DNA of 62,972 nt, from NCBI RefSeq assembly GCF_000160555.1, contig NZ_GG749280.1:536723-599694 (forward strand). Reading direction: 5' to 3'. Under the pieces are notes generated by a model. It was given only the letters and a program-made list of their open reading frames with translations, was not told where the DNA came from and did not search any database. The stretch's first letter is position 1, and each line of letters begins with the position of its first letter. This DNA comes from Centipeda noxia ATCC 43541 (GTDB taxonomy: Bacteria; Bacillota; Negativicutes; Selenomonadales; Selenomonadaceae). A program made the position numbers and the translations under genes. This document shows positions 1 to 62,972 of this stretch, in pieces.

Positions 1-1688
1 CCCTCGGTGACCGCCGCCATCAGCTCGGCGATGGTCGCGCCCGCAAATGCCGCCTCGATACCGTTCACGACGGAGTGGTCTGCGCGGAATGCCTCGAGGG
101 AATTCTTGCAGTGCTTCACATCAATGTCGGAGAGATAGCTGTCAATCGCCTCCCTGCGCGCCTGCTTCATCGCAGCCGTATCCTCTTCACGGCGGTCGAG
201 CAGCGTCTCCGTCATATTCGGATACATATTGTTGCCGACGATGCGGTCCTTGCGCAGATCCGCATTCTTAAAGCGGTCCGCAAGAATCTTTGCGATGCCC
301 TCCTGTACAGAGCCACTGCGGAGCGCCTCAAGGATGCCGCCGCTCTTCTCGATGCTCTGGAACTCTGCCCAGATCTTCTCCTTCATCTGGCGCGTGAGGG
401 TCTCAACCGCCCACGAACCGCCCGCAGGATCGATCGGCTGCAGCATGCCGAACTCCTCCTGGAGCATGATCTGAATGTTGCGCGCAATGCGGCGCGAGAA
501 CTCGTCTCCCTTGCGGATGGGCTCGTCGAACGGCGCGCTCTCAAAGGAGTCGATGCCGCCCACAACGCCCGAGAAGATCTCCGTCGTGTTGCGAAGCATG
601 TTGACATACGGATCGTAAACGGTCTTGAAGAAGAGTGCAGGACGCGCGTGAATGCGCATCTTCTGCGACTCGGCATTGCCTCCGAACGCCTTCACGATCT
701 GTGCCCAGATCGGACGCACAGCGCGCAGCTTTGCAATCTGCAGGAAGAAGTTCGCGCCCATCGAGAAGCCGAACGCGATCTGCGACGCCGCCTCGTCGAT
801 CGTGAGCCCGCGCTCGCAGAGGGCACGCAGATATGCAGCCGCCGTCGAAAGGACCGAGGCAACCTCCTGCACATCGCTCGCGCCGCCGTTGCTGTAAACA
901 TCGCTGCGAACGAAGATCGTCCGGAGATGCGGTGCGTTCGTGCTCGCCCATCGGGCTGCAGCGGCAAGGCTGTCATAATATGCCGCGATCGGCGCGTCGA
1001 GTTTACCGTCGGCAGCAAGCGCGCCGATCGGGTCGGCACCGATGATGCCGCGGACATTCGACATATCCTCTCCTGCTGCACGGCGCGCCGCCGCAACAAG
1101 AGAGAGAATCGGAAGCGCATTCGCCCCTGCGTAGATGTAGAGGGGGAATTTCCCGAGATCCAGTCCCTCGAGCAGCGTATGCATATCATCGACCGTCGTC
1201 ACGCTCGTGCCGATATCGCCGACATGCGGTGCCTGACGCGCATCAACGCCCGCACGCGTCGCGCTGTCGAGCACAATGTGATAGATGGTCGAGCCCTTAT
1301 CATTCTCATGACGCAGGAGCTCGTTGTTCTCTGCGGGCAGCGTCTCGTCGCATGCCTGTGCGATGCCCCAGGGCTTGCCGATATACCCCGCCGGATCGAC
1401 GCCGCGCAGGTAGTCGCCCATGCCGGGCATCACACTTTTTGGCAGGATCGCCTCTGTGTGCTTTCTCGTATACATGGGATCGAAGGTAATGCCCTCGTAG
1501 GTCTTCGTGAACATGACCTTCTCAAACGGCGCCCCCTTGAGAAGCGCCTCACAGGCTTCCTTCCACTCCTCATCCGTCGGCGGAGTGAATTCATCGAGCG
1601 TGACATCGGGGAAATTCTCAACATCCGCCGATTTCTTCAACAGTTCCTGAAGCTCTTCGTCGCTCGACCGTTCTTTTTCTTCCGGCAT
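1..1688 (-). CDS. mutA: Methylmalonyl-CoA mutase small (beta) subunit, 3' end cut by window edge
   Basis: This is the non-catalytic partner of the adenosylcobalamin-dependent mutase that interconverts succinyl-CoA and methylmalonyl-CoA in the succinate/propionate pathway. About 562 codons are visible and the C-terminus lies outside the window. The reverse-strand protein reads as a mutase TIM barrel, with HVGDIGTSV, RGIIGADPIGAL and IDPAGGSWAVETLT. At the site where catalytic subunits carry an SGWSLTEQDPYNN-type segment, this protein has FFKTVYDPYVNML, which is why I call the small subunit. The start ATG at 1688 follows AAAGGAGG at good spacing. A cobalamin riboswitch lies about 420 bases upstream on the same strand. 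The large subunit gene mutB would be expected just beyond the left edge. An N-terminal piece of another acyl-CoA mutase is possible but less likely. Confidence 0.88.
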   Translation of the reverse strand, partial: MPEEKERSSDEELQELLKKSADVENFPDVTLDEFTPPTDEEWKEACEALLKGAPFEKVMFTKTYEGITFDPMYTRKHTEAILPKSVMPGMGDYLRGVDPAGYIGKPWGIAQACDETLPAENNELLRHENDKGSTIYHIVLDSATRAGVDARQAPHVGDIGTSVTTVDDMHTLLEGLDLGKFPLYIYAGANALPILSLVAAARRAAGEDMSNVRGIIGADPIGALAADGKLDAPIAAYYDSLAAAARWASTNAPHLRTIFVRSDVYSNGGASDVQEVASVLSTAAAYLRALCERGLTIDEAASQIAFGFSMGANFFLQIAKLRAVRPIWAQIVKAFGGNAESQKMRIHARPALFFKTVYDPYVNMLRNTTEIFSGVVGGIDSFESAPFDEPIRKGDEFSRRIARNIQIMLQEEFGMLQPIDPAGGSWAVETLTRQMKEKIWAEFQSIEKSGGILEALRSGSVQEGIAKILADRFKNADLRKDRIVGNNMYPNMTETLLDRREEDTAAMKQARREAIDSYLSDIDVKHCKNSLEAFRADHSVVNGIEAAFAGATIAELMAAVTE

Positions 1689-1765
1689 AGTACGTCCTCC
1701 TTTATATGATAAGGGAAGTCAGACAAATCCAACCTCTCTAAAAACCACCCGAAGATGGTTTTTTG

Positions 1766-1801
1766 ATAAAAAAATCGCTCTGAGCTTCCACCCTCAGAGC
1801 G
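1766..1801 (-). terminator. Rho-independent terminator in the mutA leader
   Basis: On the minus strand CGCTCTGAG pairs with CTCAGAGCG around an 8-base loop and is followed by seven Ts. It sits about 80 bases before the mutA start, so it is either the expression platform of the upstream riboswitch or an additional attenuator. Confidence 0.8.
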
Positions 1802-1803
1802 TA

Positions 1804-1884
1804 CCCCCACGCAGGGGGAAAACGAGAACTGAAAAGATGAGCAATGTTTCCCCAAGGAGCGCATACTCCTTCATCCCGGGGAAA
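1804..1884 (-). other. Strongly structured leader segment upstream of mutA
   Basis: Read on the minus strand, TTTCCCC pairs with GGGGAAA, with an inner AAGGAG/CTCCTT stem (1847-1884). A second hairpin of five Cs against five Gs follows (1804-1818). I see no convincing coding frame here. It may be a second regulatory RNA element or part of the riboswitch expression platform. I do not recognise an RNA family. Confidence 0.4.
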
Positions 1885-1960
1885 TCTCTATGCATGGAGG
1901 CCTTTTCACATGCACACAGATCTCCTCAGGATCGTTCACGCAGCACCGGGAAGCGGGACA

Positions 1961-2000
1961 AAAGAAAAAGCCCATTCCGCGGTGTGCAGAACGGGCTTTT
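1961..2000 (-). terminator. Rho-independent terminator just downstream of the cobalamin riboswitch
   Basis: On the minus strand AGCCCGTTC pairs with GAATGGGCT and is followed by TTTTTCTTTT. It lies about 110 bases after the B12 box. This is the natural position for the terminator arm of a transcription-controlling riboswitch. The hairpin is symmetric enough that it might also work on the plus strand. Confidence 0.7.
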
Positions 2001-2109
2001 TCGGTATCGTTACTCAGTTCTCGTGCCGTTTGGTCCCAGATGCCAAACTCTCTATACGAGCGGTACGAATCCGCAAAATCTCCATCCCCATCACTCGCAG
2101 GTCAATCGG

Positions 2110-2330
2110 TGATTGTTAATCAAGCAGGTCTCCTGGCTCCAGTTCATCGTTCTTCCGCATCTTCCCAGAGATCGCTCTCCAGTGACTGCCAACTCAATTG
2201 GCGTGCGGAATCACTCCCTGTTACAGTGGCGTGACCGCTCCGGCTTATGAAATCAATGATTCCTATACCGGATTCCCTATGAAGCATTGAGGCTTTGATG
2301 ATGTCAAAACCCCTGCACTTGATCCAATTC
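2110..2330 (-). ncRNA. Cobalamin (AdoCbl-type) riboswitch
   Basis: The reverse strand carries, in order, a GGGAATCCGGTATAGGAAT segment, CACGCCACTGTAACAGGG (the conserved GCCACTG core) and AGCCAGGAGACCTGC (the B12 box), all in the spacing typical of the family. A promoter with TTGACA and TACTAT boxes lies just upstream. The next same-strand gene is mutA, separated by roughly 420 bases that hold two terminator hairpins. Cobalamin riboswitches usually lower expression of synthesis, uptake or B12-independent genes when B12 is plentiful. Placing one before a B12-dependent enzyme is unusual. Confidence 0.88.
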
Positions 2331-2356
2331 AATATGAAGTTTTAAGGTACGATAAA

Positions 2357-2385
2357 ATAGTAACACTGAAATGAGTTCTTGTCAA
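2357..2385 (-). promoter_or_regulatory. Sigma-70-type promoter for the riboswitch/mutA transcript
   Basis: The minus strand has TTGACA (2380-2385), a 17-base spacer and TACTAT (2357-2362). Transcription would start near 2350, just ahead of the riboswitch aptamer. Confidence 0.7.
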
Positions 2386-2429
2386 CAAAAAAAAGAATCG
2401 CTGCGTGAATTATCTTGCAGTGATTCTTT
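2386..2429 (-). terminator. Terminator of the 3D-domain protein gene
   Basis: The minus strand has AAAGAATC and CTGC arms pairing with GCAG and GATTCTTT, followed by a run of eight Ts. It lies immediately after the stop of the gene ending at 2445. Confidence 0.85.
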
Positions 2430-2444
2430 GCTTGCAGATGGATC

Positions 2445-3254
2445 CTACTCGAGGACATATACCTCAACATTCCGGCGTCCGAACTGGATCGCCTCATCAT
2501 AGCTCTCCATGCAGAGATCGATCTTGTTGCCGACGATCGCGCCGCCGGTATCCGCGGCGATCGCCTCGCCGTAGCCGGGAATGAAGAGCCGCGAGCCGAG
2601 CGGGATGACGTTCGGGTCGACGGCAACGACACCATGTCGTGCAGGGATGCCGGTCGCCGTAATGCCGCTGCCGCCCCCGTCGCTGGGGAGATACGCGGAT
2701 GCATGCATCGTATAGGCCGCACGGTAGCGGGGAATCCCGCGGCTGACGCGCTCTGCCTCGCGCTCACGTGCACGGCGCTGCTCTGCGGCCTGTTCGTTCT
2801 CCTTAAGCTGGATCGAGAGGTTCTCCGTTATGGGGGTATCCACACCCGGCACAACGTCGATCTCGTTCATATTATAGCCATACTCCGCCATGACGTCGCC
2901 GACGGTACGGCCGCTCGTTAAGACCTGCTGCGTATCGCCCCAGAACGAGATGCTCACGGGCACCGCGCGGCGCACGGAGATCTCGGTGCGGCGCTGGTCC
3001 TCGCTCTGTGTGACCTCGTAGGTATCCTTATCGCCGAGCGTTACGCCAAGCTTTGCAAAAATATCAGCCGGTTTCGTCTGCACCGTCATATCGGTAAGAG
3101 TCTCGCCGTCGACATGCACGCTCACGCGGTGCATGTTCTTCGGAAAGCCGTTCATCGTAAAGCCGCTGGAGAGCAGCATCATGCCCGCCAGGGTGGCACA
3201 GAAGATCGTATTTTTCTTTGTCTGAATAAAATGCCCTACATCTTTCAGGTGCAT
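2445..3254 (-). CDS. Secreted G5/DUF348- and 3D-domain cell-wall protein (YabE-like)
   Basis: This 269-residue protein is probably a peptidoglycan-acting enzyme of the YabE/3D (MltA-like barrel) type. A hydrophobic signal or anchor segment at about residues 15-35 is followed by a DUF348-like region (VSVHVDGETLTDMTVQTKP), a basic and charged linker, and a C-terminal 3D domain with the diagnostic ATGIPARHGVVAVDP, IPLGSRL and AADTGGAIVG motifs whose aspartates form the active site. I place the start at 3254 because AAAAGGAGG lies directly upstream; the open frame extends 11 codons further. In many Firmicutes it sits next to tatD, metG and rsmI, as here. Confidence 0.85.
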   Translation of the reverse strand: MHLKDVGHFIQTKKNTIFCATLAGMMLLSSGFTMNGFPKNMHRVSVHVDGETLTDMTVQTKPADIFAKLGVTLGDKDTYEVTQSEDQRRTEISVRRAVPVSISFWGDTQQVLTSGRTVGDVMAEYGYNMNEIDVVPGVDTPITENLSIQLKENEQAAEQRRAREREAERVSRGIPRYRAAYTMHASAYLPSDGGGSGITATGIPARHGVVAVDPNVIPLGSRLFIPGYGEAIAADTGGAIVGNKIDLCMESYDEAIQFGRRNVEVYVLE

Positions 3255-3376
3255 AGAATTCCTCCTTTTCTGACAGCATTTTCCCACTTTAAGCTGAATT
3301 TTTCATGAAAAATGGGATTCGACCTAAAATTGAGAGCGATTTTCTCATTTTATTCACCACTTTAGGGAAATTCGTC

Positions 3377-3422
3377 CCAAAAAAGGAGCCCTGCGCATGG
3401 AGATTCTCTCCACGCGCAGGGC
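3377..3422 (-). terminator. Terminator after tatD
   Basis: The minus strand has GCCCTGCGC pairing with GCGCAGGGC, with an inner TGGAG/CTCCA stem, then TCC and a T run. It closes the metG-tatD transcript. Confidence 0.85.
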
Positions 3423-3444
3423 GATTGTTCACGAAAGAATAATA

Positions 3445-4227
3445 TTAAACAATTTTCGGATAAAGGCGGCGTGCATTCTCTGTTGTATAGCGCGCAACCT
3501 CCTCGACCGTCTCGCCGCGGATCTCGGCAATCTTCGCCGCGACATGAACGACGTAGGCGGGTTCGTTGCGCTTGCCGCGCAGGGGTACGGGCGCGAGGTA
3601 GGGACTGTCCGTCTCGATGAGGAGCTTATCGCGCGGCGCCTCGCGCACGATATCGGGCAGCTTCGCCGCATTCTTGAACGTGAGCGGACCGTCGATGCCG
3701 ATGCAGAACCCCATCTTCCAGAGTTCGCGCGCCGTCTCGATGCTGCCCGAGTAGCAGTGCAGCACGCCCGTGAGCCCCTCTCCCGCCGCTTTTAGAATGG
3801 CGAGTGTATCGCCGTGCGCCTCGCGGTCATGAATGCAGACAGGCAGCCCGGCCGCACGCGCAAGCCGAAGCTGCACCGTGAAAAGTTCCCGTTGGAGGGC
3901 ACGCCGCTCCGGGTCTTTTTCCCAGTAGTAGTCGAGGCCGATCTCACCGATCGCGACGACCTTCGGATGCTTTGCCCATGCGAGGAGCTGCTCCTGCATC
4001 TCGTCCGTCGGCGCGCAGGCGCTCTCAGGGTGAATGCCGACGGCAGCGTAGAGCGCGGGATAGCGCTCCGCGTCTGCAACTGCCTGCGCGGACGCCGCCA
4101 TCGTATCGCCCATGCTGATGATCTGCCCGACGCCCGCCTCTGCCGCGCGTGCGATCGTCTCGGGCAAATCGTCTGCGAATCGCTCGTCATAAAGATGAGC
4201 GTGTGTGTCGATCAGCTCCATCATCAT
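3445..4227 (-). CDS. tatD: TatD-family metal-dependent deoxyribonuclease
   Basis: This 260-residue cytosolic hydrolase of the TatD/YcfH family has a TIM-barrel metal site. The N-terminal DTHAHL motif, GEIGLDYYW, the CIHDREAH segment, HCYSG and the C-terminal ETDSPYLAP supply the metal ligands. TatD proteins act as 3'-5' exonucleases in DNA repair and as quality-control nucleases. The start ATG overlaps the metG stop in an ATGA arrangement, so the two genes are probably translationally coupled. A second and third ATG follow at once, and the exact start among the three is uncertain. Confidence 0.93.
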   Translation of the reverse strand: MMMELIDTHAHLYDERFADDLPETIARAAEAGVGQIISMGDTMAASAQAVADAERYPALYAAVGIHPESACAPTDEMQEQLLAWAKHPKVVAIGEIGLDYYWEKDPERRALQRELFTVQLRLARAAGLPVCIHDREAHGDTLAILKAAGEGLTGVLHCYSGSIETARELWKMGFCIGIDGPLTFKNAAKLPDIVREAPRDKLLIETDSPYLAPVPLRGKRNEPAYVVHVAAKIAEIRGETVEEVARYTTENARRLYPKIV

Positions 4228-5765
4228 TCAGTCTCAATGCGCGGGAACAACTGCTCTGCCGTGCCGACCGCGTGGCCGTCAGGCAGGCCGCCCCACGCAG
4301 CATCGGAGAGCTGCACCGCATCAAAGTCCGTGGCAAAGCCCAGCTGAGCGTGAATGCGGCGCGCGGTCACAGGCAGGAACGGCGAGATGAGGATGCTCGT
4401 AATGCGCAGCGACTCGACGAGATGATAGAGCACGGCGTCGAGCTCCGCCGCCTTCGCCTCATCCTTCGCGAGTGTCCACGGCGCGGTCTCGTCGATGTAC
4501 TTATTCGTGCGCGAAATCAGTGCCCACGCCGTCTTGATCGCCGCCGACAGTTCCATCTGTTCCATCTGCTCCGTGTAGGTCTTGACGGTCTCCTGCGCCA
4601 TCTCCTCAAGTGCCGCGTCGAAGTCCGTGCGCCCCGTGCCCTTTGCGATGACGCCCTTGCGGTACTTCTTCGCCATCGAGAGCGTGCGGTGGAGGAGGTT
4701 GCCGAGGTCGTTTGCGAGATCGGAGTTGATGCGCCCGATCAGCGCATCGCGCGAGATGTTGCCGTCCTGTCCGAGCGTGATCTCGCGCAGGAGGAAGTAG
4801 CGCACGGCATCCGCGCCGAACTCCTCGATGAGCGCAATCGGGTCGACGACGTTGCCGACCGACTTCGACATCTTCGCGCCATCCACGATGAGCCAGCCGT
4901 GCCCGTAGACCTTTTTCGGCAGGTCAAGGCCGAGCGCCATGAGCATGCAGCCCCAGATGATCGTATGGAAGCGCACGATCTCCTTGCCGACGAGATGGAC
5001 GTCTGCGGGCCAGTATTTGCTGAACTTTTCCTTGTCATGCAGATAGCCGATCGGCGTAAGGTAGTTCGTAAGCGCGTCGAACCAGACGTAGACGACGTGC
5101 TTCGGGTCGAACGGCACGGGGATGCCCCAGTCGAACGAGGTGCGCGAAACGCAGAGGTCCTCAAGTCCCTGCTCAATGAAGGCAATCATTTCGTTGCGGC
5201 GCGAGACGGGCTGGATGAAGTCGGGGTGCTCGTTGATATAGGCGATGAGGCGGTCCGCATATTTGCTCATGCGGAAGAAGTATGCCTCCTCCGCAACCTC
5301 CTGCACGGGGCGGTGGCAGTCGGGGCAGCAGCCGTTCTCGTCCAGCTGCAGCTTCGTCCAGTAGCTCTCGCACGGCGTGCAGTAGAGCCCCTTGTACGCC
5401 CCCTTGTAAATGTCACCCTGATCGTAGATCTGCTGAAAAATATTCTGTACGAGCTCATAATGGCGCGGCTCGGAGGTGCGAATGAAGTCGTCATAGGAGA
5501 TGCCGAGCAGCCGCCAGAGTTCCTGAAAGCCCGCGACAATGCGGTCGACGTACTGAAGGGGCGTCACCCCCTCCTTCTCCGCCGCCTGCTGAATCTTTTG
5601 CCCGTGCTCATCCGAGCCGGTCAGAAAGAACACATCGCAGCCCGCGAGCCGCTTGAACCGCGCAATCGTGTCCGCAACAGTGGTGCAGTAGGCATGGCCG
5701 ATGTGGAGTTTGGCGCTCGGGTAGTAAATTGGTGTGGTAATGTAAAATGGAGTCTTTCCGCTCAT
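4224..5765 (-). CDS. metG: Methionyl-tRNA synthetase
   Basis: The enzyme charges tRNA-Met in the cytosol. Its 513 residues show the class I catalytic core: HIGH at residues 21-24, a CTPC...CPDC zinc knuckle near residues 130-150, and KMSKS about residue 300, followed by the helical anticodon-binding domain. The protein ends there and lacks the C-terminal EMAP-like tRNA-binding domain found in longer bacterial MetRS proteins. It has its own promoter (5798-5826) and overlaps tatD by four bases. The neighbouring rsmI, its usual partner, is separated from it by a restriction-modification cassette. Confidence 0.97.
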   Translation of the reverse strand: MSGKTPFYITTPIYYPSAKLHIGHAYCTTVADTIARFKRLAGCDVFFLTGSDEHGQKIQQAAEKEGVTPLQYVDRIVAGFQELWRLLGISYDDFIRTSEPRHYELVQNIFQQIYDQGDIYKGAYKGLYCTPCESYWTKLQLDENGCCPDCHRPVQEVAEEAYFFRMSKYADRLIAYINEHPDFIQPVSRRNEMIAFIEQGLEDLCVSRTSFDWGIPVPFDPKHVVYVWFDALTNYLTPIGYLHDKEKFSKYWPADVHLVGKEIVRFHTIIWGCMLMALGLDLPKKVYGHGWLIVDGAKMSKSVGNVVDPIALIEEFGADAVRYFLLREITLGQDGNISRDALIGRINSDLANDLGNLLHRTLSMAKKYRKGVIAKGTGRTDFDAALEEMAQETVKTYTEQMEQMELSAAIKTAWALISRTNKYIDETAPWTLAKDEAKAAELDAVLYHLVESLRITSILISPFLPVTARRIHAQLGFATDFDAVQLSDAAWGGLPDGHAVGTAEQLFPRIETE

Positions 5766-5797
5766 AAATCATGCCTCGTTTCGATTTGATATACTAT

Positions 5798-5826
5798 ATA
5801 GTAGCATACGCGCGGCGCAGTGACAA
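5798..5826 (-). promoter_or_regulatory. metG promoter
   Basis: The minus strand has TTGTCA (5821-5826), a 17-base spacer and TACTAT (5798-5803), about 30 bases before the metG start. Part of the -35 region falls in the loop of a GGCGCAG/CTGCGCC hairpin. Confidence 0.65.
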
Positions 5827-5836
5827 CCTGCGCCGC

Positions 5837-6244
5837 CTATAGATATTCGTCAATCACGGCAAGCACACCGGCAAGATCCTTCTCTATGTCGCTCGTCCAA
5901 AACCGCAGAACAAGCCACCCCATCTCGGTCAGTGAGTCGTTCACCTCGCGGTCGCGCTCGACATTGCGGGCGAGTTTTGCCCGCCAAAAGGACTGATTGC
6001 TCGCCACTTCCTCGCCCGGATTCTCCCGATGTCCGCGTGCGTGCCAAAAATCCCCATCGACAAAGATTGCAATCTTTCGCCCCGCGAGCACAATGTCCGG
6101 TGTCCCGGGGAGCGCACGGACATTCTTACGGTAACGAACGCCTCGCTTCCAGAGGCCTTTCCGCAGGGCAATCTCCGGCTTCGTATCCTTCGCACGGACA
6201 CGGCGCATACACTTCCTGCGCTGTTTCTGTGTCAGTTTATCCAT
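5837..6244 (-). CDS. vsr: Very short patch repair endonuclease (Vsr)
   Basis: Vsr nicks beside T:G mismatches that arise when 5-methylcytosine deaminates, so that the T can be replaced. The 135-residue protein has the family layout: an N-terminal KCMRRVRAKDTKPE segment, GTPDIVL with the predicted catalytic aspartate, and FVDGDFWHARGH. It overlaps the restriction endonuclease gene by eight bases and is the last gene of the cassette, after the methyltransferase and nuclease. Vsr genes often travel with cytosine-5 methyltransferases, so its target is probably the sequence methylated by the adjacent enzyme. Confidence 0.92.
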   Translation of the reverse strand: MDKLTQKQRRKCMRRVRAKDTKPEIALRKGLWKRGVRYRKNVRALPGTPDIVLAGRKIAIFVDGDFWHARGHRENPGEEVASNQSFWRAKLARNVERDREVNDSLTEMGWLVLRFWTSDIEKDLAGVLAVIDEYL

Positions 6245-7337
6245 GATCCTTGAATCGAATCTGCAAATTCAGATTGATGTAGTGAATGCCGTCCACCTCG
6301 TAGATGCAGCAGTAGTCGTTCCGCGAAGACGACGCTCTCTCCAATCGTGTGCTGCAAAGAAGATATTCCTCGAAGAAATTTCGGTTGTAGATATGATAGG
6401 CAACAACAGCGCCATCCGCACGCGCAATGATGTAGCCGCCCGACGCATCCTCCGTCCCCGACCACGCTTTGGCAGGCTGCATTCCGAGTGCAACGGCGCA
6501 GAGAAACTTTTTGAATTTGTATTCATAGAGTTTCTGCGGATCGGCAACATGGAACGGGTTGGCTTCCGCAACGGTTTGCAGGAGTTTGCGGCAGTTGAGT
6601 TCGCCGCTGTGATAGCTTTCAAGCAGCAATGCGGCAAGAAGACGGTCAAACGACATATCAATGAAGCTGAGATTGTTCCGAAACATGTCGCTTGCAGGAC
6701 GGATATAGCGGAGGCTGCCACCCGCCGCAGAGATCTCCTGCATCCGCTCCAGCAGTTTTTTTCTTCCCTCAATAGCGTTGATGCGGGAAATATCCGCCCC
6801 ATCCAGCCCCTCCACCGCAAATACGAAATTTGTCGATTTTGAGGCATTGAGGAGGGTTGGGGCTGCCCCGATATACGATTTGATCGAGAACGCAAAGACG
6901 TTTTCAATGCCCGTATGAATATCGTGCAGCAGCATGGTGATGTCCGCTTTCTCTGCGGAGGAAGCCTTGACCTTGCAGATGGAAAGGTGTTCCATAACCT
7001 CCGCCGCAAGTGGAATGGCGAAGGCCCCCCTGCCCACGCGTATTGCGTCGAGCAGAGCCTTCGCATAGGAGGTCAGCAACGACCTCTTGACCGTGTGAAC
7101 CGCCATCCCGTTGCAGGTAATCTCCACACCATGATCGCGCACAGTCATATCAATCTGCCGATCTTCGTCCTCACTGCGCATGACTTTGAGGATAGGAAAG
7201 AAGCAATCTGCGAGCGCATTGAGTTCCGCGTCCGCCGCGTAGAGCCGTCCCGTTCCGAGCAGATGGACGAGCACGTAGAGTTCACTCCACTCCCCCTGAT
7301 TCGCCTTGACTGCGCTCTCCTGAGAATGTACGGTCAT
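6237..7337 (-). CDS. HpaII-family type II restriction endonuclease
   Basis: This 366-residue protein resembles the HpaII restriction enzyme family, which cleaves CCGG. The recognisable part is the N-terminal NQGEWSELYVLVHLLGTG block followed by LYAADAELN, and the overall length is similar to that family. The start at 7337 is chosen for its GGGAGG site nine bases upstream; the frame stays open ten codons further. It overlaps the methyltransferase gene by 56 bases and vsr by eight, so the three genes form one tight operon. The CCGG specificity is inferred from family resemblance and was not read from the sequence. I cannot point to individual catalytic residues with certainty. Confidence 0.8.
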   Translation of the reverse strand: MTVHSQESAVKANQGEWSELYVLVHLLGTGRLYAADAELNALADCFFPILKVMRSEDEDRQIDMTVRDHGVEITCNGMAVHTVKRSLLTSYAKALLDAIRVGRGAFAIPLAAEVMEHLSICKVKASSAEKADITMLLHDIHTGIENVFAFSIKSYIGAAPTLLNASKSTNFVFAVEGLDGADISRINAIEGRKKLLERMQEISAAGGSLRYIRPASDMFRNNLSFIDMSFDRLLAALLLESYHSGELNCRKLLQTVAEANPFHVADPQKLYEYKFKKFLCAVALGMQPAKAWSGTEDASGGYIIARADGAVVAYHIYNRNFFEEYLLCSTRLERASSSRNDYCCIYEVDGIHYINLNLQIRFKDHG

Positions 7338-8400
7338 GAGTAAGCACCTCCCTGATGTTCCAGGCAATCGCCTCGATCACATTAACGGTCACACTGTTGC
7401 CAAGCTGCTTGTAAAGATGCGTATCGGCAAGCGGCAGCAGAAAGTCATCGGGAAAGCCCTGCAAACGCGCCCATTCGCGCGGGGTCATCTTGCGGATGCC
7501 CTCGCGGTTGACCGCGCCCTTGATGCGGGTAACAGGGGTAAAGTTCGTGAGACGCTTGTCGACAATGAGATTGCGCTCCCGTCCCATCCCTCCGCAGACA
7601 ATCGCGCCCGCCTGTCCGTCAAGCTCTCGAACCTCGTAGCCGAATCCGTGTCCGAGTGCCTCATGATGTGCCTTGTGGCGGCGCAGCGAGGCAAGGTAGA
7701 CAGTCGAGAGGTAGTATTTTACACTGACTTCTTCCGCTTCCATGATATCACGAATGGTCGTGTTTGAATCATGCCCCTCGGGAAATGCGAACCCCGTACT
7801 GTCAATATCATTCCGAAAGGCAACAATATAGATGCGTTCACGGTTTTGCGGCACACCAAAGTCCTTGCTGTTCAAAACCTTGCTGTATACGGTATAGCCG
7901 ATCTGACAGAATGCTTCCTGTATCACCCGAAAGGTACGTCCCTTGTCATGGATGGTCAGGCCCTTGACATTTTCACAAAAAATCACCTTGGGACGATGAT
8001 AATCACAGATGCGGACAACATCAAGAAAGAGCGTTCCCCGACACATCCCGGCATAGTTATCCTCGAACCCCATGTGTCTGCCCGCCATCGAAAATGCCTG
8101 ACACGGAAATCCCGCCAGACAGATATCAAAGGGGGCAATCTCCTCTGCGGCGATCTTCGTAATGTCGCCCGCAATCTCGAAGGAATCGTTGTAATTTGCA
8201 CGGTAGGTCTTTTGCGCGTGTTCATCCCACTCACTGACAAATACGGTACGGATCGCATCACCAAACGCATTGTCAAAGCCCTTACGAATCCCCCCGATGC
8301 CCGCAAAGAGATCGATCGAGCGATATGTATCGTCTGCAAAGGACAGTTTTTCGTCGTAGGCAGGAGGAAAACATTCAAACAAAGGCATTGTTTCGATCAT
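7282..8400 (-). CDS. DNA (cytosine-5)-methyltransferase of the restriction-modification cassette
   Basis: This 372-residue Dcm/HpaII-type enzyme transfers a methyl group from S-adenosylmethionine to cytosine C5 and protects host DNA from the adjacent nuclease. All core motifs are visible: DLFAGIGGIRKGF (I), GFPCQAFS with the catalytic cysteine (IV), ENVKGL (VI), PQNRERIYIVAF (VIII), a target-recognition region, then REWARLQGFP (IX) and QLGNSVTVNVIEAI (X). I start at 8400 because AAAAGGAG lies just upstream; an ATG at 8415 has no ribosome site. The gene is preceded by a promoter overlapped by a 41-base palindrome. Base composition is visibly lower in GC than the flanking metG and rsmI. Confidence 0.93.
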   Translation of the reverse strand: MIETMPLFECFPPAYDEKLSFADDTYRSIDLFAGIGGIRKGFDNAFGDAIRTVFVSEWDEHAQKTYRANYNDSFEIAGDITKIAAEEIAPFDICLAGFPCQAFSMAGRHMGFEDNYAGMCRGTLFLDVVRICDYHRPKVIFCENVKGLTIHDKGRTFRVIQEAFCQIGYTVYSKVLNSKDFGVPQNRERIYIVAFRNDIDSTGFAFPEGHDSNTTIRDIMEAEEVSVKYYLSTVYLASLRRHKAHHEALGHGFGYEVRELDGQAGAIVCGGMGRERNLIVDKRLTNFTPVTRIKGAVNREGIRKMTPREWARLQGFPDDFLLPLADTHLYKQLGNSVTVNVIEAIAWNIREVLTHDRTFSGERSQGESGGVE

Positions 8401-8468
8401 AGGGCTCCTTTTCATTATGATTTTTAAAGCAAATTCTGATAAAGGAATTCCACCAGACGGCAGTACTT

Positions 8469-8509
8469 ATCTTTCTAATCACGATTATAATAATCGTGAT
8501 TAGAAAGAT
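8469..8509. repeat. 41-bp perfect palindrome at the methyltransferase promoter
   Basis: Two 20-base arms (8469-8488 and 8490-8509) are exact reverse complements around a single A at 8489. One end overlaps the -10 box of the methyltransferase promoter and the rest covers the predicted start of transcription. This fits an operator that controls the cassette. It would also form a long hairpin at the 5' end of the mRNA. There is no T run after it in either direction, so a terminator is unlikely. Confidence 0.9.
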
Positions 8510-8536
8510 TATATACCGTTTGACGAAAATCATCAA
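8508..8536 (-). promoter_or_regulatory. Promoter of the restriction-modification operon
   Basis: The minus strand has TTGATG (8531-8536), a 17-base spacer and TATAAT (8508-8513). It starts immediately after the rsmI stop, and its -10 box shares two bases with the palindrome. Confidence 0.7.
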
Positions 8537-8539
8537 TCT

Positions 8540-9397
8540 TCAGTGGGAGTCATCGTCCCCCACCAATACCGCCTGATATACCTCCCTGCGCGAGATGCCG
8601 AGTTCCTGCGCGGTGCGGCGCATGGCCTCCTTCTTGTCGAGTCCCGCGGCGATATGTGCCTCGTAGCGCTCCATGAGGGTCGCCTCCGCCGCATCCGCAG
8701 CGGCGGCAGTACTCTTGTCCGCTCCTGCAACAATGAGGACGAACTCGCCGCGCGGTTCGTTCTCCCGATAATGCGTGAGGAGTTCGCCGAGCATCATGCG
8801 GCGGAACTCCTCGAACTTTTTCGTGAGCTCGCGCGCGGCGCATGCGCGCCGCTCCGCTCCGAGTGTCTCCGCGAGGACCGCGAGTGTCTCACGCAGGCGG
8901 TGCGGCGCCTCGTAGAAGATGAGCGTCTCGGGATATCCTGCAATACGTGCGAGGAGCTCCCTGCGCTTCTTGTCTTTGCGTGGGAGAAACCCGACGAAGA
9001 CAAAGCCCTCCAGCGGAAGCCCCGCGCAGATGAGACCGGAGAGCGCCGCGTTCGCCCCCGGCAGAGGCGTGACGAGAATCCCCTCGGCAATGGCGCGCTG
9101 CGCAAGATCGCCGCCGGGGTCGGCAATGCCCGGCAGCCCTGCATCGCTGACACAGACGATGGTCTCACCTGCAAGAAGCCGCGCGATGAGTTCCGGTCCC
9201 TTGGCATCCTTATTGTGCTCGTAGTAGCTCGTCATCGGCGTATGGATGTCATAGTGCGCGAGCAGCGCGCGCGTGTGCCGCGTGTCCTCGGCCGCGATGC
9301 AGTCCGCTGCACGCAGTGTCTCAACGGCGCGGTAGGTGATGTCGCCGAGGTTGCCGATGGGCGTTCCGCAGAGATAAAGCCGTCCCGTCTGTTCCAC
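8540..9397 (-). CDS. rsmI: 16S rRNA (cytidine1402-2'-O)-methyltransferase
   Basis: RsmI uses S-adenosylmethionine to methylate the ribose of C1402 in the decoding centre of 16S rRNA. The 285-residue protein has the tetrapyrrole-methylase fold: LYLCGTPIGNLGDIT at the N-terminus, AAEDTRHTRALL, SDAGLPGIADPG, PLPGANAALSGL and FYEAPHRLRETL. A C-terminal helical tail ends in a helix-turn-helix-like ISRREVYQAVL. The start is GTG at 9397, six bases after GGAGGAA. In related genomes it is commonly next to metG; here a restriction-modification cassette intervenes. Confidence 0.95.
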   Translation of the reverse strand: MEQTGRLYLCGTPIGNLGDITYRAVETLRAADCIAAEDTRHTRALLAHYDIHTPMTSYYEHNKDAKGPELIARLLAGETIVCVSDAGLPGIADPGGDLAQRAIAEGILVTPLPGANAALSGLICAGLPLEGFVFVGFLPRKDKKRRELLARIAGYPETLIFYEAPHRLRETLAVLAETLGAERRACAARELTKKFEEFRRMMLGELLTHYRENEPRGEFVLIVAGADKSTAAAADAAEATLMERYEAHIAAGLDKKEAMRRTAQELGISRREVYQAVLVGDDDSH

Positions 9398-9433
9398 TCT
9401 GGTTCCTCCGTTTTCTATACGTTCTCATTTTGT

Positions 9434-9460
9434 TTTATACTGGAAGGAGCATGTTGTCAA
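9434..9460 (-). promoter_or_regulatory. Possible rsmI promoter
   Basis: The minus strand has TTGACA (9455-9460) and TATAAA (9434-9439) with a short 15-base spacer. The boxes are good but the spacing is suboptimal. Confidence 0.4.
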
Positions 9461-9626
9461 GAAAAACGCATGAAAATCACCCGCGTTAAAAGTCGATTAT
9501 ATTTCTCATTTTTGCCTTTTCATTTTCTCTGTATTCATATATAGTAGGGACATATTAAAGGAAGTGCTGATAAGCATATGGTTTATTTTATCCGCGTTTC
9601 CTTAAGGAATGACGAGGTGGATTATT

Positions 9627-10313
9627 ATGGACGAAAAGACACGGGTCCTCATTGTAGAGGATGAGACACGCATTGCGCGCTTCCTGCAGATGGAGCTGGA
9701 ACACGAGGGCTTTGAGGCAGAGACCGAGGGGAACGGTACGCGTGCGTACGAGCGCATCATCCAAGAGAATTTCGACATTATTCTGCTCGATGTGATGCTG
9801 CCCGGCATGGACGGCATTGAGATCTGCCGGCGTGTCCGCGCGGTGACCAACGTGCCCATCATCATGCTGACGGCAAAGGATGCGGTAGAGGACCGCGTCG
9901 AGGGACTCGACATCGGCGCAGACGATTATATCACGAAACCGTTCGCCGTGCCGGAGCTGATTGCGCGCCTCAAGAATGCGCTGCGCCGCCGCGACATCTC
10001 GACCGAGGATGCCTCGGACCGTCTCACGGTGAAGAACCTCATCATGTTCCTCTCCCGCTACGAGGTACAGGTGGACGGCGAGACCGTGGCGCTCACGAAG
10101 CGCGAATACGATCTGCTCGAGTATCTCCTGCGCAACAAGCGCACCGTTCTGACGCGCGATCAAATCCTGCAGGAGGTATGGGGATTCGACTACACAGGCG
10201 AAACCAATGTCGTCGACGTCTACATCCGTTACCTGCGCGCTAAGCTGGATGACCGCTTCAACAAGAAGTACATCTACACGGTGCGGGGTGTCGGATATGT
10301 GGTACGCGACTAG
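9627..10313 (+). CDS. OmpR/PhoB-type response regulator
   Basis: This is the DNA-binding half of a two-component system. The 228-residue protein has a receiver domain with the acidic pocket VEDE (residues 10-13), the phospho-acceptor Asp about residue 55 in ILLDVMLPGMDG, and the conserved KPF lysine. A C-terminal winged-helix domain carries LTKREYDLLEYLLRN and RYLRAKLDD. The start at 9627 follows GAGGTGG; the open frame begins six codons earlier without a better site. The histidine kinase gene overlaps its end by 17 bases, so the pair is co-transcribed and coupled. The signal is not evident from the sequence. Confidence 0.93.
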   Translation: MDEKTRVLIVEDETRIARFLQMELEHEGFEAETEGNGTRAYERIIQENFDIILLDVMLPGMDGIEICRRVRAVTNVPIIMLTAKDAVEDRVEGLDIGADDYITKPFAVPELIARLKNALRRRDISTEDASDRLTVKNLIMFLSRYEVQVDGETVALTKREYDLLEYLLRNKRTVLTRDQILQEVWGFDYTGETNVVDVYIRYLRAKLDDRFNKKYIYTVRGVGYVVRD

Positions 10314-11739
10314 GGCACGCCTGGCTCACTGGATCGATCGCTACTTTTACATCCGCATCTCAACGAAGATTACCCTGCTGTACGCGGCAATCCTCTTTTT
10401 CGTACTCATTCTCTCGACGGCGATTCTGGGGATTGGCGCGTACATCTATTTTTACCGGCAGGCGGAGGTCGATCTCGACCGCAGCATTCGCCATGTGATG
10501 AGCAACATCGAGAGCGGACATGCGACTGAGGCCAAGTTCTGGTTTGAGGGGCCGGTCATTCCCGGCGTCATCGTTCGCATCACGGACAGCACGGGGCGTG
10601 TCGTCCTCGATACGGATGCGCATTTCCCATCGATCGAAACCATCGAAAGCGGGCAGATCACGACGCCCTTCTGGGCGAATCCCGACATGGAGGTCTCCGA
10701 ATTCCGCAACGGCGCGGTCTATCACGCGCGCCGCGACGTCGAATACGGCGGCATTGTCTATCACGTTCATTTCTTCCGTACGATCACCACAGAAAAGGAC
10801 TTTTTCTATTCACTTCAACGGCTGATCTTCTATACGGTTGCCATCTGCTTTGTCCTCGCGCTCATTGCGGGACATTTCATCAGCACGCGCATCTTAAAGC
10901 CGATCCGCGAGATCACATGGACAGCGCGCAGCATTGAGGTGGAACGCCTCGGCCGGCGCCTCGACGTGCCGCGCGCGCGCGATGAGCTCTCCGAGCTCGC
11001 CCGCACATTCAACCGCATGCTAGACCGTCTGCAGGAAGGATTCCAGCAGGAGCAGCGCTTTGTCTCCGATGCTTCGCACGAGCTGCGCACGCCGCTCACG
11101 GTGATCCTCGGCTACTCCGACATGCTCGCGCGCTGGGGCCGCGAGGATAAGAACATCCTCGATGAGGGCATCACCTCCATCCGCTCGGAGGCGGAGAATA
11201 TGCAGCAGCTCATCGAAAAGCTGCTCTTCCTCGCGCGCGCTGATCAGAAGCGTCAGGCCGTCAACAAGGAAGATGTGGATCTGGCCGAACTCCTCGCCGA
11301 TACGATCGAGAAGATGCAGATGGTCACGCCCTCGCATGAGGTCACGCTCGGCGCAAACGCTCCCGCGATCGTCAACGCGGATCCCGTTCTGCTGCGCCAG
11401 CTGCTGCGCATTTTCCTCGAAAACAGTCTGAAATATACGCCCCCCGGCGGTCACATCCACGCCTGCTCCGTACTTTCCGCGGACGGTTCCGAGGTCATGG
11501 TGACGCTCTCGGACGACGGCATCGGAATCGCGCCCGAACATCAGGCGCATATTTTCGACCGATTCTACCGCGTGGATTCCTCGCGTACAAAGGAGACGGG
11601 CGGCTCGGGACTCGGGCTCTCGATCGCACGTTGGATCGCGGAGCGTCACGACATCAAGATCGCCCTCCAGAGTGCGGTGGACGAAGGTACGACGATCACG
11701 CTCACCATCCCGACCGTACCGGAGGCCGATGTTCCATAA
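10297..11739 (+). CDS. Sensor histidine kinase
   Basis: This 480-residue membrane kinase partners the preceding regulator. It has a first transmembrane helix at about residues 25-52, an extracytoplasmic sensor region of roughly 120 residues, a second transmembrane helix about residues 175-195, and a HAMP linker. A HisKA domain with DASHELRTPLTVILGYSDML holds the phosphorylated histidine. An ATPase domain follows with an N box (NSLKYTPPGG), DDGIGIAP and GGSGLGLS. The layout is that of ArlS/ResE-type sensors. I start at ATG 10297, inside the last codons of the regulator. The sensor region has no domain I recognise. Confidence 0.92.
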   Translation: MWYATRARLAHWIDRYFYIRISTKITLLYAAILFFVLILSTAILGIGAYIYFYRQAEVDLDRSIRHVMSNIESGHATEAKFWFEGPVIPGVIVRITDSTGRVVLDTDAHFPSIETIESGQITTPFWANPDMEVSEFRNGAVYHARRDVEYGGIVYHVHFFRTITTEKDFFYSLQRLIFYTVAICFVLALIAGHFISTRILKPIREITWTARSIEVERLGRRLDVPRARDELSELARTFNRMLDRLQEGFQQEQRFVSDASHELRTPLTVILGYSDMLARWGREDKNILDEGITSIRSEAENMQQLIEKLLFLARADQKRQAVNKEDVDLAELLADTIEKMQMVTPSHEVTLGANAPAIVNADPVLLRQLLRIFLENSLKYTPPGGHIHACSVLSADGSEVMVTLSDDGIGIAPEHQAHIFDRFYRVDSSRTKETGGSGLGLSIARWIAERHDIKIALQSAVDEGTTITLTIPTVPEADVP

Positions 11740-11752
11740 TGTATACCAGCGA

Positions 11753-11789
11753 GGCGCTGTCCGCAGCATACACGGACAGCGCCTTTTTA
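11753..11789 (+). terminator. Terminator of the two-component operon
   Basis: GGCGCTGTCCG pairs with CGGACAGCGCC and is followed by five Ts. Confidence 0.9.
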
Positions 11790-11829
11790 TGATACAATAA
11801 AGGAAATATAAAAAGAAAGGCGGATCGCT

Positions 11830-12684
11830 ATGAAAATCCTCATCACAGGCGCAACCGGACAGCTGGGCCGAGACTGCGTACAGGCATGCAAGGCGCGCGG
11901 GCACGAGGTATACGGCGTCTCCTCGCGGATGTTCCCCCTCTCGGATGAGACGGCGATGCGCGGTGTGCTCGACACGTTCGCGCCCGATGCCATCCTCCAT
12001 GCGGCGGCATATACAGCGGTCGATCAGGCGGAGGACGAGCCGGCACTCTGCCGCCTCGTCAACGCAGCGGGAACCGAAATCCTCGCACGCCTCGCCCAGG
12101 AGAGGAACACGAAGTTCCTCTATATCAGCACGGACTATGTGTTCCCGGGCACGGGAACAGAGCCCTATGAGACGGATGCCGCGACCGGCCCGCGCAATGT
12201 CTACGGCGCCTCAAAGCGCATGGGCGAGGAGGCGGTGCAGGCACATCTCGACAGATATTTCATCGTGCGCATCTCGTGGGTCTTCGGCGCATACGGCAGG
12301 AACTTCGTCAAGACGATGCTTGCGCTCTCTGAGACACACAAGAGTCTCTCCATCGTCGGCGATCAGATCGGCTCACCAACCTACACGCACGATCTCGCTC
12401 CCCTGCTCGCAGATATGCTAGAGAGCGAGAAGTACGGCATCTATCACGCAACGAACGAGGGCTTCTGCTCCTGGGCGGAGTTCGCCGCCGAGATCTTCCG
12501 TGCTGCCGGCAGGAGCGTCAACGTCACCTCCGTCCCCTCGCATGCCTACCCGACGAAAGCTGTGCGCCCGAAAAACTCGCGCCTCAGCAAGGCGAGCCTC
12601 GATGCGGCGGGGTTCCGCCGTCTCCCCGCGTGGCAGGATGCCGTCGCCCGCTGCCTGGAGGAGCTGGCACGCACCGAAGCATAG
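11830..12684 (+). CDS. rfbD: dTDP-4-dehydrorhamnose reductase
   Basis: RfbD carries out the last step of dTDP-L-rhamnose synthesis, reducing the 4-keto sugar with NAD(P)H. It supplies rhamnose for surface polysaccharide. The 284-residue protein is a short-chain dehydrogenase with the nucleotide motif ITGATGQLG at residues 4-12, [20 protein letters not shown] and the catalytic YGASK. The start follows AGAAAGGCGG. No other rhamnose genes (rfbA, rfbB, rfbC) are in the window, so the pathway is dispersed here. The following sstT gene starts 86 bases later. Confidence 0.92.
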
Positions 12685-12769
12685 CCGTGCGCCGAACAAA
12701 ACGGTGACAAGGCGCCCCCGTTCTGTTATAATAGAGGATATTTTTTCATCCGAAAGGGAGGAATCTTTT

Positions 12770-14017
12770 TTGCTCAGCAACATCAGCCGCAAGTACCGTG
12801 AGACAGCGCTCATCAAGCTCATCGCTGTCGGACTCATCATCGGCATCTTCATCGCGCTTTATGCGCCCGCCGCCATCCCCATCGTCGCCGTGCTCGGCGA
12901 TGTCTTCGTCCGCGCCCTGAAGGGCGTCGCACCGATCCTCGTCTTCGTCCTGGTCATGAACGCCATGGCGCAGCGCACCGTCGGTGCAGGCGCAGCGCTG
13001 AAGCCCATCGTGCGCCTCTACGTCATCGCAACCTTCCTCGCGTCCGTCGTCGCGGTTGCATTCTCCTTTGCCTTCCCGTCTACGCTGCATCTGGTTGTCG
13101 CCGATGCGACGGTCACTCCGCCGAGCGGCATCATCGAGGTCGTTCACAACCTCATCCTCAACGTCGTCGACAACCCGCTCCACGCCATCGCAAACGCCAA
13201 CTACATCGGCATCCTCGCATGGAGTGTCCTCGCCGGTGTGGCGCTGCAGAAAGCAAGTCCGACCACAAAGAACACCGTCCATGATTTTGCCGTCGTCATG
13301 ACACAGATCGTGCTCTGGGTCATCCGCTTTGCCCCGTTCGGCATCATGGGTCTCGTCGCGGATGCTGTCGGTACGAGCGGCGTGGATGCCCTCATCAGCT
13401 ACCTTCAGCTGCTTGCCGTTCTGCTCGGCGCATTCTTCTCCGTCGCACTCATCATGAATCCGATCATTGTCTGGGCGCACATCCGCCGCAACCCGTTCCC
13501 GCTTGTCTTTACGACCCTGCGCGAGAGCGGCATCTACGCATTCTTCACGCGCAGCTCCGCAGCAAACATTCCGGTCAACCTGCAGCTGTGCAAGCGCCTC
13601 GGACTCAATCCCGAGGTCTACTCCATCTCCATTCCGCTCGGTGCGACCATCAACATGAGCGGCGCAGCGATCACGATTGCGATTCTCTCGCTCGCCGCAG
13701 CGAATACGCTCGGCATCCATGTGGATCTGCCGACCGCGCTTCTGCTGTGCCTCATCGCCACCATCGGCGCATGCGGCGCATCGGGTGTCGCGGGCGGTTC
13801 GCTGCTCCTCATCCCCGTTGCCTGCTCCTCGTTCGGCATCAGCAACGACATCGCGATGCAGGTTGTCGGGGTCGGCTTCATCATCGGTGTTCTGCAGGAC
13901 TCCTGCGAGACCGCGCTCAACAGCTCCACCGACGTCCTCTTTACCGCGACGGCAGAATTCGCGGGCCGCGCAAAGGAAGGCACGCTGCGCGATGCGGACA
14001 TGACGCCGAAGGCATAA
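12770..14017 (+). CDS. sstT: Serine/threonine:Na+ symporter
   Basis: SstT imports L-serine and L-threonine together with sodium. The 415-residue protein is a dicarboxylate/amino acid:cation symporter with about eight to nine membrane segments and the family hairpin and binding motifs [17 protein letters not shown] and [13 protein letters not shown], plus [16 protein letters not shown] near the C-terminus. The start is TTG at 12770, directly after GGGAGG; upstream ATG codons in the same frame lie inside rfbD. A tannase-like gene follows 20 bases later and may be co-transcribed. Confidence 0.9.
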
Positions 14018-14037
14018 CTCCCTGTAAAGGATATCTC

Positions 14038-15651
14038 ATGAAAAAACGCTCTCTTTTCAAAATCGCCGTTCTCGGCGCGTGTCTCACGCTTCCGGTCTCC
14101 AGTGCATATGCGACGGAGGCAGGAACGCCGGCGCTGCCGCTTCCCCCGCTCTCGGGCGAGGCTGCAGAGGTCCTCACCGCGCTTGCCGGAGCAAATATGG
14201 CAAACCTCGCTTTTGATCCCTCCTCGTACACCGACGAAACACTCGTCGTGAACGGAAAGCCGGTCGCATTCCGCGCCTATCGCAACATTCCCTATGCCGC
14301 GCTGCCGAAGGATGCCGCGCGCCAGCGCATGAGCATCTTCATCCCCGCTGCCTATCTCACGGGCGGCACGATAAACGGCTATACGGCAAAGACCGCGCCG
14401 ATCTTCCTGCCGAACGGCGTCGGCGGCTATATGCCGGGCGAGATTCAGGAGCCGTCCGAGCGTTCCCGCATGACGGGCGCGCCGAACGCATCTCTGATCG
14501 CACTCTCGCGCGGCCTCGTCGTCGCTGCGCCCGCGATCCGCGGACGCACGGATAAAGATGCGTCCGGTTCCTATATCGGCAAGGCCCCCTCTCTCGTCGT
14601 CGACTACAAGGCAGCCGTACAGTATCTGCGCTACAACGCCGCGCGTCTGCCGGCGGGCAATACCGACCGCATTATCGCCAACGGCACAAGCGCGGGCGGC
14701 GCGCTCTCCGCGCTCCTCGGCGCGACGGGCGGCAGCGCGGACTATGCCGACGCACTCGCTGAGATCGGCGCCGCAGGCGGACGCGACGATATCTACGCAG
14801 CGAGCTGCTACTGCCCCATCACCGATCTCGATCATGCCGATATGGCATACGAGTGGATCTTTGCAGGCGTAAATGACTATCATCAGAGTGCCAAGGGCAG
14901 CATGCCGCCCGCAGCCGGCGTCGCATCGTCCGGCAATACGGCCGTGAACCGTCCGTTGAATGCGCCGGCAGAGGGGGCGGCCGCGCCGATGACCGAGGAG
15001 CAGAGCACCGCCTCCGCGCGGCTCAAGGAACTCTATCCCGCCTATCTGAACAGCCTCGGGCTCAAGGACGCATCCGGCAGCCCCATGCTGCTCAATCCGG
15101 ACGGCACGGGCAGCTTTGCCGAATACGTCAAGGCGCTCTATCAAGCCTCCGTGCAGAGCGCGCTTGACCGCAAGGCGGATCTTGGCGGTGCGGACTGGTT
15201 CACCGTCAGGGACGGCAAAGCCGCGAATGTCGACCTCGCAAAATACGCCGCATGGGCAACACGCCTGAAGGCCGCGCCCGCATTCGACAAACTCGACCGC
15301 AGCTCCGGCGAGAACGATGTGTTCGGCACGACGGCAAACGTCCCGCGCCACTTTACAGACTTCGCGCGCCGATACGATCCCGCACACGGCGATCTCGCTC
15401 CCGATGAGGATATTCGCCGCATGAACCCACTCGGCTACATCGGCACAGCGGGCGTCAAGACGGCGCCGCACTTCCGCATCCGCCACGGCGCAAAGGACCG
15501 CGACACAGCACTCGCAGTGCCCGCCGTCCTCGCCCTGCGCCTGCAGAACGCGGGCATCGATGTGGACTTTGCCGTTCCATGGGGACAGGGACATGGCGGC
15601 GACTACGACCTCGACGAACTCTTCAACTGGATCGACCGCATCTGCAAATAA
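14038..15651 (+). CDS. Secreted alpha/beta hydrolase, probable subtype B tannase
   Basis: This 537-residue exported protein is probably a tannin acyl hydrolase, which releases gallic acid from gallate esters. A signal peptide spans about residues 1-23, with a cleavage-like site AYATEA. The nucleophile elbow reads NGTSAGGALSALLG, as in the lactobacillus-type subtype B tannases. The extended N-terminal YRNIPYAAL and MSIFIPAAYL segments and a C-terminal WGQGHGGDYD with the likely catalytic His fit the same family. It ends at a perfect bidirectional terminator. A broader feruloyl esterase or carboxylesterase role cannot be excluded. Confidence 0.65.
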   Translation: MKKRSLFKIAVLGACLTLPVSSAYATEAGTPALPLPPLSGEAAEVLTALAGANMANLAFDPSSYTDETLVVNGKPVAFRAYRNIPYAALPKDAARQRMSIFIPAAYLTGGTINGYTAKTAPIFLPNGVGGYMPGEIQEPSERSRMTGAPNASLIALSRGLVVAAPAIRGRTDKDASGSYIGKAPSLVVDYKAAVQYLRYNAARLPAGNTDRIIANGTSAGGALSALLGATGGSADYADALAEIGAAGGRDDIYAASCYCPITDLDHADMAYEWIFAGVNDYHQSAKGSMPPAAGVASSGNTAVNRPLNAPAEGAAAPMTEEQSTASARLKELYPAYLNSLGLKDASGSPMLLNPDGTGSFAEYVKALYQASVQSALDRKADLGGADWFTVRDGKAANVDLAKYAAWATRLKAAPAFDKLDRSSGENDVFGTTANVPRHFTDFARRYDPAHGDLAPDEDIRRMNPLGYIGTAGVKTAPHFRIRHGAKDRDTALAVPAVLALRLQNAGIDVDFAVPWGQGHGGDYDLDELFNWIDRICK

Positions 15652-15663
15652 TACATTGGATGC

Positions 15664-15709
15664 AAAAGGGCGGTACGAATGTGAATTTCACATTCGTACC
15701 GCCCTTTTT
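15664..15709. terminator. Bidirectional terminator between the tannase-like gene and bioY
   Basis: An 18-base stem (15668-15685 with 15687-15704) has T runs on the plus side (five) and the minus side (four), so it can end both convergent transcripts. Confidence 0.92.
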
Positions 15710-15719
15710 GCATTGATTC

Positions 15720-16274
15720 TCAGAAATAGCGCAGGCGGCGATTCAACGTGACGCCGAGCGCGGCAGCCGCGACTGCCTTGATAAGATCGCCGGGGATATA
15801 CTGCACGAGCGCCATAAAGGCGGCGACGATGCCGGCAAATTTATCCCCAAAGAGAATCGTCAGCCAGAGCGTCGCGATCGCATAGGTGACGGGCACACTC
15901 ACAAGCGCTCCCACAACCGCATAGCGCGCAAAGGACGGCTCTTTCCCCTTCAGCATGCTCATCAGCGTGTAGGCGGCGAGGAAGCCGATGAAGAAGCCGC
16001 CGCGCGGTCCGAAGATGATCCCGAGTCCGCCGACGCCGCCCGCGAACACGGGCAGACCGATTGCTCCGAGCACCGTGTAGCCGGCGATGACCACTGCCGT
16101 CTGCCGCGGCGTCAGGACAAGCGCCGCAAGACACATGACGAAGGTCTGCATCGTCAGCGGTGCCATGAACGGCACGGGGATCGCAATGTAGGCACTCACG
16201 CAGATGAGCGCGATGCAGAGTGCCATGCGTGTTGTGTTACGAACGGAAAAGAACTTATCATCAAGAGATGTCAT
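15720..16274 (-). CDS. bioY: Biotin transporter substrate-binding membrane protein BioY
   Basis: BioY is the biotin-specific S component of an ECF-type importer in the cytoplasmic membrane. The 184-residue protein has about six membrane helices and the family's VPFMAPLTMQTFVM segment after the first helix, plus GGLGIIFGPRGGFFIGF. No ATPase (EcfA) or T component is nearby, so it would use a shared ECF module or act alone. Biotin is needed by the decarboxylases whose sodium-pump subunits lie at 49.9-51.4 kb. Its promoter is embedded in the rpoC terminator. I do not see a clear BirA operator. Confidence 0.92.
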   Translation of the reverse strand: MTSLDDKFFSVRNTTRMALCIALICVSAYIAIPVPFMAPLTMQTFVMCLAALVLTPRQTAVVIAGYTVLGAIGLPVFAGGVGGLGIIFGPRGGFFIGFLAAYTLMSMLKGKEPSFARYAVVGALVSVPVTYAIATLWLTILFGDKFAGIVAAFMALVQYIPGDLIKAVAAAALGVTLNRRLRYF

Positions 16275-16304
16275 GGTAATCGCTCCTTCTTTTTACACGT
16301 TGCT

Positions 16305-16333
16305 ATTCTACACAGAAAAAAGAGCTTCGTCAA
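16305..16333 (-). promoter_or_regulatory. bioY promoter overlapping the rpoC terminator
   Basis: The minus strand has TTGACG (16328-16333), a 17-base spacer and TAGAAT (16305-16310). The -35 box lies in the distal arm of the terminator stem and the T run lies within the spacer. Confidence 0.65.
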
Positions 16334-16363
16334 CCTATTTTCAAAAACAGGTCGACAAAGCTT
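16315..16363 (-). terminator. Terminator of rpoBC
   Basis: On the minus strand AAGCTTTGTCGACCT pairs with AGGTTGACGAAGCT (one mismatch region) and is followed by TTTTTT. Confidence 0.85.
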
Positions 16364-16384
16364 CTTTCATCAAATTACAGACAT

Positions 16385-20410
<4,026 letters not shown>

Positions 20411-20428
20411 CAGATGCCACTCCCTTCC

Positions 20429-24169
<3,741 letters not shown>

Positions 24170-24228
24170 GAACGCTGTCACCCTTTCGCTGGATTATCAT
24201 AATGGTCTCTGTGCGAACTAAAATGAAC

Positions 24229-24277
24229 GGACACAAAAAGAACAAGGCAACCATTCGAATACCTTGCTCTCATGTCC
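24229..24277 (-). promoter_or_regulatory. Nested hairpin in the rpoB leader, possible attenuator
   Basis: On the minus strand GGACA...TGTCC encloses GCAAGG...CCTTGT followed by TCTTTTT. The inner hairpin plus T run resembles an intrinsic terminator about 60 bases before the rpoB start. It could tune rpoBC expression. I cannot tell this from an incidental structure. Confidence 0.45.
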
Positions 24278-24359
24278 TTTCCAAAAATAGAGCCGGAAAG
24301 CGCAGCGCTCCCCGAAAAAATGCGCACAAATCCCCATTCTTACGTCAATAGGTCATCAT

Positions 24360-24388
24360 ATAATACTACATCCTAATTTTCGTGTCAA
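24360..24388 (-). promoter_or_regulatory. rpoBC promoter
   Basis: The minus strand has TTGACA (24383-24388), a 17-base spacer and TATTAT (24360-24365), close to the sigma-70 consensus. The predicted leader is about 180 bases. Confidence 0.8.
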
Positions 24389-24562
24389 GAGATATTTTTC
24401 ACCTTTTTCTTTCGAAGAATCTTCAACGGCATCGAAATGTCTTATGCAAACGGCGGAGAGGCAGGCGCCTGCTTCTTTGAGTCAATGGTCCGGCTTGCAA
24501 AATCCCGTATGCTCATGTAGAATACAAATGGATTGGTATACAGGAATTATGGGAGGTATTTT

Positions 24563-25291
24563 ATGTTTGGACAATGCAGGCACACGATGCGCACTGCACT
24601 TGCCGCCGTACTGCTCGGCATGCTCGCGCTCACGAGCGGCTGTTTCAGCGGCGACGTGAATGTCGTCATCAACGACGATGGAAGCGCCGATCTCAAGACC
24701 ACGCTCGTCAGCGTGCCGATGCTCGCCGAAGTTGTTGAGCAGAGCAAGACGACCGCACTCGCGCGCAACCCCGAGGCGCAGATCACGCCCGTGACGAAGG
24801 AGAACATGTCAGGCTACGAGATCAGCGAGCACTATGCGACGATCGAAAAGCTGTCCGAGAATGATTTCTTCACGGCGCACGACGGCAAGAATACAGGCGT
24901 TACGGTGAACAAGAGCCTGTTCTACACGGATTACAACTTTGACCTCCTGTTCAGCGGCAGCGAGAACGGCGGCGGCGCGGGCGCGTTCGCAAGCAACATC
25001 ACGTTCACCTATCAGATGAATCTCCCCGTTGTCCCCGCAAGCTCAAACGCCGACCGCACGGAGAACGACGGCAAGACGCTCACATGGAACCTCGGCAAAA
25101 CGCTCGTGACGGGCGAGTCCACCAAAATCGACGTCACCTTCCGCATGTGGAACAAGGCGGCGATCGCCGCAGCGGTCATCGCTGTGCTCGTCCTCATCGG
25201 CGCAGCTGTGTTCTTCATCATGCGCCGCAGGAAGCGGACGGAGGAGGAGCCGCAGGCGGCACACGAAAGCTCCTCTGCCCCGTCGACGTGA
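24563..25291 (+). CDS. Membrane-anchored lipoprotein with LppM/DUF3153-like domain
   Basis: The role of this 242-residue envelope protein is unknown. The N-terminus is a lipoprotein signal with the lipobox ALTSGC, so it would be acylated and held at a membrane. The central domain (VNVVINDDGSADLKTTLVSV, then a beta-rich body) has the look of the LppM/DUF3153 family. A C-terminal transmembrane helix (about residues 200-222) is followed by a basic RRRKR stop-transfer and a short acidic tail. The start at 24563 follows GGGAGG at six bases. It is divergent from rpoB and ends in its own terminator. Confidence 0.65.
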   Translation: MFGQCRHTMRTALAAVLLGMLALTSGCFSGDVNVVINDDGSADLKTTLVSVPMLAEVVEQSKTTALARNPEAQITPVTKENMSGYEISEHYATIEKLSENDFFTAHDGKNTGVTVNKSLFYTDYNFDLLFSGSENGGGAGAFASNITFTYQMNLPVVPASSNADRTENDGKTLTWNLGKTLVTGESTKIDVTFRMWNKAAIAAAVIAVLVLIGAAVFFIMRRRKRTEEEPQAAHESSSAPST

Positions 25292-25336
25292 GGCCGAGCG
25301 CACCGAACGATAAAAACTAAATAAGCAGAAGCAAAA

Positions 25337-25383
25337 GGGATCGTTGCACGAAGCTGGAAAACTTCGTACAACGGCCCTTTTTG
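25337..25383 (+). terminator. Terminator of the LppM-like gene
   Basis: GTTGCACGAAG pairs with CTTCGTACAAC inside a GGG/CCC clamp, followed by TTTTTG. Confidence 0.88.
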
Positions 25384-25404
25384 TTTGGAAAACTGCTGTC
25401 CTCA

Positions 25405-25439
25405 ATAAAAAGACCGTCGAGCAAAATGCTCAAACGGTC
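25405..25439 (-). terminator. Terminator of the TRAP operon
   Basis: The minus strand has GACCGT and GAGCA arms pairing with TGCTC and ACGGTC, followed by TTTTTATTG. Confidence 0.85.
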
Positions 25440-25452
25440 AAAAAGAGCTGAT

Positions 25453-27375
25453 TTATGCCGCCTTCTTCACGCGCATGCTCTGCATCGCGAGGATCGCAGC
25501 AAAGACGGCGAGGCCGATCATGTCCGTCGTACCGCCGGGCTTGATCATGAGGAGGCCGGCAGCGATGAGCAGGACGCGTTCATAGAGACGGCAGTGATCG
25601 GCGAGGAAGCCGCAGAGGGCCGAGCTGACTGCGATCATGCCGATGAGTGCGGAGAGAGTCGCAACGATGAGGGTGAACGGCTCTGCATCGACCATCAGGA
25701 TAACCGGCGACAGGACGAAAATGTACGGGATGATGAACGCCGCAATCGCAAGTTTTGACGCATGTACGCCAGTCCTCAGTGGATTGCCCCCGCTGATTCC
25801 CGCTCCTGCATAGGCGGCAAGCGCGACGGGCGGCGTCACATCCGCGATGATGCCGAAATAGAACACAAACATGTGCGCTGCGAGAAGGGGGACACCCATC
25901 TGGACGAGGGCAGGCGCGGCGATGGTCGAGGTAATGACGTAGTTCGCCGTCGTCGGGACGCCCATGCCGAGCACGATTGCCGTAATCATCGTGAAGAACA
26001 TCGCCGGCAGGAGCATGCCGCCCGCCGCATCGATCAGCCCCGAGGCGAGGCGCAGGCCGACGCCGGTTTTCGTCACGACACCGATGATGATGCCCGCCGC
26101 CGCACACGCGATCAGTACGCCGAGGACGGCCTTTGCGCCGCGCTCAAGTCCGTAGACGATCTCGATCGGCTTCATACGCGTGGACTTGCGGAGCATGGCG
26201 CAGGCAATGGATAGGACAATCGCGACGAGCGCGGCGCGCATGGGCGTGTAGCCCGATACGAGCAGATAGACAATAACGATGAGCGGAATCGCGAGGTGCC
26301 CGCGCTCCTTGAGCAGCGTCAGCGGATGCGGCAGCTCGCTGCGCGGGATTCCCTTGAGGTTCTTGCGCTTTGCCTCAAAGTGCACGCCCAGCCAAACGCC
26401 GGTGAAATAGAGCAGCGCCGGAATCGCGGCTGCCTTGACCACTTCGATGTAGGGCACACCGACGAACTCCGCCATGAGGAACGCCGCAGCGCCCATGACC
26501 GGCGGCATGAGCTGTCCGCCCGTGGATGCCGCCGCCTCAACCGCGCCGGCAAAATTCGCATCGTAACCGAGTTTTTTCATCATCGGGATCGTGAGCGACC
26601 CCGTGCCGACGACGTTCGCGACAGAGCTGCCCGAGACCGTCCCCATCAGGCCGCTCGAGAGAACGGCGACCTTTGCGGGGCCGCCGCTCGCCCAGCCCGC
26701 TACCGCATTGGCGAGATCAATGAAGAATTTGCCGAGACCCGTACTCTCGAGATACGCGCCGAAGAGGATAAAGAGGAAAATGAACGTCGAGGAGACGCCG
26801 AGCGGGATGCCGAAAATGCCCTCAGTCGTGAAATAGAGGTGGCTGACCAGCTGCTCGAGCGAGAGCCCGCGATGCGCAAGAACGCCCGGCATATAGGGGC
26901 CGAGGAACGCATACGCAAGGAAAAAGAGCACGACTGTCACCATCGGCAGCCCCACGACCCGCCGTGTCGCCTCAATGACGAGCAGAATGCCGATGCCGCC
27001 CACGATGACATCGGGCATCGTCACCGATCCCGCACGCGTGACGAGCTCACGGTACTGGATGACAATGTAGGCCGGCGCCGCCGCGCCGAGAATGGCGAAG
27101 GCGACATCGATGGGATGGAAAAAATGGTCGCGTGCCCACGCGCGCCGGAACGGGTAGAGCAGGTAGGCAAGCGCAAGCCCGAATCCGAGATGAACGGCGC
27201 GCTGCAGCTGTGCATCGAGCACGCCGAATGTCGCCGTATAGATCTGAAAGATGGAGAATGTAATGGCGATCGCGGCGACGACTTTCTTCGGCCAGCCCGT
27301 ATAGTGAACCGTGTTCGATTCACGGTCATATTTCTTCAAAATTGCATCCGCATTAACAGTATTCTGATCGGTCAT
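25453..27375 (-). CDS. TRAP transporter fused permease (DctQ-DctM type, TAXI family)
   Basis: This 640-residue membrane protein is the permease of a TAXI-type tripartite transporter, which uses an ion gradient to import organic acids or similar solutes. The small N-terminal four-helix part and the large DctM part are fused. The latter shows LGSVTMPDVIVGGIGI, SGGPAKVAVLSSGLMGTVSG and the GMGVPTTANYV motif. I start at 27375; the ribosome site (AGAGGAT) is rather far upstream, so the start is less certain. The substrate-binding protein and a DUF1850 protein precede it in one operon. The substrate cannot be read from the sequence. Confidence 0.92.
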   Translation of the reverse strand: MTDQNTVNADAILKKYDRESNTVHYTGWPKKVVAAIAITFSIFQIYTATFGVLDAQLQRAVHLGFGLALAYLLYPFRRAWARDHFFHPIDVAFAILGAAAPAYIVIQYRELVTRAGSVTMPDVIVGGIGILLVIEATRRVVGLPMVTVVLFFLAYAFLGPYMPGVLAHRGLSLEQLVSHLYFTTEGIFGIPLGVSSTFIFLFILFGAYLESTGLGKFFIDLANAVAGWASGGPAKVAVLSSGLMGTVSGSSVANVVGTGSLTIPMMKKLGYDANFAGAVEAAASTGGQLMPPVMGAAAFLMAEFVGVPYIEVVKAAAIPALLYFTGVWLGVHFEAKRKNLKGIPRSELPHPLTLLKERGHLAIPLIVIVYLLVSGYTPMRAALVAIVLSIACAMLRKSTRMKPIEIVYGLERGAKAVLGVLIACAAAGIIIGVVTKTGVGLRLASGLIDAAGGMLLPAMFFTMITAIVLGMGVPTTANYVITSTIAAPALVQMGVPLLAAHMFVFYFGIIADVTPPVALAAYAGAGISGGNPLRTGVHASKLAIAAFIIPYIFVLSPVILMVDAEPFTLIVATLSALIGMIAVSSALCGFLADHCRLYERVLLIAAGLLMIKPGGTTDMIGLAVFAAILAMQSMRVKKAA

Positions 27376-27445
27376 ACAGCAAATCACATCCTCTGTGAAA
27401 AAGAATACGAGGCCGCCTGCCGGCAGCCTCGGCAAAAATCAACGT

Positions 27446-27919
27446 CTACTTCTTCCAAAAATATGTGTACAGCGGCGCAGCAACGAGATCGATGCGCGTG
27501 CCGGCGGGATACATCTCATAGACGGGGATCACCCGTCCGCCCGCCTCGATCGTGAGCTCCGTACCGACACCCGTTCGGAGGCTGAGTTCCGGGTAGTCGC
27601 GGTCCATATCGAGGACGAAATAGTCTCCCTCTTGGCGGAATGTCCCCTCCTCGGGGAGGAACGGCAGTCCCACCCCATGCGACTGGTACCGCGTGCCCGA
27701 GAGATGGAAATGTCCGTCTGCATGTGCCGTGAGGAACTCCTCGACCGGCGTCTTCTGCACGGAGTGAATAAAATGGATCGTCAGCGGCACCTCGCCCCGG
27801 ATCTGCGGTGCGAGAACCATCGTCTCCCCATCCGCGCACAGGAAAAGCGCGGGGGTGCTCAGGATATCAAATGCGATCAGGAGCACCGCCGCGCAAAGCG
27901 CAATCGCATAAGCTCTCAT
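27446..27919 (-). CDS. DUF1850 protein of the TAXI-TRAP operon
   Basis: This 157-residue protein of unknown function is characteristically encoded beside TAXI-TRAP permeases. An N-terminal hydrophobic segment (about residues 4-24) suggests membrane anchoring or export. The body contains the family's IHFIHSVQKTPVEEF motif and a beta-rich remainder. Its ATG overlaps the stop of the upstream binding-protein gene (ATGA), so the two are coupled. A 70-base gap with a GC-rich hairpin precedes the permease gene. It probably assists the transporter, but no mechanism is established. Confidence 0.85.
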   Translation of the reverse strand: MRAYAIALCAAVLLIAFDILSTPALFLCADGETMVLAPQIRGEVPLTIHFIHSVQKTPVEEFLTAHADGHFHLSGTRYQSHGVGLPFLPEEGTFRQEGDYFVLDMDRDYPELSLRTGVGTELTIEAGGRVIPVYEMYPAGTRIDLVAAPLYTYFWKK

Positions 27920-28887
27920 TCACCGTTGAAGTACTTCTCCGCGCCGGCGTTCATCGGCAGCGACATGCCTCTCTTTGCGGTCTCCTTCGAGATCTGCTTG
28001 CCGACGGCGTGCGCGGCCTGCAGACGATCGAGATTCGAGAAGATCGCCTTCGTAATACTGTAGCCGAGATCGGCGTTTATCGAGGGGCCCGCGACCAGCA
28101 TCGCCATGACAGAGACGCCCGGCACGGCCTCATCAAATCCGGCATACGTGCCGGCAGGAATCACCGTTTTCGTATAGAACGGATACTTCGCGATCAGCGC
28201 ATCCGCCACATGATCATCCACAGGGAGGAGGCGCACCGGGTTCTGCGAGGCGATGTCCTGTACGGACGCCGTCGGATAGCCTGCCGTCAGAACGGCGACA
28301 TCCACATTGCCGTCCTTCAGCGCGCTCGCACCCTCGGCGAACGAGAGGAACTGCTCGTCAATATCGTCATAGGTCACGCCGTATGCCTCGAGAATCTGGC
28401 GCGCATTTGCCTCCACGCCGGAGCCCGCAGCGCCGACCGCGACGCGTTTGCCCTTGAGGTCCGCGATGCTCTTGATGCCCGAGGACTGGAGGGTGACGAA
28501 CTGGCAGGTCTCGGGATAGAGGGCCGCGATGCCCTGGAGTCCGTCGACCTTTTTATCCTGGAACATCTCGGTGCCGTTCACGGCGTAGTAGGTAATATCG
28601 TTCTGGACCGTCGCGAGATCGACCGCCCCGTCGCGCAGCATATTGATATTCGCGACCGACGCGCCTGTGCTCTGCGCGCTCGCATTCATGCCCGGGATCT
28701 CCTTGTTCAGCACCTCTGCGATCGCGCCGCCGATCGGGTAATACGTGCCCGCCGTGCCGCCCGTGCCGATGTTGAGGAACTTCTTGTCCCCCGACGATGC
28801 TGAGTCGCCGCAGCCGGTGAGGAGTGCAGCAGAGAATACAAGGACTGCACCTGCCGCAAAAATTTTCTTTACGGTAGAGATATTCAT
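27916..28887 (-). CDS. TAXI-family TRAP transporter solute-binding lipoprotein
   Basis: This 323-residue binding protein hands a solute to the fused TRAP permease. It starts with a lipoprotein signal ending in ALLTGCG, so it would be tethered outside the cytoplasmic membrane. The mature protein has the TAXI hallmarks IGTGGTAGTYYPIGGAIAE, ASAQSTGASVANINML, VGAAGSGVEANARQILEA and VAVLTAGYPTASVQDI. The start at 28887 follows CAGGAGG at seven bases. It is the first gene of a three-gene leftward operon. TAXI proteins often bind glutamate-like or other carboxylated ligands, but the ligand here is unknown. Confidence 0.93.
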   Translation of the reverse strand: MNISTVKKIFAAGAVLVFSAALLTGCGDSASSGDKKFLNIGTGGTAGTYYPIGGAIAEVLNKEIPGMNASAQSTGASVANINMLRDGAVDLATVQNDITYYAVNGTEMFQDKKVDGLQGIAALYPETCQFVTLQSSGIKSIADLKGKRVAVGAAGSGVEANARQILEAYGVTYDDIDEQFLSFAEGASALKDGNVDVAVLTAGYPTASVQDIASQNPVRLLPVDDHVADALIAKYPFYTKTVIPAGTYAGFDEAVPGVSVMAMLVAGPSINADLGYSITKAIFSNLDRLQAAHAVGKQISKETAKRGMSLPMNAGAEKYFNGE

Positions 28888-28954
28888 GTTCTTACCTCCT
28901 GTATATAGTTCGAAATACCGCCGCAGCAAGCAACGGAACAGCAATATATTAGCA

Positions 28955-28985
28955 TAAAAAGCCCCATGCGCGCAAGCATGGGGCT
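28955..28985 (-). terminator. Terminator after the flavin-binding protein gene
   Basis: On the minus strand AGCCCCATG pairs with CATGGGGCT, followed by TTTTTATG. Confidence 0.85.
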
Positions 28986-29011
28986 TCGTGTATAGCGGTA
29001 TACAATCGTGT

Positions 29012-29385
29012 TCAGAGGGTCTGCCGGCAGGAATCCGGCGTAAAGATCAGCACGCGGTTCGCAAACGAGCACTTGGCATGCATCTGCTCAAAAAGCGCGC
29101 CGTCCTTGCGGAACTCCGCCGTGCCTGTCAGCAAAAAGCCGGTGCCCATCCCACGATGTCCCTCGACCTCGTGGCTGCCGAGCGTCAGCGCAAGACGCGG
29201 ATGCTCCGCCGCATTGCGCTCCGTTTTGCGGAACCCGTAGCATGGGATCAGAATCCGTTCATCCTCTGTCACGATGAGGTACTTATTCCACGTATTCGCG
29301 ATATGCGCCTCGTCCTCGGGCGTCACCGACGCCACCGACACAATGCCGTCGTGTTTCAGGCATTCAAAAATACATCTGTCAGCAT
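29012..29385 (-). pseudogene. Pyridoxamine 5'-phosphate oxidase-like FMN-binding protein with apparent frameshift
   Basis: The protein resembles small FMN-binding split-barrel proteins of the pyridoxamine-phosphate-oxidase superfamily: HIANTWNKYLIVTEDERILI, PCYGFRKTE, LTLGSHEVEGHRGMGTGF and a C-terminal RQTL. The natural start is ATG 29385, six bases after AAGGAAG and 16 bases after the upstream stop. That frame reads MLTDVFLNA and then stops. The conserved body continues in another frame as ECLKHDGIVSV. One extra T in the TTTTT run at 29366-29370, or a -1 slip, would give MLTDVFFECLKHDG and a full-length protein of about 124 residues. This may be a real mutation, slippage or a sequence error. 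Confidence 0.6.
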
Positions 29386-29400
29386 CGTTTTCTTCCTTCG

Positions 29401-29817
29401 TCAGTTCTTCACAATCTCTGCCGCCTCGCCGTTCGCCTTCGCACGTGCGATGCACTCCTTGAGGCGCCCGATATTTTTCACGTGGAGATCAATCGCAAAG
29501 CGGATGCGCTTCTTCTCCTCCTCCGTGAACTCCGGCTTTTCGTAGGCGGCGCGGATGCGTTCGAGGCGCTCCTCCACATCGCGCAGTTCGTCCTCCATCG
29601 GACGCACATGCTGCAGTGCGCAGCCGTAGACCGCGCGCATCGCATCCTCGACATACTGGGCGTAGCCGGGCTCACCCGATACCTTCTCCAGCCACTGAGC
29701 GACATGATGAATCACATCGTAGGGCGATTCGCCGCCGTGAATCATGGAGACGATCTCCATCTTCACCTGCTGTTCACGCCCGTGCGGCTGCGCGACGGAG
29801 CTCTGCTCCTCCGGCAT
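29401..29817 (-). CDS. Hypothetical protein, helical, in carbonic anhydrase operon
   Basis: I do not recognise a family. The 138-residue protein is soluble and mostly helical, with a charged coiled-coil-like stretch (about residues 70-100, PMEDELRDVEERLERIRAA) and no signal peptide or membrane segment. Its ATG shares one base with the stop of the gamma carbonic anhydrase gene (TGATG), and the flavin-protein gene follows 16 bases after its stop, so the three are probably one transcript. Codon use matches the neighbours, which supports a real gene. Confidence 0.75.
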   Translation of the reverse strand: MPEEQSSVAQPHGREQQVKMEIVSMIHGGESPYDVIHHVAQWLEKVSGEPGYAQYVEDAMRAVYGCALQHVRPMEDELRDVEERLERIRAAYEKPEFTEEEKKRIRFAIDLHVKNIGRLKECIARAKANGEAAEIVKN

Positions 29818-30386
29818 CAGATGACCTTCTCGCCGTGGAAGCGCTCGCCGCCGATCTCCGGATAGAGGCCGTACTCCACCGCCCACTCACATTTATACTT
29901 GAGCGCCTGCGCGTGGATCGTTGCGACGCGGTCCATATTCTCGCGCACAATCTTGCCCGGGACGCCCGCTACGAGCGAGTTCGGCGGGATGACAGCGTTC
30001 TCCTTGACGACCGCGCCTGCCGCGATGATCGAGCCGCGCCCGACCTTCGCCCCCGTCAGCACCGTCGCGCCCATGCCGATGAGCACGTGGTCCTCGATCT
30101 CGCAGCCGTGGACGCAGGCGCAGTGTCCGACGGTCACATAGTCCCCGATGATGCACGGGTAGTCATCCGCCACGTGCAGACAGGTGAGATCCTGGATGTT
30201 CGAGCAGTTGCCGACGGAGATGTAGTTCACATCGCCGCGCGCAACAACGCCGGGCCAGAGGCTCGCATACTGACCGACGCGTACGTCGCCCGAGAGAAAT
30301 ACCTGCGGGGCGACGAACGCCTCCTCGTGAATCTGCGGCGTAATGCCGTGAAAGCTCGGAAAACCGTCTCCTTTAAACGTAAACAT
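29817..30386 (-). CDS. Gamma-class carbonic anhydrase-like hexapeptide-repeat protein
   Basis: This 189-residue protein has a left-handed beta-helix built from hexapeptide repeats, followed by a C-terminal helix. RGDVNYISVGNCSNIQDLTC, LHVADDYPCIIGDYVTVGH and CVHGCEIEDHVLIGMGATV place the three expected zinc-ligand histidines (LHV, VGH and VHGC). Family members are carbonic anhydrases or metal-binding proteins of unknown activity (YrdA/PaaY-like). It heads a three-gene set. The gene ending at 30410 lies just upstream on the same strand, so a longer transcript is possible. Confidence 0.87.
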   Translation of the reverse strand: MFTFKGDGFPSFHGITPQIHEEAFVAPQVFLSGDVRVGQYASLWPGVVARGDVNYISVGNCSNIQDLTCLHVADDYPCIIGDYVTVGHCACVHGCEIEDHVLIGMGATVLTGAKVGRGSIIAAGAVVKENAVIPPNSLVAGVPGKIVRENMDRVATIHAQALKYKCEWAVEYGLYPEIGGERFHGEKVI

Positions 30387-30409
30387 AGAGATATCCTTTC
30401 TAAGCGAAA

Positions 30410-31471
30410 TTATCCTTTCGCGATAAAGCGTTCCCCATCGTGCGCCGCATGATAATAACGATGCGCGGCGGCAAAGATCTCTGCGGCGCTCGGCACGGGA
30501 GGAGCGGCCGACACGCCGTCCTGCTCCTGCCGTTTTCTGCGGCGCACCGCGCCGCGCGTCTCTTCGTCCGCCGCGTCAAGCGCGGTATTTGGGAGGTTCT
30601 GATACTCCTCAGAATTTGCATACTCCATCCACTCGCGCTGCAGGGCGCGCAGGAGATAGACCTTCTCGTTGTCAAGCGGCGAGAGATTCCCCGCCCGCTG
30701 CGCCGTGCGCATCATATCGTCGAGTTCTTCGCGCGAGAGCACGCGGCGGTTGCCGTAGGGATCGCGCGTGGACGGTCCGGGCTTGAAGCCCTCCTTTTCC
30801 TCCGCTGCGCCGGATGCCTGCACCGCGTTCTGGGACGCGGCTCCTGCCGCAGGCGCATCGCCGCCCGTCTGTGCAAGAGCTTCGCGCCCGAGCGCGCCCT
30901 GCATCTCGCCGGACGAGGGTGCAGACGCAGCGGCTCCCGTTTCCGCAGGCGGCATATCGAGCGCATCTCCCGCGGCCGCTGCGCCGCCGGCCGTCATTAC
31001 GGGCGCACTTGCCCCCTCGGACGAACCCGCCCCCACCCCGCGAAAACTCGGCACATCGCCGCCGCCCGCCTTCATCTCCGCGAGCACGGCGATGTTCGCC
31101 TGCGCGACCGCGCGCAGCGCCTCGTCCTTGGTCTTGGCACGCTGGAGGGCACGCGCGAGTGCCTCACGGCGCTCCTCGATGCGCGTTACCTTCTCATAGA
31201 GATCCGGGGCATTGTCCTTCAGATACTGCTTGTCGGCAGCGGAGAGTTTCTGTCCCTGCCGCAGCTTCTGCCGGATGCGCCCTTCGCGGTTCGCGCTGCG
31301 CGTATCGTCCGTCCCTTGCAGATCACTCTGTTTGGTCTTGCTCGGCTGCGTCTGCGCACCCATCGCCTGACGCAGGCTCGCGCCCGTCTTGATGCGGTAC
31401 TTCATCTCACGCTGCAAACTGCGCAGATGCGTATAGTCGCCGATTTTTCCGATTCCCTCAAATATTGACAT
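30410..31471 (-). CDS. Hypothetical protein with Ala/Gly/Pro-rich central region
   Basis: I do not recognise this 353-residue protein. It has no signal peptide or membrane helix. Residues about 1-130 are basic and helical (RIRQKLRQGQKLSAADKQYL). Residues about 135-230 are low-complexity and rich in Ala, Gly and Pro. A charged, helical C-terminal part follows, containing LLRALQREWMEYANSEEYQN. The start at 31471 follows CGGAGGT. A possible structured RNA with its own terminator lies directly upstream. It may be a lineage-specific protein. A structural or flagellar-linked role would be a guess. Confidence 0.7.
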   Translation of the reverse strand: MSIFEGIGKIGDYTHLRSLQREMKYRIKTGASLRQAMGAQTQPSKTKQSDLQGTDDTRSANREGRIRQKLRQGQKLSAADKQYLKDNAPDLYEKVTRIEERREALARALQRAKTKDEALRAVAQANIAVLAEMKAGGGDVPSFRGVGAGSSEGASAPVMTAGGAAAAGDALDMPPAETGAAASAPSSGEMQGALGREALAQTGGDAPAAGAASQNAVQASGAAEEKEGFKPGPSTRDPYGNRRVLSREELDDMMRTAQRAGNLSPLDNEKVYLLRALQREWMEYANSEEYQNLPNTALDAADEETRGAVRRRKRQEQDGVSAAPPVPSAAEIFAAAHRYYHAAHDGERFIAKG

Positions 31472-31574
31472 GACATTACCTCCGTGTAATGCAGACGATC
31501 TCCATATCATTATTATTATCGTTGCGCAATGCGTCCCGCATAAATCTCTGCGCCTATTTTACTCCATTTCGGGC

Positions 31575-31603
31575 AAAAAGAAAAGCTGGTGACATCACCA
31601 GCT
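31575..31603 (-). terminator. Rho-independent terminator upstream of the 31471 gene
   Basis: On the minus strand AGCTGGTG pairs with CACCAGCT around four bases, followed by TTTTCTTTTT. No gene on this strand ends here, so it must close a short non-coding transcript or act as an attenuator. Confidence 0.8.
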
Positions 31604-31760
31604 CATTATTTCCCGCCGTCGTTTGGTCGTCCATGCACAATCTATGTTATATTAACGATTCCGTTGTGCAGACACTAATCATCCTGCCAAGTCCCGGGCA
31701 GAGTGCCCACCAAAGCCGGCTAATCGTTCCAAACGCTCCCGTGCGCCGCCCCCGTCGTCC
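31604..31760 (-). ncRNA. Candidate structured RNA ending at the 31575 terminator
   Basis: The minus strand shows linked complementarity without a coding frame: CGTTTGGAACGATT (31722-31735 region) can pair with both AATCGTT (31654-31660) and CCAAACG (31620-31626). Local GCACAA/TTGTGC and GGGCA/TGCCC hairpins also form. One pairing partner lies in the loop of another hairpin, as in a pseudoknot or a switch. I could not match it to cobalamin, c-di-GMP-I, SAM, TPP, T-box, SRP or 6S patterns. The 5' end is undefined. Confidence 0.4.
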
Positions 31761-31882
31761 ATCGCTGAACGCCCGACACACAGCAAACAGGAAATTCACG
31801 GATGTAACTGTACCACATTCGTCCCGCAGATGCAATAGCTTAAAACCATTTTGGGAAAAATTTTTTCTACGCTAAAAATGAA

Positions 31883-31912
31883 TTGACAAAAACTATCATT
31901 AGGGGCAAAATA
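31883..31912 (+). promoter_or_regulatory. Promoter of the chemoreceptor gene
   Basis: TTGACA (31883-31888) is followed after 17-18 bases by an AT-rich CAAAATA -10 region. It lies about 80 bases before the receptor start. Confidence 0.5.
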
Positions 31913-31990
31913 AAAGTGCATTAGGTTTTACGCCGCATGCCCGCAGGGAACGGGCGCGCGGTGCGGGAAAAAGAAATGAGGATGATTTTT

Positions 31991-33685
31991 ATGGGACAGC
32001 GAATGCCCATCGGACTGCAGCTCTCGGGACTCGTCGGCAGCGTCATCGCGCTGATGATTGTCCTGCTCGGCATTGTGCTCTATGAGTTCAAGACGACGAG
32101 TACCGAGTATCAGCATCTGCTCTCCGTCACGGTCAAGAACAGCATCACCCTGCTCGAGGCAGAGGATGACTTTCATCTGGGGCTGAGCGAACTGCGCGGC
32201 TACATCATCACGCGTGACGCGGCCCGCGTTGCATCCACGGAGACGGCACTCCAGAAAGCCGATGAGCAGATCGCCGTGTTCGCCGAGCACGCGGTCAACC
32301 CCGACAGCAAGGCGCGCGGTGAGGAGCTGCGCAAGGCAGTGCGTGACTACACGGAGCACACAAAGGAGATCATCGCACTCTACGGCCGCGGAGATGTCGA
32401 GGCGGCGACCGCAGCCTCCGCCGAACTGCGCAAGAAGACGGACGAGATCGACGGCCTCTTCAGCAAGGCGGCAGAAGTTCAGGCCTCTGTACAGGATGCT
32501 CAGATGGCAGACCTGAACGACAACGTCAACCATATCTTCATCATTGTCCTCGCCGTGAGCGTCATCGGCATCATCGCCGTCGGCGCGGCAGCCGCATGGT
32601 ACGCGCGCCGTCTCGCCCGCCGCCTCAGCAACCTGCGCGGCGATGTCGGCAAGCTCGGCAAACTGGATCTCTCCTTCCAGGGCACGCGCGCAACGTGGAA
32701 CGATGAGATCGGCGACATGGCGAACGAACTCCTCGAGATGAAGGACGCCCTGCACAATATTGTGCGCTCCATCCAGACCGAGGCGGATGCGCTCTCGCAG
32801 GCGAGCGACAGCCTTTCAACCTCCGTTCAGTCGCAGATGCAGGTCTCCGAGAGCATTGCGCACACGATCACGGATGTTGCGTCTGATGCCGTGCACAACA
32901 ACAGCAGCATCAGCGAGATCTCAAACGCCATCGAACAGGTCAGCGCCCGTACGGAGGAGATGAGCGCGAGCGGCACGCATGTCAACCAGACGGCAGTCGA
33001 GGCCGTTGAGGATGCCAATAACGGCATGACATTCATCCAACAGCTCGTTCAGCAGAATACAACCGTCAGTGACTCCATGACCGAGATCTCACGGGTCTCC
33101 GAGAAGCTCGTCACCGGTTCCGATGCCATCAAGAATGTCGTCACGACCATTCGCGAAATCGCCGGACAGACCAATCTCCTCGCGCTCAACGCTGCCATTG
33201 AGGCAGCGCGCGCAGGCGAGGCAGGACGCGGCTTCGCAGTCGTCGCCGAGGAGGTCCGCAAGCTTGCCGAGCAGAGCTCGGCAGCGACGAATGAAATCGA
33301 GCAGACGATCACTCAGATGATCGACAGCATTCAGCTCGCGGCGGGCGCAATCACGAACGCCGAGGAGAAAGTCGAGGCAAGCAAGGAAGTCACCGTCGAA
33401 ACGGAAAAGAGCTTTGCCTCCATCCAAAAGCGCCTCAATGATGTGCGCACCAACATCGAGCAGATCAGCCAAGCAGTTGATCACACGGCGAACGATATGC
33501 AGGATGTCGTCGGCAATGTGCAGAACATCAGCGCCGTCGCCGAAAAGACCGGCGCGAACGCAGAGACCGTCGCCGCGGCCTCCGAAGAGCAGAGCGCGAG
33601 TCTGCACGATGTCAGCGACAGCGCCGAAGCCCTCTCGCAGACCGCATCGAAGCTCAACGACATCACGTCGAAGTTCCGACTGTAA
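31991..33685 (+). CDS. Methyl-accepting chemotaxis protein
   Basis: This transmembrane chemoreceptor signals to the CheA/CheW array and controls flagellar motion. The 564-residue protein has a first membrane helix at about residues 10-32, an extracytoplasmic four-helix-bundle-like sensor (about 33-185), a second membrane helix (about 190-212), a HAMP domain and a long coiled-coil signalling domain. The tip reads [20 protein letters not shown], then [19 protein letters not shown] start at 31991 because GAGGA is eight bases upstream; two in-frame ATGs at 31976 and 31982 are alternatives. The ligand is unknown. It ends in its own terminator. Confidence 0.93.
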
Positions 33686-33756
33686 GCTGCTCCCCCGCAT
33701 GAGTCTCATTGTTGTATGGTACGCCAAAGCCAGCCAAACAGCGCTGTGCACGCACA

Positions 33757-33790
33757 AGCCCCCGAAGCTCAGCTTCGGGGGTTTTGCTTT
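33757..33790 (+). terminator. Terminator of the chemoreceptor gene
   Basis: CCCCCGAAG pairs with CTTCGGGGG around CTCA, followed by TTTTGCTTT. Confidence 0.9.
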
Positions 33791-33881
33791 GGGCAGATCA
33801 GCGCCTGCACGGCCTGCTGTTGAGCGTCATGACAGCCAAAGCCAGCCATGCAGGAAAACAGGAAAAATAAAACACCGCCTA

Positions 33882-33910
33882 TTGACAATCCTCTATCCGC
33901 CCCTTATAAT
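33882..33910 (+). promoter_or_regulatory. Promoter of the metal-export operon
   Basis: TTGACA (33882-33887), a 17-base spacer and TATAAT (33905-33910) make a consensus sigma-70 promoter. Such a strong promoter needs repression, which the adjoining operator can provide. Confidence 0.85.
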
Positions 33911-33914
33911 TATA

Positions 33915-33937
33915 CACATGAATAGTTGTTCATATGT
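33915..33937 (+). promoter_or_regulatory. ArsR/SmtB-type operator
   Basis: The dyad ATGAATAGTTGTTCAT (33918-33933) closely fits the metal-sensing repressor consensus, TGAA and TTCA half sites in an AT-rich frame. It covers the start of transcription just after the -10 box. No ArsR-family gene is present in the window, so the repressor would act from elsewhere. Confidence 0.7.
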
Positions 33938-34005
33938 TGTAAGGAACTGCCGCTAAAGGAAAATCGATCCGATCGGTGCTTCCTTAAATAAAGGAGAAGA
34001 GATTC

Positions 34006-34224
34006 ATGAAGAAGGCATTCAAGATCCGCGAGCTCGACTGCGCCCACTGTGCACAGGAGATCGAGGAGGCAGCATCAAAGGTTGCGGGCGTGAACAAGGT
34101 GTGCGTCAACTTCCTGAGCGAACGCATGACGCTCGACGCCGAGGACGCACGGTTCGACGCGGTACTCGACGAGATCAAGAAGATCGTGAAGACCATCGAG
34201 CCGGACGCTGTGCTCGAAGCATAA
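34006..34224 (+). CDS. Heavy-metal-associated (HMA) domain protein
   Basis: This 72-residue protein is a free-standing ferredoxin-like HMA domain. The metal-binding motif is DCAHCAQE at about residues 10-17, with two cysteines as in CxxC chaperones. It probably delivers or senses the metal exported by the P-type ATPase encoded 22 bases downstream. That ATPase lacks an N-terminal HMA domain of its own, so the domain seems to have been split off as a separate protein. It follows a perfect promoter and an ArsR-type operator. The start follows AAAGGAGAAG. Confidence 0.9.
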   Translation: MKKAFKIRELDCAHCAQEIEEAASKVAGVNKVCVNFLSERMTLDAEDARFDAVLDEIKKIVKTIEPDAVLEA

Positions 34225-34246
34225 TTTCGACGAAGGAGAGGCCGTC

Positions 34247-36103
34247 ATGACGAAGAAGCAAAAACGGATGCTCTGTCGCATCTGCGGTGCGGCAGCGCTC
34301 TTTATCCCCGGCATGATCTTCGAGGAGAGCATGCCCGGCATGATTCTCCTCCTCGCAGCCTACGCGCTGATCGGCTGGGACATCCTCTGGCGCGCCGCGG
34401 TGAACATCCGTCACGGGCGCGTCTTTGATGAAAATTTCCTCATGGCGATTGCAACCGTCGGGGCACTCGCGCTCAGCGACTACTCCGAGGGTGTCGCCGT
34501 TATGCTGCTCTACCAGATCGGCGAGTGGTTCCAGAGCTATGCGGTGCAGCGTTCGCGCCGCTCCATCTCCTCGCTCATGGATATCCGCCCCGATACGGCG
34601 CGCGTTCTGCGCGGCGGTGCTGAGGAGGAGGTATTCCCCGACGAAGTCGAGGTCGGCGCGACGATCGTTATTCGCCCGGGCGAGCGCGTCCCGCTCGACG
34701 GCATCATCACGAAGGGCGACGGCCTGCTCGACACCTCTGCACTGACCGGCGAATCCACGCCGCGCGAGGCGCATGCGGGCGATGAGATCATCAGCGGATG
34801 CATCAACCAGACCGGCGTGCTCGAGGTGCGCGTCACGATCCCCTACGAGGAATCCACGGTCGAACGCATTCTCTCCCTCGTCGAAGAGGCGACGGATAAG
34901 AAAGCGACGACCGAGGCATTCATCACGCGCTTTGCGCGCTGGTATACCCCTGTCGTCGTCATCGCCGCGCTCATTCTCGCCGTCGTCCCCCCTCTGGTCA
35001 CGGGCGATCCCTTTTCCATGTGGGTTTACCGCGCCCTGACCTTCCTCGTCATCTCCTGCCCGTGCGCGCTCGTCATCTCCGTGCCGCTCTCCTTCTTTGC
35101 CGGCATCGGCGGTGCAAGCCGCGCCGGCATCCTCATCAAGGGCGGCAACTATCTCGAGGCGCTTGCCAATGCGGACACCGTTGTCTTTGACAAGACGGGC
35201 ACGCTCACGAAGGGCAGCTTCCACGTGGCAAGCGTCGTCCCTGCCGAGGGTTTTAAGGCAGGCGAGGTTCTCTTCTACGCGGCAAATGCGGAGCGCTACT
35301 CCACCCATCCCATCGGCCGCTCCATCCTGCGGGCGTTCACCGCCGGCGGAAATACAGTGGATGATACGGATGTACATGCGCTGGAGGAAACGGCCGGCCG
35401 CGGCATCTCGGCGCACATCAATGGCCATATCGTCCTGCTCGGCACGCGCAGCCTCCTCCGTGACAACAAGGTCGTCGGTCTCCCCTCTCTCCCGCATACG
35501 GGCGCGGTCTATCTCGCCGTCGACGGCCGCTTTGCCGGTGTCGTCCACGTTTCGGACGAGGTCAAGGAGGACGCGGCAAGCGCAGTCCATGCGCTCAAGG
35601 AGCGCGGCATCGGCGAAACCGTCATGCTCACGGGTGACTCGCGCTGGATCGGCACGAGCGTCGGCAGGAGCCTCGGCATCGACACGATCTATGCCGAACT
35701 GCTCCCGCAGGATAAGGTGACCCAGGTAGAATCCCGCCTCGCAGCGAAAAAGGCGGGAAAGGCCCTCGCCTATGTCGGCGACGGCATCAACGACGCCCCC
35801 GTGCTCGCGCGCGCCGATGTCGGCATCGCGATGGGCGCGCTCGGCTCAGACGCGGCAATCGAGGCGGCGGACGTTGTCCTCATGACCGACGAGCCGAAGA
35901 AGATCGCCGTGGCGATCGATATCGCGCGCAAGACGATGCGCATCGCGTGGCAGAACATCGTCTTTGCCATCGGCATCAAAGCGATCGTACTCGTGCTCGG
36001 CGCCATCGGCTGGGCAGGCCTCTGGGCGGCGATCTTCGCCGATGTCGGCGTCACCGTCCTCGCCATCCTCAACGCCATGCGTGCGCTGCAGGTGAAAGAG
36101 TAA
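34247..36103 (+). CDS. Zn2+/Cd2+/Pb2+-type P1B ATPase exporter
   Basis: This 618-residue membrane ATPase pumps divalent soft metals out of the cell. The CPC metal site is in SCPCALVISVPL, the phosphorylated aspartate in DKTGTLTKG, and HP in STHPIG; the GDGINDAP hinge is present. In the last two helices NIVFAIGIKA and ADVGVTVLAILNAMR carry the Lys and Asp that mark the P1B-2 (ZntA/CadA) class. There is no N-terminal metal domain; the separate HMA protein just upstream probably replaces it. The operon promoter and ArsR-type operator imply induction by metal. Zinc versus cadmium preference cannot be read. Confidence 0.92.
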   Translation: MTKKQKRMLCRICGAAALFIPGMIFEESMPGMILLLAAYALIGWDILWRAAVNIRHGRVFDENFLMAIATVGALALSDYSEGVAVMLLYQIGEWFQSYAVQRSRRSISSLMDIRPDTARVLRGGAEEEVFPDEVEVGATIVIRPGERVPLDGIITKGDGLLDTSALTGESTPREAHAGDEIISGCINQTGVLEVRVTIPYEESTVERILSLVEEATDKKATTEAFITRFARWYTPVVVIAALILAVVPPLVTGDPFSMWVYRALTFLVISCPCALVISVPLSFFAGIGGASRAGILIKGGNYLEALANADTVVFDKTGTLTKGSFHVASVVPAEGFKAGEVLFYAANAERYSTHPIGRSILRAFTAGGNTVDDTDVHALEETAGRGISAHINGHIVLLGTRSLLRDNKVVGLPSLPHTGAVYLAVDGRFAGVVHVSDEVKEDAASAVHALKERGIGETVMLTGDSRWIGTSVGRSLGIDTIYAELLPQDKVTQVESRLAAKKAGKALAYVGDGINDAPVLARADVGIAMGALGSDAAIEAADVVLMTDEPKKIAVAIDIARKTMRIAWQNIVFAIGIKAIVLVLGAIGWAGLWAAIFADVGVTVLAILNAMRALQVKE

Positions 36104-36106
36104 TAC

Positions 36107-36135
36107 TTGCAAACGGCAGATGTGTCTGCTATAAT
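36107..36135 (+). promoter_or_regulatory. Promoter of the antitoxin-like RNA
   Basis: TTGCAA (36107-36112), a 17-base spacer and TATAAT (36130-36135). It begins four bases after the ATPase stop and points into the toxin gene from its 3' side. Confidence 0.8.
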
Positions 36136-36141
36136 GAAGGC

Positions 36142-36235
36142 AGAAAAAAGAGAACCGCTCGATAAAGCGGCTACCCTCTTCACAGTTTTGGATTTAACCG
36201 CTCCCGTTTGGAAGGCAGGGCGGTTATTTCTTTTT
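36142..36235 (+). ncRNA. Antisense RNA, candidate type I antitoxin
   Basis: The predicted transcript of about 94 bases has a 5' hairpin (CCGCT/AGCGG inside an AGAG/CTCT clamp, 36149-36179) and ends in a terminator (AACCGC and CCC against GGG and GGTT, 36196-36225, then ATTTCTTTTT). It has a near-consensus promoter and no open reading frame. It is fully complementary to the 3' untranslated part of the small membrane-peptide mRNA on the other strand and overlaps the last 12 bases of its coding region. This is the layout of txpA/bsrG-like and holin-like type I toxin-antitoxin loci. Confidence 0.7.
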
Positions 36236-36295
36236 AACGCAGATAATGTAGCCAGTGACGAGGATCAGCACAAGGATGAACTCGTAGTAACTCAT
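36224..36295 (-). CDS. Small hydrophobic peptide, candidate type I toxin
   Basis: This 23-residue peptide starts MSYYEFILVLILVTGY and ends in VKKK, a single membrane helix with a lysine tail, like known small holin-like or Fst/TxpA-type toxins. The start ATG at 36295 follows GGGAGGTGG at six bases. A promoter lies at 36374-36401, and the mRNA would run to a terminator at about 36143 (CCGCT/AGCGG, TTCTCTTTTTT), reading through the whole antisense RNA region. The 5' leader (AGAGAACC...TGATAA...GCGGCTAC) is complementary to its own 3' end, so the full-length mRNA could be kept inactive. Toxicity is inferred. Confidence 0.65.
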   Translation of the reverse strand: MSYYEFILVLILVTGYIICVKKK

Positions 36296-36373
36296 ATCGC
36301 ACCACCTCCCACTTACAGGATCGGGGAGATGAAGAACGTAGCCGCCATAGCTTATCAAAGGTTCTCTGTCTCT

Positions 36374-36401
36374 ATTATACACTCATTTGTTCGATAATCA
36401 A
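36374..36401 (-). promoter_or_regulatory. Promoter of the toxin-like gene
   Basis: The minus strand has TTGATT (36396-36401), a 16-base spacer and TATAAT (36374-36379). The mRNA would start near 36367, leaving a leader of about 70 bases. Confidence 0.7.
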
Positions 36402-36415
36402 GTGCAGATTTGTAC

Positions 36416-36447
36416 ACAAAAGCCCCCGACGATGGTCGGGGGCTTTC
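36416..36447 (-). terminator. Terminator of the ahbC-ahbD operon
   Basis: The hairpin AGCCCCCGA/TCGGGGGCT is followed by TTTTG on the minus strand. It lies just after the ahbD stop. Confidence 0.85.
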
Positions 36448-36457
36448 TTATGTCCAT

Positions 36458-37621
36458 CTACGCTTCGCCGCGGCGCCCGTGATAGAGGCACCACGGTTCC
36501 TCTGCCATGAAGTCGCCGCCATGATAGTATGCGGCGCGCGCACGGCAGCCGCCGCACGCCTTCTTGTAGCTGCACGAACCGCAGCCGCCGCCGTAGTCGA
36601 GCGTACGGAGCCGATGAAACACCTCATTCTTCGCCCAGATCTCGTCGAACGGCGTCTCGCGCACATCGCCGAGCTCACGGCTCAAATATGCGCATGGCTG
36701 CACCTTGCCACGCGGGCTGATGATGCAGTATGTCAGCCCCGCGAGACACCCGCGCGTAAAGCGCGTGTGCACGCCGAGCTGGTCGGCGATTCGCAGGAAC
36801 TGCGGCGCACAGGTCGGTTTCAGCTCGATGTCCACCGTCTCCTGCTTCTTCATGATGCGCGAGAGCACATCCTCATACGCCTCCGCGCGCAGCGACTCCT
36901 CCTCGATCGTCTCCGCGCGTCCCGTGGGCACGAGGAAGAAAAAGTGATGCGCACGCGCCCCGATCTCCACGGCAAAGTCCGTCATCGCCTCGATCTCGTG
37001 TGCGTTCCAGTCCATCACCGTCGTGTGGATCTGGAACGGCAGCCCCACCGCACGGCAGTTCATCATGCCGCGCACGGCACCGTCCCAGCCGCCCGGGAAC
37101 GAGCGGAACGCATCGTGCTTCTGCTTGTCGAGCGAGTCGAGCGAGATGCCCATGCCGCACGCGCCCGCTTCCTTCAGCGCCTTTGCCATCGGCAGGTCAA
37201 TGAGGGTCCCGTTCGTGCCGAACACAGGAATGAGCCCGAGACCGCGCGCATACGAGACGAGTTCGAGGATATCGGGGCGCGTCAAGGGTTCTCCGCCCGA
37301 GAAGATCATGATGCGAAAGCCTGCCTTTGCGATCTCGCGCAGAAGCTTCTTCGCCTCCTCCGTCGAGAGCTCCTCCTCCGCGCGGCAGCCCGCATCGCGG
37401 TAGCAGTGCGCACAGTACATATTGCAGGCGTTCGTCGTGTTCCACGAGATGATCTTCACCCCGCCGCCGAGGACGCCCTTTGGGTGCCCCTTCGGCATTC
37501 CTGCAGGATGTCCGCCGGGATGGCCGCCCGTCGGCGTACCGTGCGGGTGTCCGCCCGCCGGATGGCCGGCAGGATGCAGCTCTGCGCCTATTGCGGCGTG
37601 CGCTGCCATCGGGGCGCTCAC
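36458..37621 (-). CDS. ahbD: Radical SAM/SPASM heme synthase AhbD (NirJ2-like)
   Basis: AhbD decarboxylates two propionates of Fe-coproporphyrin III to give heme b in the siroheme-dependent pathway. The 387-residue protein has the radical-SAM cluster motif NACNMYCAHCYR about residue 66, FSGGEPLTRPD, and C-terminal SPASM cysteines in RGCLAGLTYC and CGSCSYKKACGGC. The first 50 residues are unusual: a flexible His/Gly/Pro-rich stretch (HPAGHPAGGHPHG). The GTG start at 37621 overlaps the ahbC stop (GTGA). The NirJ2 name is used for the same group in Firmicutes; the exact reaction is inferred from pairing with AhbC. Confidence 0.85.
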   Translation of the reverse strand: MSAPMAAHAAIGAELHPAGHPAGGHPHGTPTGGHPGGHPAGMPKGHPKGVLGGGVKIISWNTTNACNMYCAHCYRDAGCRAEEELSTEEAKKLLREIAKAGFRIMIFSGGEPLTRPDILELVSYARGLGLIPVFGTNGTLIDLPMAKALKEAGACGMGISLDSLDKQKHDAFRSFPGGWDGAVRGMMNCRAVGLPFQIHTTVMDWNAHEIEAMTDFAVEIGARAHHFFFLVPTGRAETIEEESLRAEAYEDVLSRIMKKQETVDIELKPTCAPQFLRIADQLGVHTRFTRGCLAGLTYCIISPRGKVQPCAYLSRELGDVRETPFDEIWAKNEVFHRLRTLDYGGGCGSCSYKKACGGCRARAAYYHGGDFMAEEPWCLYHGRRGEA

Positions 37622-38808
37622 AGCGCGGCCCCCGCAACGCCGATCTCTTCATCCGTCAGATAGCAGGACGGATCGGACGCCCAAAAATCCCCCGTCCGCG
37701 CTTCGGCGCGCGTACGGAAATTGCCGTTGCACCAGCTGAGGTATTGACATTTTGCGCAGCGCCCCTTCAGCAGCGGTTTCCGATCCTTCAGCCCCGCGAG
37801 AATCGGATGCGTCACATCCTGCCAGATGTCGCCGAATTTCCGCTCGCGCACATTGCCGAACGTGTGGTGCTGCGTGAACTGGTCGGGATGCACATAGCCG
37901 AGCGGATCGACCTCACCGAACGCGATGCCGGAGCGATTGCCGCCGTTTGCGCCGATCAGCTTCTTGATCTGCTCTGCCCCCGCGTCATTCCCCTCCGCGC
38001 GCGCCTTCAGATACATATAGACCCCGTCACAGTGGTTGTCCACCGTCAGAATTTCCTTTTTGAGGCCGCGCGCCTCAAAATCCTTCGTCCGCGCGATGAT
38101 CGTATCCATCGCCCGCCGCGATTCCTCCGCCGACACGTCTTCATCCATCATCTGCCCGCCGCGCCCCGAATAGACGAGGTGGTAGAAGCAGACACGGTTA
38201 ATCCCCTTCTCCTCGATGAAGTCAAAAATCTTATCGAGTTCCATGATGTTGTGGTGATTGATCGTAAAGCGCAGTCCTACGCGCTGCCCTACGGCAACGC
38301 AGTTCTCGATGCCCTCCATCGCACGCTGGTATGCCCCCCGGACGCCGCGGAACATATCGTTCACATCGGCGAGCCCGTCGAGCGAGATGCCGACGTAGCC
38401 GACGCCGAGATCCTTGATCCGCTGCGCCGCCGCGCGCGTAATGAGCGTCCCGTTCGTCGAGAGCGTCGGGCGCACGCCGCGGTCGCGTGCATACTCCGCC
38501 AGCTCAAAAAAATCGGGGCGGATGAGCGGTTCGCCGCCCGAAAAAAGCAGCACGGGCACGCGAAACTCTGCCAGCCCGTCGATGAAGCGCTTTGCCTCCT
38601 CCGTCGTCAGCTCGCCGTCGTATTTCTGCCCGTCCGAGCACATATAGCAGTGGCGGCAGCGCAGGTTGCACGTGCGCGTCGAGTTCCAGACGACCACGGG
38701 GCCCATCCCCTCTGCTGCGCCGCTCTTCATGCGGTGTGCATTGTGTCCGTAGCGCAGCGCGTCGCCGTAGTACTCATCCATAAAAAGCAGTTTCGTTACG
38801 CTGATCAT
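37618..38808 (-). CDS. ahbC: Radical SAM 12,18-didecarboxysiroheme deacetylase AhbC (NirJ1-like)
   Basis: AhbC removes two acetate side chains from 12,18-didecarboxysiroheme to form Fe-coproporphyrin III, the substrate of AhbD. The 396-residue protein starts MISVTKLLF, typical of NirJ1/AhbC proteins, and has the radical-SAM motif RTCNLRCRHCYMC about residue 45, LFSGGEPLIRPD, and a C-terminal SPASM-type cluster (GRCAKCQYLSWCNGN). The start follows AGGAGAG. It is preceded by a TetR gene 32 bases upstream and overlaps ahbD. No siroheme decarboxylase genes (ahbA/ahbB) are in the window. Confidence 0.87.
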   Translation of the reverse strand: MISVTKLLFMDEYYGDALRYGHNAHRMKSGAAEGMGPVVVWNSTRTCNLRCRHCYMCSDGQKYDGELTTEEAKRFIDGLAEFRVPVLLFSGGEPLIRPDFFELAEYARDRGVRPTLSTNGTLITRAAAQRIKDLGVGYVGISLDGLADVNDMFRGVRGAYQRAMEGIENCVAVGQRVGLRFTINHHNIMELDKIFDFIEEKGINRVCFYHLVYSGRGGQMMDEDVSAEESRRAMDTIIARTKDFEARGLKKEILTVDNHCDGVYMYLKARAEGNDAGAEQIKKLIGANGGNRSGIAFGEVDPLGYVHPDQFTQHHTFGNVRERKFGDIWQDVTHPILAGLKDRKPLLKGRCAKCQYLSWCNGNFRTRAEARTGDFWASDPSCYLTDEEIGVAGAAL

Positions 38809-38840
38809 AGCGCTCTCCTAAATATACACAAAGCCTTTCG

Positions 38841-39467
38841 TTATCCGAGCTGCAGCTCTTCATTGCGCTTGCGGATCCCGTCGAGAAGCAGGCGCGTCTT
38901 GAGCGCGATATTCTCCTGGAACGTGAGGTCGAGGTGGCTGAACGCCGCCGCCTGGTACAGCGAGTGGAACATCTCCGCGATCAGACCGACCGGAACGTCG
39001 CTGCGGATCTCGCCTGCCTCCTGCCCCTCCCGGATGATCTCGGTAAAGACCTGCTTGATCTGCGGCGTCATGCGGCTGCTCTGCGGCTTCCCGTCACGCT
39101 CATCCTCTGCCGTATGCGGCGCCGTATGCTGTGACGCCGAGAGAAAGAGCGGCATAACGAAGCGGTTCTCATCGAGGAACTTCGCCGTCACGCGCGCGCC
39201 GACCTCGAGCAGCTCAAGCGATGTCCGCTCCGCCGCACGTGCCTCCGTGAGTGCCATGCGAATCGTCTCGCCGAGCCTGCTGAGGAGCGAGAACAGGAGC
39301 TCCTCCTTCGAGCTGAAATAATTGTAGAACGTTCCGATGCCGAAATCCGCCGCGCTCATGATATCCGCGACGGACGTCTCCTTATACCCCTTTTTCGAGA
39401 ACTCGCTGATCGCCGCCTCCAGAATCGCCCGGCGCGACTGCATCTTTTTGCGCTCCCGGCGTCCCAT
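38841..39467 (-). CDS. TetR/AcrR-family transcriptional regulator
   Basis: This 208-residue repressor-type protein has an N-terminal helix-turn-helix (RRAILEAAISEFSKKGYKET, then FGIGTFYNYFSSKEELL) and an all-helical ligand-binding domain without a clear relative. The start at 39467 follows GGAAGAG; the open frame runs 33 codons further, across the likely promoter region, and is not used. It is the first gene of an apparent operon with ahbC and ahbD. Two inverted repeats lie just upstream and are likely autoregulatory sites. The ligand could be a tetrapyrrole, but this is inference from position only. Confidence 0.88.
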   Translation of the reverse strand: MGRRERKKMQSRRAILEAAISEFSKKGYKETSVADIMSAADFGIGTFYNYFSSKEELLFSLLSRLGETIRMALTEARAAERTSLELLEVGARVTAKFLDENRFVMPLFLSASQHTAPHTAEDERDGKPQSSRMTPQIKQVFTEIIREGQEAGEIRSDVPVGLIAEMFHSLYQAAAFSHLDLTFQENIALKTRLLLDGIRKRNEELQLG

Positions 39468-39551
39468 TTTCTCTTCCAAAAGAAACTCATCCTTCCTGTC
39501 TAAATCCTGCACCTCTATTATAGCGAATAATTCCATGTTTGAAAAGAGAAA

Positions 39552-39595
39552 ATGAACGCCGTTCATATTTTCATTCTCAACGACCTCATTGAGAA
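39552..39595. promoter_or_regulatory. Two inverted repeats upstream of the tetR gene, probable operators
   Basis: ATGAACGCCGTTCAT (39552-39566) is a 7+1+7 perfect dyad, and TTCTCAA/TTGAGAA (39574-39580, 39589-39595) is a second dyad eight bases away. They lie 85-130 bases before the regulator's start, where a promoter is expected. The second could instead be a hairpin. Confidence 0.6.
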
Positions 39596-39598
39596 CAA

Positions 39599-39626
39599 CA
39601 AAAAAACGCCGGCACGCACCGGCGTT
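39599..39626 (-). terminator. Terminator of tRNA-Arg
   Basis: On the minus strand AACGCCGG pairs with CCGGCGTT, followed by a T run. It ends the tRNA transcript before the tetR promoter. Confidence 0.85.
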
Positions 39627-39641
39627 CTGCTGTCGATATTA

Positions 39642-39719
39642 TGGTGACCCAGGAGGGACTCGAACCCCCGACCCTTTGATTCGTAGTCAAATACTCTAAT
39701 CCAACTGAGCTACTGAGTC
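39642..39719 (-). tRNA. tRNA-Arg (anticodon ACG)
   Basis: The 78-base gene folds as a cloverleaf: acceptor GACTCAG/CTGGGTC, T8-A9, D arm GCTC/GAGT, anticodon stem TTTGA/TCAAA with loop CTACGAA (ACG, decodes CGU and, as inosine, CGC/CGA), and T arm GGGGG/CCCTC with TTCGAGT. The CCA end is encoded. It lies between mtaB and the tetR gene on the minus strand and has its own terminator. Confidence 0.97.
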
Positions 39720-39765
39720 ACGTGTCTTGCGACGGTGACTATAATAGCATCTTTGACGAGGACTG

Positions 39766-41073
39766 TCAAGGATTTTCTTTCGAAACAGGCGTACCCCATA
39801 CGCCGTCGCGGTAGAGCCGCACGAGCCGCATCGGCACGAGCGCGCCGCGTGCGACGGGCGCATCCGTATAGACACGGATATAGGTCTCCGTCAGCCCGTT
39901 CGTCACGCCATCCTCCGCCGTCTCGAACAGCACCTCCGTCACGGAGCCGAGTGCCGCGCGATGATAGTCCTGCGCCAGCTCCTCCGCGAGCGCCTGCATC
40001 CGTGCCGCGCGTTCCTTACGGACGGCGGGCGGCACCTGGTCCGCGCGCTGCGCCGCCGGCGTGCCCCTCCGCGGCGAATACGGGAAGACATGCATCCGTG
40101 CAAACCCCATCGCGCGCACAAAATCCATGCCCGCGGCAAAATCCTCCTCCGTCTCCCCCGGAAAACCGACAATGATGTCCGTCGAGACCGCAACGCCGGG
40201 CACCGCGCGCCGCACATCCGCGATCAGCTGCGCGAACGCCGCCGTATCGTAGTGGCGGTTCATCGCACGCAGCACCGCATCGCTGCCTGCCTGCAGCGGC
40301 AGATGCAGATGCGCCGCAAAGCGCGGCTCCGTCCGTATGAGCTCCAGAAGATCCGCCGAGAGTTCCACCGACTCCAGCGAGCCGAGGCGCAGGCGCCGCA
40401 GCTTCGCCTCTCCGAGTGCCGTGCGGCACGCGTCTGCGAGCGTCGGCCGGGCTGCGAGATCAATGCCGTACGCGCCGAGATGAATCCCCGTCAGCACCAC
40501 CTCGTGAAAGCCCGCCTCCGTGAGCAGATGCATCTCGCGCGCCACAGCGGAGAGTTCGCGCGACTTCACCGGGCCGCGCGCATAGGGAATGATGCAGAAC
40601 GTGCAGAAATTTTGACAGCCGTCCTCGATCTTCAGGAACGCACGCGTACGGTGCGGCATCGAGCGGAGCGGGATATCCTCGAATACGCGCGCCTGCATGA
40701 TGTCCGTGATCGCGCCGATCACGCCCGCGTTCTTCTGCAGCGCCGCCTCCACATAGTCGACGATCTGCGCGCGCTCCTTCGTCCCGATCACCACGCGCAC
40801 GCCCGCGAGCGCACGGATCTCCTCCGGCGCGACCTGCGCATAGCAGCCCGCAACCGCAATGCAGGCGTCGGGGTTCGTGCGTGCCGCGCGGCGGATCAGC
40901 TGACGCGACTTTCGATCGCTCAGATGCGTCACCGAGCACGTATTGATGACGTAGACCTCCGCCGCCTCCTCGAACGGCACGATCTCATAGCCGCGCGCGC
41001 GGAACAGTCCCTCCATCGTCTCCGTCTCGAACTGATTCACCTTGCAGCCGAGCGTCATGAATGCAGCCCTCAA
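39766..41073 (-). CDS. mtaB: tRNA (t6A37) methylthiotransferase MtaB
   Basis: MtaB adds a methylthio group to t6A at position 37 of ANN-decoding tRNAs. The 435-residue radical-SAM enzyme has an N-terminal UPF0004 domain whose three cluster cysteines are in TLGCKVNQ, NTCSVTH and VAGCYAQ. The radical-SAM cluster is CQNFCTFCIIPYARG, followed by LPLQAGSDAVLRAMNR and a C-terminal TRAM domain. I start at TTG 41073, six bases after AGGAGG; ATG 41058 is five codons further in and has no good ribosome site. The tRNA-Arg gene follows it. Confidence 0.93.
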   Translation of the reverse strand: MRAAFMTLGCKVNQFETETMEGLFRARGYEIVPFEEAAEVYVINTCSVTHLSDRKSRQLIRRAARTNPDACIAVAGCYAQVAPEEIRALAGVRVVIGTKERAQIVDYVEAALQKNAGVIGAITDIMQARVFEDIPLRSMPHRTRAFLKIEDGCQNFCTFCIIPYARGPVKSRELSAVAREMHLLTEAGFHEVVLTGIHLGAYGIDLAARPTLADACRTALGEAKLRRLRLGSLESVELSADLLELIRTEPRFAAHLHLPLQAGSDAVLRAMNRHYDTAAFAQLIADVRRAVPGVAVSTDIIVGFPGETEEDFAAGMDFVRAMGFARMHVFPYSPRRGTPAAQRADQVPPAVRKERAARMQALAEELAQDYHRAALGSVTEVLFETAEDGVTNGLTETYIRVYTDAPVARGALVPMRLVRLYRDGVWGTPVSKENP

Positions 41074-41150
41074 GCCGCACCTCCTCTCCAAATATTTTCT
41101 TATTGTATCACAAATCAAAGGCCGGGCAATAAATTTTTCTCCCAAAACTG

Positions 41151-41178
41151 ATGACATTTCCATAAAACACGATATAAT
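41151..41178 (+). promoter_or_regulatory. Promoter of the FliD-tail-like/YjfB pair
   Basis: ATGACA (41151-41156), a 16-base spacer and TATAAT (41173-41178), about 45 bases before the first start. Confidence 0.6.
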
Positions 41179-41223
41179 AAGCATAGGAATGTTATGCCAT
41201 GTACCATGGAGGGGGGAGTATTC

Positions 41224-42060
41224 ATGGCAACCATTACACAGATGACCGGAGCAGCGCGCAGCATCTACACGGCGCTCTACGCGGGCAATTCGCGTACGGA
41301 TGCGACAGCGGCGCTCTTCGGCGGCAATACGCAGCGTTCGCGGGGAGGCGCGGGCAGCCTCTTTTCTGCGCAGTACAACAGAGCATCCGAGTCCAGCGCA
41401 AGGGAGCTGGACTCCATCCTGTCCATTGCGAATCAGGCGGCAAAGCTGCGCTCGTCCTACGCTGAGACCAGCCGCAGATTCTACACCGAGTACGACAGCA
41501 ATATGAAGGATCTGCGCGCGTCCGCCGGCAAGGTCAGCTCTATGAACTATCAGTTCAGCAGCGCCGACATCAAAACCAATGCCGACGGCTCCACAACGTA
41601 CAGCGACCAGCTCAAGGCCGCGATCGGCAGCGTCAAGGATCTCGTGAGCAAATACAACGAGACGGCAGACTTTCTCGCCGACAACAAGAGCCTCGGCAAG
41701 GGCGTGCGCCAGCTCGCGTCGGAGTTCTCCGACACCACCTACCGAGCAGATTCCTATCAGCAGATGGGCATTACCGTCGATGCCGCCACCGGCAAGATGA
41801 AACTCAACGAAAACACGCTTGCCCGTGCGCTTACGGATTCGCCTGCACGCTCCGAGGCAATCCTCGGCAGGGACGGACTCGCCGGGCGCGCCGACCGTCA
41901 TGCACAGATGGCGCAGCTCTCGCGCAGCCGCGTCCTCCCGACCATGGAGCAAGCCGTCGGCGGACAGCTGCGCTATGCGGACAATCTTCTGAACGGCAGA
42001 TCGCTTCCGACCATGTCGCGCTATTCCAACATGCTGAATCTCTTCAGCATCTACGTATAA
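41224..42060 (+). CDS. Protein with flagellar cap (FliD C-terminal)-like region
   Basis: This 278-residue protein has no signal peptide. The middle and C-terminal part (about residues 130-240) resembles the end of flagellar cap proteins: SVKDLVSKYNETADFLADN, then MGITVDAATGKMKLNENTLA, a motif of FliD_C domains. The N-terminal hydrophilic half is rich in Ser, Ala and Arg. It is too short for a full FliD. The start at 41224 follows GGAGGGGGGAG. A YjfB-like motility-associated gene follows after ten bases. It may be a flagellar accessory or secreted protein; the assignment is tentative. Confidence 0.55.
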   Translation: MATITQMTGAARSIYTALYAGNSRTDATAALFGGNTQRSRGGAGSLFSAQYNRASESSARELDSILSIANQAAKLRSSYAETSRRFYTEYDSNMKDLRASAGKVSSMNYQFSSADIKTNADGSTTYSDQLKAAIGSVKDLVSKYNETADFLADNKSLGKGVRQLASEFSDTTYRADSYQQMGITVDAATGKMKLNENTLARALTDSPARSEAILGRDGLAGRADRHAQMAQLSRSRVLPTMEQAVGGQLRYADNLLNGRSLPTMSRYSNMLNLFSIYV

Positions 42061-42070
42061 GGAGAGAGAA

Positions 42071-42256
42071 ATGGATCTCACAATGGATATCGCACAGCTG
42101 TCGGTCAGCATGCACCAGCAGCAGACAGCACAGGGCCTCGGCATCGCCGCTGCAAAGATGGCGATGGACTCCGGCAAAGAGGCGCTCGAGCTCATCGAGG
42201 ACTCGACCGCAAGCGTCGACCCGAACCGCGGCAGCAGCATCGACATGTACGCATAA
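42071..42256 (+). CDS. YjfB-family putative motility protein
   Basis: This 61-residue protein has the pattern of the YjfB family: a short N-terminal MDIAQLSVSMHQQ, then a helical core and an acidic tail ending near NRGSSIDMYA. Family members are found with flagellar genes in Firmicutes, but their function is not settled. Its start follows AAGGAGAGAG, ten bases after the upstream stop, so the two genes form an operon that ends in the terminator at 42266-42297. Confidence 0.75.
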   Translation: MDLTMDIAQLSVSMHQQQTAQGLGIAAAKMAMDSGKEALELIEDSTASVDPNRGSSIDMYA

Positions 42257-42265
42257 AATAACAGA

Positions 42266-42297
42266 CAAAAAAGGAGCTGTGATAAACAGCTCCTTTT
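42266..42297 (+). terminator. Terminator after the yjfB-like gene
   Basis: AAAGGAGCTGT pairs with ACAGCTCCTTT around GATAA. Confidence 0.8.
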
Positions 42298-42325
42298 GCA
42301 TAGAAACTCTTATACGGAGGCGCAT

Positions 42326-42610
42326 ATGGATTGGTATACCTATATGATTAGAGCGGCCGACCACTCAAAGTACAACGGCAGTCACTGGTTCCGCTATCTT
42401 CGAAAGGTCATTTTTGAAAATGGTAGCAAACTAACCGCAGAGGACCTCAGTCGGCTCCTGCAGTCAAAAAATCTGAGCAACTTTCAGAAAGTCTCACTAA
42501 AATATGCCATGCAAAAGGGTTCCCCTACCCATGACTATGTAATGTCGTTAAATCGCCCTGCAAAGCTCACAAATATCCGCGCTCTGATGGAGAAATACCG
42601 CGATGGATAA
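42326..42610 (+). CDS. Small protein paired with a nucleotidyltransferase-like protein
   Basis: This 94-residue basic protein (MDWYTYMIRAADHSKY at the N-terminus) has no family I recognise. It is probably helical. Its stop overlaps the start of the next gene by eight bases, so the two are made together. Codon use and lower GC differ from the neighbours, which suggests recent transfer. The pairing of a small protein with a nucleotidyltransferase-fold partner resembles toxin-antitoxin or abortive-infection modules, but this is inference. Confidence 0.65.
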   Translation: MDWYTYMIRAADHSKYNGSHWFRYLRKVIFENGSKLTAEDLSRLLQSKNLSNFQKVSLKYAMQKGSPTHDYVMSLNRPAKLTNIRALMEKYRDG

Positions 42611-43157
42611 TGCAAAAACAGCTTTTGAAGAGCTGAATCGTTTGCTCGCCGAGAACCAAATGACCTTATCCGTTATTTGTGTCGGCGGCTTTGTCCTGGA
42701 GCACCATGGACTGCGTGCAACACAGGATATTGATGCATTTTACAAAGAAACGCAAAAGACAAGAGAACTCATCGCTGAAGTCGGAGCAAAATACGCCATT
42801 AATACAGATGAGCTCTGGCTGAACAACAGTGTGGCCAATATGAACCTCCAACCGCCCGAGAACATCTGTGAGGTATTGTATCAACTCAGCAATCTGACCG
42901 TACTCGCTGCACCGATCGAATACATCTTGGGGATGAAGCTGGAAAGCGGCAGAGAACAAGACCTAAAGGATATTGGAATGATTATTCGGTATAAACATTT
43001 TACCTCTCCGTTTCTGCTCTTTGACCGGCTAAAAGAAGAGGGCTTTGCCCAAATTGATTTCTCGATGCTGCTTGAAGGCTTTAGTTATGCCTACGGCATG
43101 GAGTGGCTGGAGTCGTTCTATAAAGAAAATCAAGAGGAGCTAAAAAAGTTTTTTTAG
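42603..43157 (+). CDS. Nucleotidyltransferase-fold protein (DUF6036/AbiEii-like)
   Basis: This 184-residue protein has the minimal nucleotidyltransferase signature VGGFVLEHHGLRATQDIDAF at about residues 27-46, in which GG and DxD would bind the nucleotide and metal. The following LAAPIEYILGMKLESGREQD-like segment, with the conserved K and D, also fits DUF6036 and AbiEii-type proteins. It overlaps the small upstream gene. Low GC and an isolated position between a motility pair and ompM suggest an acquired module. AbiEii-type proteins can be toxins that modify tRNA; that activity is not shown here. Confidence 0.65.
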   Translation: MDNAKTAFEELNRLLAENQMTLSVICVGGFVLEHHGLRATQDIDAFYKETQKTRELIAEVGAKYAINTDELWLNNSVANMNLQPPENICEVLYQLSNLTVLAAPIEYILGMKLESGREQDLKDIGMIIRYKHFTSPFLLFDRLKEEGFAQIDFSMLLEGFSYAYGMEWLESFYKENQEELKKFF

Positions 43158-43186
43158 TATAAAACAAACAAAAATATCATCACAAA

Positions 43187-43214
43187 AAATCCCCCTCCGT
43201 ACGGAGGGGGATTT
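43187..43214. terminator. Bidirectional terminator between the nucleotidyltransferase gene and ompM
   Basis: AAATCCCCCTCCGT and ACGGAGGGGGATTT are exact complements with no loop beyond the turn, with a long A run on one side (T run for the minus strand). The same hairpin recurs after the second ompM gene. Confidence 0.9.
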
Positions 43215-43253
43215 CCCTATGCGGCAAGTGCCGCAGTTTGCAGCGTTTGTCTC

Positions 43254-44546
43254 TTAGAAGAAGAACTCAACGCGGCCGAAGAGCTGCTGAACTTTGTCAT
43301 TGTTCTGCGACTGAATGGTCTTGCCGTTGAAGTACTTCGCGGAGAGAACCACATTCTTGAACAGTGTGTAGTTCGTTCCGACCTCAATACCCTTCGAGCC
43401 GAACATCGCACCGTCCTGCGTTCCAAGAACAGACGAAGCACCGAGGTGACGATAAGCAACGTATGCGCCCCACGAGCCCTTATCCATCGGCTCTGCGCCC
43501 TTGTAGTCAAGGCCGAACTGATAGGACTTCTTGAACTTGTTGTCCTGGATATCGTTGTTGTGCGCATAAGCACCGTACACAAGAGCGTTCTTGTCGAAGC
43601 GATAGCCGAGGTTAGCGCTCCAAATGTTCATCTTGTCCTTGCTGTTCTTTGCAATGACTCTGAAGCTGTCCGAGTTCAGGCGATAGTATGCAGCGCCCGC
43701 GACGAAGTTGTTCTTGTCATACTGGAGCTCGATACCCTGATAGTTCGCGGTATCTTCTCTCGTGTAGCCACTAAAGCCGTAATCATGTGCCTTGCTGGCA
43801 AACGTATCCTCAAGGTTGAAACGACCAGCCTGGAGTTTCACCGAGAGATCCTTGCCGAAGGTAACCTCGGCGCCCGAGAACTCGTCATCAAATACGATCG
43901 CACCCGGTGCGGAATAGCCCTCAGCAGAGTAGAGCTCCATCTTACCAAGCTTGACCTGGAAGTTGTTGTAGTCACCCTGTGCGTATGCACGCTTGAGCTC
44001 GACCTTGTCGCTGTTGTCATCGCCGGCATCGCTCTTCATGTACGTGATAGCATCCAGGCGTGCATTGACATGCCAGTGATCGTTGACCTCAGCGCTCGGC
44101 TCGAGGCGGAAACGAAGAACATCGGCATTGTCGCGGCGCTCACCTTCCTTGCGCTGACTCGAATACGTGTACTCGAGTTTGCCGTTCCACTTCACCATGT
44201 CGGCATTGCGCTCGAGGTTCGAGACGCGCACGCCGAGGTTGTTGAGCTCATCCGCGAACTCAGCAGCGAGGCGGTCAACGAGTGCGCGGTCCGATGCGGA
44301 CATGTCGCCCTTTGCCATTGCCTTTGCGACCATCTGCGCCATCTCATAGCGCGTGATATTGCGGTCGCCGCGGAACGTGCCGTCGCCGTAGCCCTCGATG
44401 ACGCCGTCCGAGGCGAGCTGGGTTACAGCGTCGTATGCCCAGTGATCACGGGGCACATCAGAGAACGGGTTCGCTGCTGCGAACGTTGTGCTTGCTGCAC
44501 CGACAACGAGAGCCGTTGCAAGTGCGGATACGAGAGTCTTCTTCAT
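43254..44546 (-). CDS. OmpM-type outer membrane porin with SLH domain (copy 1)
   Basis: This 430-residue outer membrane protein tethers the outer membrane to the cell wall and acts as a porin. A signal peptide (MKKTLVSALATALVVGAA, cleaved after TFAA) is followed by one SLH domain (NPFSDVPRDHWAYDAVTQLA, GDGTFRGDRNITRYEMAQMV), a coiled-coil linker (residues about 85-125, LNNLGVRVSNLERNADM) and a beta-barrel of alternating strands that ends in the classical aromatic FGRVEFFF. It begins at 44546 after AAGGAGGAG. Copy 2 lies directly upstream with a near-identical N-terminus and leader. Confidence 0.93.
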   Translation of the reverse strand: MKKTLVSALATALVVGAASTTFAAANPFSDVPRDHWAYDAVTQLASDGVIEGYGDGTFRGDRNITRYEMAQMVAKAMAKGDMSASDRALVDRLAAEFADELNNLGVRVSNLERNADMVKWNGKLEYTYSSQRKEGERRDNADVLRFRLEPSAEVNDHWHVNARLDAITYMKSDAGDDNSDKVELKRAYAQGDYNNFQVKLGKMELYSAEGYSAPGAIVFDDEFSGAEVTFGKDLSVKLQAGRFNLEDTFASKAHDYGFSGYTREDTANYQGIELQYDKNNFVAGAAYYRLNSDSFRVIAKNSKDKMNIWSANLGYRFDKNALVYGAYAHNNDIQDNKFKKSYQFGLDYKGAEPMDKGSWGAYVAYRHLGASSVLGTQDGAMFGSKGIEVGTNYTLFKNVVLSAKYFNGKTIQSQNNDKVQQLFGRVEFFF

Positions 44547-44574
44547 GAGAAACTCCTCCTTCTGTAAAAACAGA

Positions 44575-44619
44575 TTACATCTGATTTCCAAAGGAGCGAG
44601 CCATTGCCGAAGTGTCCAT
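44575..44619 (-). CDS. Conserved leader peptide upstream of ompM copy 1
   Basis: A 14-codon frame encodes MDTSAMARSFGNQM. Its ATG follows AAAAGGAAAC, a plausible ribosome site. It ends 28 bases before the ompM start, next to a TCTGT/ACAGA hairpin that abuts the ompM ribosome site. The same peptide is encoded before copy 2, with one synonymous difference (TCG versus TCA). It may control translation; alternatively the leader is conserved at RNA level. Confidence 0.45.
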   Translation of the reverse strand: MDTSAMARSFGNQM

Positions 44620-44661
44620 GTTTCCTTTTCGCAATCTGTGCTCTTCCCCTGGAACGGTCTC

Positions 44662-44690
44662 ATCATAACATGATTAGAATGATAAAACAA
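44662..44690 (-). promoter_or_regulatory. Promoter of ompM copy 1
   Basis: The minus strand has TTGTTT (44685-44690), a 17-base spacer and TATGAT (44662-44667), giving a leader of about 110 bases. Confidence 0.65.
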
Positions 44691-44819
44691 GTCTTATTAA
44701 GAAAATTTTATACCTGCTTATAGTTTCGAGGAGAAAATTCATTTTTATTTAATCATCTGTCTGTATTTTCTCTCCACAAAGGGCTCCCGCAAAGAATGCA
44801 TCCGGGAACAGGGCAACAA

Positions 44820-44847
44820 AAATCCCCCTCCGTGCGGAGGGGGATTT
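44820..44847 (-). terminator. Terminator of ompM copy 2
   Basis: AAATCCCCCTCC pairs with GGAGGGGGATTT around GTGC, followed by a T run on the minus strand. It is nearly identical to the copy 1 terminator. Confidence 0.9.
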
Positions 44848-44885
44848 CCCTATGCGGCAGGTGCCGCAGTGTGTGACTGTGTGTC

Positions 44886-46169
44886 TTAGAACATGAACTC
44901 GACACGGCCGAAGAGCTTCGAAACCTTGTCGTTGTTCTGATGCTCGATCGTCTTTCCGTTGAAGTACTTCGCGGAGAGGACGACGTTCTGGAACAGTGTG
45001 TAGTTCGTTCCGACCTCAATACCCTTCGAGCCGAACATCGCACCGTCCTCCGTAGCTGCCACCGAAGGTGCGCCGAGGTAACGGTATGCGGCATATGCGC
45101 CCCACGAGCCCTTGTCCATCGGCTCTGCACCCTTGTACTGGTAGGCGATCTGGTAGGACTTCTTCAGATTGCTCTGCGCGACATCCGAGCTGGTCGCATA
45201 GGCACCCGAGAGCATGCCGTTGCCGAAGCGATAGCCGAGGTTGGCGCTCCAGATGTTCATCCGGTCCTTGTTGTTCTTGAGAAGGCCGTTGTTGCTGCTG
45301 AGTGCATTGGAGCCGAGACGGTAGTAGCCGACGCCTGCAACGAAGTTGTTCTTGTCGTACTGGAGCTCAGCGCCCTGGTAGTTCGCACGGTCAGCATTTG
45401 CGCCGATCGCAAAGCGATTGTTTGCCTTGCTGTCGAAGGACCCCTTCAGATCCATGCGGCCGCCCTGGAGCTTGAGCTGGAGGTCCTTGCCGAAGGTAGC
45501 CTCAGCACCCGAGAACTGGCGGTCGAAGACGATCGCGCCCGGAGCTGCATAGCCTTCCGCGGAGGTGAGGCCTATCTTACCAAGCTTGACCTGGAAGTTG
45601 TTGTAGTCGCCCTGCGCGTATGCGCGCTTGAGGGAGACGTTGTCGCTGTCGTCATCCTTCATGTTGGTCTTCGCATCGAGACGCGCCTTGACGTGCCAGT
45701 GATCGTTGACCTCAGCCGTCGGCTCGAGGCGGAACAGGAGCTCGTTGCCGTTCTCGCGGCGCTCGCCTTCCTTGCGGTCGCTCGTGTAGGTGTAACGGAG
45801 TTTGCCGTTCCACTTCACCATGTCGGCATTGCGCTCGAGGTTCGAGACGCGCACGCCGAGGTTGTTGAGCTCATCTGCGAACTCAGCAGCGAGGCGATCA
45901 ACAAGTGCGCGGTCCGATGCGGACATGTCGCCCTTTGCCATTGCCTTTGCAACCATCTGCGCCATCTCATAGCGCGTGATGTTGCGGTCGCCGCGGAACG
46001 TGCCGTCGCCGTAGCCCTCGATGACACCATCCGAGGCGAGCTGGGTTACAGCGTCGTATGCCCAGTGATCACGGGGCACATCAGAGAACGGGTTCGCTGC
46101 TGCGAACGTTGTGCTTGCTGCACCGACAACGAGAGCCGTTGCAAGTGCGGATACGAGAGTCTTCTTCAT
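44886..46169 (-). CDS. OmpM-type outer membrane porin with SLH domain (copy 2)
   Basis: This 427-residue paralogue has the same design: signal peptide ending TFAA, one SLH domain, a coiled-coil linker and a beta-barrel with terminal FGRVEFMF. The first ~130 residues are almost identical to copy 1, and the barrel strands differ mainly in the surface-loop positions (for example NRFAIGANADRANY versus the copy 1 sequence). This suggests duplication followed by loop divergence. Its own promoter lies at 46285-46313, so the copies can be controlled separately. It starts at 46169 after AAGGAGGAG. Confidence 0.93.
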   Translation of the reverse strand: MKKTLVSALATALVVGAASTTFAAANPFSDVPRDHWAYDAVTQLASDGVIEGYGDGTFRGDRNITRYEMAQMVAKAMAKGDMSASDRALVDRLAAEFADELNNLGVRVSNLERNADMVKWNGKLRYTYTSDRKEGERRENGNELLFRLEPTAEVNDHWHVKARLDAKTNMKDDDSDNVSLKRAYAQGDYNNFQVKLGKIGLTSAEGYAAPGAIVFDRQFSGAEATFGKDLQLKLQGGRMDLKGSFDSKANNRFAIGANADRANYQGAELQYDKNNFVAGVGYYRLGSNALSSNNGLLKNNKDRMNIWSANLGYRFGNGMLSGAYATSSDVAQSNLKKSYQIAYQYKGAEPMDKGSWGAYAAYRYLGAPSVAATEDGAMFGSKGIEVGTNYTLFQNVVLSAKYFNGKTIEHQNNDKVSKLFGRVEFMF

Positions 46170-46197
46170 GAGAATCTCCTCCTTCTGTAAAAACAGA

Positions 46198-46242
46198 TTA
46201 CATCTGATTTCCAAAGGAGCGAGCCATTGCTGAAGTGTCCAT
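46198..46242 (-). CDS. Conserved leader peptide upstream of ompM copy 2
   Basis: The frame encodes the same 14 residues as before copy 1 (MDTSAMARSFGNQM), with AAAAGGAAAC as ribosome site, and ends 28 bases before the porin start next to a TCTGT/ACAGA hairpin. The core promoters of the two genes differ, while this leader is nearly identical. Confidence 0.45.
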   Translation of the reverse strand: MDTSAMARSFGNQM

Positions 46243-46284
46243 GTTTCCTTTTCGCAATCTGTGCTCTTCCCTTGGAACGACTTC

Positions 46285-46313
46285 ATCATAGCACGCACGA
46301 AACAGAATTGCAA
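46285..46313 (-). promoter_or_regulatory. Promoter of ompM copy 2
   Basis: The minus strand has TTGCAA (46308-46313), a 17-base spacer and TATGAT (46285-46290). Confidence 0.7.
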
Positions 46314-46388
46314 AGAGAATGAGATTAAATTTTTATACCAGGTTATAATTTTAGATTTATCTTTTGTCTGACAACAATTCCTTCTGCC

Positions 46389-47180
46389 CTACTCTCCCAC
46401 CAGTGCGACCGGCGACGGAACGCGGATGCCGCGGCTGTTGGTAAAGATTTCGACCGCAACGCCGAAGACCTCGGCGATGCGCTGCTCGGTGAGAACCTCG
46501 CGCGGCGTCCCCGTCGCGGCGATGCGTCCGCTCTGCATCAGGATGATGTCGTCGGCGTACTGCATGGCATGCGCCATGTCGTGGAGCACCATGAGGATGG
46601 TCATGCCGTGTGCGGCGTTGAGGCGGGTGATGATCTCCATGACGCGCAGCTGATGGGCGACATCGAGATAGGTGGTCGGCTCGTCGAGGAGAAGCAGGCG
46701 CGGCCGCTGACTGAGTGCCATCGCGAGAAAGACGCGCTGCCGCTCGCCGCCCGAGAGGGTATGCACCTCGCGCGCTGCAAAGGCGGAGACGCGTGCCGTC
46801 TCCATCGCCCACGCGACGGCCGCGCGGTCCTCCGCTCCCGCGCGCGTCTGAAAGAGCCCCGCATGCGCAAAGCGCCCGTACGTTACGAGCTGCTCTACGG
46901 TAAGCCCCTGCGCCGCTGCACGCTCCTGCGGCAAGATGGCGCGCACGCGTGCAAGCGCTTTCTCCGAAAAGCTGCCGAGTTCTTTCCCGTCCAGCAGAAT
47001 CTCGCCCGTATAGCGCCGATTCAGTCCGGCGAGCGTACGCAGGAGCGTCGTCTTGCCCGCACCGTTGGGGCCGACGATCGCCGTACGCCGTCCGGCCGTG
47101 ATCTGTGCGTTCAGTCCGTGGAGAATCTCCCTGCCCGCGATCCGAACGCACAGATCACGGGCGCTCATCCCCGCGCTCAC
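46389..47180 (-). CDS. ABC transporter ATPase, FecE/BtuD type
   Basis: This 263-residue ATPase powers import of an iron chelate, heme or corrinoid. It shows Walker A GPNGAGKTT, the signature LSGGERQR, Walker B LLLLDEPT and the H-loop VLHDMAHAM. The GTG at 47180 overlaps the permease stop (GTGA); ATG 47168 is an alternative four codons later. It is the last gene of the permease/binding-protein operon, which also contains cbiL. That linkage favours a corrinoid or cobalt-linked substrate, but the family alone does not show this. Confidence 0.92.
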   Translation of the reverse strand: MSAGMSARDLCVRIAGREILHGLNAQITAGRRTAIVGPNGAGKTTLLRTLAGLNRRYTGEILLDGKELGSFSEKALARVRAILPQERAAAQGLTVEQLVTYGRFAHAGLFQTRAGAEDRAAVAWAMETARVSAFAAREVHTLSGGERQRVFLAMALSQRPRLLLLDEPTTYLDVAHQLRVMEIITRLNAAHGMTILMVLHDMAHAMQYADDIILMQSGRIAATGTPREVLTEQRIAEVFGVAVEIFTNSRGIRVPSPVALVGE

Positions 47181-48148
47181 AGCTGCCTCCGAAGGAGATA
47201 GAGGAAGAACGGGGCGCCGACGACCGCCATGATGATGCCGACGGGGAGCTCAAGCGGAGCAAAGAGAAGCCGCGCCGCCGTATCGCTGAGCGTCAGCACG
47301 GCGATACCGAGGAGCGCCGCCGCCGGCAGGAGGAGGCGATAGTCCGAGCCGATCATGAGCCGCGCGGCATGGGGCACAATGAGCCCGACGAAGCCGAGCA
47401 GGCCGACGACAGAGACGGCGCTCGCGGCAAGGAGAGCCGCCACTGCCGTGAGCAGGATGCGCGTGCGCTCGACGGCGAGGCCGATGCCGCGCGCCATATC
47501 ATCACCGAGCTGCAGGATGTTGAGCCGCTGCGCTGCGAGAAGCGCGAGCAGGCCGGCGGCGGCGGTATAGGGCAGGAGCATCTCGACGTGGGGCCAGCTG
47601 CGCGCCGAGAGTCCGCCCACCATCCACATGAGTGCACTGTGCACGCGGTCGCTGTATAGGATCATCATCGCCGAGATGCCCGCGCCGAGGAACGCCGACA
47701 CCGCAACGCCCGCGAGGATGATGCGCGTCGGCCGGATGCCGTCGCGCCACGCGAGGATATAGATGAGGAGCGCGGCGAGCATCGCGCCGCCGAACGCCGC
47801 AGGCGTGATGAGCCACGCCGCCCCCGGCATCATCAGCATGATAAAAATGCCCGCCAGACCCGCACCGGACGAAATGCCGATGATGTGCGGGTCTGCGAGC
47901 GGATTGCGCAGGATGGCCTGCAGGATTGCACCCGAAAGCGCGAGATTGATGCCGACGAGCGCGGCAACAATCGTACGCGGCAGACGGATGTTCCAGAGGA
48001 TCTGCGCATGCGCCGTGTCGCGCGCCCCGCCGAGGATGTTCAGGATTTCGCTGACGGGGATGTCAACAGAGCCCTTGGCGGCAGAGAGGATCATCGCAAA
48101 GACGGCGAGCACGGCAAAGAGCGCGAGCAGCGCGATTCTTTTCTTCAT
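47177..48148 (-). CDS. FecCD-family ABC permease
   Basis: This 323-residue permease has the ten-helix layout of the BtuC/FecCD family. Visible motifs are the N-terminal LPRTIVAALVGINLALSGAI, NPLADPHIIGISSGAGLAGI and the coupling-helix region GLLGFVGLIVPHAARLMIG. The start ATG overlaps the binding-protein gene (four bases) and its stop overlaps the ATPase start, so the three subunits are coupled. It would work as a dimer in the cytoplasmic membrane. Confidence 0.93.
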   Translation of the reverse strand: MKKRIALLALFAVLAVFAMILSAAKGSVDIPVSEILNILGGARDTAHAQILWNIRLPRTIVAALVGINLALSGAILQAILRNPLADPHIIGISSGAGLAGIFIMLMMPGAAWLITPAAFGGAMLAALLIYILAWRDGIRPTRIILAGVAVSAFLGAGISAMMILYSDRVHSALMWMVGGLSARSWPHVEMLLPYTAAAGLLALLAAQRLNILQLGDDMARGIGLAVERTRILLTAVAALLAASAVSVVGLLGFVGLIVPHAARLMIGSDYRLLLPAAALLGIAVLTLSDTAARLLFAPLELPVGIIMAVVGAPFFLYLLRRQL

Positions 48149-49074
48149 GGATAGATCAGCCTCGCCATGTACTTCACAGCTTCGGGGTACTGGATGCCGG
48201 GGCTGAAGAGGAAGAGTTCCTGCGGCAGATAGTAGACGCGGCCGTCACGGACCGCAGAGACACTCTGCCATGCGGGGCTGCCTGCGAACATCGCCTCCAT
48301 TGAGGCGCGGATCTCCGCCTCCTCGCCCATGCTCGTGACGAAGATGATGTCGGGGTTCTGCGCGACGAGCGTCTCCATGCTGTAAGGCGCGGCGTCGGGG
48401 TTCTTGTCGAGTGCGGGCATGCCGCTCGCGGTGTTCTCCCAGCCGAGCATCTTTGCAATGCTGCCCGCGATGCTGCCGTCGAGCTGTACGGAGAGCCCCT
48501 GTCCCGTGCTGTGGATGATGGAGATGCGTTTCTTCTCCTGCGGGATCGAGGCGCGTACGGCGTCGATGTCCGCATCCATCTTCGCGATGAGCTCCTCCCC
48601 CTTCGCCTTCTCGCCCGTGAGCGCAGCAAAGGTCGTGACCTCGCGCTTGACATCCTCGTAGCTCTTCATCTCAATGACGAGCGTCTGGATGTTGTTCGCG
48701 GCGAGCGTCTCGATGAGCTTCTCGTTCATGCCCTTGTTGATGATGACGAGATCCGGCGAGAGCGCGAGAATTTTCTCCGCGTCGATCTGATACACGGGTC
48801 CGATGGTCGCCGCCCCCTCCGCCGCGGGGATGACCTTCGATTTCGTCGCGGGGCGTCCGACGACCTCCCCGCCGACCGCATAGAGCGGCGCGATAAAGGA
48901 TGCCGAGGTAACGACGATGCGCTCAGGCTTCTTGTCGAACGTGACCGTGCGCCCGCTGTCATCCGTGATCGTTGCGTAGCTCTGCGCCGCACTGTTCTGT
49001 GCCACGGGCGCGCCGCCGCAGGCGGTGAGTACGAGAGAAGATACAGCCAAAAGAATCAAAGCCCACTGTTTCAT
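48145..49074 (-). CDS. Periplasmic-binding lipoprotein, FecB/BtuF type
   Basis: This 309-residue solute-binding protein has a lipoprotein signal ending in VLTACGG. The mature part has the helical-backbone fold of class III binding proteins: TITDDSGRTVTFDKKPERIV, then IDAEKILALSPDLVIIN and PDIIFVTSM. The cbiL stop is five bases upstream, so it is probably in the same transcript. The ligand may be a siderophore, heme or cobalamin/cobinamide; the neighbouring corrin-ring gene favours the last. Confidence 0.9.
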   Translation of the reverse strand: MKQWALILLAVSSLVLTACGGAPVAQNSAAQSYATITDDSGRTVTFDKKPERIVVTSASFIAPLYAVGGEVVGRPATKSKVIPAAEGAATIGPVYQIDAEKILALSPDLVIINKGMNEKLIETLAANNIQTLVIEMKSYEDVKREVTTFAALTGEKAKGEELIAKMDADIDAVRASIPQEKKRISIIHSTGQGLSVQLDGSIAGSIAKMLGWENTASGMPALDKNPDAAPYSMETLVAQNPDIIFVTSMGEEAEIRASMEAMFAGSPAWQSVSAVRDGRVYYLPQELFLFSPGIQYPEAVKYMARLIYP

Positions 49075-49079
49075 GATGA

Positions 49080-49778
49080 TCAGCTCCTTCGCGTGAGAAT
49101 CGTTGAGAGGTAGTTCAGCTTCTCGTCGGCATGCGCCTCGAGATCGTAAATAATGCGCTCGCCGTCGAGTCCCGCACGGCTGACGAGCACGGCATCCTTT
49201 GCCATATGGTTGCGCCGCAGCAGATCGATGATCTCTGCGGAGTTGTGGTAGACCTTCATGATGACAGCGCTGCCCGCAACCGCCATGATCTCCTCGAGGC
49301 GCTCTTTGTCCGCCGTCGCGGGGATAATGGCGAGCACATCGTTGCCCTCGACGATGGGACGGCCGATCTGGCTGCCGATCGCGGCAAAGGCGGGCACGCC
49401 CGGGACGGTAACGATGTCCACGTCCTCATGCTCGAGCAGGCGGAACACATAGATATAGGTGCTGAAGAACATGGGGTCGCCGAGCGTGAGAAAGGCGACG
49501 TTCTTCCCTGCATGCAGGAGCGCCAGGATCTCCGCCTTGTTCGCTTCCCATGCGCCCGTGTCCTCTGCAAAGTCCTTGACCATCGGAAATACCTGGTAGA
49601 CAATCTCGATATCCTTTTTAAGATGGGGCCGCGCAATCTCGAGCGCAACGCTGCCGTCCTTCTTCTCCGTCTTGGGCGCGATGAGCACGTCCGCCGCCTC
49701 GATCGCCTTGATCGCCTTGACCGTGAGCAGCTCCGGGTCGCCGGGTCCGACGCCGATGCCGTAAAATGTTCCGCGCAT
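49080..49778 (-). CDS. cbiL: Precorrin-2/cobalt-factor-2 C20-methyltransferase
   Basis: CbiL (CobI in the aerobic route) methylates C20 of cobalt-factor II during corrin-ring synthesis, on the path to vitamin B12. The 232-residue protein has the tetrapyrrole-methylase pattern: FYGIGVGPGDPELLTVKA at the N-terminus, LTLGDPMFFSTYIYVFRLL, and VPGVPAFAAIGSQIGRPI. It is transcribed with a FecBCD-type importer, while the other cbi genes are not in the window. No cobalamin riboswitch is visible in its short upstream region (49779-49845). The anaerobic assignment is inferred from the organism type. Confidence 0.9.
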   Translation of the reverse strand: MRGTFYGIGVGPGDPELLTVKAIKAIEAADVLIAPKTEKKDGSVALEIARPHLKKDIEIVYQVFPMVKDFAEDTGAWEANKAEILALLHAGKNVAFLTLGDPMFFSTYIYVFRLLEHEDVDIVTVPGVPAFAAIGSQIGRPIVEGNDVLAIIPATADKERLEEIMAVAGSAVIMKVYHNSAEIIDLLRRNHMAKDAVLVSRAGLDGERIIYDLEAHADEKLNYLSTILTRRS

Positions 49779-49845
49779 AGAATCTTCCTTCCATTCCTAA
49801 AATAGATGTCGTCCTCGCTCCGGTGGAAGAACAGAGCGATTCCAT

Positions 49846-49886
49846 AAAAAAATCCTCCTTCATAGTACATAGGAAGGAGGATTTTG
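49846..49886 (-). terminator. Terminator after oadB
   Basis: ATCCTCCTTC pairs with GAAGGAGGAT, followed by seven Ts on the minus strand. It separates oadB from cbiL. Confidence 0.88.
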
Positions 49887-49908
49887 TCAAATGCTGCAAT
49901 ACGTCGGA

Positions 49909-51036
49909 TTACATGAGCATCGCGAGCATCGTGCCTGCCGCAACGGCAGTGCCGATGACACCTGCAACGTTCGGCCCCATGGCGTGCATGAGGAGGTAGT
50001 TGCCCGGCTTTGCCTTGATGCCGACGATCTGGCTGACGCGCGCAGCCATCGGAACAGCGGAAACGCCCGCAGAGCCGATGAGCGGGTTGATCTTCCAGCC
50101 CGTCGCGCGGCACATGATCTTGCCGAGGACAACACCGCCGGCCGTGCCGAAGATGAAGGCGACAAGGCCGAGGCAGATGATGAGGAGCGTCTCGGTGACG
50201 AGGAAGCTCTCAGCGCTCATCGTGAGACCCGTACCAAGTGCGAGGAAGATCGTGACCGTGTTGATAAGCGCGTTCTGCGCCGTATCGGAGAGACGATCCG
50301 TCACGCCGCTCTCACGGAACAGGTTGCCCAGCATGAGCATGCCGAGCAGCGCCGTGATGGACGGGAGGAGAAGGCTGATGAAGATGGTCGAGACGATCGG
50401 GAATGCGATGCGCTCGAACTTGGTAACCTCACGCGCCTGCTCCATGATAACCTCGCGCTCCTTCTTGGAGGTGAGGAGGTTCATGACCGGCGGCTGAATG
50501 AGCGGAACCAGAGCCATGTAGGTGTATGCCGCAACGGCGATCGCACCCAGGAGATGCGGTGCCATCTTCGTCGCGAGATAGATCGAGGTCGGGCCGTCCG
50601 CACCGCCGATGATGCCGATGGAGCCTGCCTCCTGTGCATTGAAGCCGAGAAGCATCGCGCCGAGGAGAGCGACGAACACGCCGATCTGAGCGGCAGCACC
50701 CATCAGGAGAGCCGAGGGACGCGCAATCAGCGGACCGAAGTCCGTCATTGCACCGACGCCGAGAAAGATCAGCGGGGGGAAAATCTCGTACTTGATACCG
50801 AGACCGATCGCGGACATGACGCCCGGCTCCTCAAAGCCGTTGAACGGAATGTTCGCCAGGATACAGCCGAATGCGATCGGGCTGAGGAGCAGCGGCTCGA
50901 AGTCACGCGCGAACGCGAGATAGAGCAGGACGAGACCGACAATGATCATGATGACGTTGCCGGACGTCATTCCCACGAATCCGCTGCCGTCCACAACGGC
51001 CTGCAGGGAGACGGTAAATGCATTGATAAAATCCAT
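49909..51036 (-). CDS. oadB: Na+-translocating decarboxylase beta subunit
   Basis: This membrane subunit couples decarboxylation of carboxybiotin to sodium export in oxaloacetate, methylmalonyl-CoA or glutaconyl-CoA decarboxylases. The 375-residue protein has about nine to eleven membrane helices. The sodium-binding Asp is in [18 protein letters not shown], and further family motifs are [13 protein letters not shown] and [16 protein letters not shown]. The gamma/delta-like subunit gene lies 17 bases upstream; the carboxyltransferase alpha subunit and biotin carrier are not nearby. Which decarboxylase it serves is open. Given mutA in the same window, methylmalonyl-CoA decarboxylase (MmdB) is plausible. 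Confidence 0.9.
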
Positions 51037-51053
51037 AATCTGTCACTCCCTCC

Positions 51054-51401
51054 TCAGCGCGATGTACGCATGCCGCTGACACGGCCGTAGTTGCGCCATG
51101 CAGGCTGCTCCGCCGGACGGATCGCGTGAATCTGATCGGCACTGTAACCGCAGGCGGTGACCGCAGCTGCAATCACGGCAACCGTCTCGCTGCTGAGCCC
51201 CGTAGAAGCCGACTTCACCGGACCCGTCGGTGCCGACGTCGGAGCGGAAGGGCTCGCCGCGGGCGGCTCTGCCTTCTTCTTCGTCGGATCGAGTCTGTGG
51301 GTCAGCTCAATGAGACCCCAGATCGCGGTCAGCACGCCAAAGACGATGACCATGTTGATGAACATGATGACGAACGGGTTGTTGGTTACGGGTTGATGCA
51401 T
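51054..51401 (-). CDS. oadG: OadG-family small subunit of the Na+-pumping decarboxylase
   Basis: This 115-residue protein has an N-terminal membrane helix (about residues 10-32), a basic KKK, a proline/alanine-rich linker, and a conserved cytosolic tail (SSETVAVIAAAVTACGYSADQ, ending in a WRNYGRVSGM motif). This is the design of OadG/MmdD assembly subunits, which hold the alpha subunit to the membrane beta subunit. It precedes oadB in the same operon and starts after GAGGTGAG, under a promoter at 51510-51538. Confidence 0.82.
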   Translation of the reverse strand: MHQPVTNNPFVIMFINMVIVFGVLTAIWGLIELTHRLDPTKKKAEPPAASPSAPTSAPTGPVKSASTGLSSETVAVIAAAVTACGYSADQIHAIRPAEQPAWRNYGRVSGMRTSR

Positions 51402-51509
51402 AAACTCACCTCATCTTTGATTTCCCCCTCACGGCACTGCAAAGCGCTACCCATACGCAGCAGCGATCCATGAGGTTCTTTATGTAATTGAGAAAATAGC
51501 ACTTTGATT

Positions 51510-51538
51510 ATTATGCTTTATTTCAGATAATTTTACAA
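51510..51538 (-). promoter_or_regulatory. Promoter of oadG-oadB
   Basis: The minus strand has TTGTAA (51533-51538), a 17-base spacer and CATAAT (51510-51515). The surrounding ~120 bases are very AT-rich. Confidence 0.55.
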
Positions 51539-51585
51539 GTTTTATTTTAAAGTTTTCCTATGCTTTTTTTGCATTTTTTTTATAA

Positions 51586-51882
51586 TTATCGTGTTTCGTC
51601 CGTGCCAGCCGTGTCAAAGGCGCGTTTCACCTCAGCGTAAATTTTATCATAATCTTGCCCCGGCTGAGCCTCGTAGAGCTTCTCTCCGTCCATGAAGATG
51701 CTCGGCACATAGTAATATTTCCCGGCGAACGGCTGCGTGCGTTCCGTCTCCCTGTTCTCATCGACGAAGTCCACGGGAACAGCGGCGTAGGCCCCGCCCT
51801 CGGCGCGCAGCGCATCAATCGCGCGATGGGCGTTCGCGCAGTAGGGGCAGCCCTGCATCTCGATCATGGTCAGTGTTTTCAT
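51586..51882 (-). CDS. Glutaredoxin/thioredoxin-like protein
   Basis: This 98-residue protein has a thioredoxin fold with the redox motif GCPYCANA at about residues 11-18, then YVPSIFMDGEKLYE with the cis-proline. It is a glutaredoxin-type thiol reductase whose electron donor is unknown. It is a single gene between hemW and the oadGB operon. The start follows AAGGAGAACACG. Confidence 0.87.
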   Translation of the reverse strand: MKTLTMIEMQGCPYCANAHRAIDALRAEGGAYAAVPVDFVDENRETERTQPFAGKYYYVPSIFMDGEKLYEAQPGQDYDKIYAEVKRAFDTAGTDETR

Positions 51883-51967
51883 CGTGTTCTCCTTGTGTGT
51901 GAAAAAATAGGAAGCGTGCGGCGCCTCGTACAGTTCCTATCATAGCACAAATTTGTCGCCAACGGAA

Positions 51968-53125
51968 TCACTCCTCCAATAAAAATGCCGCGAAAACTTC
52001 ATTGCCCAGCTTCATTCCTGCCTCGGTGAGGGCGACATGATTCTCTGAGCGGCGAAGAAGTCCCTGCGCGGTATATTTCGCGATCACATCGGCATAAACC
52101 TCGTCCATCGCAGCGCCGAACGTGCGGCGAAAGTCCTCCTCATCAATTCCCTCCGCCGTGCGCAGCGCAAGGAAAGCATACTCCTCCATCGCGTTCGCGC
52201 GCGTACGCTCCGCATCCTCGGGCGTACGAACCGACATGTCCGCGCGTATGCCGGAGATATAGGCGTGCGTATCACTCTCATTCGCCCAGCGCACGCCGTC
52301 CGCATAGCCATGCGCCCCCGCGCCGACGCCGAGGTAGGGCACGCTGCGCCAGTAGCCGAGGTTGTGCCGGCTCTCAAAGCCCGCCCGCGCAAAGTTCGAG
52401 ATCTCATAGCGCACAAAGCCCTGTGCGGGGAGCTCGCCCATCAGCCAGTCGTACATCTCCTCCGCCGCATCCTCGGTGGGAAGCGCGAGCCGCCCCGCTG
52501 CCTCCGCCGCCGCAAAGGGCGTTCCCTCCTCGACGATGAGCCCGTAGACAGAGATATGCTCGGGGGCGAGAGCCAGCGCCGCAGCGACGCTGTGCTTTAG
52601 GTCAGCGAGCGTCTGCGTCGGCAGTCCGTACATGAGATCGATGCTGATGTTCCGAAAGCCTGCCGCGCGCGCCGCATGAAATGCCGCACGTGCTTCCGCT
52701 GCCGTGTGAATGCGTCCGATCACGCGCAGCAGGCGGTCATCAAAGCTCTGCACGCCGAGGCTGAGACGGTCCGCCCCGGCCGCACGGAGCTGCGTGAGAT
52801 CATCCTCATCCACGGTGCCGGGGTTCGCCTCGACGGTGCATTCGGTAGGCGTACCAGCAGCCTCCCGGATCGTCTCGATGATCCCCGCGAGGAGTGCGGC
52901 GGGCAGCACGGTCGGTGTGCCGCCGCCGATGTAGATCGTCGCGGCATCGCCAAAGCGCGCGCGAAGCGGCGGCGCTTCGCGCAGGATCTCTGCACGGAGC
53001 GCCGCCGCATAGTCCTCCATCTCCGCTTCGTTCGTTCCGACCGCCGCGGAGATAAAGTCACAGTATGCACATTTTTTTACGCAATAGGGAATGTGGGCAT
53101 AGATGCCCCACGCTTTACTCGTCAA
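51968..53125 (-). CDS. hemW: Radical SAM heme chaperone HemW
   Basis: HemW is a radical-SAM protein that binds heme and delivers it to acceptor proteins; older annotation calls it HemN-like coproporphyrinogen oxidase. The 385-residue protein has [14 protein letters not shown], three cluster cysteines (CxxxCxxC), [11 protein letters not shown], the ANPGT segment, [10 protein letters not shown] and a C-terminal helical domain. The N-terminal cysteine found in true HemN is absent. The start is TTG at 53125, which overlaps the lepA end by 11 bases; no ATG is available nearby. Neighbouring lepA-hemW order is common in Firmicutes. Confidence 0.92.
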
Positions 53126-54914
53126 TTTTGAGCACCGCCATAAACGCCTCCTGCGGGAGCTCCACGCTGCCGACTGCCTTCATGCGCTTCTTGCCCTCCT
53201 TCTGCTTCTCGAGGAGCTTGCGCTTGCGCGTGATGTCGCCGCCGTAGCATTTCGCGAGCACGTCCTTGCGGCGTGCGCGCACGTTCTCGCGTGCGATGAT
53301 CTTGCTCCCGATGGCCGCCTGGATCGGGATCTCGAACATCTGCTGCGGGATGATGCCCTTGAGCTTCACTGCGAGCTGACGGCCGCGCGTGACGGCGCGG
53401 TCGCGGTGGACGATGGTCGAGAGTGCGTCCACAGGATCGCCGTTGAGGAGGATATCGAGCTTCACGAGGTTGCTCGTCTGATAGTCGATCAGCTCATAGT
53501 CGAGGGAGGCATAGCCGCGCGTGGCCGACTTCAGCCGATCGAAGTAATCGTAGAGGATTTCATTCAGCGGGATGTGATAGACGACCATGACGCGCGTCGC
53601 ATCGAGGTAGTCCATCGTCTGGAAGACGCCGCGCTTTTCCTGCGAGATCTCCATGACCGCGCCGACGTAGTCCTTCGGCACGATGACGGTCGCCTTGACG
53701 CACGGTTCCTCGATGCGGTCGATCTCGGTCTGGGGAGGGAGATCGGCGGGGTTGCTGACCTCGACCATATTCCCATCTGTGCGGTAGACGTGGTAGACGA
53801 CGGACGGCGCGGTCATAATGAGTCCGAGGTTGTACTCGCGCTCAAGGCGCTCCTGGATGACATCCATGTGGAGGAGGCCGAGGAAGCCGCAGCGGAAGCC
53901 GAAGCCGAGCGCGATGGAGGTCTCGGGCTCAAAGACGAGCGCGGCATCGTTGAGCTGGAGCTTCTCGAGGGCCTCGCGAAGGTTGTCGTAGTCCTTGCTG
54001 TCCTCGGGGTAGAGCCCGCAGAACACCATCGGCGTGACGCCGCGGTAGCCGGGCAGCGCCTCCTTTGCCGGATGCTCCGCCGTGGTTACGGTGTCGCCGA
54101 CGCGGACATCGCGCACGTCCTTCAAAGCGCCTGCGATAAAGCCGACCTCGCCCGTGCCGAGCGCTCCCGTATCGACAGGCTGCGGGCGAAAGCACCCGAC
54201 GTCCGTCACGTCGAAGGTCTTTCCCGTCGCCATGAGCTTCAGCTTCATGCCCTTTTTGATCGTGCCCTCTTTCACGCGGACGTTGGCGATAACGCCCTTG
54301 TACGGGTCGAAGTAGGAGTCAAAGATCAGCGCGCGCAGGGGCGCATCCGCACTGCCCTCCGGCGGCGGGATATAGGCGACGACGGCGTCGAGCACCTCCT
54401 TGATGCCGATCCCGGTCTTTGCCGAGGTGAGCACGGCGGCGCTCGTATCGAGACCGATCGTGTCCTCGATCTCCGCCTTTACGCGGTCGGGCTCGGCGCT
54501 CGGCAGGTCGATCTTGTTGATGACAGGCACGATCTCAAGGTCGTGCTCGAGCGCGAGGTAGACGTTCGCAAGCGTCTGCGCCTCCACGCCCTGCGCCGCA
54601 TCCACGACGAGGAGGGCGCCCTCGCACGCGGCAAGGCTGCGCGAGACTTCGTAGTTGAAATCGACGTGCCCCGGCGTATCAATGAGGTTCAGCTCGTACA
54701 TCTCCCCGTCCTCACCGCGGTAGTCGAGGCGGACGGTCTGCGCCTTGATCGTGATGCCGCGCTCGCGTTCGAGATCCATGCTGTCGAGCACCTGTGCCTC
54801 CATCTCGCGCTCCGTGAGCGTTCCCGTGTACTCGATGAGGCGGTCGGCGATGGTGGATTTGCCGTGGTCGATGTGGGCGATGATGGAAAAATTGCGGATA
54901 TGCTTCTGATCCAT
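53115..54914 (-). CDS. lepA: Elongation factor 4 (LepA) GTPase
   Basis: LepA is a ribosome-associated translational GTPase. The 599-residue protein has G1 [13 protein letters not shown], the switch segment [11 protein letters not shown]3 DTPGHVDF, G4 [10 protein letters not shown], and the C-terminal LepA-specific domain with the final basic tail ([17 protein letters not shown]). It starts at 54914 after GAAGGAGAAAG and ends overlapping the hemW start. The nif3-like gene is 25 bases upstream. Confidence 0.97.
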
Positions 54915-54939
54915 ATAGTTTCTTTCTCCTTCGCTTCCT

Positions 54940-55746
54940 CTATATTACATCGAACACATCGCGCTGCGTATTTGTGACAAAAATCTCGATCTCTCCGTGC
55001 TCCGATGCGAGTTCCGCGCGCAGATGCGCGGCAAGAACAGGCAGAACGGGCGCCTCCGTGCCGAAATGCCCGGCGTCGATGATGTGCATGCCCTGCTCCA
55101 CGGCGCGCTGGGCATCGTGGTACTTCACATCGCCCGTGACATAGACATCTGCGCCGCGCCGTACGGCGTCGTCGATAAACTCCGCGCCCGCTCCCCCGCA
55201 GACGGCCGCGCGCCGCACGGGACGCGCGGCAGCTGCGGCAAGGCGCACATGCGTGACACCGAGGCGCTCCTTCACCGTGCGGGCAAAGTCCTCCACGGTC
55301 ATCGGTGCGGGGAGCGTCCCCACACGCCCGATGCTCTCGGTGACGCCGTCCTCCCGGCTCGTGATGACGAAGGAGGAGAGCTTTTCGAGGCCAAGATGCG
55401 CGGCGAGCACATCGTTCACGCCGCCATGCGCCGCATCGAGGTTCGTATGTGCCGCTGCGACGGCGATGCCGTGTGTGAGGAGAGCAGCGAGCCGGCGGCC
55501 GAGCGGGAGGTCGGTGCGCAGCTGCTTCACACCGCGGAAGATCGCGGGATGATGCGCGACGATCATGTCCGCTTTGCGCTCAATCGCTTCCTGGGTGACA
55601 GTGTCGTCCACATCGAGCGCGACGAGAATGCGCCCGATCTTTTGCGCGAAGCTCCCAACGAGGAGGCCCGGGTTATCCCAGTCCTCTGCCAAATGACGCG
55701 GTGCAATGCGCTCAAGGGCATTCATGATGACCTGACAGCTGAGCAT
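54940..55746 (-). CDS. Nif3/YqfO-like dinuclear metal-binding protein
   Basis: This 268-residue protein belongs to the NIF3/YbgI family, toroidal oligomers with a two-metal site and an unsettled role (possible GTP cyclohydrolase 1 type 2-like). The metal ligands are visible in [26 protein letters not shown] and DAGHFGTEA. It starts at 55746 after AAAGGAGG; the open frame runs 24 codons further into the upstream spacer. It follows trmK by 35 bases, as in the trmK-yqfO pair of many Firmicutes. Confidence 0.92.
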
Positions 55747-55781
55747 AGAGACCTCCTTTATCTGTACATTGGCTCCCCCCG

Positions 55782-56501
55782 TCACGGCCGGGGAGGCTTT
55801 GGCTGGGACGCGCGGCACAGCACCAATAATGTCCGCAATGCTGTGAGCAGCGATACCGTCTCACGATACTCCTCGCTCTGCCGTGCCGTGGTACTCGCGT
55901 TCATGCCCTCAGCAGCGCGCGTAAGCTTTGCTGCCTTGGCTTCGATGTGCTCCCTGATCAGAGGATCACGCTTTTCAAAGAGGCACGCCCCGATGTGCAG
56001 GAGAGCATCATCGGGCATCGCCGCTGTGCCGTGCTCCGCGCGGATGATCTCATAGAGGCGTCCGCCTGCGCGCGCAAGTGCTTCGTCGACGATGTTCCAG
56101 CCGTTCGCATAGAGCCAGCGGCGCAGCTTCGCCCCGCCGTTCATCGGCTGGAGGACGAGTGTCGGCGCCCCTGCGAGAACGGCAGGAGCGCCTGCCAATA
56201 TCTGCACAATGAGCGCGCCGCCCATGCCCGCGATGACGATGGACTCTGCCTCGCCCGGCGTGAGTACGGACAGCCCGTCGCCCTGGCGCACATCAATCTG
56301 CCGCGTGAGCCGCTGCGTCCGGATCGTCTGCCGTGCCGCTGCGCATGCGCCCGCGCTGAGATCACCGACGACGGCACGCGGCGCACTGCCCTGCATGACG
56401 AGAGTCGCGGCGAGATAGGCATGGTCACCGCCGATATCGGCAAGCACCGTCCCGTGCGGAACGAACGCCGCCGTCGCCGCGAGCCGCGCATCGAGCTGCA
56501 T
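55782..56501 (-). CDS. trmK: tRNA (adenine22-N1)-methyltransferase TrmK
   Basis: TrmK methylates N1 of A22 in tRNA, typically of Ser and Tyr species. The 239-residue protein has the Rossmann motif LADIGGDHAYLAATLV at about residues 21-36, VVGDLSAGACAAARQTI, IVIAGMGGALIVQIL and the active-site LQPMNGGAKLRRWL, then a C-terminal helical coiled-coil. It starts at 56501 after GGGAGGAG. Its usual neighbours rpoD and nif3-like flank it here, apart from the tRNA-Asn/toxin-like insert. Confidence 0.92.
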   Translation of the reverse strand: MQLDARLAATAAFVPHGTVLADIGGDHAYLAATLVMQGSAPRAVVGDLSAGACAAARQTIRTQRLTRQIDVRQGDGLSVLTPGEAESIVIAGMGGALIVQILAGAPAVLAGAPTLVLQPMNGGAKLRRWLYANGWNIVDEALARAGGRLYEIIRAEHGTAAMPDDALLHIGACLFEKRDPLIREHIEAKAAKLTRAAEGMNASTTARQSEEYRETVSLLTALRTLLVLCRASQPKPPRP

Positions 56502-56542
56502 GTGCGCTCCTCCCTTCCTAAGGGAATCCCTAAACATAAGAA

Positions 56543-56570
56543 AGGAGTGTAACCTCTCCGTTACACTCCT
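56543..56570 (-). terminator. Hairpin terminator after tRNA-Asn
   Basis: AGGAGTGTAAC pairs with GTTACACTCCT; the T run (TTTCTTA) is modest. Confidence 0.65.
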
Positions 56571-56581
56571 GAATAAACGAA

Positions 56582-56657
56582 TGGCTCCTCGAACTGGACT
56601 CGAACCAGTGACATTCTGATTAACAGTCAGACGCTCTACCGACTGAGCTATCGAGGA
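56582..56657 (-). tRNA. tRNA-Asn (anticodon GTT)
   Basis: The 76-base cloverleaf has acceptor TCCTCGA/TCGAGGA, D arm GCTC/GAGC, anticodon stem TCTGA/TCAGA with loop CTGTTAA (GTT), and T arm with GGTTCGAGTCC. CCA is encoded. It sits between trmK and the second toxin-like locus on the minus strand. Confidence 0.97.
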
Positions 56658-56739
56658 ATGTGTCAGACATGCGTATTATAAGGGCAATGAGCCCCCATGT
56701 CAAGAAAAATGTTGCTCGCATAAAAATGAAAGTACATGC

Positions 56740-56978
56740 TGTAATCAGGGCAAGCGCTGTCCTGCGGCAGGCGGTCGATTCTTAGCCCCTGAGAGGGGGC
56801 GATCCCCATGACATTCAATGATCTGCCTGCGCTGCTGTATGCAGCCCTGTTGATTCTCGTCGTGATGGAGGAATACGAATTCCCCGCCGCACAGTGTCCA
56901 AACCTCGGCGGGGATTCTTTCGTCGTATCAGGGGCTGACCGGTTGCCGACAGTGCCTTTTTATATGTCCATTATATGA
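56740..56978 (+). other. Second type I toxin-antitoxin-like locus, probably eroded
   Basis: An extended -10 (TGCTGTAAT, to 56745) leads a plus-strand RNA. Its 5' segment AGCCCCTGA (56784-56792), beside the ribosome site GAGAGGGGG, is complementary to TCAGGGGCT (56928-56936) near its 3' end. The reading frame at 56808-56978 starts MTFNDLPALLYAALLILVVM, a hydrophobic helix, then runs on for 36 residues through a hairpin. Its TGA at 56976 lies beyond the likely transcript end (TTTTT, 56957-56961), so the toxin frame may have lost its stop. The same dyad plan occurs at 36.1-36.4 kb. Confidence 0.5.
56872..56963 (-). ncRNA. Antisense RNA of the second toxin-like locus
   Basis: The predicted transcript of about 90 bases begins after the promoter at 56970-56998, folds a 5' hairpin (GGC and CGG against CCG and GCC), and ends with CCCCGCCG/CGGCGGGG (56882-56913) followed by only a weak T-containing tail. 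It is complementary to the 3' half of the convergent RNA. Its 5' end has the same motif (AGCCCCTGA) as the 5' end of the opposite RNA. Confidence 0.5.
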
Positions 56979-56998
56979 TATTTCACATATTTCGTCAG
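56970..56998 (-). promoter_or_regulatory. Promoter of the 56.9-kb antisense RNA
   Basis: The minus strand has CTGACG (56993-56998), a 17-base spacer and TATAAT (56970-56975). It lies immediately after the rpoD stop. Confidence 0.6.
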
Positions 56999-57004
56999 CA
57001 AATC

Positions 57005-58117
<1,113 letters not shown>

Positions 58118-58160
58118 AACGCTGTCCTCCTGTCGTTTATTCGAAAGGCAAATCGCTGCC

Positions 58161-59309
58161 TTAAAGATCAAAATTCCCCTGTAGTTTGCGCAGGCGCACG
58201 GGGTGCCTGAGCTTGCGCAGCGCCTTCGCCTCGATCTGACGGATGCGCTCGCGCGTCACGCCGAAACTCTGCCCGACCTCCTCGAGCGTGCGCGACCGTC
58301 CGTCCTCCAGGCCGAAACGCAGACGCAGAACCTCCGCCTCGCGCGGTGCGAGCGTCTGCAGGACCTCCGTGATCTGCTCTTTGAGCAGCATGACGGACGC
58401 AGCGTCCGCAGGATCGAGTGCCGCCTCGTCCTCGATAAAGTCGCCGAGGTGGGAGTCCTCCTCCTCGCCGATCGGCGTCTCGAGCGACACCGGCTCCTGC
58501 GCGATCTTCATGATCTCGCGCACGCGCAGCGTACTGAGTCCCATCTCCTTTGCGACCTCCTCGGCGGTCGGATCGCGTCCGAGGTCCTGCAGGAGCTGCC
58601 GCGAGATGCGGATGTACTTATTGATGGTCTCGACCATGTGGACGGGAATGCGGATCGTGCGCGCCTGATCGGCGATCGCGCGCGTAATCGCCTGCCGAAT
58701 CCACCATGTCGCATAGGTGCTGAATTTATAGCCCTTGCTGTAATCGAATTTCTCAACGGCCTTCAAGAGGCCGAGATTCCCCTCCTGGATGAGGTCGAGA
58801 AAGAGCATGCCGCGCCCGACGTAGCGCTTGGCAATGCTGACGACCAGACGCAGGTTCGCCTCCTCAAGGCGATGCCGCGCACTCTCGTCGCCCGCCTCCA
58901 TACGCCGCGCGAGTTCGATCTCCTCATCCGCCGTGAGCAGAGGAACGCGGCCGATTTCCTTGAGGTACATGCGGACAGGATCGTCGACGGCGACACCCTC
59001 CGGAACACTGAGCTCCGTCTCGAGGTCAAGCTCTGCGTCGTCTTTATCGAGATCTTCTTCGAGGTCCGCCGGCTCCTCGCCGATCATCTCTCCGGCCTCT
59101 GTATCGTCTACAATCTCCACGTTCCCGTCGATGAGGCGCTGATACAGCATGTCCATCGCGTCGGGGGTCATCATCTGCTGCTCCAGCGCTTCGACCAGCT
59201 CGCTGCAGGTGAGCGTGTCGCCGTTCGCCTTGCTCCGCTCCAAGAGCTCGTCCATGTGCTCGGTGCCGCGCTCTTCTTCTCGTTCAATCAATGCTGCCGC
59301 GGTCTGCAT
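58161..59309 (-). CDS. rpoD: Primary sigma factor RpoD/SigA, copy 2 (tandem paralogue)
   Basis: This 382-residue sigma-70 protein is directly downstream of dnaG, the position of the ordinary rpoD. It has the same region plan as copy 1. It differs in the N-terminal domain (longer acidic stretch, [20 protein letters not shown]), in region 3 ([20 protein letters not shown]), and in the lead into region 4 ([19 protein letters not shown]). The predicted -10 and -35 recognition helices are the same, so both should read similar promoters. It starts at 59309 after GGGAGGGGG. Neither gene is visibly broken. Confidence 0.95.
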
Positions 59310-59403
59310 GCTGCCCCCTCCCTTCGCTCTCTAAAATCATCGAAATAAAGCCTATCGTTTCACATATCAAAATAAAAGCAATCAACAAACAGTTTCCTCG
59401 GTA

Positions 59404-61185
59404 TCATTCGTACAGATTTTCATGGGTGAGTTCATCCTGGATTCTTTTCACCTGGTTTAATTCGTCAATGTATGCCGCTTTTCCTTCTTGCATCATCTCT
59501 TCCGCACGATGCGTGTGCCGCGCGAGCTGCTGCGTCAAATATGCGCGCCGCAGCGTGCCGAGCGCCTCCCGGCAGGAATCCGCCGTCCGCCCGTCCTCTA
59601 CGAGGGCACGCGAAATCTCCGTGCCCGCATCCGCCGGCAGCGCCGCGATGAAATCGGCATCCAGCGCCCCGCCCTGTGCCAGGCGGCGCTCCATTGAACG
59701 GAAGATCTCCCCAAGGAAGTCGTCGGGGAAATCGTCTGACGGAACGACGGATAAAATTCTCATGAGAAGATCCGCATCGCGCCAGACTGCAGCAATCAGC
59801 TCACGTCCGGCACGCCGCAGGACATCGCCCGGCTGACGCGTCGGCGTGCGCTGCGGCGTCTGCACGGAGGTCTCCCGGGGCCTTCCCTGCCGCAGGTAGC
59901 TCCGCAGCGCATCGGCAACGACCCCCTCGTCGAGGAACAGCTCCGCCGCCGTACGCCGCATGTAAGCGCCGCGTGCGACCTCATCCAGATCCGCGAGCAC
60001 GGGCAGCATCTCCGCAAGCGCTGCACGCCGTCCGTCAATCCCGTCCGCCATATGCGCACGCACATGCCGCAGACGATATTCGGGCGCGGGCACCGCCGTC
60101 TCAACGAGCGCACGGAATGCCTCCGCGCCATGGGTACGGACATATTCGTCGGGATCCTTGCCGTCCGGCAGGAGGAGGACACGCACCTCTGCCGTGCGGC
60201 CGCGTACCGCAGCGAGCGCGCGCAGGGTTGCCTCCTGCCCCGCCGCATCGCTGTCATAGCAAAAGACAATGCGCGGCGCGCGGCGCAGCAGCAGCGCCGC
60301 ATGGTCACTCGTGAACGAGGTGCCGAGCGTCGCTACGACATTCGCTGCGCCCGCCTCCCATGCAGCGATCGCGTCCATATAGCCCTCGACCACAATGGCG
60401 CAGCCCTCCTGCGCGATGGCGCGATGTGCACGGTCAAGGCCGAAGAGGAGCTTTCGCTTGTTGAATACGGGCGTCTCCGCCGTATTGAGATATTTCGGCT
60501 TCGCATCGCCGAGCGCGCGTCCGCCGAATCCGACGACGCGGCCGCGCTCATCCGCGATGGGAATGATGACGCGGTTGCGGAAGCGGTCATAGACCCCGCC
60601 CCCGCGCTCACGCACGGCGGCAAGCCCCGCGTCGACGAGAATCTTTTCCGAGATGCCGCGTTTTTTGAACGCATCGGAAAGCTTCGACCACGCATCCGGC
60701 GCAAAGCCCAGCTGATAGCGCTCGATCGCTTCGTCCGTGATGCCGCGCCCCGCGAGATACGCCTTGCCCGCTGCACCGTAGCGCGTGACGGTGAGGCAGC
60801 TGTGGAAAAAATCCCGTGCGAGCGCATTCGCGCGCCGCAGATCGTCCAGCGCCCGCAGGCGCGCCTCCTCACGCGCATCGCGTTTTCGCTCCGGCAGGGG
60901 AATGCCGAGCTGCTCCGCCTGGCGTTTGATCGCCTCGAACGGTGTGATGTGCTCCATGAGCGATATGAATTTAAATGCATCGCCGCCCGCGTGGCAGCCG
61001 AAGCAGTAGAAGAAGCCCTCGGCCGGCACGACGGAGAACGATGCGGTCTTTTCGTTATGGAAGGGACAGCAGCCCCAGTAGCGGTTGCCCTTGCGCTTCA
61101 GGGAGACATAGCCCTGCACGACGGCGAGAATGTCGGTCTGAGCGCGCACCTGCTGCACGAACGCCTCCATCCTCGGGTCACGCAT
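59404..61185 (-). CDS. dnaG: DNA primase
   Basis: DnaG makes RNA primers for replication. The 593-residue protein has the CHC2 zinc-binding domain (CCPFHNEKTASFSV, FYCFGCHAGGDAFKF), the RNA-polymerase core with the Toprim motifs VVEGYMDAIAAW and FCYDSDAAGQEA, and a C-terminal helicase-binding domain. It starts at 61185 after AAAGGAG; the open frame continues 40 codons upstream into dgt. The order dgt-dnaG-rpoD is the usual macromolecular synthesis cluster of Firmicutes. Confidence 0.97.
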   Translation of the reverse strand: MRDPRMEAFVQQVRAQTDILAVVQGYVSLKRKGNRYWGCCPFHNEKTASFSVVPAEGFFYCFGCHAGGDAFKFISLMEHITPFEAIKRQAEQLGIPLPERKRDAREEARLRALDDLRRANALARDFFHSCLTVTRYGAAGKAYLAGRGITDEAIERYQLGFAPDAWSKLSDAFKKRGISEKILVDAGLAAVRERGGGVYDRFRNRVIIPIADERGRVVGFGGRALGDAKPKYLNTAETPVFNKRKLLFGLDRAHRAIAQEGCAIVVEGYMDAIAAWEAGAANVVATLGTSFTSDHAALLLRRAPRIVFCYDSDAAGQEATLRALAAVRGRTAEVRVLLLPDGKDPDEYVRTHGAEAFRALVETAVPAPEYRLRHVRAHMADGIDGRRAALAEMLPVLADLDEVARGAYMRRTAAELFLDEGVVADALRSYLRQGRPRETSVQTPQRTPTRQPGDVLRRAGRELIAAVWRDADLLMRILSVVPSDDFPDDFLGEIFRSMERRLAQGGALDADFIAALPADAGTEISRALVEDGRTADSCREALGTLRRAYLTQQLARHTHRAEEMMQEGKAAYIDELNQVKRIQDELTHENLYE

Positions 61186-61199
61186 AGGTTTCTCCTTTA

Positions 61200-62213
61200 T
61201 TAGATTGGTTTGATCGTCATCTGATCGACGGGCGGGATGTAGATCTCGCGGAAGAGCGCGACGGCATAGCTGTCCGTCAGCCCCGCCACGTAGTCTACGA
61301 CGCACTGCTCGCGTCCCCAGCGCTCCGCCCGCGCGATAAACTCGGGCGGGAGCTTGTCAAAATACACGGTGAAATGGTCCATGAGTGCGCGCAGGACGAA
61401 TCCCGCCTGCGCCCGCTCGTGTGCGAGCGTCTTGGAGTGATAGATCCGCTCGAACATAAAGCTGCGGAACAGGTCCATCACATGCTGCGTCTCCTCCGAG
61501 AAGGCCGCGTCACCGCGCTCCTCCGAGGTGACGATCATATCCGACACCATGTGCGTGATCATCGCGGACGTATCGATGCCGAACGTATCGCGCACCTCAC
61601 GGGGCAGTTCCTCGGGAGCGAGAAGCCCCGCACGCAGGCTGTCGTCATAGTCGTGGCAGAGATAGGCGATGCGGTCGGCAATGCGGACGATCCGCCCCTC
61701 AAACGTGCTCGGCATCCCCTTGCCCGTGTGGTTCAGGATGCCGTCGCGGACCGCGCCCGTGAGGTTCAGCCCGCGTCCGCCGCGCTCGAGGATCTCGACC
61801 ATGCGCAGGCTCTGCTCGTTGTGCGCAAAATGTCCCGTGATCTCCGCCACCACGGCCTCGCCTGCATGCCCGAACGGCGTATGCCCGACATCGTGTCCGA
61901 GGGCGATCGCCTCCGTCAGATCCTCGTTGAGACGCAGCCCGCGCGCGATCGTGCGCGAGATCTGCGACACCTCGAGCGTGTGCGTCATGCGCGTCCGATA
62001 GTGGTCGCCCGCAACGATGTAGACCTGCGTCTTGTGTTTGAGCCGGCGAAACGATTTGGAGTGCAGAATGCGGTCACGGTCGCGCTGAAACTTCGTGCGG
62101 AAGGGACACTCCTCCATCGGATGGCTGCGCTTTGCATCTGCGCTGCGCGCTGCCAGCGGCGAGAGGAGCGCATCCTCCTGCGCCTCAAGTCGTTCCCGGA
62201 CGGTCAAAGGCAC
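61200..62213 (-). CDS. dgt: HD-domain deoxyguanosinetriphosphate triphosphohydrolase
   Basis: The enzyme hydrolyses dGTP (and possibly other dNTPs) to the nucleoside and triphosphate, limiting the dNTP pool. The 337-residue protein has the HD metal ligands in RMTHTLEVSQIS and LGHDVGHTPFGHAGE, then RIADRIAYLCHDYDD. The start is GTG at 62213, directly behind GGGAGGTGG and rather close to it; TTG at 62207 has better spacing. It is 14 bases upstream of dnaG and probably in one operon with it. Confidence 0.9.
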   Translation of the reverse strand: MPLTVRERLEAQEDALLSPLAARSADAKRSHPMEECPFRTKFQRDRDRILHSKSFRRLKHKTQVYIVAGDHYRTRMTHTLEVSQISRTIARGLRLNEDLTEAIALGHDVGHTPFGHAGEAVVAEITGHFAHNEQSLRMVEILERGGRGLNLTGAVRDGILNHTGKGMPSTFEGRIVRIADRIAYLCHDYDDSLRAGLLAPEELPREVRDTFGIDTSAMITHMVSDMIVTSEERGDAAFSEETQHVMDLFRSFMFERIYHSKTLAHERAQAGFVLRALMDHFTVYFDKLPPEFIARAERWGREQCVVDYVAGLTDSYAVALFREIYIPPVDQMTIKPI

Positions 62214-62224
62214 CCACCTCCCGG

Positions 62225-62608
62225 CTATTTGACGACCATGACAGGGATTTTCGCGTTCTCGATCACCTTCTGACTGACGCTGCCGATGAGAACCCCTTTG
62301 AGGAGCCCCAGGCCGCGGCTGCCCATGATGATCATGTCGCTCTGCTCCTCCTCTGCCACCTCGAGGATGCTCCGCGCGATATGGCCGCTCTTGACATGCT
62401 TGCGCGCCTTGCGGTCTCCCGAAAGCTTCTCCCAGATGCGGTCAAAGACGATATGGCTCGGGATGTCCTTGTTGATGTTGCTTGCAACATAGACGAAGTC
62501 GAGTTCGGCATCGCATTTCTCCGCGAAGAAAATCGCCTCGTCAACCGCCTTGCAGCCGCTGACGGAACCATCGACCGGAACAAGAATCTTTTTGATCTTG
62601 CCCATCAT
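62225..62608 (-). CDS. Universal stress protein (UspA family)
   Basis: This 127-residue protein has the UspA fold, with the N-terminal KILVPVDGSVSGCKAVDEA and the ATP-binding signature GSRGLGLLKGVLIGSVSQ. It probably binds ATP and helps the cell during stress or growth arrest. Two adjacent ATG codons follow AGGAGGGATT. The dgt gene follows after 11 bases, so co-transcription is possible. Confidence 0.9.
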   Translation of the reverse strand: MMGKIKKILVPVDGSVSGCKAVDEAIFFAEKCDAELDFVYVASNINKDIPSHIVFDRIWEKLSGDRKARKHVKSGHIARSILEVAEEEQSDMIIMGSRGLGLLKGVLIGSVSQKVIENAKIPVMVVK

Positions 62609-62714
62609 AATCCCTCCTAATCACTCGTTCCTATAGGATTGTTAAGCATGGTTTATCAGTATATTTCGATGATTGGGGCGAAAAATCCTCTCTCTGTGAA
62701 AAAAAAGTGTATTT

Positions 62715-62972
62715 CTACAATTCTCCGGCCTCTGCAAAGCTGAAAAAGCTGTCGCCGGCAACGATCACGTGATCGGTCACCGGGATGCCGAGCACCTTCC
62801 CCGCCTCACACAGCACGCGCGTGAGGCGATGATCCTCCGCGCTCGGCGCGGGATCGCCGCTCGGATGATTGTGCGCGGCGATGATGTGCGCCGCGCCGCA
62901 GCGGATGGCAGGCTCAAACACCTCGCGCGGATGCACAAGCGTATTTGTGAGCGTCCCTGCCGAGACATCCGC
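62715..62972 (-). CDS. radC: RadC/JAB-domain protein, 5' end cut by window edge
   Basis: Only the C-terminal 85 residues are visible. They contain the JAB metalloprotease-like motif AHNHPSGDPAPSAED (HxH followed by D), followed by GKVLGIPVTDHVIVAGDSFF and the end of the protein. This is the conserved part of RadC, also called YeeS or MPN-domain DNA-repair-associated protein, whose function is not settled. The helix-hairpin-helix N-terminus is beyond the window. A 106-base AT-rich gap separates it from the uspA gene. Confidence 0.88.
   Translation of the reverse strand, partial: ADVSAGTLTNTLVHPREVFEPAIRCGAAHIIAAHNHPSGDPAPSAEDHRLTRVLCEAGKVLGIPVTDHVIVAGDSFFSFAEAGEL

Follow-up and report, generated by a model that had tools for sequence, protein, structure and literature searches.

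In front of the HpaII-type restriction-modification (RM) operon of Centipeda noxia ATCC 43541 lies a 41-bp perfect palindrome that seems once to have served a different gene. It is, we think it probable, the operator-promoter of an ATPase gene of a kind that probably represses itself in relatives, orphaned here and captured by dcm-hpaIIR-vsr. Behind this reading stand the element itself, the synteny of the slot it occupies, its pattern of presence and absence in the genus, the family-wide association of such sites with ATPase genes, and the way in which site spelling tracks the relatedness of those ATPases. The features concerned, in the window—the whole 62,972-nucleotide stretch analysed—are these:

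4224..5765, minus strand: metG, conserved in the genus, bordering the slot downstream
5837..6244, minus strand: vsr, Vsr mismatch endonuclease (profile search)
6237..7367, minus strand: hpaIIR, HpaII-family restriction endonuclease (PF09561, E 1.1e-103)
7282..8415, minus strand: dcm, C5-cytosine methyltransferase of the HpaII-type operon (ORF list and profile search)
8469..8509, no strand: 41-bp perfect palindrome, 20-nt arms and 1-nt centre, the putative orphaned operator (arm search; homologous elements in relatives)
8476..8487, no strand: dyad 1, TAATCACGATTA (sequence reading)
8491..8502, no strand: dyad 2, TAATCGTGATTA, its centre 15 bp from that of dyad 1
8508..8513, minus strand: -10 box TATAAT (promoter scan), sharing two bases with the palindrome
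8531..8536, minus strand: -35 box TTGATG (promoter scan), with a 17-nt spacer to the -10 box
8540..9397, minus strand: rsmI, conserved in the genus, bordering the slot upstream

The palindrome and its promoter

The three genes dcm-hpaIIR-vsr fill the slot behind the palindrome, with dcm the first gene—its true start, by eye, perhaps at 8400, after AAAAGGAG—and the G+C content of the operon is modestly below that of most flanking blocks. No C gene was found among the neighbours searched (rsmI, dcm, hpaIIR, vsr and metG). The initial annotation described a perfect 41-bp palindrome overlapping the -10 box, and was right on both counts: the arms, 8469–8488 and 8490–8509, are 20 nt each and 100% complementary around a 1-nt centre, and the overlap comprises the last two bases of TATAAT (the span 8469–8536 given at the time is palindrome plus promoter). 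From base composition, perfect arms like these are expected about 1e-7 times per window. They comprise two TAATCNNGATTA dyads and 7-nt outer arms with CTTTC/GAAAG, and the exact core of the genus's clade—TAATCNNGATTA dyads 15 bp apart—is present at 8476–8502.

Among perfect palindromes in the window with centres of up to 8 nt, this one is the second longest. The longest, at 15664–15708, is 45 bp, perfect and G+C-rich with A-run and T-run ends, and by eye looks like a two-way intrinsic terminator. Near-identical G+C-rich hairpins, AAATCCCCCTCCGT-CGGAGGGGGATTT, occur at 43187–43214 and 44820–44847, with ~1.6 kb between them.

Two promoter-like matches were returned by a scan of 8300–8700. The better, TTGATG-17-TATAAT on the minus strand, scores 10/12, with 0.4 expected by chance; the second (9/12, at 8442–8414) falls between the palindrome and dcm and is at about chance level, as is a weak terminator-like hairpin at 8463–8450 in the same interval. 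The edge of TATAAT at 8508 and the palindrome centre at 8489 fit the spacing expected of such operators, with the centre ~10–18 bp after the -10 box.

Two other identities were considered and discarded. The palindrome is not an interspersed repeat: the initial annotation had raised the prospect of many genomic copies, and a whole-genome search finds the core in one place only (two rows, one for each strand). Nor is it the intrinsic terminator of rsmI: the stem is A+T-rich, a T run is absent, and the terminator scan makes no call.

The rsmI-metG slot in the genus

The order rsmI-[slot]-metG is kept in 13 of the 13 other genomes of the genus. Six of these have the palindrome and an ATPase gene in the slot, and seven have neither, but short spacers or other sequence, instead. 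With the window included, the element is found 3' of rsmI in 7 of 14 genomes, with 0–3 mismatches and in one place each; in the other six the ATPase gene is directly behind it, and TATAAT stands at the left edge of the palindrome, as in the window. The ATPase gene is present in exactly the same 6 of 14. Searched genome-wide, the window genome has no match to the ATPase at E<=1e-3 and no DUF234 domain. No cognate ATPase gene stands immediately downstream of the window element, and among genus sites at up to three mismatches it is the only one of which this is so; it is an orphan of the ATPase-operator kind, not a working member.

Read in gene orientation, the window and another genome of the genus, G003, agree at 40 of the 41 palindrome bases, only the centre being different, and diverge at once past the palindrome. 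G005, without palindrome and without ATPase, still carries the promoter text found upstream in the window, TTGATGATTTTCGTCAAACGGT, past which the match is lost. The simplest account of these alignments would be that the promoter-operator in the window was inherited from the ATPase state, and that the genes behind it are new. The genus has a second HpaII-type dcm-hpaIIR-vsr operon (L084, in genome G009), at another locus and without palindrome, whose identity to the window's is 67% for dcm, 40% for the nuclease and 34% for vsr. On the rsmI side of the slot, L072, L075 and L081 have a common spacer, GGTTCT.TGATAA.TGTTAC, that resembles a small interspersed repeat.

The ATPase of the genus is 473–474 aa long, starts VFIGRxxEL, and contains ATPase_2 (PF01637) and DUF234 (PF03008) domains, both over the Pfam cut-off. 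It matches the PADLOC profile PDC-S27 with an E value of 5.6e-63. In its passages on PDC-S27, PMC12988326 names a PD-(D/E)XK fold, gives the number of systems as 3503 for Archaea and 4562 for Bacteria, and relates that most candidates of this sort still await testing. Two motifs retained by viral-contig relatives, E390-I-D392 and G406-E-C-K409, fit such a fold; that they are catalytic is our reading of the sequence. Weak winged-helix matches (TrmB, HTH_27 and Sulfolobus_pRN), all below their gathering cut-offs, fall within residues 240–296, between the two domains. A structure model from three viral-contig relatives, poor overall (mean pLDDT 48.8), has helix-helix-helix-strand-strand at 239–309 in a viral-contig relative, with a block at pLDDT 58–78 over 241–290. 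A sequence search of the PDB with the ATPase returned only 2qen (E 7.6e-07, residues 5–273). Relatives of the ATPase occur on plasmids and on phage/viral contigs, none of those found being as much as 60% identical to the genus ATPase.

These observations suggest the following course of events. The palindrome and TATAAT would be the operator-promoter of an ATPase_2/wHTH-like/DUF234 gene formerly situated in the slot that rsmI and metG flank. In those relatives that have the gene, its product probably recognises both dyads by way of a winged-helix-like region and, so bound, would cover the transcription start and repress its own gene; the site looks like a repressor's position because its centre lies over the expected start. 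In the window, the ATPase gene would have been lost, or replaced by dcm-hpaIIR-vsr, with the junction at the palindrome's 3' end, the ATPase state presumably having come first. The operon would now be read from a near-consensus promoter without a cognate repressor and, because the binder is gone, its expression from the captured promoter is expected to be constitutive; we suppose that nothing else binds the palindrome.

Symmetric sites upstream of ATPases across the family

At up to two mismatches, the core occurs in 13 of 189 family genomes. Nine have an ATPase gene behind it and four, by inspection of ~1.5 kb on each side with gene names assigned by eye, do not: the window, L053, L054 and L064. 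L053 and L054, of another genus, have a clade-1 operator near 1501–1527, after an hxlR-like gene and without an ATPase beside it; agreement between the two stops soon past the palindrome. In L064 the clade-1 operator, also near 1501–1527 and by eye a perfect 41-bp palindrome, lies between mcp-like and transporter-like genes, and might, with no ATPase beside it, be another orphan or captured operator. The exact core has no match in viral_contigs.

ATPases of other clades have differently spelled sites in the same position. We found 97 ATPase places, fetched 90 and scored 84, leaving unscored L092, L093 and L097 (N-terminus not findable) and L121, L123 and L148 (no start placed). A dyad score of at least 10 is reached by 52 of the 84 ATPase upstreams versus 11 of 187 control ORFs, where the score, the ORF control and the choice of starts are our own constructions, and the controls are long ORFs that include spurious ones and come in part from other genomes. 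Three of those 11 controls are the window-type element itself, and without them the figure is 8/184. At 13 or more it is 37/84 versus 3/187, two of the three again being the window-type element. All 40 shuffles are beaten by 55/84 upstreams, and 32/84 score below 10; starts were picked by pattern, and some of these stretches are perhaps off by a few codons. The symmetric stretch is longest in L142, at 58 bp, with perfect arms of 25 nt and an 8-nt centre. By eye, L117 and L126 have direct repeats with a period of 15–16 bp, which suggests a protein-binding register, and L105 shows little. One genome, G021, has five ATPases and five differently spelled upstream stretches.

Position is regular, too. 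In 50 of the 52 high-scoring loci a -10 box could be found, and the dyad centre lies a median of 14.5 bp after it. Among the 17 rows of clade 1, a set that takes in the orphans and the window, outer-arm bases are complementary at position 14 from the centre in 17/17 (8.6 expected) and at positions 16 and 17 in 15/17 each (7.9 and 8.9 expected), by a shuffle that ignores relatedness, some rows being near-identical. Complementarity is kept through changes on both sides. This co-change could come from a symmetric complex, or from the repair of near-palindromes by the mechanism of template switching.

Spelling follows the ATPase. We compared pairs by likeness over the N-terminal 59 residues, and called sites similar above the 99th percentile of a null, i.e. 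1% by chance. Pairs 60–85% alike share site similarity in 73.4% of 222 cases, versus 0/206 for a far flank, a control that lies further upstream and may differ from the site in base composition; pairs at least 85% alike do so in 95% of 40, versus 31% of 39 for the flank. For pairs 45–60% alike the proportion is 13.2% of 961, for 35–45% it is 10.5% of 1903, and for pairs less alike than that 7.5% of 360; site spelling is not fully clade-specific, and the -10 box, being part of the stretch compared, may contribute to this low-identity sharing. Because spelling follows relatedness in this way, the ATPase itself is the likely binder.

Outside the family, 30 loci of the phylum were taken and 28 read (L184 and L187 were left out); 17 of the 28 score at least 10, a count made with no shuffle control in a set where at least one locus, L194, is a terminator-like hairpin and some pairs are near-identical. 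Similar dyads can be seen by eye at a Rhodothermus plasmid gene (L199) and in phage/viral copies (L201–L205).

Alternative explanations and known systems

Could the palindrome belong to the RM operon after all? The initial annotation pointed to other HpaII-type operons as a place to look for it, and we looked: upstream of the first gene and upstream of dcm, the element is absent from 18 of 18 testable loci (a nineteenth, L022, is cut by a contig end and was left out). The best dyad score there is 9, and the core is absent. A control site specific to RM is ruled out by this result, and a methyltransferase autoregulatory site, which had also been proposed, is unlikely since the element of relatives fronts an ATPase and these 18 loci lack it. 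The proposal of an operator for an unknown regulator fares better in part: a putative operator it remains, but not one native to the RM operon, given that relatives carry it before an ATPase.

A regulator of some other kind, still present in the genome, might bind the site and control the RM operon today. The palindrome is intact although the ATPase is absent—a perfect element without its supposed repressor needs either recent replacement or some present use—and orphan copies exist elsewhere, in L053, L054 and L064. Against this, each element-bearing genome has a single site, which speaks for a local regulator; within the genus, at up to three mismatches, every site apart from the window's is accompanied by the ATPase; and spelling tracks ATPase relatedness. 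We consider such a regulator unlikely. The initial annotation also suggested a 5' mRNA hairpin that would delay the nuclease, and a hairpin on the dcm transcript might also act by stabilising it. A stem can form in the window: a transcript from 8503 downward has a 13-bp terminal stem, the whole 124-nt leader folds at -28 kcal/mol (z -2.96, matched by 0 of 200 shuffles), and genus relatives with perfect sites fold well, too (L065, z -3.94; L066, z -3.35). From the position of the -10 box, however, transcription would start inside the 5' arm and leave the full stem untranscribed; in 36 of 50 loci the symmetric arms extend into the -10 box, a part of the promoter that stays outside the transcript; and dcm is the first gene, so delay would strike the methyltransferase as well. 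Other leaders of the same clade have no significant fold (z -1.51 in L068, +0.52 in L069, -0.19 in L070, +0.29 in L085, +0.83 in L089 and -0.2 in L114). With starts assumed 7 nt past the -10 box, and 6 of the 84 loci left out for want of a usable box, z is below -2 in only 15 of 78 ATPase-family leaders and above -1 in 54, and for 7 no more than 1 of 100 shuffles folds as well. An RNA stem as the common property of the family is ruled out by these numbers; a protein site at the level of DNA explains more, and a hairpin function in the window strikes us as improbable.

Finally, the palindrome might act as a DNA structure, or as a nuclease or recombination target at a junction of cassette exchange, perhaps cut by the DUF234 nuclease. 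Agreement between the window and G003 ends right at the palindrome, that between L053 and L054 soon past it, and outer-arm complementarity survives two-sided changes at positions 14, 16 and 17. Regular placement by the -10 box, ahead of the ribosome site, speaks for transcription, however, and G005 has the promoter text that precedes the element without the element itself; we regard this explanation as very improbable.

We return to the captured operator of a self-repressing ATPase. If the reading is correct, the window is a natural case of promoter capture, in which the switch of one candidate defence gene has passed to another defence system. A visible operator that tracks its ATPase offers a direct way in: from it one can predict that the protein recognises DNA sequence, at which place, and by what means it is kept silent. 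A broader generalization, of low probability in our view, is that DUF234/PDC-S27 nuclease-ATPases are widespread, self-controlled defence candidates, each with an evolving symmetric operator of its own, that such operators can be pirated, as by the RM operon here, and that an incoming PDC-S27 gene would switch the RM system. Were this true, the arrival of such a gene on a mobile element would wire two defences together.

In the open papers searched—subscription papers and preprints lay outside the search—operators of DUF234/PDC-S27 ATPases are undescribed; the main text of PMC12988326 has no occurrence of 'palindrom', and its passages on PDC-S27 do not mention operators. The gene behind the palindrome in relatives matches the PDC-S27 profile and both Pfam domains, and the window keeps only the putative operator-promoter. 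The arrangement in relatives would resemble the operators of toxin-antitoxin systems such as yefM-yoeB and axe-txe, symmetric sites that cover a promoter and are bound by the operon's own product, with the difference that a single ATPase-nuclease gene is involved, not a pair, and that the symmetric stretches are as long as the 58 bp of L142. Type II RM systems are known to be controlled through C-protein boxes and methyltransferase-autoregulated promoters. The window resembles these, and RptR, in having a symmetric site over the promoter of an RM operon; unlike theirs, its site appears to have been inherited from another gene.
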